Shown here: positions 1-39,422 of the stretch, in pieces
Layout: every line of letters starts with the position of its first letter
Numbering within the stretch: position 1 is the first letter of the stretch
Source: a virus
IMG/VR virus record: IMGVR_UViG_3300031862_000012
Span: 1-39,422 of that record
Reading direction: 5' to 3' (one strand)
DNA: 39,422 nucleotides
Position numbers and translations under genes: made by a program
Notes under the pieces: model-generated
What the model was told of the DNA's origin: nothing
What the model saw: the letters and a program-made list of their open reading frames with translations, nothing else
The model's database searches: none

Positions 1-92
1 AACAGAACGGATTAATCAGATTGAAAACCAATTATCAGGCTTGAAACAACCTACAAAATCAAAAGTTATTAAACCCCCAATCCCCAAAGAAC
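1..92. repeat. Near-identical terminal repeat, left copy (partner 39331-39422)
   Basis: Bases 1-92 match 39331-39422 except at two positions: T59 versus C39389, and G89 versus A39419. Both copies are in the same frame of the same large virion gene, and the differences change Ser to Pro and Glu to Lys. The simplest reading is a circular or terminally redundant genome with two population variants at the join. The alternative is an imperfect repeat inside the gene that broke the assembly. Confidence 0.85.
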
Positions 93-2380
93 TTGAATCG
101 TTAACAAGAAGAAATTGGGAAATTGGGCAAGAACGACCATTCAAATTTGACCCAAATTCAACTAAAAATGAAGGAAGATTTAGATTATATCCTGTTGAAG
201 AAATGCAACCCGGAGAATATAGAAGTCAAACATCTATAAAATCCAGAGGTATCAAAGAAACTCCAGGGATAAGATTTATATTAGGAAAAACAAAAGACGA
301 AAAAAGCGTTATTCAAGCTATTAGGTTTAATAAGTCTTATTTTACAGAAGAACAAGCTGCTCAATGGTGGGAAGTAAATAAAAATAAATTTGAATTTTAT
401 CAAAAAGAGGCATTAGAAATTAAGCCAAAAATTAAACCAATTCCTAAAGAACTTGAACCAGGCACAAAACAATTTAAAGAGGAAACTTTAAAAATAAAAA
501 AACAACGATTAGGATTATTAAAACAATTAAAACAGAACAAGGCAGAATTAAAGCAATTAATATCATCTGATACTTATAAAACTTTACAAAAAGCCAAAGC
601 AGGCGGAATTGATAAATCAACTCAGGCGATTTCATCAAGAGGGATTATTGTAAATCCTGAAGACGCAATGGTTTTAAGAAAAGTAAGAGATTTGGGCAAA
701 TTTGAATCTACTCAACTTGGTGCCTTGAGTCCGATAAGAGCGGCAGAAAAACAAGATCAATCATTATTTGGAATAGTCAAAAAAATATTTATTGAGCCAG
801 CCCAAAAAGCGATAAATGGATTGAAACAAGAGGAACAGCAATTAAGACAGGAATTTTTAATGAGAGTGGGCGGAATAAAAAGCGGCAGTGAGGAAAACGC
901 CAGAGTTTTCCAATTTGCTGAAGGGAAACTTACCAGAAATCAAGTGTCTGATAAAGAGGCAAATCTGGCGATGTGGATGAGGACTAAATATGATCAATTT
1001 ATTGATACAATAAATGCCCAAAGGCAAAGATTGAATTTGCCATTAATTCCTAAAAGAAAAGATTACATAACCCATATTCAAAAAATAATCGAATATGAAA
1101 AAATATTCGGTGATATAACCAAAATACCAGATGAAGTATTATTGGCTTCTGATTTTACCAAACCCAACACGCCATTTTTCCGCTTTATGATGAAAAGAAC
1201 GACTGATATTGCCGAACAAGATGCTATTGGGGCGTTTAATGCTTATATCGAACCTTATCTCAGACAGAAATATTTAACCGAACCGATTGCTATCGCCAGA
1301 GCGCATATCCCATTTTTGCCTCAAAATTCACAGACTTATTGGAACCAATGGGTTAATGAAGCACTGGTAGGAAAAACAGCGCAATTAGACAGAACGGTTT
1401 TTGGTAACAATAAGGTTATTACCAGACTTTTAGACAAAGTAAGAAGAATGACCGGCAAAGGTTCAATTTTAGGCAATGTTACAACAACTGTTTTACAGCC
1501 GACAACTTTTGCTTCCACTTGGTCTAAGACTGGAAAATGGGCGATTAAAAGCATTCCAGAGACATTTTCCAAAGAAGGCCAAAAATTTGCGGAAAGGTGG
1601 AGTAAGATTTTACGGGGCAGAAAATACGAAATTGACATTGATCCGACTAAATTGAGAAAATTCGAACGAGCGGTCGGTTGGGCTAATGAAACTCTTGATC
1701 GACAAATGGTTGTTCATTCTTTTCTTTCAGCTTATCAGCAAGGTATTCACGAATATGGTTTAGCCCATAAGTTTGCGGTTCGTTATGCTGATTTAATCGC
1801 CGGTAAAACTCAGGCAATTTATGATAAGATGTTTTTACCGCCGATTTTAAGAAGCAAATTAGGCGGAGCATTGGGACAATTTCAGACATTTACTTATAAT
1901 CTTTATGAACAAGTTAGACGGGATATTCCGTTGTTATTGACAACTGGAGCATCTGATATTGCTTTTAAAGAAACCTTACGGTTGGCAACCGGTATGGTAG
2001 TAATAGACATTGTGTATAATAGTATGGGTTTGCCTACTCCTTACGATTTAAGGACTTTTATACCATTTTCTGGAGCAGTTAAGTTTGGGCCGTCGCCGGT
2101 ATTCAAGACAGTAACCGCCCCGCTTAAAATAGTTTTTGGCGATGAAGAAACAAGAACCACAGGAATTAGAGAATTAAAAAGAGCAGGAGTTAGTTTAATT
2201 CCTGCTGGCAACCAATTGCTTAAAACTGTGGAAGGTATGCAAGCCGTTCAAAAAGGAGCGGTGCAAGACAAAAGAGGCAATATTTTGTATAATATAAGCA
2301 GCCTGCCGGAAATGTTAAGAACCCTTGTTTTTGGCAAATATGGTTCAAAAGCGGCGAAAGAGTATTTTAAATCTAAATAA
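1..2380 (+). CDS. Large internal virion (ejection-type) protein, C-terminal part
   Basis: This frame is open from base 2, so the gene begins outside the left edge. The TTG at 41 is an internal Leu codon, not a start. Joined to 38633-39330 the gene would encode 1025 aa. The part seen here is rich in Lys/Gln with coiled-coil stretches (about residues 50-100 and 145-180 after the TTG) and a repeated KPPIPKELE / KPIPKELEP motif. The C-terminus has a hydrophobic segment (ATGMVVIDIVYNSMG) and ends with a pattern I recall from very large phage virion proteins (GNQLLKTVEGM, then KRGNILYNI and VFGKYGSKAAKEYF). It lies last in a row of three structural genes, where T7 gp16-type ejection proteins sit. 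No lytic transglycosylase motif is visible. The function is inferred from size and position. Confidence 0.6.
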   Translation, partial: TERINQIENQLSGLKQPTKSKVIKPPIPKELESLTRRNWEIGQERPFKFDPNSTKNEGRFRLYPVEEMQPGEYRSQTSIKSRGIKETPGIRFILGKTKDEKSVIQAIRFNKSYFTEEQAAQWWEVNKNKFEFYQKEALEIKPKIKPIPKELEPGTKQFKEETLKIKKQRLGLLKQLKQNKAELKQLISSDTYKTLQKAKAGGIDKSTQAISSRGIIVNPEDAMVLRKVRDLGKFESTQLGALSPIRAAEKQDQSLFGIVKKIFIEPAQKAINGLKQEEQQLRQEFLMRVGGIKSGSEENARVFQFAEGKLTRNQVSDKEANLAMWMRTKYDQFIDTINAQRQRLNLPLIPKRKDYITHIQKIIEYEKIFGDITKIPDEVLLASDFTKPNTPFFRFMMKRTTDIAEQDAIGAFNAYIEPYLRQKYLTEPIAIARAHIPFLPQNSQTYWNQWVNEALVGKTAQLDRTVFGNNKVITRLLDKVRRMTGKGSILGNVTTTVLQPTTFASTWSKTGKWAIKSIPETFSKEGQKFAERWSKILRGRKYEIDIDPTKLRKFERAVGWANETLDRQMVVHSFLSAYQQGIHEYGLAHKFAVRYADLIAGKTQAIYDKMFLPPILRSKLGGALGQFQTFTYNLYEQVRRDIPLLLTTGASDIAFKETLRLATGMVVIDIVYNSMGLPTPYDLRTFIPFSGAVKFGPSPVFKTVTAPLKIVFGDEETRTTGIRELKRAGVSLIPAGNQLLKTVEGMQAVQKGAVQDKRGNILYNISSLPEMLRTLVFGKYGSKAAKEYFKSK

Positions 2381-2626
2381 TTATTTATTAAATTTTATTC
2401 CACCGCTTGGAGAAGCACCTTGTTCATTATTGCGGGTAATTGAATAAATTAAATCCGATGTTTCCTGACTTGTTTCTTCGGCAAAATTAGAAATAATGGC
2501 AAAGAAAACAATCGCCAATCCGATAATTACAAAAATAAGAACGGTAGAGTTAATTTTTTTAGCCTTGTGATATTGAATAGCAAAATAAAGAAAGGCTCCG
2601 ATTAATAAAAAAGTGAATAATACCAT
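2381..2626 (-). CDS. Small two-helix membrane protein, only minus-strand gene
   Basis: An 81-aa protein read from the minus strand, starting at the ATG at 2626. Two hydrophobic helices (about residues 2-18 and 28-46) are separated by a basic loop, YHKAKKIN, and followed by a polar tail ending GASPSGGIKFNK. There is no clear Shine-Dalgarno, but the AAATTTATGG start context is the one used by many + strand genes here. A promoter 29 bases upstream on the same strand (2683-2655) supports it as a real gene. It converges on the end of the large virion gene without a terminator between them. It could be a lysis accessory, superinfection-exclusion or host-envelope protein; the sequence does not decide. 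Confidence 0.6.
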   Translation of the reverse strand: MVLFTFLLIGAFLYFAIQYHKAKKINSTVLIFVIIGLAIVFFAIISNFAEETSQETSDLIYSITRNNEQGASPSGGIKFNK

Positions 2627-2654
2627 AAATTTATAATTAATAGTTAATAATTAT

Positions 2655-2683
2655 CTTATAGCACATATACAATAATTTATCAA
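2655..2683 (-). promoter_or_regulatory. Sigma-70-type promoter for the minus-strand gene
   Basis: On the minus strand TTGATA (2683-2678) is separated by exactly 17 nt from TATAAG (2660-2655), a 5/6 match at both boxes. It points at the gene starting at 2626, leaving a leader of about 20 nt. Confidence 0.55.
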
Positions 2684-2731
2684 GTCTCTTGTTTGATTTT
2701 TAAAATAGCCCTTTAAAATATAGGAGGAGAA

Positions 2732-2917
2732 ATGGCTGGGAAAAAACCAGAAGTAGACAGACTGGAAATGATTACCTGCCTAATGGAAATGGTTGTCCCT
2801 CGCCTAAGAATTTACTGGCTGAGGGATGATGACCAATTTGAAGCAACTTGGGAAGAGTTAAAAATTCTCTTTCTGGAGCTTCAAAAAATAATAGAAGATG
2901 ACGGAAGATTAGATTAG
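2732..2917 (+). CDS. Small acidic protein of unknown function
   Basis: 61 aa, starting at an ATG preceded by a strong AGGAGG Shine-Dalgarno about 8 nt upstream. The protein is mostly helical and acidic toward the end (LFLELQKIIEDDGRLD), with a Trp-containing middle (IYWLRDDDQFEATWEELK). I do not recognise a family. It is the first of four closely spaced genes (2732-4490) sharing GGAGG-type ribosome sites, and the next gene starts 9 nt after its stop. The set looks like one operon. Confidence 0.6.
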   Translation: MAGKKPEVDRLEMITCLMEMVVPRLRIYWLRDDDQFEATWEELKILFLELQKIIEDDGRLD

Positions 2918-2925
2918 GAGGGAAA

Positions 2926-3735
2926 ATGAAAACCGTCAAAGAGGAGATTGAACTTCTGCCTATCTCCTTAAAAATCAAACCGCCAAAAGTCAATTTCGTT
3001 GAGCTTTCTATCAATGAAAAAGACAGAGCGGAAATCATCCCGCTGGGGGATATCCACGCTGGTTATCCCACCTTTGACCAGGCAAAATTTGAAGAGACAA
3101 TTGAAGTTTGTTTAGCTGAAAAAATTTATGTGATTGGAATGGGTGATTACATTGATTTATCCACCAAAGTTTCGCCAGGACATTCTATCTTTGAGCAATG
3201 GTCGCCAAACAAGCAAATAGATTACATCCTGAATTGGTATGGCAAACTTGCCAAAGAAAATCTATTGCTTGGACTTTTAGAGGGCAACCACGAACTTAGG
3301 CTGACTAAAATTTGTGGAGTGGATATTACCAAATACTTTGCTCAAATGCTTGGCACAAAATATTTTGGCTGGGCAATGTTTCACGACTTTAAAGTAGGAA
3401 AAGAGCATTATGTTCTCTACACGGTTCATGGTGCTTCTGGAGCAAGACTTGTCTACACTAAACTAAAATCTATTCTGGACTTATTCAAATTCGTCAATGT
3501 GGAAATTATTTGTATGGGGCATCTCCACGAAAAAGATACCCTCACCTCCCTTTACTATGAAATAGACAGACGCAATAAAACAGTTTTAGAGCGGAAGCGG
3601 TATGCGGTGCTGACTGGACATTTTCTAAAATATCCAGGAAGTTATGCCGAAGAAATGAACTTACCGCCGTCTAAAACTGGCGTGGCAAAAATTCGTCTGG
3701 AAGCAAGTGAACATAAAATTACAGTTTCAATCTAA
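2926..3735 (+). CDS. Calcineurin-like metallophosphoesterase
   Basis: 269 aa with the full motif series of the two-metal phosphoesterase fold: GDIHAG (41-46), GDYID (73-77), GNHE (120-123), HGAS (168-171) and GHLH (198-201). These residues bind the two metal ions and catalyse phosphate-ester hydrolysis. The substrate cannot be read from sequence: nucleotide phosphatase, cyclic-nucleotide phosphodiesterase and nuclease are all possible in this superfamily. The start follows a GGAGGG Shine-Dalgarno. The gene sits between a small unknown gene and a deoxyribosyltransferase-like gene, which hints at nucleotide metabolism or clearance of a nucleotide signal. Confidence 0.85.
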   Translation: MKTVKEEIELLPISLKIKPPKVNFVELSINEKDRAEIIPLGDIHAGYPTFDQAKFEETIEVCLAEKIYVIGMGDYIDLSTKVSPGHSIFEQWSPNKQIDYILNWYGKLAKENLLLGLLEGNHELRLTKICGVDITKYFAQMLGTKYFGWAMFHDFKVGKEHYVLYTVHGASGARLVYTKLKSILDLFKFVNVEIICMGHLHEKDTLTSLYYEIDRRNKTVLERKRYAVLTGHFLKYPGSYAEEMNLPPSKTGVAKIRLEASEHKITVSI

Positions 3736-3748
3736 AAAGGAGGGGAAA

Positions 3749-4123
3749 ATGAAAGTCTGGCTATCAGCTCCAATTGATGGTCAAAAAAATTATAACAAAA
3801 AAGAATTTGAAAAAATGGAGCAGGAAATCGCTGAACTTGGCTGGGAGCCAATCAATCCCTTAAAAGTAGTGGGCAAAGATGCTCTCAAATTGGGATTATC
3901 TGGCAATTCTTTGTGGCTTTATTGCCTTATTCGTGATTTAGAAAAATTGGTTGAATGCGATGCTTGTTATTTTCACCATACTTGGCGAAGAAGCACGGGC
4001 TGTCAAATTGAACGGCTGGTTGCTGAAAAATTTGAAAAAATCATAATGGAGCAAAGACAGGTAAGAGTGGGAAAATATATTCTGGCAATTTTAGAAAGGA
4101 GGGAAAATGAAAAATCTGCTTAA
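3749..4123 (+). CDS. Nucleoside 2-deoxyribosyltransferase-like protein (DUF4406 type)
   Basis: 124 aa. I place the start at the ATG at 3749, which follows AAGGAGGGG, rather than at an in-frame ATG at 3707 inside the preceding gene. The N-terminus KVWLSAPIDG followed by helix and GWEPINPL matches the nucleotide-binding start of DUF4406 and deoxyribosyltransferase-like proteins (strand, S/G-P loop, helix, strand). CDACYFHHTWRRSTGCQIE matches the typical D-x-x-x-x-x-x-x-W-x-x-S-x-G-C-x-x-E block. The likely role is in nucleotide or base metabolism. It overlaps the next gene by 17 nt. Confidence 0.65.
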   Translation: MKVWLSAPIDGQKNYNKKEFEKMEQEIAELGWEPINPLKVVGKDALKLGLSGNSLWLYCLIRDLEKLVECDACYFHHTWRRSTGCQIERLVAEKFEKIIMEQRQVRVGKYILAILERRENEKSA

Positions 4124-4490
4124 AGAAATTGTCAGAAATCCGCTTTGGCGAAAATTTGAAAAAGAAATTCAGGAAAGAGCAAAATATAAGGATGGAAATT
4201 TCAGATTAAATGGTAAATGGAAAAGATTTTACCGCAGACAGCAAAATTTTCAAATTTATTTAGTTAATGGCGAGTGGGTAAGAAATAATCTTTCAATTAT
4301 TTTTGGCAATGGCGGGCACGGCTTGGTTCACGAATTTATCCCGCTGGATGAAATTTGGCTCGATGATTTGGCAGAATTTGATTTTGAATTAGTAATTAAA
4401 CACGAAATTGTGGAATTTTGGGCAATGATGAATGATTTGCCTTATTGGCGGGCTCATTTAAAAGCTTTAAAAGCAGAAAAAGAGCGGTGA
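4107..4490 (+). CDS. Conserved phage-type protein with a zincin-like HE motif
   Basis: 127 aa, with a GAAAGGAGGG ribosome site just before the ATG and a 17-nt overlap with the previous gene. The N-terminal third is basic. The core reads GGHGLVHEFIPLDEIWLDD and later KHEIVEFWAMMNDLPYWRAH. I recall this G-G-H... I-P-x-x-E-I-W-I-D ... H-E-x-x-E ... A-H layout from small phage and metagenomic proteins. The HE-x-x-E helix resembles a metal-binding helix, but a complete HExxH is absent, so peptidase activity should not be assumed. It is the last gene of the 2732-4490 operon. Confidence 0.55.
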   Translation: MKNLLKEIVRNPLWRKFEKEIQERAKYKDGNFRLNGKWKRFYRRQQNFQIYLVNGEWVRNNLSIIFGNGGHGLVHEFIPLDEIWLDDLAEFDFELVIKHEIVEFWAMMNDLPYWRAHLKALKAEKER

Positions 4491-4494
4491 GCTC

Positions 4495-4557
4495 ATCCCC
4501 TAAAATGGGGAATTTAAAAGGGGGCGGTCTTAGTTGATAATTCAACAAGCTCCCGCC
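4495..4557 (+). other. Pair of stem-loops after the phosphoesterase operon
   Basis: The first hairpin is TCCCC-TAAAA-TGGGGA (4496-4511). The second has a GGCGG/CCGCC base (4523-4527 with 4553-4557) around an inner GTTGA-TAAT-TCAAC hairpin. Neither is followed by a T run, so this is a poor intrinsic terminator. It may be an mRNA 3'-end or processing structure at the end of the operon. Confidence 0.4.
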
Positions 4558-4574
4558 TCAACCTTTAATAATAA

Positions 4575-4991
4575 TTTATTAAAATAAGCGGAGTTAAATT
4601 AAATGCGCTTTTGAGCCGTAAAATCGTCTCAAAATCGTGAAAGGAATAAACAAAATGAATAACGAACAAATTTTAAGTTGTAAATTAGATGACAATTTGA
4701 ATTTTACCACCACCACTAATGAAACTGCTAATGGTTGGACGGGTAGCATTTATAGTTGTTGGGATTATTGGCAAAATTATTGGTATCCTCTAACAATTCT
4801 TAAAGAATATCCTGTTTATATTCAAGAAAGGGCAAAGGATAAGGGCAAACAAGCTTTCGAAATTATCAAAATGTTTAAAGATAAAAAATTTATCAAATTG
4901 GAAAAGGTTGAGAATTTTATAGATATGATGGATGCCTTAATAAAAATATTATAATTAATTAAGTTTTAACTCCGCTTATTTATTAAAATAA
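4575..4991. repeat. Inverted and direct repeats bounding a one-gene cassette
   Basis: A perfect 17-bp inverted repeat, AAATAAGCGGAGTTAAA (4582-4598) and its complement (4965-4981), brackets a single gene. A 13-bp direct repeat, TTTATTAAAATAA, occurs at 4575-4587 and 4979-4991, partly overlapping the inverted repeats. The layout resembles a small inserted element with terminal repeats, though no transposase is present. The arms could instead be paired regulatory or transcript-end sites. Confidence 0.5.
4655..4954 (+). CDS. Hypothetical protein inside a repeat-bounded cassette
   Basis: 99 aa. I choose the ATG at 4655 (GAAAGG about 9 nt upstream) over the in-frame GTG at 4637. The N-terminal half is rich in Asn/Thr with several Trp residues (NGWTGSIYSCWDYWQNYW); the second half is helical and charged. 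No family is recognised. It is the only gene between the inverted repeats, with an operator-like TTTTGAG/CTCAAAA dyad (4609-4615, 4628-4634) just before its start. This fits an independently regulated accessory gene (moron). Confidence 0.5.
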   Translation: MNNEQILSCKLDDNLNFTTTTNETANGWTGSIYSCWDYWQNYWYPLTILKEYPVYIQERAKDKGKQAFEIIKMFKDKKFIKLEKVENFIDMMDALIKIL

Positions 4992-5098
4992 TGAACAACA
5001 ACAATAATCACTTTTACGAATTAATTTTATTTTTTATTAGAATAATTTTTACAATTATTTTTATTGGTTTTGTGATATTTTTAATAACCAAAATGTGA
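4991..5098 (+). CDS. Tiny single-helix membrane protein
   Basis: A 35-aa open frame from the ATG at 4991: a polar N-terminus with five Asn, then a long hydrophobic helix (FIRIIFTIIFIGFVIFLI) and a short TKM end. No Shine-Dalgarno is visible. It precedes the endopeptidase and holin-like genes, where a small holin, antiholin or other lysis regulator would be at home. Its short length makes the call uncertain. Confidence 0.4.
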   Translation: MNNNNNHFYELILFFIRIIFTIIFIGFVIFLITKM

Positions 5099-5099
5099 T

Positions 5100-5193
5100 A
5101 TCTGCTCCCAGTAAGCCCCTTAAATTGCTTAGGCTTTTTTTGGGGTAATAAATCAATCTATTCTGCAGAATGGAAAGACCGCTGGGAGTAGAT
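5100..5193 (+). ncRNA. Structured leader with nested terminator before the lysis genes
   Basis: ATCTGCTCCCAG (5100-5111) pairs with CTGGGAGTAGAT (5182-5193) over 12 positions including one G-U. Inside are AAGCC (5113-5117) pairing with GGCTT (5132-5136) followed by a T7 run, which looks like an intrinsic terminator, and a CTATTC-TGCA-GAATGG hairpin (5158-5173). The M23 gene starts 10 nt after the outer stem. This could be an attenuator-type leader or a terminator embedded in a stable RNA; no known riboswitch class is recognised. Confidence 0.45.
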
Positions 5194-5203
5194 ATAAAAA
5201 TAT

Positions 5204-5974
5204 ATGAAAACCTCATCGGGACAAGAAATTAATTTAATACCGCCATTAAAAGATATTTCTATTATTCAAAAATTTAATGGGATGGTTTTTGATTACAAAA
5301 CCCTAATTGGAACAATCTCCCATAATGGTATTGATCTTATGGCAAAAAGAGGCTGTCCAGTTTATGCTGCTCACGACGGCAATATTACTTGGGCGGGCAA
5401 AGACGGCGATGGCGGTATCTCGGTTCAGATTATTGCCTCACCAGTTAGTTTAAGTTTTTACACCCTTTATTATCATCTTTTAGAAGTTAAGGTAGAGGCA
5501 GGACAAAAAGTTAAGGCAGGACAATTAATCGGGCTTGCTGATAATAGTGGTCGTGTTACTTCTGGCGACCATCTTCATTTCGGGCTGAAAGAAACCTTAA
5601 ACGGGGAGACGATTAACAAAGATAATGGCTGGCGGGGAGCGATTGACCCATATCCTTTCTTTCCAAAAGATTTTGACAAGCCCCATTGCTATCATCGCTA
5701 TGGCAAACCAAGAAATTGGTATGCGGAATTTTGTGTCAGATTTGCTCCAATTTATATTAAAAATCAATGGTCGGAAACTGGCAGATTTGTCCACAAAGAA
5801 TTAAAAAAATTGGGCTGGGAGCCACCAATCCCTTCTGGCAATATGGTTAATGCGATTATTTACGGGGCTTGGGATTGGAAGCATATAATGAATCCCTTAA
5901 TGGAGTGGCAATGGCTTTACACAACAAAAGAAGAATGGCAAAAGGGTAAAGTTCCATTTTTTCAAATAGTTTAA
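5204..5974 (+). CDS. M23-family peptidoglycan endopeptidase (endolysin)
   Basis: 256 aa. The N-terminal 150 residues are an M23 (LytM-type) zinc metallopeptidase domain: H40-x-x-x-D44 in HNGIDL, H91 in YYHLLE, and HLHFG (123-127). These match the zinc ligands and catalytic His of enzymes that cut peptidoglycan cross-bridges. There is no signal peptide, so release probably needs the holin-like protein encoded next. The C-terminal 100 residues are rich in Trp/Tyr and could bind cell wall, but I recognise no binding family. The gene follows a structured leader (5100-5193) and is the main lysis candidate. Confidence 0.85.
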   Translation: MKTSSGQEINLIPPLKDISIIQKFNGMVFDYKTLIGTISHNGIDLMAKRGCPVYAAHDGNITWAGKDGDGGISVQIIASPVSLSFYTLYYHLLEVKVEAGQKVKAGQLIGLADNSGRVTSGDHLHFGLKETLNGETINKDNGWRGAIDPYPFFPKDFDKPHCYHRYGKPRNWYAEFCVRFAPIYIKNQWSETGRFVHKELKKLGWEPPIPSGNMVNAIIYGAWDWKHIMNPLMEWQWLYTTKEEWQKGKVPFFQIV

Positions 5975-6001
5975 GATATTAATTAATTTAACAAAAAAAC
6001 T

Positions 6002-6196
6002 ATGTCAAATGAAAATTCGTATTCATTCAAAAAGACTATTGGCAAAGTTATAAAGTATTTTATTATCTTTTTACTGCCCGTTTTAGTTGACCAGTTTATT
6101 GTTCAATATCCAGAAATTGCTCAGTTAACTGTTGGAGCTATTTTAGTAGGCGTGGTGAATTATCTTAAAGTAAAAGTTGGAGTTAGATATTTGTAA
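6002..6196 (+). CDS. Holin-like small membrane protein
   Basis: 64 aa with a charged N-terminus and two hydrophobic helices (about 17-33 and 41-55) separated by a short polar turn (QFIVQYPEIAQ), then a basic end (KVKVGVRYL). Length, two-helix topology and position directly after the endopeptidase gene fit a phage holin. No sequence family can be named with confidence. A terminator-like hairpin follows at 6263-6297. Confidence 0.6.
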   Translation: MSNENSYSFKKTIGKVIKYFIIFLLPVLVDQFIVQYPEIAQLTVGAILVGVVNYLKVKVGVRYL

Positions 6197-6262
6197 AAAT
6201 TTTTAAAAAGGGTTAAACTTAAATTGCCTTTTGATTGGATAACCATAAGCATGGGAAAAAGC

Positions 6263-6297
6263 ATAACTTCGTCCTTTGGGGCGGAGTTATTGCTTTT
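6263..6297 (+). terminator. Intrinsic terminator after the lysis genes
   Basis: ATAACTTCGTCC (6263-6274) pairs with GGGCGGAGTTAT (6279-6290) over 12 bp (two G-U) with a 4-nt loop, followed by TGCTTTT. The position fits termination of the lysis transcription unit. Confidence 0.6.
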
Positions 6298-6317
6298 AAT
6301 AGTTAATTTGATATAAT
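6290..6317 (+). promoter_or_regulatory. Promoter for a possibly leaderless zinc-finger gene
   Basis: TTGCTT (6290-6295), a 16-nt spacer and a perfect TATAAT (6312-6317) preceded by TTTGA. The next ATG is at 6324, only 6 nt after the -10 box, so transcription would start at or next to the start codon. Confidence 0.5.
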
Positions 6318-6323
6318 TTACTT

Positions 6324-6524
6324 ATGAATAAAATGACAAAAGAGGCAATAGCCACATTAAGATTAATTCCTAAAACTAAATGTAAGATTTGCGGAACACC
6401 AAGAAGTTATACTAATCCTATGGCAAAATGCTTAAAATGCGGGTTAAAATTCTGTTATAACCATATTACTGTAATTTTTGGTAAAAAGGGGACGGAAGAC
6501 TACTGCGATAGATGTCTACAATAG
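6324..6524 (+). CDS. Small zinc-ribbon protein
   Basis: 66 aa with three cysteine pairs: C-x-x-C in CKICG, C-x-x-C in CLKCG with a nearby CYNH, and C-x-x-C in CDRC at the end. This spacing indicates a small zinc-binding fold, probably a nucleic-acid or protein interaction module. It follows a terminator and has its own promoter 6 nt before the ATG, so it is probably expressed separately from the lysis genes. A regulator role early in infection is possible but not shown. Confidence 0.6.
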   Translation: MNKMTKEAIATLRLIPKTKCKICGTPRSYTNPMAKCLKCGLKFCYNHITVIFGKKGTEDYCDRCLQ

Positions 6525-6645
6525 GGTTTTTTGGCAACGCTGGATAAAATTTGAAGAGTTTAGGGGTTAAGTGGTATATTTGCCTAAACAAAGATTATCG
6601 CTTTAAATTAAGCCTAACCTTAACGAGTTTAAGTTGTCCCCAAAA

Positions 6646-6675
6646 AGTGGATAACTGCTACTTGACTGTGGATAA
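6646..6675. promoter_or_regulatory. Two DnaA-box-like sites upstream of the initiator
   Basis: AGTGGATAA (6646-6654) matches the reverse complement of TTATCCACA at 8 of 9 positions, and TGTGGATAA (6667-6675) matches perfectly. The second overlaps the promoter at 6662-6690, so DnaA binding could both assist replication and repress initiator transcription. Confidence 0.55.
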
Positions 6676-6690
6676 GTCTTATGGTAAAAT
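6662..6690 (+). promoter_or_regulatory. Promoter of the replication region
   Basis: TTGACT (6662-6667), 17-nt spacer, TAAAAT (6685-6690): 5/6 matches at both boxes with ideal spacing. Transcription would start near 6697, giving a leader of about 165 nt that contains the structured element at 6732-6838. Confidence 0.7.
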
Positions 6691-6731
6691 GAAAGTAATG
6701 AAGTAATATAAATATATGCTTGAAATCTTGT

Positions 6732-6838
6732 TACAATTAAACCTTTATAACGCAGTGTGTCTACCACGATTTAATCGTGGGTGGTCCGCAAGAGCCATAA
6801 GCAAGACGCACTGCCTTATAAAGGTTTTTTAATTGTAT
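6732..6838 (+). ncRNA. Long-stem three-way-junction RNA element (5' leader or small RNA)
   Basis: Bases 6739-6762 pair with 6804-6827 over 24 positions with one C-C mismatch and one G-U; flanking TACAATT/AATTGTA extends the stem by about 7 bp past a 3-nt bulge. The enclosed 41 nt form two hairpins: CCACGAT-TTA-ATCGTGG (6764-6780) and TGGT...GCCA around CCGCAAGA (6782-6797). A T6 run (6825-6830) starts within the 3' end of the stem, so the stem could act as a terminator. It lies between the promoter at 6662 and the initiator gene. Possible roles are an attenuator or riboswitch-like leader, a stable small RNA of about 135 nt, or a DNA hairpin used in replication. I match it to no known class. 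Confidence 0.6.
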
Positions 6839-6861
6839 TTTTAATTAATTAAGTTAAATTT

Positions 6862-7605
6862 ATGGAACAAAAGCAATTATTTAAAGTTAGAGATTTAAGA
6901 CAAAAAACACAGTTTAAAATTGATGATTTATATCTTAATGGATATGCGAGAATTTGCGGAATTAATGCTACTTTAGTCTATATGTCTTTATGTCGGCACG
7001 CTGAATTTGAAAGCCAAAAAGCATTTCCATCGCAAAATAAAATCGCTTGGGAACACGGGGTTTCTACCCGAACCATTAAAAGGGGATTAAAAGAACTTAT
7101 CAAATATAATATAATAATGGTTAAACAAGAAAAAATTAATGGTAAATTTAATAATAATATCTATTATCTTTTAGATAAATCAGAGTGGAAGAAATCCACC
7201 GAGGGACAAGACAGTCACACGGAACACCGTGGGACAGAAACCGTGGGACAAACACCGAGGGACTATAAGTCACCCAGAAGGATAACAAATAGTAAGGATA
7301 ACAAAGATTATAAGGATAACAAAGAGTGTGTAGTAACCCCCTCACAAATAGCCAAAGAATTTTTTAACAATCAAGATAAGCAAATAAACACCATAAATTA
7401 TCTTATAAGTAAAGGGATAGACGAACAAACCGCAAGTAGCGAAATTAAGAAATTTATCTCTTACTGGACAGAACCGAATAAGTCAGGCACTAAACAACGC
7501 TGGGAGCTGGAAAAGACTTTTGAGCTTAGTAGACGACTTTCTGTTTGGTTTCAAAATCATCAAAAATTTAATAAGTCTAATAAAATTAACATTGTAAAAT
7601 TATGA
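6862..7605 (+). CDS. Winged-helix replication initiator (HTH_36 type)
   Basis: 247 aa. Residues about 25-110 form a winged helix-turn-helix: ATLVYMSLCRHA, then SQNKIAWEHGVSTRTIKRGL as the recognition helices and a basic beta-wing ending NNNIYYLL. This is the layout of phage and plasmid initiators of the HTH_36/DnaD-like kind. A low-complexity linker (about 111-155) is encoded by DNA carrying iteron-like repeats. The C-terminal domain ends in KQRWELEKTFELSRRLSVWF, a block often seen at the end of phage replication proteins. It probably binds the origin inside its own gene and recruits the host helicase. No Shine-Dalgarno; it overlaps the next gene by 4 nt. Confidence 0.75.
   Translation: MEQKQLFKVRDLRQKTQFKIDDLYLNGYARICGINATLVYMSLCRHAEFESQKAFPSQNKIAWEHGVSTRTIKRGLKELIKYNIIMVKQEKINGKFNNNIYYLLDKSEWKKSTEGQDSHTEHRGTETVGQTPRDYKSPRRITNSKDNKDYKDNKECVVTPSQIAKEFFNNQDKQINTINYLISKGIDEQTASSEIKKFISYWTEPNKSGTKQRWELEKTFELSRRLSVWFQNHQKFNKSNKINIVKL
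7198..7323. repeat. Iterons plus AT-rich repeats: candidate replication origin
   Basis: ACCGWGGGACA units occur at 7198, 7226, 7240 and 7254 (the last ends in T), spaced 28, 14 and 14 nt. They are followed by three copies of AAGGATAACAAA at 7278, 7294 and 7312. The 14-nt period is not a multiple of three, so the repeats fall in different frames and cannot be explained by protein repetition. GC-richer iterons next to AT-rich repeats inside an initiator gene is the lambda-O-type origin layout. Confidence 0.65.
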
Positions 7606-8015
7606 ACAATTTAAGTGTAGAAATTAAAAAATTCGTGATTATCACTTTTACTAAAAGCCATCATTTTATTACCGAAGAACAAAATGAAAAACTTAAACAT
7701 TTGAGTTTAACTGATAAAATTGAGATAGACGGTTGCTGGGTTGCGATGAGTAATATTGCAGAAGTATTGACTATTGAAAAATATTATCAAGAATATCCCG
7801 ACGAGCGCCCGCAAGAAAAAAAGCCATTTTATGGCGAGGGTATGTTTAGACGTCCAAGCCCAAAAGGCAAAGAATTGATAATTAAGGGTTATCGCCAATA
7901 TATTCAAGAACAAGGCGGCTGGGATAAAGTCAGCGAAAATTGCCGTGAGGTTTACAATCATTTGCGGAAAGGAATGACTAAAGAAGTTTATCAGGAAATG
8001 ATTAAAAGTTTTTAA
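7602..8015 (+). CDS. Hypothetical protein coupled to the replication initiator
   Basis: 137 aa, with its ATG overlapping the initiator stop codon by 4 nt (ATGA), so translation is probably coupled. It is mixed alpha/beta and charged. The middle segment EYPDERPQEKKPFYGEG is proline-rich and the C-terminal half is helical (KELIIKGYRQYIQEQGGWDKV). No family is recognised. Coupling to the initiator suggests a helper in replication, such as a helicase loader, but no ATP-binding motif is present. Confidence 0.55.
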   Translation: MNNLSVEIKKFVIITFTKSHHFITEEQNEKLKHLSLTDKIEIDGCWVAMSNIAEVLTIEKYYQEYPDERPQEKKPFYGEGMFRRPSPKGKELIIKGYRQYIQEQGGWDKVSENCREVYNHLRKGMTKEVYQEMIKSF

Positions 8016-8019
8016 AGGT

Positions 8020-8370
8020 ATGGAAGAAATTAATCAATACAAACTTAAATTAACTGCTTTTTCTTGCGAACTTGATGGCGAACTTGATCGCAATAAGAGA
8101 TGTTTTATTTTAACCGAAGCGGAAATTTATGAGGTAGCCAGTCAAGATAATCAAGACGGAACTTATAATCAGATTTTTAAGGCTAAAATTGTGGGAGCGA
8201 CAAAAATTGAACAAAGGGGTCAAAAGATTATTTTAGGCAAATCAAAAAGAAGCCCAAGCCAACGGTTGAGAATGGCTATAATGACGGAAAATCCCGACGA
8301 AGAAGTTTATGAAAGATTTATTAATAAATTAATAATCAAAATACAAGAAGAAGGATTGAGTTGGTTATAA
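8020..8370 (+). CDS. Conserved-looking hypothetical protein
   Basis: 116 aa, starting 5 nt after the previous gene with a weak AAAGG upstream. The N-terminal two thirds look beta-rich (YKLKLTAFSCELDGELDR, then CFILTEAEIYEVA and TYNQIFKAKIVGATKIEQRG). A basic segment SKRSPSQRLR follows, then a C-terminal helix. The basic patch could contact nucleic acid. No family is recognised. It is the last gene of the initiator operon, followed by two DnaA boxes. Confidence 0.55.
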   Translation: MEEINQYKLKLTAFSCELDGELDRNKRCFILTEAEIYEVASQDNQDGTYNQIFKAKIVGATKIEQRGQKIILGKSKRSPSQRLRMAIMTENPDEEVYERFINKLIIKIQEEGLSWL

Positions 8371-8375
8371 TTAAT

Positions 8376-8427
8376 TGTGGATAACTACCCCTTTTAGGGA
8401 TTTGGCTTTTAAGGCAAATGTGGATAA
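8376..8427. promoter_or_regulatory. Two perfect DnaA boxes after the initiator operon
   Basis: TGTGGATAA occurs at 8376-8384 and 8419-8427, each the exact complement of TTATCCACA and each followed by CT. An ATTTG...CAAAT hairpin sequence lies between them. Together with the two sites at 6646-6675 they flank the initiator gene. Confidence 0.6.
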
Positions 8428-8476
8428 CTTTTCAGAAAATAGCGATTTACTGGACTTTTTAATTAAATAATAGGTA

Positions 8477-8505
8477 TTGACATAATTTAATTAGTGCGTT
8501 ATGAT
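8477..8505 (+). promoter_or_regulatory. Strong sigma-70 promoter for the RHH gene
   Basis: Perfect TTGACA (8477-8482), 17-nt spacer, TATGAT (8500-8505). The AT-rich stretch TAGATAATTAATTAATC after the -10 box is a plausible operator for the ribbon-helix-helix protein encoded at 8535. Confidence 0.75.
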
Positions 8506-8534
8506 AATAATAGATAATTAATTAATCAAAAAAT

Positions 8535-8684
8535 ATGAAATACAAATCAGTTGTTCCAAAAACCTTCTTAATTGACAAAAAGATAACGGAAAAATTAAGA
8601 GAAACCGCTTATAAAACCAGATATAGCGAAAGTTATATTATCAGAGAAGCTCTCAAAAGTTATTTAGAAAATTTAAAAAAATAA
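8535..8684 (+). CDS. Ribbon-helix-helix (CopG/Arc-type) DNA-binding protein
   Basis: 49 aa: an N-terminal strand (YKSVVPKTFLI) followed by two helices, DKKITEKLRETAYKT and YSESYIIREALKSYL. This beta-alpha-alpha pattern with S-x-S-x-x-I-R-E-A-L is typical of RHH repressors, which bind DNA as dimers through the strand. It has its own strong promoter and an AT-rich leader, suggesting autoregulation. It is the only recognisable transcriptional regulator in the genome and may control the early genes that follow. Confidence 0.7.
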   Translation: MKYKSVVPKTFLIDKKITEKLRETAYKTRYSESYIIREALKSYLENLKK

Positions 8685-8764
8685 AAATAAAATAATCTAC
8701 CAAAACAAAAAATTATTAACAGTTTAGAAGTTAAAAAACCAATAAAAGAAAGGAGGTGATAAAA

Positions 8765-8995
8765 ATGTCTTATATTGAAAATGAAACAAGAATAAGAAAA
8801 GAAATTAAAAAAGTTTTACCAAAAAATTGGTCGGTCTCTATATCTGGACTTCAATTTGCTCTCTATGATTTAGGCTATGAGATTGATGAAAAAAAGAAAA
8901 ATGTTGATATTAACTATTATTACGGAGCCATGAGGCAAGGAATGGTATGGCATTGGCTACCTAAATTATGTAAAGAGATTAAAGAAAAAATTTAA
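8765..8995 (+). CDS. Small hypothetical protein with a perfect ribosome site
   Basis: 76 aa. The ATG at 8765 is chosen because AAAGGAGGTGAT (8749-8760), a full 12-base complement to a typical 16S rRNA 3' end, lies just before it; an in-frame GTG at 8756 falls inside that site. The protein is alpha/beta with basic helices (TRIRKEIKKVLPKNW at the start, KLCKEIKEKI at the end). No family is recognised. The ribosome site predicts very high translation, unusual among its neighbours. Confidence 0.6.
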   Translation: MSYIENETRIRKEIKKVLPKNWSVSISGLQFALYDLGYEIDEKKKNVDINYYYGAMRQGMVWHWLPKLCKEIKEKI

Positions 8996-8998
8996 TTA

Positions 8999-9070
8999 AA
9001 CAGTCCTATATTCCTTAGCAGGACTGTTGGGGAATAGAAAAGGGTTTGCTGGCTTTCCTTAAAAACCAGC
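8999..9070 (+). other. Tandem stem-loops with possible pseudoknot
   Basis: AACAGTCCT (8999-9007) pairs perfectly with AGGACTGTT (9020-9028). Loop bases TATTCC (9009-9014) are complementary to GGAATA (9031-9036) just downstream, allowing a pseudoknot-like fold. A second hairpin GCTGG/CCAGC (9048-9052, 9066-9070) follows. No long T run is present. It lies after the highly translated gene at 8765. Confidence 0.45.
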
Positions 9071-9089
9071 TCTAATAAATTAAAACAAA

Positions 9090-9224
9090 ATGATTTATCA
9101 AAACAAAAAATTATCCAAGTATTACAACTTGGTGTCTAAAAGATTAGAAATTGAAAGCTGGGCGGTTATCGTATTTTTATCAGTAAGTTTATTTATCAGT
9201 GCTTTATTAAAATATTATGCTTGA
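9090..9224 (+). CDS. Tiny membrane protein
   Basis: 44 aa from the ATG at 9090: a basic N-terminal half (YQNKKLSKYYNLVSKRLEIE) and one hydrophobic helix (WAVIVFLSVSLFISALL) near the C-terminus. Its end overlaps the start of the next gene by 8 nt, which supports it as a translated frame. The function is unknown; small single-span phage proteins often act on the host envelope. Confidence 0.45.
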   Translation: MIYQNKKLSKYYNLVSKRLEIESWAVIVFLSVSLFISALLKYYA

Positions 9225-9489
9225 TAAACCAACAGAAAAACAACTTGGCTATATTATTTACCTGATTAACAACTATATTTCCCTAAAAGATTTGGGATTT
9301 GATGAGATTAAAATAGCTGATAAATATATAGTCTGCGTTAAATTTGCTGATTGGTGCGGGCTAAATTTAGATAAAGAACAGATTTCTGATTTGATTACCA
9401 ATTTAAAAGATTATTTAGATTATGGCGACGAACAATTTTTAGAAGAACCAAAAAAAATTGTGGAAAAATATTTAAGCGAGATAAACTAA
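9217..9489 (+). CDS. Hypothetical early protein
   Basis: 90 aa. The start KPTEKQLGYIIYLI resembles the T-E-K-Q-x-x-Y-I opening of several small phage proteins of unknown function. The rest is helical and acidic (LDKEQISDLITNLKDYLDYGDEQF is one continuous stretch). It overlaps the tiny membrane gene by 8 nt and is followed by an AT-rich gap of about 20 nt. No function can be assigned. Confidence 0.55.
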   Translation: MLDKPTEKQLGYIIYLINNYISLKDLGFDEIKIADKYIVCVKFADWCGLNLDKEQISDLITNLKDYLDYGDEQFLEEPKKIVEKYLSEIN

Positions 9490-9508
9490 TTAAACTAATA
9501 TAAATAAT

Positions 9509-9913
9509 ATGAAAATTTACAAAACGCAGGCAGAGGTGGAAGCAGATATTAAAAATGATATTTTGCTTATTAAAGGTGATGTTAGGTTTGAATGTTCAAT
9601 CACTATTTCAGCATCAATAAGAGTAAACGCTGGGGACATTAACGCTAAGGACATTAACGCTTATGACATTAACGCTTGGGACATTAACGCTGGGAACATT
9701 AACGCTTGGGACATTAACGCTGGGAGCATTAACGCTGGGGACATTAACGCTGGGGACATTAACGCTGGGAACATTAACGCTGGGAACATCTTATATTTTG
9801 CTTTTTGTTGTGTCTATGATTCAATAAAATGCTTATCAATCAAAGCAAAAAGAAAAAAACACCAGGAACCAATTTGTTTAGGGGGAAATTTAAAAATTAA
9901 AGAAAAAATATGA
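9509..9913 (+). CDS. Protein with 11 five-residue INAxD repeats (beta-solenoid-like)
   Basis: 134 aa. After an ordinary N-terminus of about 38 residues come 11 tandem five-residue units of the form I-N-A-(G/K/Y/W)-(D/N/S), then a hydrophobic and cysteine-containing segment (ILYFAFCCVYDS) and a basic tail. Regular five-residue repeats with Ile at one position and Ala at another suggest a stacked beta-solenoid similar in principle to pentapeptide-repeat proteins, though the register differs from the classical A(D/N)LxX. Some pentapeptide proteins mimic DNA and inhibit gyrase; whether this one does is unknown. Confidence 0.6.
   Translation: MKIYKTQAEVEADIKNDILLIKGDVRFECSITISASIRVNAGDINAKDINAYDINAWDINAGNINAWDINAGSINAGDINAGDINAGNINAGNILYFAFCCVYDSIKCLSIKAKRKKHQEPICLGGNLKIKEKI
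9623..9789 (+). repeat. 15-bp tandem repeat array within a gene
   Basis: About 11 head-to-tail copies of a 15-bp unit based on ACATTAACGCTGGGG. Variation is mostly confined to the bases coding the fourth and fifth residue of each unit (Gly, Lys, Tyr or Trp, then Asp, Asn or Ser). Because the unit is a multiple of three, copies can be gained or lost by slippage without breaking the frame. Confidence 0.9.
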
Positions 9914-10089
9914 TTAAAGAAAAAATACAAATGCCTAAAAATGCGGGTCAGATTGGTGAACGGATAATGAATTCAATTATTTGGGGAGAAGGTGCTAACA
10001 ATCCAAACAAGGCGAGATTATTGCCTGCCAATATGTATATTAAGGGCAAACGATATTCTTATTCTGAATATTGCGAATTGTTTAAATAA
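9910..10089 (+). CDS. Small basic hypothetical protein
   Basis: 59 aa, overlapping the repeat-protein stop codon by 4 nt (ATGA), which argues for translation. The sequence has NAGQIGERIMNSIIWGEG, a basic middle (NPNKARLLPANMYIKGKRY) and a Tyr-rich end. No family is recognised. It lies directly before the annealing-protein gene. Confidence 0.5.
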   Translation: MIKEKIQMPKNAGQIGERIMNSIIWGEGANNPNKARLLPANMYIKGKRYSYSEYCELFK

Positions 10090-10104
10090 TTAACTAATAA
10101 ATTT

Positions 10105-10743
10105 ATGGAAAAAAAGATTATAAAATTTGAAAATTTACCCATTGAACAAGTGGCTAAAAAAACTGACCTAATCTGGGTTGAACAGACACAATTAAGGGGC
10201 GGGATATTCAATACCGTAGAAATTGGTTATGTGGAGTTTGAACTTCATCGCCGCTTTCCTTTATGGGATTTTGAAATCGTAGAGGACAAGCAAATTGACG
10301 GACAAATTGTAGTTAAAGGAAAATTAACAGTGAAAAGCCCAGATGGCAAAATGACAATTACCAAGATGCAATACGGAAGTAGTGAAGTTAAGAAATTTGC
10401 TGATTTATTGCCGAATGGTCAAAAAAATCCTAAAGCTGGTGAAATGATTGATTTAGCCAATGATTACAAGGCGGCGGCTTCTGATGCCCTTAAAAAATGC
10501 GCTTCATTATTAGGCATCGCCTTTGATGTTTATCACCCAAGAGTTTGGCAAAAATTATTCATTTTAGCAAAAAGACAGAATAAAAATGTAGAGAGCAAAG
10601 AAGAAAAAAATAAAGAAAAAATAATTAAATTAGAAAAAGAATTAGCTCCACAAACAGAAGGAATGAAGCGGGCAAAAGAGGCAATGGAAAAATATAAAAC
10701 TGAAACCCTTGATGAAGATCCAATAAGTCCGCCAAATTATTAA
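10105..10743 (+). CDS. Rad52/Rad22-like single-strand annealing protein
   Basis: 212 aa. The core block GYVEFELHRRFPLWDFEI is followed by beta strands (VKGKLTVKSPDGKMTITKMQYG), then SSEVKKFADLLP and DLANDYKAAASDALKKCASLLG. The last motif (D-x-x-N-x-Y-K-x-A-x-x-D-A-L-K-K-C-A) is the signature helix of phage Rad52-like recombinases. These form rings that anneal single strands during recombination-dependent replication or concatemer formation. The C-terminal 40 residues are a charged coil. The next gene may encode a partner. Confidence 0.75.
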   Translation: MEKKIIKFENLPIEQVAKKTDLIWVEQTQLRGGIFNTVEIGYVEFELHRRFPLWDFEIVEDKQIDGQIVVKGKLTVKSPDGKMTITKMQYGSSEVKKFADLLPNGQKNPKAGEMIDLANDYKAAASDALKKCASLLGIAFDVYHPRVWQKLFILAKRQNKNVESKEEKNKEKIIKLEKELAPQTEGMKRAKEAMEKYKTETLDEDPISPPNY

Positions 10744-10757
10744 ATAAATTAAAAAAA

Positions 10758-11111
10758 ATGAAGGGGGAAATTATAAAAATTCTACCAAAAGCCTATTCCA
10801 GAAATGGCAATGAATATATTAGAGTAATGATAAGGTTGGAAAATATGAATATTGCTTTTACAGATTTATGCGAAGATTTTAGAAATTTTAAAAACTGGAA
10901 GCACTTTTTAAAAGTCGGCAACAGAATAGCAGGTTTAGAGCTTATTAGAAAAGATAAAATAAATGCTGATAGTTTAATTTATGTCCCCGCTCAAAAACTG
11001 GCTGGTCATTGGGAGCAAAAACCAAATGGAAATATGGCTTGGGTAGTTGATGGCTATAAAGAAGAAAAATCGTTGCCAAAGATTTCACTTAAACAAACAA
11101 AACTGATTTAA
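10758..11111 (+). CDS. Hypothetical protein next to the annealing protein (possible OB fold)
   Basis: 117 aa. It opens with a beta-rich segment (KGEIIKILPKAYSRNGNEYIRVMI) of the kind found in OB-fold nucleic-acid binders, followed by RLENMNIAFTDLCEDFRN and FLKVGNRIAGLELI. The C-terminus is basic. The position right after a Rad52-like gene suggests a single-strand DNA-binding partner, but this rests on context and an impression of the fold only. Confidence 0.5.
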   Translation: MKGEIIKILPKAYSRNGNEYIRVMIRLENMNIAFTDLCEDFRNFKNWKHFLKVGNRIAGLELIRKDKINADSLIYVPAQKLAGHWEQKPNGNMAWVVDGYKEEKSLPKISLKQTKLI

Positions 11112-11129
11112 TAAATTAATATAAATAAA

Positions 11130-11564
11130 ATGAACATCTTTTTGGCGATAATAATCCTTTTAGGCATTTTATTACCAATACCAGCAACGCAAGAAATGTT
11201 ATTGCCTGATTTATGTTCAAGTAATGTAATCTTATGCCAAGACGAGATAGAAAACGCAAAAGAGGTGGCAAATTTTGCGAAATTTGAGGCGATAATAACC
11301 GCCTATACCGCTTCAAAAGAAGAAACTGATGAAAATCCCGACTTAAACGCAATGGGCAAAAAACCGCAAATTGGCGATATTGCTTGCCCGAGAAAGTATC
11401 CTTTTGGAACTAAAGTAATAATTGACGATATTATTTACACCTGCACTGATAGAATGGCTGAAAAATTTAGAGACGGAAATTACTTTGATATTCTAATGTT
11501 GAATAGGCAGTCTGCTATAAATTTTGGGAGGCAAATTAAAAAGGTAAAAATATGGATGAATTAG
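11130..11564 (+). CDS. Secreted 3D-domain (double-psi beta-barrel) cell-wall protein
   Basis: 144 aa. The first 20 residues are a hydrophobic export signal or anchor (NIFLAIIILLGILLPIPA). From residue 57 the sequence matches the 3D domain of RlpA/MltA-like proteins: TAYTAS (58-63), CPRKYPFGTKVII (86-98), then CTDRMAEKF and YFDIL (118-122) with Asp107 and Asp120 in the conserved places. Such domains bind or cleave peptidoglycan. An exported wall enzyme in the early region could aid wall remodelling or lysis and is distinct from the M23 protein. It overlaps the next gene by 13 nt. Confidence 0.7.
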   Translation: MNIFLAIIILLGILLPIPATQEMLLPDLCSSNVILCQDEIENAKEVANFAKFEAIITAYTASKEETDENPDLNAMGKKPQIGDIACPRKYPFGTKVIIDDIIYTCTDRMAEKFRDGNYFDILMLNRQSAINFGRQIKKVKIWMN

Positions 11565-12025
11565 AAAATCCATTTGGAATACAATCTATTTTAACTAATG
11601 CCATTAATAAAATGAGGCAAGAAAGTTTTAAAACATCATCTCAACTTTCTTTGGGAGAAATTATATTAAAATTGGAAAGCATAAAAAATACAAAATTGCC
11701 AATTTTGTTTGATATTAAAAAATATCACCCAACAGGGATTGATAGTTGGCGGGGAAGTTATAATGAATTAGCTCTTGAATATGATGATAAAGGAAAGCCA
11801 ATGTTATTATGTGATTTTCTTAAAATACTTAAAGATACTCTTGGAAAAACTTTTATTGGATATAAGGGCGGTAATTTCTTAATGGGGAAGACAACTCCAG
11901 TTTGGGTGGCTAATTATGGAGAATGCCACGGATTTCGTAAGGATGGATATAAAGAGACGGCAGTAATTGATGTTTTAGAGCAAAAATCGGTAGTAATAAT
12001 AAAAACAAAAGCAATGGATTATTAA
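11552..12025 (+). CDS. Conserved phage protein of unknown function
   Basis: 157 aa. I recall this type from diverse phages: an N-terminal helix ending SSQLSLGEIILKLE, then FDIKKYHPTGIDSWRGSY, LGKTFIGYKGGNFLMG, TPVWVANYGECHGF and a closing strand VVIIKTKAMDY. The strong conservation I remember suggests a specific role during infection, but I know of no established function. It overlaps the 3D-domain gene by 13 nt. Confidence 0.7.
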   Translation: MDELENPFGIQSILTNAINKMRQESFKTSSQLSLGEIILKLESIKNTKLPILFDIKKYHPTGIDSWRGSYNELALEYDDKGKPMLLCDFLKILKDTLGKTFIGYKGGNFLMGKTTPVWVANYGECHGFRKDGYKETAVIDVLEQKSVVIIKTKAMDY

Positions 12026-12094
12026 CCCCCAAAAAAATGAAGGGTCGGGAAAGAAATTAAATAAAAATAAGAATAAAGAGATTAAATTAAAACT

Positions 12095-12367
12095 ATGAAA
12101 AACGAACTACAAAATTGTTTAGAATATTGTCAAAAACAAAATGGTCTTCCATATTGTAAAAATTGCGGATTGTCGCAGAAAATAATTAGTTCTTTTGAAC
12201 AAGCGATAAGGGAAGAGATTGTTAAAATAGGGGAAGCAATGAAACAACCAGAAGAGTTTGGATATTATGGGAAATTTGACCAATTGCATATTCAACATAA
12301 TATTGGATATAATAAGGGCATTGATGATTTTATTAAAAAAATTAAAAAAGATTTAATAATTAATTGA
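12095..12367 (+). CDS. Hypothetical cysteine-containing protein
   Basis: 90 aa. The N-terminal part has four cysteines (CLEYCQKQNGLPYCKNC), possibly a small zinc site. The rest is helical with Gln/Glu and ends basic (DDFIKKIKKDLIIN). No family is recognised. It is the first of four small genes (12095-13068) leading up to the late promoter. Confidence 0.5.
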   Translation: MKNELQNCLEYCQKQNGLPYCKNCGLSQKIISSFEQAIREEIVKIGEAMKQPEEFGYYGKFDQLHIQHNIGYNKGIDDFIKKIKKDLIIN

Positions 12368-12371
12368 AATT

Positions 12372-12596
12372 ATGGAAAAAGAAAAAATCAAAATTTTAGC
12401 AGATTGGTTAGCTGAATATTTCAATGAAGATGCTATTGCTTGTTTATCTGATTTTATTGGTTGTAATAATAAGGAAGACGATTTTGTTATTAGAAAATTT
12501 TTAGATATGAATTTAGATAAAAACGCTAATATAGACGATTTAATTTGTCAATTTAAAAGATTATATTACTGCGAACAATTAGAAAGATTAATTTAA
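12372..12596 (+). CDS. Small acidic helical protein
   Basis: 74 aa, 4 nt after the previous gene. It is acidic and largely helical (LADWLAEYFNEDAIACLSDF, NKEDDFVIRKFLDMNLDKN). It lacks a Shine-Dalgarno, as do its neighbours. Small acidic phage proteins are often inhibitors or DNA mimics, but nothing in the sequence assigns a role. Confidence 0.5.
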   Translation: MEKEKIKILADWLAEYFNEDAIACLSDFIGCNNKEDDFVIRKFLDMNLDKNANIDDLICQFKRLYYCEQLERLI

Positions 12597-12606
12597 AACT
12601 ATTAAA

Positions 12607-12783
12607 ATGAAAATACCAATTATAAAAATGACCCGAAAAGAAGCCAATCAACTTATTGGCAAAGCTAAAATAACTAAAGAAAATTTAAGCACTCCTTTAA
12701 AGATTTTTGCTGAATTACAGATTAAGATGTGGGAAAATTTTGATGAGAGATTAAAAAAATTAGAGAAATTATTAACTAAATAA
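12607..12783 (+). CDS. Small basic helical protein
   Basis: 58 aa from the ATG at 12607, lying in the gap between two neighbours with 10 nt on the left and 9 nt on the right, which supports it as a gene. The sequence is basic, with KMTRKEANQLIGKAK and a C-terminal coiled coil (WENFDERLKKLEKLLTK). The function is unknown. Confidence 0.5.
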   Translation: MKIPIIKMTRKEANQLIGKAKITKENLSTPLKIFAELQIKMWENFDERLKKLEKLLTK

Positions 12784-12792
12784 TATAATAAA

Positions 12793-13068
12793 ATGACCAA
12801 GCAAGAACTTGAAAAAAAAATAAAAAAATATGAGGATTTACAACGAAAAGATAAAGATTATCTTGAAAAAATTCAGCAAGAATATAATAATGTAATAGCA
12901 AGAATTAGCCAAAGGACTGGAGCTATTGCTGTTTTAAACGATTTAATTATTAATTATAAAACAATGCCAGAAGAAGAAGATAAAATTCCTGAAGAGGAGC
13001 AGATTGAAGATACTTCTGATACGGGAGATAGCGAAACTCCGATTGAGCCAGTAAACGAATCTGCTTAA
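12793..13068 (+). CDS. Coiled-coil protein with acidic tail
   Basis: 91 aa. Residues 1-50 form a charged coiled coil (ELEKKIKKYEDLQRKDKDYL); the last 30 are very acidic and proline-containing (EEEDKIPEEEQIEDTSDTGD). No family is recognised. It is the last gene before the promoter-terminator pair at 13082-13205, so it ends the early region. Confidence 0.5.
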   Translation: MTKQELEKKIKKYEDLQRKDKDYLEKIQQEYNNVIARISQRTGAIAVLNDLIINYKTMPEEEDKIPEEEQIEDTSDTGDSETPIEPVNESA

Positions 13069-13081
13069 CAATTATTTATTA

Positions 13082-13110
13082 TTGACAAACCACCAGAAAA
13101 CAAGTAAAGT
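13082..13110 (+). promoter_or_regulatory. Promoter ahead of the late region
   Basis: Perfect TTGACA (13082-13087), 17-nt spacer, TAAAGT (13105-13110, 4/6). Transcription would start near 13117 and run straight into the terminator ending at 13205. The short transcript is purine-rich with AAGGAGG (13115-13121) and AGGAGG (13132-13137). Confidence 0.6.
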
Positions 13111-13164
13111 TAAGAAGGAGGATAGAGAAGCAGGAGGAAGTGGAAATATTACAAGTAATAATCA

Positions 13165-13205
13165 AACAACAACAAACTAATTTAGATTAGGGTTGTTGTT
13201 TTTTT
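13165..13205 (+). terminator. Strong intrinsic terminator before the late genes
   Basis: AACAACAAC (13165-13173) pairs with GTTGTTGTT (13192-13200), and inside it CTAAT pairs with ATTAG (13177-13181, 13186-13190) around a TTAG loop. A run of seven T (13199-13205) follows. It would end the short transcript from the promoter at 13082 unless antiterminated. Confidence 0.8.
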
Positions 13206-13240
13206 ATAATAAATTCTTTATAGTTAAAAATAATCAAACT

Positions 13241-13528
13241 ATGGATTTCTTTTTTAAGACAAAAGGGCGAGATGATGGATTTGAACGGCATATCGCTGAT
13301 AGAGTAAAGGCTAAGGCTGATAGTTTGGTAAAATCGAAAGAACCGCCAAAAAGAAAAAAGGTGGTTTATAAAAATAAATATAAAGTGGTAATGGAAGGCG
13401 GTAAGACTTATTATAATACGCCAGAAAATAGGCAGGCAGTAAGAAATGGCGATTTAGACGGCAATAAAGTGATTTATAAAGGCAAATCCATTGATTTTAA
13501 GGAATTCAGGAAGATAAATAAAAAATAA
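13241..13528 (+). CDS. Small basic protein at the start of the late region
   Basis: 95 aa from the ATG at 13241; the frame is open further upstream, but that part lies in the terminator. It is strongly basic (KSKEPPKRKKVVYKNKYK) with a C-terminal GGKTYYNTPENRQAVRNGDL. No family is recognised. It directly precedes the small-terminase candidate, so a packaging, DNA-binding or antitermination role is conceivable but unproven. Confidence 0.5.
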   Translation: MDFFFKTKGRDDGFERHIADRVKAKADSLVKSKEPPKRKKVVYKNKYKVVMEGGKTYYNTPENRQAVRNGDLDGNKVIYKGKSIDFKEFRKINKK

Positions 13529-13533
13529 TTAAA

Positions 13534-13995
13534 ATGCCAAAACTTCACAAAAACAGAGTAGAATTCAAACAAGAATTTAAAACCTATATTCTTTGGAAAT
13601 CTTTACCCGCTCTTTTAAAGGGTAAACCAATGATAGAACTTGAGAAATTGGGTATAAAAGATGAGATAGTTTTAGAATTATTAAATTTAAAAACTCAAAC
13701 TGAATTTGCGGAAAAATATAATATTAAAGACTTAGGCACTTTAAGCGATTGGAATAAAAAGATAGAAGAAGAGGAACTTTTAAAAAATAGCATTAAATTT
13801 TGGGCCAAGAAATTGACGCCAAATGTGATAGCGGGATTTTATAAAAAAGCGGTATCAGAAGGCGACGCCGCCAGAGTTAAGTTATGGCATCAATTAATTG
13901 AGGATTGGGAAGAAAAAGTTGAGAATAGAATGACTGGCGAAATAAAATTAATTAATGACATACCAAGACCAAAGCGAAATAATAAGGACAAGTGA
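13534..13995 (+). CDS. Putative terminase small subunit
   Basis: 153 aa. A helix-turn-helix (LLNLKTQTEFAEKYNIKDLG, then TLSDWNKK) lies in the middle, as in phBC6A51-type small terminases, followed by helices and a C-terminal basic tail. The small subunit recognises phage DNA for packaging. The gene sits 5 nt after the previous gene and overlaps the large-subunit gene by 41 nt, the usual arrangement. The assignment depends on the HTH plus position. Confidence 0.65.
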   Translation: MPKLHKNRVEFKQEFKTYILWKSLPALLKGKPMIELEKLGIKDEIVLELLNLKTQTEFAEKYNIKDLGTLSDWNKKIEEEELLKNSIKFWAKKLTPNVIAGFYKKAVSEGDAARVKLWHQLIEDWEEKVENRMTGEIKLINDIPRPKRNNKDK

Positions 13996-15355
13996 TTATT
14001 ATAAGCCTCTGCCTCAGCAAGCGGATTTTCATTCAGCTTCTGAAATGTATAAACTCTATGGCGGAGCAATGGGTGGAGGAAAATCACGGGCTTTGTGCGA
14101 GGAAGTATTGGCATTATCTTTAGAATATCCTAATAATTTTATCGTAGTTGCGAGACAAACTCTTCCAGAACTCAAAGCCACCACCCTTTTAACCTGGCAG
14201 GAAGAAGTGATTGGAAATGGCCGGGCCAAACTAATAAGGGATTATAATAAATCAGAAGGATTATATACTTTGAAAAATGGCAGTCGGATATTATTTTCGG
14301 GACTTGATAGCGATAACATTGATAAATTAAAGTCAATGAATCTGGGAGCATTTGCCATTGATGAGGCGACTGAAGTGGCTGAGGATATATTTCTGATGTT
14401 TATTACCCGTTTAAGACGAAAAGGTTGTCGTTATTTCGGATTATTGGCTTCTAATCCCGAACCCGGCTGGGTAAAAGAAAGGTTTATTGACCAAAAACTT
14501 GATGATTATATTTTTATAAAATCTTTGCCAAGCGATAATCCGTATCTGCCCAAGGATTATATTAAACGTTTTGATAATCATCCCGAGGATTGGAAAAAAA
14601 GATATTTAGAAGGCAGTTGGGATGTATTTGAACTTCAGATATTCAAGGAATTTAATGCCAATGTTCATTTAATACCGGCTTTTGATGAGATAAAGAAAGG
14701 CGAGCTTCAAAGGTCAATCGATTATGGCGAGAGAAATCCGACAGCGTGTCTTTGGGCAAGTTTTATTGCCAATCCTTATGATAATCAGCTTGACTGCTTT
14801 ATTTACCGAGAATTTTATTTGCCAGGTATTGTGCAAGATACGGCGCCGGTAATTAAAAACTGGTCTAAGGGCGAGATTTACACTACTACTTATATCGATC
14901 CGATGTGCAAGAATAGGCGGGGCTCAACGGGCAGAAATATCGAAGAGGAGTTTAATGAGCTTCTTATCACTGTCACAACACCAGGCACAGTTTCAAATAA
15001 TCTAAAAAGGGAAGCAATTCATAAATGGCTTAGGATTGATAAAGAACATTATCATCCGCGGACTGGTATAAAAGGAGCGCCTCATCTGTTTATTGTGGAT
15101 AATCTTAAGGCTTTACCCAAAGAGCTAATTGAACATAAGTGGAAGAAGCCATCAGTTAGAGAATTAATGCTTAATCTGCCAGAAGAAGCTGAGGATATTA
15201 ATAATCACGCCATTGACGCTTTGGGTTGGATTTTAGCCGCCAGGCCGGGAGTCAAATCAAGTGTTTCTTATACGACCAAACAACAATATCAGAAAGCGGA
15301 AGAAAATAGAATTGAACAAAGATTAATTACTGGCGAAGATTTGGATACCCTTTGA
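13955..15355 (+). CDS. Terminase large subunit (packaging ATPase/nuclease)
   Basis: 466 aa. The N-terminal ATPase has Walker A GGAMGGGKS (36-44), Walker B AFAIDEATE (132-140) and a coupling motif LLASNPEP (164-171). The C-terminal RNase-H-like nuclease has candidate metal-binding aspartates D256 (SIDYGERNPT), D315 (TYIDPMCKN) and D421 (NNHAIDALGW). It cuts concatemers and drives DNA into the prohead through the portal. The length is normal for the family, and all catalytic residues appear intact. Start chosen at the ATG overlapping the small-subunit gene by 41 nt. Confidence 0.92.
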   Translation: MTYQDQSEIIRTSDYYKPLPQQADFHSASEMYKLYGGAMGGGKSRALCEEVLALSLEYPNNFIVVARQTLPELKATTLLTWQEEVIGNGRAKLIRDYNKSEGLYTLKNGSRILFSGLDSDNIDKLKSMNLGAFAIDEATEVAEDIFLMFITRLRRKGCRYFGLLASNPEPGWVKERFIDQKLDDYIFIKSLPSDNPYLPKDYIKRFDNHPEDWKKRYLEGSWDVFELQIFKEFNANVHLIPAFDEIKKGELQRSIDYGERNPTACLWASFIANPYDNQLDCFIYREFYLPGIVQDTAPVIKNWSKGEIYTTTYIDPMCKNRRGSTGRNIEEEFNELLITVTTPGTVSNNLKREAIHKWLRIDKEHYHPRTGIKGAPHLFIVDNLKALPKELIEHKWKKPSVRELMLNLPEEAEDINNHAIDALGWILAARPGVKSSVSYTTKQQYQKAEENRIEQRLITGEDLDTL

Positions 15356-15380
15356 TTATTTATAAATAATATATTATAAT
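15352..15380 (+). promoter_or_regulatory. Possible internal late promoter before the portal gene
   Basis: TTGATT (15352-15357), 17-nt spacer, perfect TATAAT (15375-15380). It straddles the end of the terminase gene and lies 29 nt before the portal ATG, which has a GGAGG ribosome site. The AT-rich setting raises the risk of a chance match. Confidence 0.5.
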
Positions 15381-15408
15381 TAAAATATCAGGAGGAAATA
15401 TTAAACAA

Positions 15409-17433
15409 ATGTCCGAAATAGATAATATCGAACAAATCGACCAAGTTGATGATTTTATTGCCACTAAACGAAATAAAGACGGCGAACCCGAGATTATTGA
15501 TAATGATGATGATTTAAACACCAAACTTAACGCCAGAAATAAAGAAGCGGAAAAATGGATGGCGCCAAAGATAAAGGAATGGAAAGACAATGAAAGATGG
15601 GTGCAGGGCAAAAGCAGAGATATAATCCCCGCTCATCAGTCAAAGACCGATGTGCCGCTTATCTGGGCTAATTACAGGACTCAGGTAGGGTTGCTTGCTG
15701 ACCAAAATCCTAAAATTATTGCGATGACTATTCCGGATTTGTCTAATATTGAAAACGAAGAAGAAAAAAATGTAATTTTGAATAAAGCAAAAAAAAGCGC
15801 GGCTCTTATCGAGGCCAATATGGATTATCTGTGGGAGTATAAGGTTAAGATGGCAAAGAAAATGAAGAAGATTTACTGGTCTTTGTGTAAAAACCAAGTG
15901 GGTTATCTGATGCCTTATTGGGATTATTTTAAGGATGAGATTGGCACTGAATATATCCCTGAGAGATTTGTTAAATTAAGCCCGGGCGCTTCTGATGTTG
16001 ATTCAGCTGAATATGTTATTATCGAGCTTTCTAAGACCAAAAAATGGTTTAGAACTAAATATCCTGATAAGTGGAAGAATATTTTATATTTTACTCACGC
16101 TTCGACTAATTGGTGGGAAGAAGAAGATAAGAATGAAAAAGACGAAGTCGGCGGCCGCGGTTCTTTGGGTATTTTAGAAATGTATTTGGAAGATGATATT
16201 TATATCTATCGGGCTAAGTCAAAGACTGGCGGTTATATAATCTTAGAAAAAGGCGCTAATCAGTTATTTGAATTTTTTCCTGAACTTCAAGAAACAGAAG
16301 AAGATGATTTTCCTGAGAATAATCCCAACGTTTTTGATATGCCCAAAAAACCTTTGGTTATGTTTAACTTGCCTGAAGATGATCAGCCCTTTCCTAAAAC
16401 GGTAACTGATAAAGTTAAAACTATCCAGCAAGATATTATTGATCAAAAAAGGCAGATTAATAATAATACTCGAGGTTCAAATGGCATTTTATTGGTAGAT
16501 GCTGATACTTTTACCCAAGAAGAAGTCAAAAAAATTGATATCACCAAACAGAATTTAGTTATCAGGGTTAAAGGCTTAAGAGACAATCCCAACGCGGCTC
16601 AATGGGTTTTTCCGCAGGCAATTAGTCAGGTTATCGCTGGAAACTTGGATAATTCAATGCGTTTAATGGACAGGATTATGGGGTTATTATCAGAAGCCAG
16701 AGGTGAGTTTAATCCGACCAATAAAACGAGAGGCGGTATCCTTGCTTTACAATCAGCCTCGCAAGTGCCAATTAGAGAGTTATCCCGAGCGGTTGAACAA
16801 GGGGTATCCGAACTTGGGATGTGGTGGTTGCAGATGATGAAATTGTTTTATACCAGGCCTCACTATGTCAGACGAAGCGGGATAAAGCCTGGGGAAAATG
16901 AATTTGATAAGATTACTGATGAAGATATATTGGCAAACACTTCGGTAATGGTTAAAGCTGGCAGTATGATGCCTCGTCCTGAAGAATTACAGCAGGAAGT
17001 TTCTATTGATTTAGCGGCTAAAAGACTTCTCGCTCCAGAAAGTATGTTCGAGAAGCTTAAATATTCAGATCCGAAAAAAGAAGCAATCAGACTGATTAAT
17101 TGGATTAAAAATGGCATTGTCTCTGATGAACAACAAATGGGCGAACCTGGCCAGGAGGAAGATGCAGAATTAGTTTTGGCCGATAAAGAGAATGAAATGC
17201 TATTATCTGGAAAACAGATTAATGTCAATGAAGCCGATGATGATAAAAAGCATTTGATGGTTCACTTGCAGCTTACTCAAAGGCCAGAAATTCAGGAACG
17301 ACCAGAAATCGCCAGAGTGTTGAGACAGCATATTGAAGAACATCAGCAAAGATTGGCAAGCCAAAGTGGCCAAGAAGGCGAACAATTTAATCAAGAAAAT
17401 ATTAATCAACAACCAGCCGTAGAGGTTGGATAA
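15409..17433 (+). CDS. Portal protein (P22-like)
   Basis: 674 aa, in the range for podovirus portals, directly downstream of the terminase. A typical N-terminal block DVPLIWANYRTQVGLLADQNPKI is split here as DVPLIWANYRTQVG and LLADQNPK (about residues 81-102). The central stem region contains KTIQQDIIDQKRQINNN and a conserved ARGEFNPTNKTRGGILALQ block. The C-terminus is Gln/Glu-rich. The dodecameric portal forms the head vertex for DNA packaging and tail attachment. A GGAGGAAA ribosome site precedes it. Confidence 0.88.
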   Translation: MSEIDNIEQIDQVDDFIATKRNKDGEPEIIDNDDDLNTKLNARNKEAEKWMAPKIKEWKDNERWVQGKSRDIIPAHQSKTDVPLIWANYRTQVGLLADQNPKIIAMTIPDLSNIENEEEKNVILNKAKKSAALIEANMDYLWEYKVKMAKKMKKIYWSLCKNQVGYLMPYWDYFKDEIGTEYIPERFVKLSPGASDVDSAEYVIIELSKTKKWFRTKYPDKWKNILYFTHASTNWWEEEDKNEKDEVGGRGSLGILEMYLEDDIYIYRAKSKTGGYIILEKGANQLFEFFPELQETEEDDFPENNPNVFDMPKKPLVMFNLPEDDQPFPKTVTDKVKTIQQDIIDQKRQINNNTRGSNGILLVDADTFTQEEVKKIDITKQNLVIRVKGLRDNPNAAQWVFPQAISQVIAGNLDNSMRLMDRIMGLLSEARGEFNPTNKTRGGILALQSASQVPIRELSRAVEQGVSELGMWWLQMMKLFYTRPHYVRRSGIKPGENEFDKITDEDILANTSVMVKAGSMMPRPEELQQEVSIDLAAKRLLAPESMFEKLKYSDPKKEAIRLINWIKNGIVSDEQQMGEPGQEEDAELVLADKENEMLLSGKQINVNEADDDKKHLMVHLQLTQRPEIQERPEIARVLRQHIEEHQQRLASQSGQEGEQFNQENINQQPAVEVG

Positions 17434-17444
17434 TAAAAAAATAT

Positions 17445-17654
17445 ATGCCAGCAACAAGTAAAAAACAACAAATGATGATGGCAATTGCGGAACACGAACC
17501 CAGCAAACTTTATGCCAAAAATAAAGGAGTTTTAAAAATGGGCAAAAAAGAATTACATAAGTTTGCTTCGACTAAACGCAAAGGATTGCCATTAAAAAAG
17601 AAAAAAACAAAGTTAGCAATACTCAAGCGAGTTAAAAAGAATTTGAAAAAATAA
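17445..17654 (+). CDS. DUF3008-like small basic protein
   Basis: 69 aa. The opening MPATSKKQQMMMAIAEHEPS and the later KKELHKFASTKRKGLP match a small family of phage proteins (DUF3008) commonly found next to head genes. The C-terminus is highly basic (LPLKKKKTKLAILKRVKKN). The function is unknown; DNA or scaffold contact is plausible. It starts 12 nt after the portal gene. Confidence 0.7.
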   Translation: MPATSKKQQMMMAIAEHEPSKLYAKNKGVLKMGKKELHKFASTKRKGLPLKKKKTKLAILKRVKKNLKK

Positions 17655-17671
17655 TCATTTAATATTATAAT
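17643..17671 (+). promoter_or_regulatory. Possible promoter before scaffold and capsid genes
   Basis: TTGAAA (17643-17648, 5/6), 17-nt spacer, perfect TATAAT (17666-17671), followed by AAAGGAGG and the scaffold ATG at 17692. It would provide extra transcription for the two most abundant head proteins. Confidence 0.55.
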
Positions 17672-17691
17672 TTATAAAGGAGGTTAATATT

Positions 17692-18486
17692 ATGTTAGAA
17701 AAAAAAGAGGAAATATCTGCTATAGACAAAGAAATCGCCGATTTGGAAAATGAAATCGGCGCGGAGGAGGGGGATGAGGTAGCAGATACGGGTGAGGAAA
17801 CCACCGAAGAGGAAGACTCAACCTCAAATGAAACCGAAACTTCCGAAACGGGTGAAGACGACCAGACTGTCACTGAAAAAAAGGCAGAGGAAACCACCGA
17901 AGAGGAAGAAGACGAAATTCCAGATGATAAGCGGGCAGCTTTTAAAAAAGCTAATTATTGGCGTAGAGAAGCCAGAGAATTACAGAAACAGGTTAAAGAA
18001 CTTAATGAAAGTATTCCCAATCTTGTTGAAGAAGCTATCCGTAAAAGGCTGAATGAAACACAAGAAAATGAAGAATACCGAAAAGCCAGAAGCGAAGTTG
18101 AACGGATTGTTAAAGATATTCTTCAAAACAGGGATGTTGAAATTAAGACTAATCAGGAAAAATATGACCAGATTGTTAAAGACCAAATCGCTGAATGCGA
18201 AGAGGAATTTGGCGACAAGTTTGACCGAATAGCCACTTTGAAGTTTGCTAAAGAAATGAGACTGCCGTCTCTTCGGACTGCCCATCTATGGCTAATGGAC
18301 AGGCAGAATACCAAAGAGAAAACCGCCGAAATCGTTACTAAAAAAATGATTAAGAAGTCGAAGGCTAATTTGCCTGGCGAAGGCGGCGGCGGCACGGTGG
18401 ATACTTATGATTATGGAATTTCGAAGGGGGATAACCTTAATGTGATTAAGGCTAAAATAATTCAGGGATGGAAAAATAAAGAATAG
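17692..18486 (+). CDS. Capsid scaffolding protein
   Basis: 264 aa between portal and capsid genes. Residues 1-80 are extremely acidic with two ETTEEE blocks, residues 85-135 are helical coiled coil (YWRREARELQKQVKELNESI), and the rest is helical with a basic segment (KKMIKKSKANLPG) and a C-terminal GISKGDNLNVIKAKII. An acidic, coiled-coil protein of this size in this position is typical of scaffolding proteins that direct prohead assembly. An AAAGGAGG ribosome site precedes it. Confidence 0.78.
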   Translation: MLEKKEEISAIDKEIADLENEIGAEEGDEVADTGEETTEEEDSTSNETETSETGEDDQTVTEKKAEETTEEEEDEIPDDKRAAFKKANYWRREARELQKQVKELNESIPNLVEEAIRKRLNETQENEEYRKARSEVERIVKDILQNRDVEIKTNQEKYDQIVKDQIAECEEEFGDKFDRIATLKFAKEMRLPSLRTAHLWLMDRQNTKEKTAEIVTKKMIKKSKANLPGEGGGGTVDTYDYGISKGDNLNVIKAKIIQGWKNKE

Positions 18487-18507
18487 GAGGAGTGAAAGTT
18501 AAATAAA

Positions 18508-20201
18508 ATGGCATTTACTAAGACCTAATTGGTAAATTAAAAGAGGGTGAATTGCTGGAAATCCTAAATTTGACACAGATTGGAAACAAGTGTGAAATAT
18601 AGTTAGACAAACTATATGAAACATTTATCAGAAATAACTAAAAAAAAGATTAGCGAAAGTAATAAAAAAATTATTCATACGGAAGATTGGAATAAAAAAG
18701 TAGCATTGGCTCAAAAAGGAAAACATAATTCTATTAAAACAGAATTTAAAAATGGGCATAAACAATTAAACACTGGAAAAACACATTTTAAAAAAGGTCA
18801 TACCCCATGGAATAAAGGAAAATTAATGCCCATTGGTGAAAAAGCTAATAACTGGAAAGGTGGAATAAGTAGAGCATATAAAACAGGTTATTATTCTTTA
18901 GAATATAAAAAATGGCGAGAAGCAGTTTTTAAAAGAGACAATTATACCTGTAAATGCGGAAATAAAGAATATATTACTGCCCATCATATAAAATCTTTCG
19001 CTAAATATCCTAAATTAAGATTTAGGGTGTCAAATGGAATAACGCTTTGTGAGACATGCCATTGTCTCCGAGATAAATACAGAGCGAGATTTAAAAAAGG
19101 ACAATCAGCAGCCAAGCCGTCAGAGACGGAAGGTTCAGAGACTACTGGAGTATAGCGATATACTTAATAACCAGAATTAGCGCCCTCCACTTTATAAAAA
19201 TAAAGTGATGATATAGTCCGATACTCCAAGTAATTGGAGATTAACAAAAAAAGGATTGGTCTCAGCTTTCTTCTATTACCAGACGGCATGTTGTTCCAAC
19301 AGTTACCGATAATATAATCAAAGATTACGCTTTATTAGAACGATTATTGAGTAATCAAGAAACAAAAACTGGCGGAAGAACAATAACCTTTCCAATTCGT
19401 TATCGCTTTAATACTCAAGGCGGTTCTTATTCAGGGCTTGAAGTCTTAGACTCGGCTCAGGAACAAACCAGAGTAAGAGGCGAATTGGATTGGAAGCAAT
19501 ATCATCAACCGATTGTTTTATCAAATGCTGATTTGGCTAAGAATGGCAATGGTTTGGAACAGGTAGTGGATTTAGCTACTCAGGAAACTAATGAAGCAAT
19601 GGTTGATTTAATGGATAAATTATCAATTGGACTTCAAGGCGATGGCACAGGTAATTTTTCTAAAGCGATTGATGGTTTGATTGCGGCAGTGGATGACAGC
19701 ACTAACTTGGATAACTACGCAGGTATTTTACGGAGTAGTTACACATGGTGGAAAAGTTATTATGTCGCTTCAGTCGGTTCACTTGCGTTAGCAGATTTAT
19801 CCACAGCTTATGATTCAGTTAAGGTAGGCAAAGGCGGCCCGACATTGATATATACCACTCCGACATTGTGGAGCGCTTATGAGGCTCTTTTACAGGCACA
19901 AGTCAGATTTGCTGGTCCGACAACTTTAGACGGCAGTTCAACAGAATTACAATATCGCAAGACTCCAGTTATTTCTGACGATTATTGCGCCAGTGGAAAG
20001 ATTTGGATGCTGAACGAAAAGTATTTAAAACTTTACACCTTAAAGCATCCTAAATATCCGACTGACAAAAATGGGATTGCGACCTCGCCGTTTGTCGTTC
20101 CGTCAACTCAGGATGGACAATTGGCTTATCTTATAATCTATCTTAACTTGATTGACTTGCAGTGCCGAAAGCAGGGCGTCTTAGTCGGTTGCACCGCTTA
20201 A
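18508..20201 (+). CDS. Major capsid protein, split by a group I intron
   Basis: The coding sequence is proposed as 18508-18526 joined to 19255-20201, 966 nt or 321 aa. Exon 1 encodes only MAFTKT plus one base after an AGGAGG ribosome site. Splicing completes a Tyr codon and gives YWSQLSSITRRHVVPTV, continuing in frame to GCTA at 20201. Exon 2 alone has no proper start or ribosome site (the nearest start-like codon is TTG at 19347). The protein has the features of an HK97-fold coat protein: an N-terminal helix, GGRTITFPIRYRFN, and long central helices (LATQETNEAMVDLMDKLS). Position after the scaffold supports this. The exact splice points are my proposal. Confidence 0.85.
18527..19254 (+). ncRNA. 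Group I self-splicing intron in the capsid gene
   Basis: About 728 nt. Exon end ACCT can pair with GGGT in the intron (GAGGGTGAA, about 18543-18551), giving P1 with the required U-G at the splice site. GAATTGCTGGAAATCCTAAA follows as core P3/P4-like sequence. P7 is GACTA (19140-19144) with TAGTC (19214-19218); P8 is CACTTTA/TAAAGTG just before it. P9 is CTCCAA-GTAA-TTGGAG (19224-19239) with a GNRA loop. The intron ends in G at 19254. It contains an HNH endonuclease gene whose end overlaps the catalytic core. Confidence 0.85.
18616..19155 (+). CDS. HNH homing endonuclease of the capsid-gene intron
   Basis: 179 aa. The N-terminus HLSEITKKKISESNKK is a NUMOD3-type DNA-binding motif, followed by basic G-H-K/G-K repeats (KKGHTPWNKGK). 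The nuclease has CKCGNK (113-118), the catalytic pair HH (123-124), N140 and CETCH (145-149), which form a zinc-containing HNH site. Such enzymes cut intron-less alleles so the intron is copied in. The gene lies inside the intron and its last 16 bases run through P7. A paralogue is encoded at 31465; both have a WKGGIS block. Confidence 0.88.
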   Translation: MKHLSEITKKKISESNKKIIHTEDWNKKVALAQKGKHNSIKTEFKNGHKQLNTGKTHFKKGHTPWNKGKLMPIGEKANNWKGGISRAYKTGYYSLEYKKWREAVFKRDNYTCKCGNKEYITAHHIKSFAKYPKLRFRVSNGITLCETCHCLRDKYRARFKKGQSAAKPSETEGSETTGV

Positions 20202-20227
20202 TTATTAATTAGAAAGGGAATAATTAT

Positions 20228-20479
20228 ATGGCAATAAGTGCGACTACAACAGGGAAGAGCGTCTTTGGTAATAAAAGAATTGCGTGGGGAACGGCTTCAT
20301 TGGCCAGTGGTGATACTCGAGGGAGTATTGCTTGTCCATTTGTAATTGATTATGCGAATATCGGGGGTCGAGATTATGCGGCGGGAGCTTTCTGCACCTA
20401 TACCACCTCAACCATTGACGCAACATTTAGTGATCCAACAGCGACTAAATATCTTAATTGGTTTGCGATGGGTCATTAA
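20228..20479 (+). CDS. Small putative capsid accessory protein
   Basis: 83 aa, 26 nt after the capsid gene with GAAAGGG upstream. It is Ala/Ser/Thr/Gly-rich and beta-prone (GTASLASGDTRGSIACPFVI, FCTYTTSTIDATFSDPTATK), with no signal or membrane segment. The position suggests a head decoration or minor head protein. No family is recognised. Confidence 0.55.
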   Translation: MAISATTTGKSVFGNKRIAWGTASLASGDTRGSIACPFVIDYANIGGRDYAAGAFCTYTTSTIDATFSDPTATKYLNWFAMGH

Positions 20480-20518
20480 GCGAGTAAGTTAAATAAGGAG
20501 GAGTAAAAGGGCAAAATT

Positions 20519-20992
20519 ATGATTTATGATAGCGTGGCGGGCGGCAGAAGTATTAATGAAGATGGCTCAATTGATAGAATTGTTTACAATAACAGCGCCG
20601 TTACTTTAGGAATTGGCGATTATGTGGCGATTGATTATTATGCAGTTTCCGATGCTTCTTCCGATAAAGTGGCCAGAGATACTTTGTGCGGTTATATTAC
20701 TACCGCAACCACTACTAATGTGAAATTCACCGATACTGATGGATTTATGCTGGAAAATGTTGCCAGTGGTTCTACGGGATTAATGAGAGTTTATGGAATT
20801 CATACTTCGGCTTATGTGGCGACTGGCTCAACAACTTTGGCTGATGGTGTTCCGGTAGGATTTGATAGCACGGGCGGTAGGTCTGGTTTAGTCAGAGCGG
20901 CTTATTCATCCAATCAGGGCGTTGGAAGTTCTGCGGCAATGGCGGCTGGATATGTAATATCTGCTACTTCTAAAATAATTTATGTAGTTTAA
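20519..20992 (+). CDS. Putative capsid decoration protein
   Basis: 157 aa. Beta-rich and Ala/Ser/Thr-rich (AVTLGIGDYVAIDYYAVSD, then TLADGVPVGFDSTGGRSG and AAMAAGYVISATSKI). This resembles small trimeric decoration proteins that clamp the capsid surface, for example DUF2190-like ones, but no exact family is certain. GGAGG lies about 20 nt upstream and AAAAGGG nearer. If the adjacent sugar cluster modifies the virion, this protein is one possible target. Confidence 0.55.
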   Translation: MIYDSVAGGRSINEDGSIDRIVYNNSAVTLGIGDYVAIDYYAVSDASSDKVARDTLCGYITTATTTNVKFTDTDGFMLENVASGSTGLMRVYGIHTSAYVATGSTTLADGVPVGFDSTGGRSGLVRAAYSSNQGVGSSAAMAAGYVISATSKIIYVV

Positions 20993-21004
20993 TAAATTAT
21001 TGGT

Positions 21005-21027
21005 CTGCCTCTCGTCTCGGGAGGCAG
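21005..21027 (+). other. Stem-loop between capsid and sugar genes
   Basis: CTGCCTC (21005-21011) pairs with GAGGCAG (21021-21027). No T run follows, so it is more likely a pause, partial-termination or RNA-stability site than a full terminator. A stem with the same TGCCTC/GAGGCA arms occurs at 36719-36743. Confidence 0.5.
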
Positions 21028-21045
21028 TCAATAGGATATTAATTT

Positions 21046-21801
21046 ATGGAGGAGAAAATAAAAACAACTAAGAATTTAAGAATTTCTATAGGCATACCTT
21101 GTTTTTCTGGTTTAGCGCCAGAATTTTTTAGTTCCTTTATGTCAGCCTGGAATGTCCTTAATTATCATCAAATTGCCGATATTTATCATATTAAGACTAA
21201 GGTTGATGAATATGGCAAGATTGCTGATTGTGAAAAAATTCAGATTAGTTTCGGTGATGAAAATAATAATTTAAAAATCTTTTTACACTTAATTCCCCGC
21301 ACCCAAAATCATCACGCCAGAAACATAATAATCGAACAGGCTTTGGAGTATGACAGTGATTATTTGATTATGGTTGATGACGACATGGTGTTAAATCCCG
21401 ATACTTTCGTTCATATGATTAATGTAATGGAAGATTTTTTGGAATTGGATATTTTAGGCATGCTGGCTTTTAAAAGGGGCGAGCCATATACGCCAGTCGG
21501 TTATATCTGGCAACAAGGCACTTTATCGGTAATCGATGTTAACAGAGACAAAAAAGGATTAGTTGAATGCGATGCGGTGGGATTTGGCGCGGTAATAATC
21601 AGAGGCAGGTTATTAGAACAAATGTCGCCGCCGTGGTGTCTGGTTGATGATTTATATCGAGGCAGCGATATTTATCTATGTCATCGGGCTCGGGCGGAAT
21701 TCGGGGCTAAGATTGCCATTGATACCACTCACGAAGTCGGTCATATCGGCGCTGGCAAAACGGTCGGCAGTGAAGATTATTATAATTATTATAAACGATG
21801 A
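21046..21801 (+). CDS. Family 2-type (GT-A) glycosyltransferase
   Basis: 251 aa. It opens RISIGIPCFSG and has a DDD motif at 111-113 (YLIMVDDDMVLNPDTF), the metal and nucleotide-sugar binding site of GT-A enzymes, followed by a typical acceptor-side region (VECDAVGFGAVIIRG) and a late DTTHEVGHIG. It transfers a sugar from a nucleotide donor. It is the first of ten tightly overlapping genes and has GGAGG inside its first codons. The acceptor is unknown and could be a virion protein or a host glycan. Confidence 0.82.
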   Translation: MEEKIKTTKNLRISIGIPCFSGLAPEFFSSFMSAWNVLNYHQIADIYHIKTKVDEYGKIADCEKIQISFGDENNNLKIFLHLIPRTQNHHARNIIIEQALEYDSDYLIMVDDDMVLNPDTFVHMINVMEDFLELDILGMLAFKRGEPYTPVGYIWQQGTLSVIDVNRDKKGLVECDAVGFGAVIIRGRLLEQMSPPWCLVDDLYRGSDIYLCHRARAEFGAKIAIDTTHEVGHIGAGKTVGSEDYYNYYKR

Positions 21802-22757
21802 CCATTTATTATATCGGCAATTTTGATAATAAGTATTCCACCGAGCAGTATATTTTTGAATGTCTTTTGTCTCAGGGTTATGATGTAACTGCGGTTCAGG
21901 AAGATATGCTGACTTCAAAACAACACTTAGAATTATCCGAGGGCTATGACTTGCTTTTATTCGCTAAAGGCAGAGTAAAGGATGGAGTAGAGGGATTGGA
22001 ATTTTTATTAAATAATTTTAAGGGCAAAAAGGCTTTTTGGTTATTTGATAAGATGTATGATTTCAGGCCCGAACGGGCGGAGTGGATGGATAGAATAATC
22101 CCATTAGTTGATATTTATTTCATAACCGATGGTAGTGCTAAAGAGCATTATAATAAGTTTAAAACGCCTTATAAGATTTTACGGCAAGGCGGAATGAAAC
22201 CGTATTATGGCAGGGTTAAAAGGGAATTTCAGCAATATCAGGTGGCGTTTTTAGGAGCGCTTTATACTGATGAACGAAAAAAGATGCTGGAGGCAGTTGA
22301 TAAACGCTATAAGCTTATTATTGGTGGAACAAAAGATATGTATCAATTCAGGGGGCAGCAACTGGCTGATTTATGCGCTTCTGTCCCTGTGGTTCTGGCT
22401 GATGTTCTGACTTACCGCGATGGTGATAAAATTAAGACTTATAAAGATTACTGGTCTAATCGGATTTATGAATTATTATCTTGCGGAGCGTTATTGGTTC
22501 ATCCCTATATTCAGGATAAAGATTTTTGGAATGAATTTGGCAAGGATGGTAATTTTCTATTTGATGAATATTTTATCGGTTATGAAATTGGTAATTTAGA
22601 TCATATGTTTAAGAAGATAGATGAGGCGCTTACTATGCCAGAACTGGCGAGAAAAGAGATGCAAAATAAAGGTCGAGAGTTAGTTTGCGGCAAATTAAGT
22701 TATAATAATCGCGTCAGATCGATGATGCGGCATATTTATTCAACTTATGCTTTATGA
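21798..22757 (+). CDS. GT-B glycosyltransferase (CgeB-like)
   Basis: 319 aa, overlapping the previous gene by 4 nt (ATGA). The N-terminal Rossmann half begins TIYYIGNFDNKYSTEQYIFE. The C-terminal half has SNRIYELLSCGALLVHPYI, the donor-binding block of CgeB/DUF3880-like glycosyltransferases, then a C-terminal helix with DEALTMPELARKEM. It is likely a nucleotide-sugar-dependent transferase acting in sequence with the other three. Specificity cannot be read. Confidence 0.75.
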   Translation: MTIYYIGNFDNKYSTEQYIFECLLSQGYDVTAVQEDMLTSKQHLELSEGYDLLLFAKGRVKDGVEGLEFLLNNFKGKKAFWLFDKMYDFRPERAEWMDRIIPLVDIYFITDGSAKEHYNKFKTPYKILRQGGMKPYYGRVKREFQQYQVAFLGALYTDERKKMLEAVDKRYKLIIGGTKDMYQFRGQQLADLCASVPVVLADVLTYRDGDKIKTYKDYWSNRIYELLSCGALLVHPYIQDKDFWNEFGKDGNFLFDEYFIGYEIGNLDHMFKKIDEALTMPELARKEMQNKGRELVCGKLSYNNRVRSMMRHIYSTYAL

Positions 22758-23374
22758 AAATACAAATCGCCTCATCAAGGCCATTGGGAAAACAAATTAA
22801 AGTTATTGCTGAAAAATTGGCAGAAAATACAGATATTGAATTTGTTAATGAAAATCCTGATATTTTTATCAGTGTTTTGTATGACAAACTGATTTTTAAA
22901 GAATTCATTGATAGCGTGCCTTTGGGTTGTTATAACTTCCATCCTGGCTATCTGCCCAATTTCAGGGGTTGTGGCGCTTGCTCTTGGGCGATAATTGAAG
23001 GTTGTAAAATGGGCGGAATTACCCTACATAAAATAGATGAAGGAATTGATAGCGGCGATATAATTGATTACAAGTATTTTAAAATTGAAGATACCGATAC
23101 TGGTTATAATGTCTGGCAGAAAAGCAATCAGGCAATTTTAGAATTATTTGAAAGTTATTTTATCAAGATAGTAAAGAAAAATATTGGTTTAAAAGCTAAA
23201 AAACAGGATTTAAGCAAAGGTAAGGTTTATTCACGGGAGATGTTAAGAGAAGCGCTTAATCTGACTAATCGGCCAATAGCAGAATGGCCATTATATATTA
23301 GGGCATTTTATTTCCCCCATAAAGAATTGCCTTATATTGAAATAAATAATCAAAGATATTATTTAAGCATATGA
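22754..23374 (+). CDS. Sugar N-formyltransferase
   Basis: 206 aa, ATGA overlap with the previous gene. The formyltransferase signature is present: N61 and H63 in CYNFHPGYLPNFRG, then ACSWAIIEG and ITLHKIDEGIDSGDII with Asp99. These are the catalytic Asn-His-Asp of enzymes using N10-formyltetrahydrofolate. It lacks a tRNA-binding C-terminal domain, so it is not a Met-tRNA formyltransferase. With a GDP-perosamine-type aminotransferase encoded nearby, formylation of the 4-amino group of GDP-perosamine (as by WbkC in Brucella) is the best guess. Confidence 0.8.
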   Translation: MKIQIASSRPLGKQIKVIAEKLAENTDIEFVNENPDIFISVLYDKLIFKEFIDSVPLGCYNFHPGYLPNFRGCGACSWAIIEGCKMGGITLHKIDEGIDSGDIIDYKYFKIEDTDTGYNVWQKSNQAILELFESYFIKIVKKNIGLKAKKQDLSKGKVYSREMLREALNLTNRPIAEWPLYIRAFYFPHKELPYIEINNQRYYLSI

Positions 23375-24249
23375 GCGTAATTAATTTTCTCACTCCCGAA
23401 AATTGGCTAATGGAAGGATTAAAAAAGGTTCAAGAGAATATTAAAGAACACAATATTTTGATTAATTCTAAAGCCAGAAGTGATTTGATTGTTTGCTGGT
23501 CTGACAGCCAAATGCCTAAATTAAATGAATATTTGATGATTAACAGGAAAGCCAAAGTTATTAATTATCTTTGGGATTTATATAGTTTTCAGGATTACGA
23601 AAATGACCACTGGAAAGCTTATAAGTTTTTGCTTGAAGCCTCAACTGATATTTGGACACCGACTTATGATGTTTCGCAGGATTTAAAACAGCGATGGGAT
23701 TTACACTCTTATGTTCTGCCTTGTTTTTTCCCGACCGAAGAGTGGCAGGATGTTAAAATTACTACTGGCGATTATGCGGTTCAAGCTTCAAGGCGGGACG
23801 ACTATAAAAGATTTGACTGGTTTGAAAAGGCTTGTAAAGAGTTAAAAATCCCGTTTTATTCCTGCCACCCTGACAAGTATTCAAGAGAAGAATATAAAAA
23901 AATACTGGCTGGCTGTAAATTTTTGGTCGTCAGTTCTTTGGAGGAAAGCCAAGGAACAATGTCGGCAATGGAGGCGGCTTATTTAGGCAAACCAATTTTA
24001 ATGAGTGATTGTATTGAGGGCGGCAAAGAGATCTGGGGCAATGAAATCCAGTATTTTAAGTGGGATAATTATGAGAGATATAAAGAAGCTATTGAAAGTT
24101 TAAATTTTAAACCCCTTGATTTCTTGGGAGCTAATACTAATTATTCAGGCAACACCGAGAGAGCCAGAGAGCGATTGTTGAAAAATCATAACCTTGATTT
24201 ATTTACAGAAAATTTGAGAATTAGATTAAAGCAATTAAATGAAGCGTAA
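23371..24249 (+). CDS. GT-B glycosyltransferase (family 4-like)
   Basis: 292 aa, ATGA overlap. The C-terminal half has CKFLVVSSLEESQGTMSAME and AAYLGKPILMSDCIEGG, the E-x7-E-type donor-binding region of GT4 enzymes. The N-terminal half is shorter than usual and carries VINYLWDLYSF and STDIWTPTYDVS. It probably adds one residue of the glycan made by this cluster. Confidence 0.7.
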   Translation: MSVINFLTPENWLMEGLKKVQENIKEHNILINSKARSDLIVCWSDSQMPKLNEYLMINRKAKVINYLWDLYSFQDYENDHWKAYKFLLEASTDIWTPTYDVSQDLKQRWDLHSYVLPCFFPTEEWQDVKITTGDYAVQASRRDDYKRFDWFEKACKELKIPFYSCHPDKYSREEYKKILAGCKFLVVSSLEESQGTMSAMEAAYLGKPILMSDCIEGGKEIWGNEIQYFKWDNYERYKEAIESLNFKPLDFLGANTNYSGNTERARERLLKNHNLDLFTENLRIRLKQLNEA

Positions 24250-24436
24250 AGAAAAAAAACGATTAGAAAAAATAAGGATAAAGAAACTGCAGGAATTTTA
24301 TAAAACAAGAGAAAAATTAAATAAAGAAAAAATTGAAATTAAATTAAAGCCTAAAATATTAATTGAACCAATCAAAAAAGATAATTGGATAATAAAACTA
24401 TGGAAGAAAATCACTTTAAAAAATTTGAGGAAATGA
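24239..24436 (+). CDS. Small highly basic protein
   Basis: 65 aa, nearly half Lys/Arg with a coiled-coil character (KRKEKKRLEKIRIKKLQEF). It overlaps the glycosyltransferase by 11 nt and the next gene by 37 nt, fitting the coupled style of the cluster. It may help bind membrane or polyanion, or may simply couple translation. No family is recognised. Confidence 0.45.
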   Translation: MKRKEKKRLEKIRIKKLQEFYKTREKLNKEKIEIKLKPKILIEPIKKDNWIIKLWKKITLKNLRK

Positions 24437-24762
24437 AAGTAATCGAACTTCCCGAAGGCTATATTGCTTATCGTTTGGGCAGTGGCGATAATCTGGAATT
24501 GTTTGATATTTTTGTCAATAAAGACGAAAGGCAAAAAGGCATCAGTAAAAAACTGGTTAAATTAATGCTGGAAGCGGTTAAAGACAATCCGCCAAATTTT
24601 TCAGTATTCGGTTTTACCGCTAAGGACAATCTGACGGCCCAAGCATTTTATCAGGCCATCGGCTTTACCCTAATCCTCTGTCCTTTATATCCTCTCGGCG
24701 CTTTTATGTATGTCGCTGAATATCAAAAACTTTGCGATAAATTATTTAAAACAGATGCTTGA
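24400..24762 (+). CDS. GNAT-family N-acetyltransferase
   Basis: 120 aa from the ATG at 24400, preferred over an in-frame TTG at 24385. The GNAT core is visible: LFDIFVNKDERQKGISKKLV is the acetyl-CoA pyrophosphate-binding loop (normally Q/R-x-x-G-x-G/A; here R-Q-K-G-I-S), and AKDNLTAQAFYQAIGF is the following motif B. It may acetylate an amino sugar made by the cluster, an alternative or addition to formylation. It overlaps the methyltransferase gene by 8 nt. Confidence 0.75.
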   Translation: MEENHFKKFEEMKVIELPEGYIAYRLGSGDNLELFDIFVNKDERQKGISKKLVKLMLEAVKDNPPNFSVFGFTAKDNLTAQAFYQAIGFTLILCPLYPLGAFMYVAEYQKLCDKLFKTDA

Positions 24763-25423
24763 TTTAACTAAATATATGGTCGGGGCGGATAATCCCGCTT
24801 CCTTAACTTCTCAAGATGAAGAAAAGAAAAAAGAGGCTTGGCAGTATTTGAATTTAATCCCTGAAGATTTAAGACACGGAAAGTTATTAATTATCGGGGC
24901 GGGCGATGGCTATGAGATAGAAGTGGCAGAACAGTTAGGATTTTCTGAAGTTAAAGGTTTGGTTTATTTAGAGAAGGAAAAAACCAGCGACAAATTGATT
25001 ATCGGCGATATGCACGAATTGCCGTTTCCAGATAAAGAATTTGATTTTGTTTATTCTAAAGAAACTTTGGAACACGCTATTGCCCCTTATGTCGTGGCTT
25101 GCGAAATTAATCGGGTATTAAAAATTAATGGCAAGTTTTGTCTGGCGACCTCGGGGGGTTTAAGGAAACAGCGCGAATGGTATCATTATTCCTGTTTTCC
25201 TATTTTTATCTGGATGGATTTATTTCATAAAGCGAGTTTGGAAATAGAAAAAATAATGGTTGACGGCTATATCGAATTTCACAACAATATTTTCTTCGGC
25301 AGTAAAATCGTGGATAAGGATATATTGAAACCAACCGAGATGTATTCTTTGGAGGATTACATCAATGGGATTAAGATGATTAATTTAAACGAAAATGGTG
25401 ATAGGAATAATTGGATTAAGTAA
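24755..25423 (+). CDS. SAM-dependent class I methyltransferase
   Basis: 222 aa from the ATG at 24755, which overlaps the previous stop by 8 nt; upstream in-frame codons lie inside the GNAT gene. Motif I is LLIIGAGDGYEIEVAEQL, and the later motifs are IIGDMHELPFPDKEFDFVYS and ETLEHAIAPYVVACEINRVL, typical of Methyltransf_11 enzymes. In this context it probably methylates a sugar hydroxyl, a common way to cap a glycan chain. Other small-molecule or protein substrates cannot be excluded. Confidence 0.75.
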   Translation: MLDLTKYMVGADNPASLTSQDEEKKKEAWQYLNLIPEDLRHGKLLIIGAGDGYEIEVAEQLGFSEVKGLVYLEKEKTSDKLIIGDMHELPFPDKEFDFVYSKETLEHAIAPYVVACEINRVLKINGKFCLATSGGLRKQREWYHYSCFPIFIWMDLFHKASLEIEKIMVDGYIEFHNNIFFGSKIVDKDILKPTEMYSLEDYINGIKMINLNENGDRNNWIK

Positions 25424-26390
25424 TGAGAGTGGATTAGGCAGACTGGCTGATGATTTTTACAATCATTTTGACTGCAATATTTTAGTGCTTAACCACATTA
25501 AAGGGCAGGATAAGACTAAATTTAAAAATGCAGTATATTGCACCGGTATTCCAACCAATGAGGAAATAACGGCTTTGGCGAGAGAATCTGATTTGCTTCT
25601 TACTTTTGAAACGCCGTTTAATCCCAATGCTTATTCGATTTTCAAGCAATTTAAAAAGCCAACCATTTGCGTGACGATGTATGAATGTATGCAGGATAAT
25701 CAATGGTTTTGGAAGGATGTTGATGTCTTTATCTCCTGTTCTTTGCCAGATTTACAAGAAATCAGTTTGAAAAATAAAATTTATCTGCCGATACCAATAG
25801 ATACTGAACGGATTAAATTTATTGAACGAAGCGGTAAAATAAGAAAAATTCTGCATAATGCCGGTTATATGGGTTTTCAAGGCAGAAACGGCACAACTGA
25901 AGTGATTAAGTTTATGCGTAGATATATAAATGACGATATTGAACTTAAGATAAGAGGGCAGGAGGAGCACAATTTATTCGCTTACGACAAATCGGATAAA
26001 AGAATAACTTTAGAAGCTGGCGAGATTGATTTTGATAATCTCTACTCTTGGGGCGATTTGTTCTTTTTCCCCTGTCGGTTTAACGGTCTTTGTCTGCCAA
26101 TTCAAGAAGCTTTGGCCTCAGGACTTCCGGTAATGACTTCTGATTTAATAGCTTGGACGGGATTAATACCAAAGGAATGGCAGATTAAAACGATTACTCC
26201 GAACAATATCAGTTATGGTAAATTTATCGAGGTTAGAAAAATTGATATTGATGATGCTTTAGTTAAATTTGAATGGTTTAAAAATCAGGATTTAAAAAAA
26301 TTGTCTCATCAGGCAAGGGAAATTGCCGAGAAAAGGTCGTGGGAAGTGATGAAACCGAAATACGAAAAATTATTTAAAATTTTATTATGA
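25395..26390 (+). CDS. GT-B glycosyltransferase (family 4-like)
   Basis: 331 aa, overlapping the previous gene by 29 nt. The N-terminal motif GIIGLSNESGLGRLADDF is the glycine-rich acceptor-side loop. The C-terminal donor domain includes HNAGYMGFQGRNGTTEVIKF, then FFFPCRFNGLCLPIQEALAS and GLPVMTSD, the E-x-x-x-x-x-x-x-E-type block of GT4 enzymes. It is the fourth glycosyltransferase of the cluster. The next gene begins with an ATGA overlap. Confidence 0.8.
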   Translation: MVIGIIGLSNESGLGRLADDFYNHFDCNILVLNHIKGQDKTKFKNAVYCTGIPTNEEITALARESDLLLTFETPFNPNAYSIFKQFKKPTICVTMYECMQDNQWFWKDVDVFISCSLPDLQEISLKNKIYLPIPIDTERIKFIERSGKIRKILHNAGYMGFQGRNGTTEVIKFMRRYINDDIELKIRGQEEHNLFAYDKSDKRITLEAGEIDFDNLYSWGDLFFFPCRFNGLCLPIQEALASGLPVMTSDLIAWTGLIPKEWQIKTITPNNISYGKFIEVRKIDIDDALVKFEWFKNQDLKKLSHQAREIAEKRSWEVMKPKYEKLFKILL

Positions 26391-27403
26391 AACGAGCATT
26401 TATTACCGGGGCAACTGGTCAGGATGCCAGTTATTTAATTGAATTATTATTAGCAAAAGGCTATGAAGTTTGGGGATTAATCAGACGTAGCTCTACGCTT
26501 AACCGCCAAAGAATTGACCCGATTTACAATTATCACAAAGAAAATCATTTGCATATGATTTATGGCGATATGACTGATATGACTTCTTTGATCGATGCTC
26601 TTACTATATCAAAGCCAGATGAAGTTTATAATTTAGCTGCCCAATCACACGTTGGTATTAGTTACGAAATACCTTCTTATACTGCTCAAGCTACCGGTTT
26701 TGGGGTTTTAACTCTGCTTGAAGCAATAAGAATATTAAAACTTAAATGCAAAATTTATCAGGCCTCAACCTCAGAATTATATGATGGTAAAATTGAAAAT
26801 AAATTGATAGACGAAACAACAGAATTTAATCCGCAAAGCCCTTATGGGGCAGCTAAACTTTATGCCCACAATATTTGTCGGATTTATCGAGAGGCTTACG
26901 GGATGTTTATTAGTTGCGGCATTTTATTTAATCATGAATCACCAAGACGCGGCGAAAATTTTGTCAGCCGTAAAATTACTTTGGGAGTTAATTTAATCAA
27001 GCAAAATAAATTAAAATACTTAGAATTAGGGAATATTAATACTTATCGTGATTGGGGATATGCCCCTGAATATGTCGAGGCAATGTGGCTGATGCTTCAG
27101 CAGAAAAAACCGAATGATTATATTATCGCGACTGGCAAAACTCATAATATAAAAGAATTTTTAGATTTAGCTTTTAGACAAGTCGGTATTAATGATTTTA
27201 GAAAATATATTAAAATCAATAAGCAATATTTCAGACCGAATGAAGTCAATTATTTATGGGGCAATCCAGAAAAGGCGGAAAAAGAATTAAAATGGAAAGC
27301 TAAAACCGATTTTTCACACTTGGTTAAACTAATGGTTAAAGCCGATGAGTATTATTTAAAAACAAATAAATATAATGATTACGGAAAACTTTTTAAAAAA
27401 TAA
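26387..27403 (+). CDS. gmd: GDP-mannose 4,6-dehydratase
   Basis: 338 aa, full length for the family. NADP-binding GATGQDASYL (8-17), YNLAAQSHVG (81-90), catalytic T128-S129-E130 in ASTSELYDG, and Y153-x-x-x-K157 in SPYGAAKLYA. GILFNHESPRRGENFVSRKI closely follows the signature I know from bacterial Gmd. It converts host GDP-mannose to GDP-4-keto-6-deoxymannose, the entry point to perosamine, fucose, rhamnose and related sugars. No fucose synthase follows; instead an aminotransferase does, pointing to perosamine. Confidence 0.9.
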   Translation: MKRAFITGATGQDASYLIELLLAKGYEVWGLIRRSSTLNRQRIDPIYNYHKENHLHMIYGDMTDMTSLIDALTISKPDEVYNLAAQSHVGISYEIPSYTAQATGFGVLTLLEAIRILKLKCKIYQASTSELYDGKIENKLIDETTEFNPQSPYGAAKLYAHNICRIYREAYGMFISCGILFNHESPRRGENFVSRKITLGVNLIKQNKLKYLELGNINTYRDWGYAPEYVEAMWLMLQQKKPNDYIIATGKTHNIKEFLDLAFRQVGINDFRKYIKINKQYFRPNEVNYLWGNPEKAEKELKWKAKTDFSHLVKLMVKADEYYLKTNKYNDYGKLFKK

Positions 27404-28496
27404 TGATCCAAAGGTTGATAAAACAGGCGAATGGTTTCCTGTTTCAGAACCTTATCTGTCTGGTAATGAAAGCAAGTATGTCAATGATGCTTTGGTAAAT
27501 AACGAGATTTCTTCACAAGGAAAGTATGTTAAATTATTTGCTAAGGAATTTGCCAGACGAGTTGGTTGCCAATATGGCGTAGCCACCTCATCAGGTTTTA
27601 CCGCCCTATACCTTGCCTTAAGAGCTCTGGGAGTAAGAGAGGGCGATGAGATAATCTGTCCGACTTTTACAATGATAGCTACCCCCAACGCTATTAGATT
27701 ATGCGGAGCAAAACCGATATTTGTCGATTGTAAAGAAGACGGAAATATTGATGAAAAATTAATTGAAGAAAAAATCACTCTTAAAACTAAAGGGATTGTG
27801 CCTGTTCATATTTATGGTAAAGTATGTGAAATGGATTTTATTAATGACTTGGCAAGAAAATATGATTTATTTGTTTTAGAAGACGCTGCCGAGGCGCACG
27901 GAGCGTGTTATAAAGGTCGAAAGGCGGGAAGTTTAGGCAATGCTGCTGCCTTCTCTTTTTACGCCAATAAGATAGTGACTTCAGGGGAAGGCGGGATAAT
28001 TACCACCAATAGCCAAGAAATCGCTCTCACGGCCTCAAATTTGCGAGATTATGCCTTTAGTAGGGAAAGACACTTCTGGCATAAGGAATTTGCTATAAAT
28101 GGCCGTATGAGCAATTTAGAGGGGGCTCTTGGATTGGCCCAAACTGAAAAAATGAAAGAATACATCGAGTCAAGGCGTCAATGGGCATTGGGTTATCAAA
28201 AACTTGAAGAATTGGATATAAAAGTTGAACGATATAGTAAAGAAGATGTCTGCTGGATGGCTGGAGCGAGAATTAAAAACAGAGATGAATTCAGAGAAAA
28301 GTTAGCTAAGGTCGGGATTGAAACCAGAACTTGGTTTATCCCTTGCCATTTACAGCCGATATATTATAATAAAGATAGATACCCAATATCTGAGAAATTA
28401 TCGCAAATCGGGCTTTATCTTCCGACCTATTCTTATTACAATAAAGAAAAGCAGCAAAAAATAATTAATTTAATCAAAAAAATATGGCGGATTTAA
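27375..28496 (+). CDS. DegT/DnrJ/EryC1 aminotransferase (GDP-perosamine synthase-like)
   Basis: 373 aa, overlapping the dehydratase gene by 29 nt. PLP-enzyme motifs: TSSGFTALYLALRALGV, EDAAEAHGA with Asp170, and the Schiff-base lysine K199 in FSFYANKIVTSGEGG. The start VSEPYLSGNESKYVNDAL and the block NGRMSNLEGALGLAQ are typical of sugar 4-aminotransferases such as GDP-perosamine synthase (Per/RfbE). Paired with Gmd, it should aminate GDP-4-keto-6-deoxymannose with glutamate as donor. Exact stereochemistry is not provable from sequence. Confidence 0.85.
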   Translation: MITENFLKNNDPKVDKTGEWFPVSEPYLSGNESKYVNDALVNNEISSQGKYVKLFAKEFARRVGCQYGVATSSGFTALYLALRALGVREGDEIICPTFTMIATPNAIRLCGAKPIFVDCKEDGNIDEKLIEEKITLKTKGIVPVHIYGKVCEMDFINDLARKYDLFVLEDAAEAHGACYKGRKAGSLGNAAAFSFYANKIVTSGEGGIITTNSQEIALTASNLRDYAFSRERHFWHKEFAINGRMSNLEGALGLAQTEKMKEYIESRRQWALGYQKLEELDIKVERYSKEDVCWMAGARIKNRDEFREKLAKVGIETRTWFIPCHLQPIYYNKDRYPISEKLSQIGLYLPTYSYYNKEKQQKIINLIKKIWRI

Positions 28497-28975
28497 TAGA
28501 TATAAAAAAAGTCAAACCAGACTTGGATGCCTCCAAGCAATGCACACTTTTAAATCCTTTTAATGAAGATTTTACTTTTACGGTTAACAGCAAACCATTT
28601 GTGATACCGGCCAAAAGTTTCTTATATTGCCAGGAGCCGATTGCTCATATGGGAGCGATAAGAATTGCCGAAGTTATTATCAAGCAAAAAAGAAGCGGCG
28701 AACTTGAAGATTTATATCGTCGTTTAGGCGGTAAAGAAAAATTAGCTGAACAGCAACAGGAATATTTATCCTTACAAAGAAAACCTTACAGCTTACAGGA
28801 TAAAGAAACTATCCGAAAAATGTTAATTATAGATGGGATTATTAGCGGCGACTCGGCTGAAGAAAAAACTGCCGAGGTAAAAAATAAAATACTTCCTGCG
28901 ACTGAGGTTGTAAAGGAAACAGCGCCAGTCGCCAAAAGAGGAAGGAAAAAAGTCTTAGAGGAAGCGCTTAAATAG
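28484..28975 (+). CDS. Hypothetical protein after the sugar cluster
   Basis: 163 aa, overlapping the aminotransferase by 13 nt. A beta-rich segment (CTLLNPFNEDFTFTVNSKPF) is followed by VIPAKSFLYCQEPIAHMGAI, a helical middle, and a basic KRGRKKVLEE end. The beta part resembles small phage structural proteins, so it may belong to the head-tail genes that follow rather than to sugar synthesis. No family is certain. Confidence 0.55.
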   Translation: MADLIDIKKVKPDLDASKQCTLLNPFNEDFTFTVNSKPFVIPAKSFLYCQEPIAHMGAIRIAEVIIKQKRSGELEDLYRRLGGKEKLAEQQQEYLSLQRKPYSLQDKETIRKMLIIDGIISGDSAEEKTAEVKNKILPATEVVKETAPVAKRGRKKVLEEALK

Positions 28976-28990
28976 TTTACTTAAGTGATT

Positions 28991-29057
28991 CCAGGAAAAT
29001 ATTTATTGCCATTCTCTTTAATCCTCCGGAGAATACAAACAATAAATATTTGACTGG
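28991..29057 (+). other. Stable stem-loop before the connector gene
   Basis: Bases 28991-29008 pair with 29040-29057 at 16 of 18 positions. The two mismatches are a tandem GA/GA step between CCAG/CTGG and AAATATTTATTG/CAATAAATATTT. An inner ATTCTC/GAGAAT hairpin (29011-29016, 29029-29034) sits inside. No T run follows. It could be an mRNA processing or stability element separating the sugar cluster from the tail genes. Confidence 0.55.
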
Positions 29058-29072
29058 AACAAAGGGGGTCAG

Positions 29073-29087
29073 ATGGTTGAGCGCTAA
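29073..29087 (+). CDS. Four-codon leader frame (MVER) abutting the connector gene
   Basis: ATG GTT GAG CGC TAA at 29073-29087 follows AAAGGGGG (29061-29068) at good spacing, and its stop codon is immediately followed by the ATG of the connector gene at 29088. The connector ATG itself lacks a properly spaced ribosome site, so it may be translated by re-initiation. Confidence 0.4.
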   Translation: MVER

Positions 29088-29765
29088 ATGGCTAATAAGA
29101 CAAGGAGTGAATATCGCCAAGCAATCAGAGATAATCTTGATGATCAAAGCGAAAAAACTTGGTCTAATACTTATTTAAACACAAAAATTGAAGAAGCGAG
29201 GCAAGATATTGCTAATCGTTATTTTTATTCATTTTTAGAAGATACATATACCACCTCAACGACAACGGCAACTAATGTAGTTAATAAGCCGTCTGATTTT
29301 AATAAACTGCTTTCAGCAGCTTGGTCAGACGGCACAAGCTATACCCGGCCGTTGTCTTTTGTTTTAGACGAAAAATGGGAGCAATTAAATTATACTTCGG
29401 CAACCATTGGCACGCCTTATGCTTATAATGTTTATGGCGGACAGATTAGAATATATCCCAGAGCAGTCGGAGTTTTTAAAGGCAAATATAAAAAGGAACC
29501 GACTAATTTTACTGATGACGCGACGCCTGATAATGTAATACCGAAAAGATGGGCGCATATAGTTGAGGATTGGGTGACGGCGGCGGCTTGGGAAAAAGAC
29601 GAGGAATTTGGCAACGCTAATCAGTATTGGCAAAAGGTTGAAGCGAAAATCAGGATTATGAAGCAAGAAGAGGGCGAAAAACAAATGTCAGAAGCTATTC
29701 AACAGGGCGAGACCGATGAATTTTTAGATGAGGCAAATCGTTTTAGAATTAGTGATTTAACATAA
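29088..29765 (+). CDS. Head-tail connector / adaptor protein
   Basis: 225 aa. It opens TRSEYRQAIRDNLDDQ with an early helical bundle (KIEEARQDIANRYFYSF), then a beta-rich middle (YNVYGGQIRIYPRA, FKGKYKKEPTNF) and a C-terminal helix (HIVEDWVTAAAWEKDEEF). I recognise this layout from phage head-completion or adaptor proteins encoded just before the tail hub gene. It would seal the portal and attach the tail. It may be translated by re-initiation from the leader frame before it. Confidence 0.65.
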   Translation: MANKTRSEYRQAIRDNLDDQSEKTWSNTYLNTKIEEARQDIANRYFYSFLEDTYTTSTTTATNVVNKPSDFNKLLSAAWSDGTSYTRPLSFVLDEKWEQLNYTSATIGTPYAYNVYGGQIRIYPRAVGVFKGKYKKEPTNFTDDATPDNVIPKRWAHIVEDWVTAAAWEKDEEFGNANQYWQKVEAKIRIMKQEEGEKQMSEAIQQGETDEFLDEANRFRISDLT

Positions 29766-29771
29766 ATTAAA

Positions 29772-31463
29772 ATGAGTGAACCAGTCCAAACATTTTTTCA
29801 AAGGGATTTTTCTGGTGGAATGAATACCCGAGATAATCCCGCATCTTTAAATGATAATGAATTTTCTCTGGCTTATAATAACAGGATTTCTGAACGGGGT
29901 ATTGCCAAAAAAAGATATGGGTCAGCGCCATTAGTGGCTGGTGAAACTTCAACTGCGACGATTTCCGGCTTATTTTCCTTTTTCTCCACTTCAACAGCCG
30001 AGCATTTATACAGATGTCAAAATGGCATTTGGAAAGAATACAACGGCAGTGCTTTTACCACGGCTTTTACCACTGTTTCCACCAAGTATTCACGGGCAAT
30101 AATCTTTGACGGGCCGACTGATACCATCGCAACTTCTGGATCAGGCACAATAACTGACGCCACGGTTAATACTTTGACTTATGGCGGTGGTGGCTGGACA
30201 ACCAATTCTCTTGCCGACAAAGTGGTTAAAATGACTACTGGCGGTTCAACTGGCGAGGAAAAGGTGATTGCTTCCAATACCAGAAACGAACTGACGATTT
30301 ACGGCCAATGGAATAATACCCCGATTGCCCCTTCGGATTTTACAATTTATGAGACTGCCCCTCAGGCAATGGTTTATAACGGTTCGGATACGCCATTTAA
30401 GGTTAAGACTATTACCGCCACCAAAAGCACCAGATTTGATTTACCGCTTATCCCTAATCTTATTTTCGCTTTAGTTTGGAATGGACGGGTTTGGGGATTT
30501 ACCAAGAATAGTTCCAAATTATGGTTTTCAGATATTTCTAATTTTGAGAGTTTTCCCGATAATAATTATATCCAAATAGATGCTGGTGATGGGCAGTTTT
30601 TACAAGCCTTAGGAATTACCACTCTGGGACTGGCTATTTATAAGGATTATAAGACTGGAATTCTAACTGGTAATTCCGTAGATACTTACGCTTTTGATAT
30701 TAGAGATCATAAGCACGGTTGTATGGCCCCGGACAGCGTTAAGAGCTGGAAAGGCATCAGTATTTCTTTGGATAAGGCAGGAGTCTATGCTTTTAACGGA
30801 CAGGATAATCTGCCAATAGGCAGACCGATTGAAAATCAATTAGACACTTCTTTAGCCTTAATGGTGAATGCGAAAGCCAATGTCTTTGATGATAAATATT
30901 ATCTGTCTTATCCAGCGACTTCTGCGGCGACTGGCAATAACCGAACCTTGGTTTATGATTTAAAATTCGGCGCTTGGGCGGGAATAGATACTTTGGGTTA
31001 TAACGCTTATACGCTTTATGGCGGTAATAATTATGCGACCAAGGATAATACAGTTAAGGTTTATCGTTTGGAAAATGGCACTTATAACGATGATACGGCC
31101 ACAATTAACTGGCAGTTAGATACCAAAGAATGGGATTTGGGAAGCATCGGAATGCGTAAGAAACACAAGGATTTATTCGTGGAAGCCGCAGGAATTACAA
31201 CCTCAACCAATGTTAATATAAAATCAGAAGTGGATAATGCGGGATTTTCATTAGTTGGTAATATGGATATTGGCGGAGCGGGAGCTTTATGGGACACGGC
31301 TGAGTGGGATGTCTCAATTTGGGCAGGAGCGGATAATCTGATTGAGAAATTCAGGATTGGCGAGAAAGGACGGAATATCAAATTAAGATTTACTAATAAT
31401 ACGACAAATCAAGTCAGTCTTTATAAATACGAGATAAGTTTTTTACAAAAAAAAGTGAAATAG
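29772..31463 (+). CDS. Tail hub/nozzle-like protein (P22 gp10 or T7 gp12 type)
   Basis: 563 aa, beta-rich throughout. The N-terminal FFQRDFSGGMNTRDNPASLN and LAYNNRISERGIAKKRYG blocks are characteristic of tail stabilisation or tubular B proteins of podoviruses, which form a beta-propeller nozzle below the connector. The middle has propeller-like repeats (LIFALVWNGRVWGFTKN, SKLWFSDISNFESFPD). It starts 6 nt after the connector gene. Assignment rests on these blocks, size and gene order. Confidence 0.72.
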   Translation: MSEPVQTFFQRDFSGGMNTRDNPASLNDNEFSLAYNNRISERGIAKKRYGSAPLVAGETSTATISGLFSFFSTSTAEHLYRCQNGIWKEYNGSAFTTAFTTVSTKYSRAIIFDGPTDTIATSGSGTITDATVNTLTYGGGGWTTNSLADKVVKMTTGGSTGEEKVIASNTRNELTIYGQWNNTPIAPSDFTIYETAPQAMVYNGSDTPFKVKTITATKSTRFDLPLIPNLIFALVWNGRVWGFTKNSSKLWFSDISNFESFPDNNYIQIDAGDGQFLQALGITTLGLAIYKDYKTGILTGNSVDTYAFDIRDHKHGCMAPDSVKSWKGISISLDKAGVYAFNGQDNLPIGRPIENQLDTSLALMVNAKANVFDDKYYLSYPATSAATGNNRTLVYDLKFGAWAGIDTLGYNAYTLYGGNNYATKDNTVKVYRLENGTYNDDTATINWQLDTKEWDLGSIGMRKKHKDLFVEAAGITTSTNVNIKSEVDNAGFSLVGNMDIGGAGALWDTAEWDVSIWAGADNLIEKFRIGEKGRNIKLRFTNNTTNQVSLYKYEISFLQKKVK

Positions 31464-31464
31464 T

Positions 31465-31998
31465 ATGCCAAAAGGGATTTATAAACATATACATAGACCT
31501 TGGAATAAAGATAAAAAAGGAATTTTTAGTTTAGAAACTCGAAAGAAAATTAGTGAAGCCCAAAAAGGCAATAAAAAAAGATTGGGTAAGTATCATAATG
31601 AAGAAACTAAAAATAAAATAAGATTTAAAAAATTAGGTAGTAAACATACAGAAAAAACTAAAAAGAAAATGAGTTTAGCCCATAAAGGTAAACAACCAAA
31701 AAATTCAATAAATTGGAAAGGTAAAAATCATCCACATTGGAAGGGTGGCATATCGTTTAACCCATATCCAGTAGATTGGACTAAAACATTAAAACGAAGT
31801 ATCAGAGAACGGGATAAATATACTTGCCAAATTTGCGGAAAAGAACCATCAATTTATTGTCATCATATAGATTATAATAAATTAAATTGTAATCCTGAAA
31901 ATCTAATTACTCTATGTCATAGTTGCCATACAAAAACAAACTTTAACAGAAATTATTGGATTGAATATTTTAAAAAGTTAAGTAATAATTTAATATAA
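31465..31998 (+). CDS. Freestanding HNH homing endonuclease
   Basis: 177 aa. Two or three NUMOD3-type DNA-binding motifs come first (SLETRKKISEAQKGN, HNEETKNKIRFKKLGSKH, TEKTKKKMSLAHKGK), then WKGGIS and an HNH nuclease: CQIC (121-124), HH (133-134), NPENLITLCHSCH (143-155). It starts 1 nt after the tail-hub stop and 4 nt before the next gene, and both flanking genes look intact, so it is an intergenic mobile gene rather than part of an intron. It is a relative of the intron enzyme at 18616. Confidence 0.88.
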   Translation: MPKGIYKHIHRPWNKDKKGIFSLETRKKISEAQKGNKKRLGKYHNEETKNKIRFKKLGSKHTEKTKKKMSLAHKGKQPKNSINWKGKNHPHWKGGISFNPYPVDWTKTLKRSIRERDKYTCQICGKEPSIYCHHIDYNKLNCNPENLITLCHSCHTKTNFNRNYWIEYFKKLSNNLI

Positions 31999-32002
31999 AA
32001 AT

Positions 32003-33670
32003 ATGGCACAAATAACCCGACCAAATTCTTATGCGGCAAATACCACAATCAAATCATCAGAAGTTAATGATGATTTAGATACAATTTATAATGAATTTAA
32101 TGGCAATATTGATAATAATAATATCAAGGCGGCGGCCGCTATTACTAATACCAAGATTTCAGGCACAGCGATTATTTCTAATCCGACTGATAACCAGTTA
32201 ATTACCGCTGCAACAGCCGCTAAAAAGCCGTTAGAGCTTCAAGAACTGGCTTCACAAACCGCTGCGCCTTTTGGAATTTTAGACTCAACTGGCACGAAGG
32301 TTTTTGAATTTTCAACAGCCACATCTTCTAAAAGATTATTAAGGTTTGGTAGCCAGACCAACACTAATTATGTCGGACAATCTGGCAATAACCTTGTTTT
32401 TCGTGATGCTAATTTAGGAGCAGAGTATAATTTACAGCAGTTAATTTCGTCAGGCGTGGCTTCTAACGCCGATACTGATGTTAAGGGAATTACTTACCTT
32501 TCAACCTCGCCGACTTCGGCTTCTGTTCCGATTGCGGTCGGCACAAATGATGGTAGGATGTTTACCACTGCTTATTATCGGACAAGGACGGAAGCTTTTG
32601 CTACCGCAACACCGAATACTACCGCTACGATAACTAATTTGAATTTATTGGTTTCCTCTCCTGGTTATAATGCTAATCCTTATCATACCCATAATAATAT
32701 TAAATTTGGAGGCGACGGTTCAGATGGAGCTTTAAATGTAACTTCTGGCACAACCACGCTTGATGCCGCTTCTGCCAATGTTTTAATAAAACAATATTCT
32801 TCTTTGAATATTTCAGCTGGGGCGACTTTGACTATTTCTAATCCAGGCACAGGCGGGACTGTATTATATTTAAAAGTCAGAGGTGATGTGACGATTGCTG
32901 GAAAAATTGATTTAAAAGGTTTTGGCGGAGCGGGTGGAGCAGCAGTAAATCCTGGCGTGGCTGGTTATGGCATACTTGATGATAGTAATCATTATGGTGT
33001 TAATGGCACATCTGGTTCAGGGTCGACTCCAGGCACGGCTGGATCAGCTGGTGCGGCTTATCTAACCCAAAGTTTTTATACTCCTTTATATGGCAGTATT
33101 ATAAGAAGAGCAATTTATGTCTGGTGCGGCAGTGGCGGCGGAGGCGGAGGCAATGGTAATGGAAGGCCAGGCGGGGTGGGCGGAGCAGGCGGCGGTGCTT
33201 TAATAATTGAATGTGGCGGTAGTTTTAATTTTGTAGCTGGCGGCGAGATTGATATATCTGGTGCAAATGGATCAAATGGTTCCGATGGTGGACCAGGTAA
33301 TGCCGGGGGCGGGGGAGGCGGCGGCGGAGCAGTTGGCAGCGCTTTAATTATTTATAATACTTTAACGGCTGATGCTGGGACTAAAACAGCCACAGGTGGC
33401 AATGGCGGGGCAGGTGGCAACCAACCCCAGGCTGGCACTGGAGCATCTGGGGCTTCTGGCGGCGGTGGTGGTTGTAAATCAATCGCTGGAGCAGGCAGAG
33501 ATGGGGTTTTAAACGCTAATGGCTTAAATGGCAATAATGGCACTAATGGAGCAGGCGGTGGCGGTGGTAGCGGAGCATCCCAGTCGGCTGGCAATACTGG
33601 CGGCGCGGGTGGCACTGGCGGTGCTTTGGCCACAGCATTCCTGGTCGTTCAAAACACAATTTATGCTTAA
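32003..33670 (+). CDS. Tail adhesin with polyglycine domain
   Basis: 555 aa. The N-terminal 200 residues look like a fibre attachment part (TIKSSEVNDDLDTIYNEFNG). Residues about 370-540 are dominated by glycine runs (GSGGGGGGNGNGRPGGVGG, NAGGGGGGGGAV) with Ala, Asn and Ser between and a few hydrophobic strands (ALIIECGGSFNFVAGGEIDI). Such glycine-rich motifs form polyglycine-II sandwiches in receptor-binding adhesins of T-even-like phages. This protein is therefore a candidate receptor-binding protein. It follows the HNH gene by 4 nt. Confidence 0.65.
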   Translation: MAQITRPNSYAANTTIKSSEVNDDLDTIYNEFNGNIDNNNIKAAAAITNTKISGTAIISNPTDNQLITAATAAKKPLELQELASQTAAPFGILDSTGTKVFEFSTATSSKRLLRFGSQTNTNYVGQSGNNLVFRDANLGAEYNLQQLISSGVASNADTDVKGITYLSTSPTSASVPIAVGTNDGRMFTTAYYRTRTEAFATATPNTTATITNLNLLVSSPGYNANPYHTHNNIKFGGDGSDGALNVTSGTTTLDAASANVLIKQYSSLNISAGATLTISNPGTGGTVLYLKVRGDVTIAGKIDLKGFGGAGGAAVNPGVAGYGILDDSNHYGVNGTSGSGSTPGTAGSAGAAYLTQSFYTPLYGSIIRRAIYVWCGSGGGGGGNGNGRPGGVGGAGGGALIIECGGSFNFVAGGEIDISGANGSNGSDGGPGNAGGGGGGGGAVGSALIIYNTLTADAGTKTATGGNGGAGGNQPQAGTGASGASGGGGGCKSIAGAGRDGVLNANGLNGNNGTNGAGGGGGSGASQSAGNTGGAGGTGGALATAFLVVQNTIYA

Positions 33671-33676
33671 TATAAT
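33648..33676 (+). promoter_or_regulatory. Weak candidate promoter before the tail-fibre gene
   Basis: TTCAAA (33648-33653, 4/6), 17-nt spacer, TATAAT (33671-33676), with the tail-fibre ATG 9 nt after the -10 box. TATAATAAAATG-like leaders occur before other genes here by composition alone, so this may be chance. Confidence 0.25.
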
Positions 33677-33684
33677 AAAATGAA

Positions 33685-35445
33685 ATGTCTGAATTTACAC
33701 CGACAATATCAGAACGAGGCAATAATGCGTCATTACAAAGAAATATTAATAATATTTTGCTCATTGATATACGACAGCCTAAAAATCCTGCTAAAGGGCA
33801 GTTTTGGTTTGACCCAGAAAATCAAACTTTAAAAGAATGGACAGGCAAGGAATTTTTAAATATCTATCCATCGGCTGGCGGGACATCTAATCACGCCCTT
33901 TTAACTAATTTAGATTATGCTTCATCAGGACATACTGGTTTTATGGCAAGCGGCAGTGCTGCTCCTACCGATGCTGCTTATATTACCCAAATTCCCAATG
34001 CTACCTTAACCAATGAGCAGGCATTATCAGTGCTCGCTACTGGCATTCTAAAAAACACCACGACGACTGGAGTTTTAAGTATTGCCGTAGCTGGCACTGA
34101 TTACATTGCTACAGAAACTGACCCAGTGGCGATGGCATATCTTGACCAAGCTGTTAAAACTACTTCTTCGCCAACTTTTCTTAGACTGACTTTATCGCAA
34201 GCCACAGGAACTTCACCTTTTGCCATAACTTCTACCACCGTAAATACCAACTTAAACGCTGATTTACTTGATGGTTCTCACGCTTCCGCTTTTCAGGCAG
34301 CTGGCACTTATGTAACGGCGGTTACGGGAACAGCCCCAGTAGTCTCATCAGGTGGCACGACACCAGCAATTTCAATGCCAGTTGCTACAAGTTTAGCTAA
34401 TGGTTATCTATCCTCAACTGACTGGTCAACTTTTAACAATAAACAGAACGCTTTGGTTAATTCAGCGGGACTTATGGCTGCTTTAAATGATGAGACGGGC
34501 ACGGGATTGGCAGTCTTTAATACTTCGCCGACTTTGGTTACGCCTATTTTAGGCACACCGACTTCTGGCACTTTAACAAATTGCACTGGGCTTCCGATTT
34601 CAACTGGTGTTTCAGGTTTAGGCGCTAATGTCGCTACTTTTTTAGCTACACCCTCAAGCGCTAATTTGCTTGCTGCTGTAACTGATGAAACTGGCACTGG
34701 CGCTTTGGTTTTTGCCAACACTCCAACTTTGGTAACTCCTAATATCGGAGCAGCAACCGCAACCTCAATAACTATCGGTGCTAATACTTTAAATACTACT
34801 GAGTGGGCAAATCTTGACGGGCTTAACCAGACATTAGCTACAACTTCCACTCCGCAATTTGCGAGGTTAGGATTGGGAGTAGCGGCTGATGCGACTGATG
34901 TCTTAGCCTTTCCTGCGGCTTCCACAATTACTAATGCTGGACTTTTAACTTTTGCTCTTAATACTGATGTCTCTTCTGGACACGTTTTTGACTTTACTTC
35001 TGATGCTAATATTGAAATGACCAGTTCATCGGGAGTTCAAAGATTTTTTTCAATCAATGCCAAAGTTAATCAATCAGGCACAGCTGGCTATGTCGGGTTA
35101 TATGTTAACATAACAGAAACTGCTCTTGGTTCAGGCAGTAAAAGAATTTTGGATTTTTCAGTTGGGGGGAGTTCAAAATTTATTGTTCAGCAATCTGGAA
35201 CAAGCGGGGTGGCTACTTGCATTGGCACGGGTGGTTATTTTGCGGCGGCTGGGATAGTCGCCACTGGCGATATTGGCTCGATGGGAGCAGGAACCACTGT
35301 GATGACCAATTCGATTGCTAATGTTTCTACGGGCGTTGGCACAATTTTAATGGCTGGCACAACTAACTGCAATTCCTCAGGCTGGCTGAAATTCTGGTAT
35401 GGCTCAACTGCTTATTATATGCCAATGTTTGCTACTATTACTTAA
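33685..35445 (+). CDS. Tail fibre protein with internal repeats
   Basis: 586 aa. N-terminal ILLIDIRQPKNPAKGQFWFD is followed by long Thr/Ser/Ala/Gly-rich beta repeats. Two clear copies are DETGTGLAVFNTSPTLVTP and DETGTGALVFANTPTLVTP, the first followed by LGTPTSGTLTNCTGLPIS. This repeat type is widespread in phage tail fibres. The C-terminal 150 residues are less repetitive (FSVGGSSKFIVQQSGTSG, WLKFWYGSTAYYMP) and may form the tip. No chaperone-type peptidase or depolymerase motif is visible. It would form the side fibre, working with the glycine-rich protein encoded before it. Confidence 0.75.
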   Translation: MSEFTPTISERGNNASLQRNINNILLIDIRQPKNPAKGQFWFDPENQTLKEWTGKEFLNIYPSAGGTSNHALLTNLDYASSGHTGFMASGSAAPTDAAYITQIPNATLTNEQALSVLATGILKNTTTTGVLSIAVAGTDYIATETDPVAMAYLDQAVKTTSSPTFLRLTLSQATGTSPFAITSTTVNTNLNADLLDGSHASAFQAAGTYVTAVTGTAPVVSSGGTTPAISMPVATSLANGYLSSTDWSTFNNKQNALVNSAGLMAALNDETGTGLAVFNTSPTLVTPILGTPTSGTLTNCTGLPISTGVSGLGANVATFLATPSSANLLAAVTDETGTGALVFANTPTLVTPNIGAATATSITIGANTLNTTEWANLDGLNQTLATTSTPQFARLGLGVAADATDVLAFPAASTITNAGLLTFALNTDVSSGHVFDFTSDANIEMTSSSGVQRFFSINAKVNQSGTAGYVGLYVNITETALGSGSKRILDFSVGGSSKFIVQQSGTSGVATCIGTGGYFAAAGIVATGDIGSMGAGTTVMTNSIANVSTGVGTILMAGTTNCNSSGWLKFWYGSTAYYMPMFATIT

Positions 35446-35449
35446 TTAT

Positions 35450-35590
35450 ATGGATATTGTAGAAATAAAAACCGAAAAAGAATTAAAAAAAAGATTAGGT
35501 ATTCCTAATAATTTTAAGATGAAATTTTTAACCAATGAAGAAATGACTGAAGAAATAAAAAATAATAAAATAACTAATTTAAATAATTAA
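35450..35590 (+). CDS. Very small charged protein
   Basis: 46 aa. The ATG at 35450, 5 nt after the tail-fibre stop, is chosen over an in-frame upstream start inside the fibre gene. It is charged and helical (VEIKTEKELKKRLGIPNNFK, NEEMTEEIKNNKITN). The function is unknown; it could be a fibre-associated small protein. Confidence 0.45.
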   Translation: MDIVEIKTEKELKKRLGIPNNFKMKFLTNEEMTEEIKNNKITNLNN

Positions 35591-35610
35591 TTAATAATTA
35601 ATAAAAAAAT

Positions 35611-35769
35611 ATGAAAGCACATATTTCAATTTCGTTATCAGTTTTGCCAGAAGGCGAAAGTCAAAGCCAAAAAACTTATGCTTTGAATTTCAACAATCTT
35701 GATTTAAAAGATACACCTTCTGCTTTTTTAGACAAATTCGCTAAATTAATTGAGGAAAAAACAGAATAA
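35611..35769 (+). CDS. Very small hypothetical protein
   Basis: 52 aa from the ATG at 35611. It has beta-like KAHISISLSVLPEGE and YALNFNNLDLKD segments and a C-terminal helix (AFLDKFAKLIEEKTE). No ribosome site. The next 90 nt (35770-35860) are AT-rich and contain nothing I can identify. Confidence 0.45.
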   Translation: MKAHISISLSVLPEGESQSQKTYALNFNNLDLKDTPSAFLDKFAKLIEEKTE

Positions 35770-35860
35770 TTCAAAAAAAATATTATTATATTTCTCTTAA
35801 ATTTGGTTAAAAAAATTATTTTTGTCAATGAAAAAGAAATTAATCAATTAAATAATCAAA

Positions 35861-36085
35861 ATGCCAAATCCAATACCAATTAATCAAATTCAATTCCAAA
35901 ATCTAAACCAGCAGAATAGTCAAGGGCAGAATTTGTATCTAAAAATTATTCCTTGCTCCCAGACTTTAAGCGGTAATGAAGAACAAGAAGTAATTACCGT
36001 TGAAAAATTACAGGAACTATTAGCCTTTCATCAAGGCAAGGTTTTGGAATTAACCAACCAAATTAGTCAAATTAATAACTTATAA
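35861..36085 (+). CDS. Small Gln/Asn-rich protein
   Basis: 74 aa. The N-terminal half is rich in Gln and Asn (INQIQFQNLNQQNSQGQNLY); the C-terminal half is a coiled coil (ITVEKLQELLAFHQGKVLEL). It lies 4 nt before a membrane coiled-coil gene. It may be a minor tail or virion component. No family is recognised. Confidence 0.5.
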   Translation: MPNPIPINQIQFQNLNQQNSQGQNLYLKIIPCSQTLSGNEEQEVITVEKLQELLAFHQGKVLELTNQISQINNL

Positions 36086-36089
36086 TAGT

Positions 36090-36317
36090 ATGGAATTATT
36101 TAAAACTTTAAATGAATTTACGCCAATGGGAATTGTCGCCTTTGCTCTTTTAATTGTTTATTTTCAATTAAAAAACAAGAAAGAAGTTAATAGTATTAAA
36201 AGCAATCATTTCCCTGAAATCAATGAAAGTTTAAAAAGGATTGAAGATAAGCTGGAAATTTTAAATGATATTAAAACCAATACGGAAATTATTAAGATTA
36301 AATTAAATAATAAATAA
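36090..36317 (+). CDS. Small membrane-anchored coiled-coil protein
   Basis: 75 aa: one N-terminal hydrophobic helix (MGIVAFALLIVYFQL, about 13-27) followed by a basic patch and a coiled coil (INESLKRIEDKLEILNDIKT). This membrane-plus-coil architecture recalls XhlA-type or other lysis-associated proteins, but it is too generic to name. It sits far from the M23/holin genes, so it may be a second lysis component or an ejection factor. Confidence 0.5.
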   Translation: MELFKTLNEFTPMGIVAFALLIVYFQLKNKKEVNSIKSNHFPEINESLKRIEDKLEILNDIKTNTEIIKIKLNNK

Positions 36318-36338
36318 ATTTAGAAAGGAAATAAATTT

Positions 36339-36704
36339 ATGGGAACAGGAGCTTTTACACCTTTGCCAAGGGATAAAAATGGCAGAACATCAGATTTGCC
36401 GCCAGCTGTTTCTTCGCTTGCGGTCAGAACGATTAACGGCATAACGAGTGGTAACGCTACCAGTATTGATTTAAACGCCAATACCACTTTTATTGAGGTT
36501 TCAGCGCATTTAAACAGCGTCTTTATGCGTTATGGCACTTCAGCGACCTCAACAAAATATGATGAATATTTACCGGCCGCCGCTAACATACCCGTAACCA
36601 GAAGATATGCTTTAAATGAAGTTACAATGACTTCTTCTACGATTTCATTTCAAGCGGATAAGATTAATTCCAGTTCGCCATGGCTACGCGTAATACAAAA
36701 ATAG
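36339..36704 (+). CDS. Small beta-rich putative virion protein
   Basis: 121 aa after GAAAGGAAA. The protein is beta-prone and Thr/Ser/Ala-rich (SLAVRTINGITSGNATSIDL, TTFIEVSAHLNSVFMRYGT). Its composition matches the other structural genes, and it is followed by a stem-loop at 36719. It is probably a minor tail or fibre-associated protein. Confidence 0.5.
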   Translation: MGTGAFTPLPRDKNGRTSDLPPAVSSLAVRTINGITSGNATSIDLNANTTFIEVSAHLNSVFMRYGTSATSTKYDEYLPAAANIPVTRRYALNEVTMTSSTISFQADKINSSSPWLRVIQK

Positions 36705-36718
36705 TGGTTGATTTTTTG

Positions 36719-36743
36719 TGCCTCTTTTTTAAAAAGGGAGGCA
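36719..36743 (+). terminator. Stem-loop between tail and internal-protein genes
   Basis: TGCCTC (36719-36724) pairs with GAGGCA (36738-36743), and the T6 and A5G stretches inside extend the stem. No T run follows the stem, but six T precede it, so it could act on the opposite strand or as an RNA-stability element. The arms match those of the stem at 21005-21027. Confidence 0.4.
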
Positions 36744-36770
36744 TTATAAAATTAATTATTTACAAAATTT

Positions 36771-37271
36771 ATGCCAGATAATAATTTAATTCCAACTTAC
36801 CAAGAACCCGATATTTATACCCAGCAATATACCAATCTGCTTGGTCAATATGCTGGTTTAGAAAATGAGCAATGGCAGAGTGATGTTAATTTTCTTAATA
36901 GCAGTTATCGGGCCTATCGTAATGCGATTAACGCCGATATTGAGGCTTTTAAGCCCTATGAGCAGAAAACTTATCAACAAGCATTAAACCGATTGCAGGA
37001 AGGTTATCAAACAAGAGGTCTTTATAAATCTGGCATTCAAAAGCAGGGACGGACTGAATTTCAAGAGGAACGGGGTTATAAGCGGAATGAAATTTTAAGG
37101 GGTTATGAAAGGATGCTTAAAGAAGCCGAGATGCAGTTTCAGCAGAATGTCGCTAATCTGGATTTTCAACAAAGATCAAATCAATTAGGACAGCAGATGA
37201 GTCAGTTACAATTTTCATCTCCCTATCAGCAACAGGGAGCAGCGGCGATACAAAATTATCCGAATTATTAA
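36771..37271 (+). CDS. Gln-rich internal virion protein
   Basis: 166 aa, mostly helical and very rich in Gln/Tyr (YQQALNRLQEGYQTRGLYKS, EMQFQQNVANLDFQQRSNQL), ending PYQQQGAAAIQNYPNY. A short helical protein followed by two larger ones at the end of the structural genes matches the T7 gp14-gp15-gp16 order of internal ejection proteins. The role is inferred from order and composition, not from a matched family. Confidence 0.55.
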   Translation: MPDNNLIPTYQEPDIYTQQYTNLLGQYAGLENEQWQSDVNFLNSSYRAYRNAINADIEAFKPYEQKTYQQALNRLQEGYQTRGLYKSGIQKQGRTEFQEERGYKRNEILRGYERMLKEAEMQFQQNVANLDFQQRSNQLGQQMSQLQFSSPYQQQGAAAIQNYPNY

Positions 37272-37283
37272 TAATAAAAATAT

Positions 37284-38630
37284 ATGCAAGGAATTTTACC
37301 TTCATTTTGGCAAGGATTAAAAAAGGGAACAAGTAATATAGCAAGTCGTTTTTATCAAACTGGTGCGGCAGGCACTCAAATTTTAGGTGGTATGCTTGAG
37401 CCGTTGACTGGCACTGCTTGGAGAAAAAAAAATCTTCCAGGACTTCCATTAAATCCTGCTAATTTACCTATCCAACCAGTTAATCAAGTAAATTTGCCAA
37501 TAGCTCAAGCAAAACAACCACAAATTCCTGCTGGACAAAATATGGCAAATGTTGCCAGACAGCAAGTCGCAACTGGAGCAGGACAACAACCAACGATTAA
37601 TAAATTTGTGCCAACTCCTCAGCCAGCGATTGAAAAACCCATTAGTTTCTTAGAAAAATTGGCAGGGACTGAATATGAAAAAAATGCGTATCAAAAGTTA
37701 CAGGAAATAATGAAAAGCGAAGAAGAAAAATTTAATATTCCAGGACTTACCGAAGCCAGACGAGCGGCTAAACAAGAAATGGATATTTCAGAAAGTTTAA
37801 TTAGAAATGAATTTTTACCTTCACTTCAGGCAAATACCACCGATATTGCAAATTTAAGAAATGCCTTAGAACAGGCACGACAATCTGGTGATTGGAATGC
37901 TCTGGGCACGGCCGCTTCACGATTAAATGAAGCAATCGCGAGAAGAATCAATCTTGAGAGTATGAAGACGGCTAAAATTGATACTAAAAAAGCTTCTTTA
38001 ACCAGTCAATTTGATATAGCAGATGAGGAATTAAATAATGCTTATGAACGAATGCAGGCCAATATAGAACTTTTATCATCTGGTTATGATGTTTCAAGAA
38101 ATGAATTAATCGCGGCCAATAAGGAAGTAGAAGATAAATTAACTGCGGCTAAAGAAGCACAGGATGCTAAAAGTGAAGATGAATATCAAAAGATGAGAGA
38201 TTTTCTTGCAGTTTTTGGAAAAGTTATCAATCCGCAAACAAAAGAAATTGTCAGCGTGCCAGTTAAATCTGGTGGTAAAAGCTACCAGTTTAAGACTGTT
38301 GGTAATAAGGCTTACGCTTTTGATCCTGATACAGGCGAAAGCACGGAAATTGCTGGAGTGGGTGGCAATCAATCTAATATTGATTTATTAAATCAAGCGG
38401 TTGATCCTAAAAAAGGCTTTGGCAGTTTATTATCACAGCAAAATCCTAATGTAGAACAATTGGCACAACTTGCTTTGGATGCTGGTGGAGACTTTAATGG
38501 CTTTATGGCCGCACTTCAGGCGACTGGCAAAATTAAAATTAAAAGCGATGGCAGAATTGTTGATACCCGTGGCTTGAATAAAACTATTGGCCGAGTAGAT
38601 TTTGAAAATCAAACAGTTACTAATGAATAA
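37284..38630 (+). CDS. Helical internal virion protein
   Basis: 448 aa. The N-terminal 120 residues are Pro/Gln/Ala-rich and probably flexible; about 125-300 is a long coiled-coil region (AKQEMDISESLIRNEFLPSL, LNEAIARRINLESMKTAK). The C-terminal part is mixed (GGKSYQFKTVGNKAYAFD, LAQLALDAGGDFNGFMAALQ). It is second in the row of three candidate ejection proteins, the position of T7 gp15. No enzymatic motif is seen. It starts 12 nt after the previous gene, and the next starts 2 nt after its stop. Confidence 0.55.
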   Translation: MQGILPSFWQGLKKGTSNIASRFYQTGAAGTQILGGMLEPLTGTAWRKKNLPGLPLNPANLPIQPVNQVNLPIAQAKQPQIPAGQNMANVARQQVATGAGQQPTINKFVPTPQPAIEKPISFLEKLAGTEYEKNAYQKLQEIMKSEEEKFNIPGLTEARRAAKQEMDISESLIRNEFLPSLQANTTDIANLRNALEQARQSGDWNALGTAASRLNEAIARRINLESMKTAKIDTKKASLTSQFDIADEELNNAYERMQANIELLSSGYDVSRNELIAANKEVEDKLTAAKEAQDAKSEDEYQKMRDFLAVFGKVINPQTKEIVSVPVKSGGKSYQFKTVGNKAYAFDPDTGESTEIAGVGGNQSNIDLLNQAVDPKKGFGSLLSQQNPNVEQLAQLALDAGGDFNGFMAALQATGKIKIKSDGRIVDTRGLNKTIGRVDFENQTVTNE

Positions 38631-38632
38631 TT

Positions 38633-39422
38633 ATGTCTATTAGTTTTGTAAGGACTAAAACAGCGACAAGCACTGCGCCAGTTAAAACTGGCGGTGTTTC
38701 TTTTAAAAAAACTGGTGGTAAGGCTATAATTCCTAAAAAGGGTAAGACCTTACAAGAAAAACTGGAAGAGAATATGTTTATCGGGCCGATTGCCGGACTT
38801 GGCAGAACGATTGGTGAACAGGTTTTATTCCCGATGACAAAAGAATATCAGTATGTTAAAGGCGACCAAGAAAAATTAAAAGAAGTCGCCCCATCGTTTA
38901 AAAAAACACCAACGCAAGTGGCTGGTGAGATTGGTTTTACCGCATTATCAGCACTTCCTTTTCTTGGTATTGCCGGTAAGGCGGCTAAGGGCATTTCTTT
39001 CGCTGGTAAAGTAGCAAGAGGCGCTGGGGCTGGGATTGGTTATGGCGCAGGATTTGGAGCAACAGGAACAGCAGCCGCAGGCGGAACACCGAAACAAATA
39101 GCAATGGGTGCTGGGATTAGCACAGGAGCGGGAGCATTATTGGGAGCGGGAGCAACAGCACTTTCAATCGGAGCGGGAGCATTGACTAAAACAATTTTAG
39201 GCAAAGTAAAAAATGTAAATCAAACCAAGAATTTTATTGAAACCTTGTCAGAACCAAGTTATAAAGTAAGAGTGGCAACGCCAGAAGAAATAAAATTATC
39301 AAGAACTATTGAGAATAAAGTTTTAAAAAGAACAGAACGGATTAATCAGATTGAAAACCAATTATCAGGCTTGAAACAACCTACAAAACCAAAAGTTATT
39401 AAACCCCCAATCCCCAAAAAAC
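38633..39422 (+). CDS. Large internal virion protein, N-terminal part
   Basis: The gene starts at the ATG at 38633, 2 nt after the preceding stop, and runs off the right edge. Removing the 92-base terminal repeat and continuing at base 1 gives one 1025-aa frame ending at 2380. Residues about 95-190 are very Ala/Gly-rich and hydrophobic (FTALSALPFLGIAGKAAKG, GAGAGIGYGAGFGATGTAAA), like glycine-zipper membrane segments. Such a segment would suit a protein inserted into the host envelope during DNA ejection. Confidence 0.6.
   Translation, partial: MSISFVRTKTATSTAPVKTGGVSFKKTGGKAIIPKKGKTLQEKLEENMFIGPIAGLGRTIGEQVLFPMTKEYQYVKGDQEKLKEVAPSFKKTPTQVAGEIGFTALSALPFLGIAGKAAKGISFAGKVARGAGAGIGYGAGFGATGTAAAGGTPKQIAMGAGISTGAGALLGAGATALSIGAGALTKTILGKVKNVNQTKNFIETLSEPSYKVRVATPEEIKLSRTIENKVLKRTERINQIENQLSGLKQPTKPKVIKPPIPKK
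39331..39422. repeat. Near-identical terminal repeat, right copy (partner 1-92)
   Basis: Matches bases 1-92 at 90 of 92 positions in the same reading frame (differences at 39389 and 39419). See the left copy at 1-92. Confidence 0.85.

Follow-up and report, generated by a model that had tools for sequence, protein, structure and literature searches.

A putative transcription attenuator with crossing helices in the replication initiator leader of a phage with a likely CPR host

Introduction

Crossing base pairs in the leader of a replication initiator gene are found in ColIb-P9 repZ, where they act on translation together with a leader peptide and an antisense RNA. This pseudoknot switch of IncI-alpha and IncB initiator leaders is represented in PMC10724649 by titles in its list of cited works. 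The attenuators of plasmids pIP501 (repR) and pT181 (repC), which are driven by antisense RNA, place a terminator in the untranslated initiator leader, downstream of the promoter of that gene (PMC4981023, PMC5703833). The locus studied here lies in a viral stretch of 39,422 nt (IMGVR_UViG_3300031862_000012), the whole of which is referred to below as the window. It resembles pIP501 and pT181 in carrying a terminator-like hairpin in an initiator leader behind its own promoter, but it belongs to a phage and not to a plasmid, its leader is without an antisense promoter signal, and its competing strand pairs inside the terminator loop instead of with a terminator arm. With the ColIb-P9 leader it has crossing base pairs in common, but a U run stands at the end of its downstream hairpin, and an antisense signal was not seen.

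Classical attenuators (trp, T-box and transcription-terminating riboswitches) likewise set an early helix of the nascent RNA against a later terminator. Their scheme is 1:2, 2:3 and 3:4, however, whereas the strands of the window pair 1:3 and 2:4, so that the rival helices share no strand, and the leader matches no ligand-binding Rfam family. In phage T4, hairpins precede homing-endonuclease genes. Structured leaders before phage genes, including endonuclease genes in one of the relatives collected here (L261; L-numbers denote relative loci), are a point of likeness, but leaders of the type found in the window are terminator-like, have a competing helix and stand mainly before initiators. To our knowledge, little is known about gene control in the phages of CPR bacteria, and we know of no prior description of an attenuator designed around crossing helices.

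Structure and position of the leader hairpin

A first-pass annotation of the window had placed at 6732-6838, between a promoter and the initiator gene, a stem of 24 positions with one mismatch and one G-U, extendable outwards, that encloses two hairpins and ends in a T run, and each of these parts was recovered in its place (Table 1). An inverted-repeat scan ranked the two arms of the long stem, P1, first in the window. They contain a single C.C mismatch (6751/6815) and one G.U pair, and when 6732-6739 also pairs with 6830-6837, leaving some of the U run bulged out, the stem reaches about 30 pairs. Hairpin 2 (HP2) adjoins hairpin 1 (HP1) with zero nucleotides between them, and a junction strand of 5 nt (AAGCA, 6799-6803) lies between HP2 and the P1 3' arm. 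Thermodynamic folding, which had been proposed as a check, gave an MFE of -53.3 kcal/mol for 6700-6860; dinucleotide-shuffled sequences averaged -26.2 +/- 3.3 (z -8.2), and 0 of 200 folded as stably. A window scan identified the hairpin as the most structured 120-nt window in the entire 39-kb record.

The hairpin lies 44 nt downstream of the promoter, and about 24 nt separate its end from the initiator ATG. A terminator-like hairpin with a U tract is thereby found between promoter and gene, as is expected of an attenuator. The annotated limits hold for the hairpin itself, but that of the functional element probably lies before 6732, at the transcription start near 6697.

Table 1. Positions of the features in and around the initiator leader of the window
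Feature	Position	Strand	Evidence
Sigma-70-like promoter TTGACT-17-TAAAAT; putative start near 6697	6662-6690	+	shuffle P 0.005-0.01
DnaA box TTATCCACA inside promoter spacer	6667-6675	-	motif count
38-codon ORF through hairpin, candidate leader peptide	6716-6832	+	shuffle P 0.04 for the window
A5', competing strand in 5' leader, UGCUUG + UCUUGU	6717-6731	+	P 0.005, restricted region (defined after the pattern was seen); P 0.12, whole inner region
B5', P1 5' arm and outer extension	6732-6762	+	folding, inverted repeat
P1, arms of long stem	6739-6762 / 6804-6827	+	24 nt, 92% complementary, 41 nt apart
HP1, CCACGAU-UUA-AUCGUGG	6764-6780	+	folding
HP2, GUGGU...GCCAU, apical GCAA	6781-6798	+	folding
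A3', HP2 loop, HP2 3' arm and junction strand AAGCA	6788-6803	+	complementary to A5'; ends where B3' begins
B3', P1 3' arm, U6 (6825-6830, intrinsic-terminator-like) and outer extension	6804-6837	+	sequence, folding, inverted repeat
Replication initiator, HTH_36 N-terminus, C-terminal YWTEPNKSGTKQRWELEKTFE motif	6862-7605	+	PHROG 270 'replication initiation protein'
In-gene iterons, ACCGNGGGAC x4 and AAGGATAACAAA x3	7195-7327	+	repeat search

Three further features of the window may be recorded. The second-strongest fold (5098-5195, + strand; z -5.4 versus shuffles) lies before an M23 peptidase gene at 5204, and its outer stem of 14-15 bp covers GGGAG, a possible ribosome site, and encloses a hairpin that itself contains a U7 run. 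Between late genes lies another long inverted repeat (28989-29059; arms of 20 nt, 90%), with a weaker fold (z -3.0) and no U run, and a protein of 134 aa (9509-9913) consists largely of repeated 'INAGDINA'-like units.

Relatives and probable host

Relatives were collected by homology of the initiator protein alone, and no locus was picked for its RNA. The C-terminal motif of the initiator matched 80 viral loci, and a refined initiator profile also matched 80, on contigs partly overlapping those of the first set; the initiator of seven loci has the same N-terminal type as that of the window. Two Patescibacteria assemblies were matched, one of Ca. Collierbacteria (L178) and one of Ca. Peregrinibacteria (L179), and a TM7 phage occurred among the distant matches of the window's capsid protein. 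Together these matches point to a CPR bacterium as the likely host, an assignment to be read with the caution that phage contigs can be mis-binned.

Terminase and capsid were tried as another route to relatives and abandoned, as they led only to distant phages or to loci with no more than the terminase N-terminus in common. A group I intron (18509-19350, + strand; Rfam match at 19003-19240), carrying an HNH ORF (18616-19155), seems to be inserted in the 5' end of the window's major capsid gene, the long ORF of which starts at 19347 and is without the N-terminus present in relatives.

Recurrence of structured initiator leaders

The refined group comprises 27 loci, each of which was scanned along its length in 120-nt windows. 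The strongest local fold fell within the initiator leader in 11 of them (the window, L098, L099, L101/L106, L125, L140, L163, L178, L181, L184 and L193), where about 5% would be expected per locus; L227 and L249 rank first too, but fold inside the coding start and were left out of this count. In the wider group, L128 and L158 also have their top fold in the initiator leader. A hairpin of this kind is absent from many initiator leaders, and L119, a close relative by its initiator, has a small one only.

The stem runs into 5-7 U in the window, L098, L099, L178, L125, L106 and L140, and there is no terminal U run in L163, L193 and L181. A promoter near to TTGACA-17-TATAAT was found 36-51 nt upstream of the hairpin in the window, L098, L099, L106, L261 and L163, and a weak match at the same distance in L178; over 14 leaders, the median shuffle P of the sense promoter was 0.0125.

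A three-way junction common to four leaders

The leaders of the window, L178, L099 and L098 follow one plan, consisting of P1, abutting HP1 and HP2, a junction strand of 5-6 nt, the P1 3' arm, and a U run before the initiator. The stem sequence of the window is not common to the other three, despite exactly the same three-way junction. L178, L099 and L098 were aligned with one unpaired nucleotide removed from each of two sequences to keep register. Compensatory change in the stem, another check that had been suggested for the element, was abundant in this alignment: 98% of cells pair, 13 of the 20 core pairs differ on both sides, and sliding the partners drops pairing to 33-57%, but because the structure was derived from the aligned sequences themselves, these figures show consistency more than independent proof.

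A model (R1) was built from the three sequences, without the window. With filters off, it gave 14.2 bits to the element of the window, at full length and in exact register (E 4e-4 for 181 b), against 14.9 bits for a chance site elsewhere in the window, and under default filters the element was missed. Searched against 380 Patescibacteria genomes, R1 returned its source and otherwise only three weak matches at chance level, and the initiator profile matched that source genome only. That the RNA of the window belongs with those of L178, L099 and L098 is supported, not certain.

At the gathering score, no Rfam family was matched (riboswitches, ribozymes, phage pRNA, 6S and others), while under that threshold the hits were confined to miRNA models of long hairpins and to matches at chance level. 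With the same architecture in three relatives, the original description of an unclassified three-way-junction RNA is upheld. Nucleotide searches of phages and plasmids gave chance A/T-rich matches only, and a description of such phage leaders was not found in the literature searched, the coverage of which was incomplete. Among other candidates, phi29 pRNA was dropped for want of an Rfam match, and integron attC on sight, there being no R' GTT core. On visual inspection, kissing of the HP1 loop with the junction strand proved weak and inconsistent.

A probable competing helix between the 5' leader and the hairpin

A strand in the 5' leader, A5', is complementary to A3' within the hairpin. In the window this helix, A, has two parts, in which UGCUUG..UCUUGU pairs with GCAAGA..UAAGCA, and the layout is the same in L098, L099 and L178. 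When compared with shuffled leaders, over a restricted region defined after the pattern had been seen, the four members of this subset gave P values of 0.005, 0.001, 0.021 and 0.006 (Fisher 1.2e-6), and HP1, used as control, gave P 0.84. The alternative helix is strong for the group; for the window alone it is weak, short and bipartite (P 0.62 ungapped, and P 0.12 against the whole inner region). Simple long versions are found elsewhere: L184 has 12 bp, L106 12 pairs with one G.U, L261 11 bp, L163 and L263 10 bp each, and L103 9 bp.

Helix A and the terminator stem B have no bases in common, but their order crosses. The end of A3' is separated from the start of B3' by 0-2 nt in most leaders, and since the linkers between A5' and B5' are also short, full coexistence looks sterically unlikely and the two helices would be expected to compete.

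Under one automatic rule applied to all hairpins of these loci, the helix between the upstream flank and the apical part averaged 7.5 in the leaders (n=19) versus 5.4 in 247 others (P 1.3e-6), and in the same test a helix between the downstream flank and the hairpin apex was not enriched. Two cruder automatic tests, in which delineation was poorer, gave P 0.014 and P 0.038. A direct search for the crossing motif ranked these leaders high and yielded two more copies in L261. That locus has crossing-helix elements at 1415-1468 and 6450-6499, directly before homing-endonuclease-like genes (DUF559/Vsr-like, NUMOD3), as well as one before its initiator.

The arms were delineated by hand for the ungapped and two-part tests of helix A and for nascent folding. 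In the latter, A is predicted to form (P 0.6-0.99) once A3' has been made in 12 of 13 leaders, L125 being the exception, and B in most leaders once B3' emerges. The switch from A to B is late or partial within the range tested in L099, L106 and L261; in the window, helix A is gone after about 9 nt of B3'.

Discussion

The region analysed in this study is interpreted, with confidence slightly better than even, as a transcription attenuator leader of the replication initiator, in which the terminator and a competing helix cross (A5'-B5'-A3'-B3'). This interpretation draws on the computed structure, layout, recurrence and complementarity of the leaders, and on the predicted order of folding. If the promoter is used, as we infer, transcription would begin near 6697, and the nascent RNA would first pair A5' with A3'. 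Once B3' is out, the long stem B would form beside the U run and the polymerase would be released, giving an RNA of about 135 nt, while read-through past B would give the initiator mRNA. In the simplest mechanism, helix A would delay or prevent formation of the terminator, and an RNA-binding protein, translation, and the speed of the polymerase are candidates for shifting the balance between A and B. As to the direction of control, in the window the stability of B greatly exceeds that of A, so that termination is probably the default there unless A is favoured. Since the layout is kept in relatives despite their differing sequence, the leader RNA probably sets the amount of initiator made. Consistent promoter spacing and the U run bear out the attenuator reading of the first-pass annotation, which was nevertheless only partly supported overall; it did not include A5', the repeated occurrence of such structures before initiators in other loci, or a likely CPR host.

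The stability of B relative to A in the window, and the U6 after its stem, would also suit a passive leader terminator, with a fixed share of read-through keeping the initiator low and helix A either incidental or only a guide to folding. The leader at 5098-5195 of the same phage, in which no helix A was found, is consistent with this as well. We nevertheless consider a passive terminator unlikely, as the layout of helix A reappears unchanged in sequences that have diverged, and on the upstream side only.

Lower again in our estimation is control linked to translation, under which the leader ORF, or a pseudoknot-like state, would govern translation of the initiator or formation of the terminator, after the manner of ColIb-P9 repZ or of attenuators with a leader peptide. 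ORFs cross the hairpin in the window, L178 and L099 and stop just past the U run, and the crossing pairs resemble pseudoknot switches. However, the four ORFs seen over 10 leaders, against about two expected, are not a significant excess, their reading frames disagree with the structural alignment, and no clear Shine-Dalgarno sequence is covered; the ORF of the window is probably due to chance.

A small RNA, about 135 nt long and free to act elsewhere, with the initiator expressed by read-through or from another start, would account for the promoter, the stable fold and the terminator-like end. It is a still less probable explanation, as the relatives always tie the element to the downstream start codon, and neither its sequence nor its loops are conserved.

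The surroundings of the leader invite a further explanation, a palindrome that is extruded, or read as a single strand, during replication. The window contains five perfect DnaA boxes against 0.29 expected (at 6667, 8376, 8419, 15094 and 19797), and the first of these lies within the initiator promoter, a site at which DnaA could have an additional effect on the DNA itself. The iterons inside the initiator gene likely mark, on sequence grounds, a lambda-type origin, and the same strand is strongly folded as DNA too (z -8.2). Against a DNA element stand the U run on the sense strand, the fixed promoter spacing, a competing helix with the upstream and not the downstream flank, and the distance of the iterons, 350 nt off and within the gene, all of which render it very improbable. 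A DnaA box was also seen upstream of the initiator leader of L178.

Antisense-RNA-driven attenuation of the pT181/pIP501 kind likewise places an attenuator in the initiator leader and follows the same logic (PMC4981023, PMC5703833), but across 14 leaders sigma-70-type promoters on the antisense strand show no enrichment (median P 0.66; 0.60 in the window), which leaves it scarcely credible. By analogy, the leader of the window may work like these plasmid initiator attenuators, but with no sign of their antisense component.

Beyond the crossing-helix attenuator of the window itself, it may tentatively be proposed, at rather less than even confidence, that these leaders represent an undescribed class of leader switch, conserved in topology but not in sequence, that is found in phages of probable CPR hosts before initiators and sometimes homing endonucleases, and that senses a signal so as to time genome replication. 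If the attenuator interpretation is true, a recurrent, compact switch with a conserved layout before the initiator would be a concrete and testable control point in these phages, and would suggest that initiator attenuation in the style of plasmids occurs also in phages. The topology of the crossing helices would also provide a rule by which to find such elements where sequence searches fail, and, if termination and switching are shown, these leaders would constitute a new class of leader switch.
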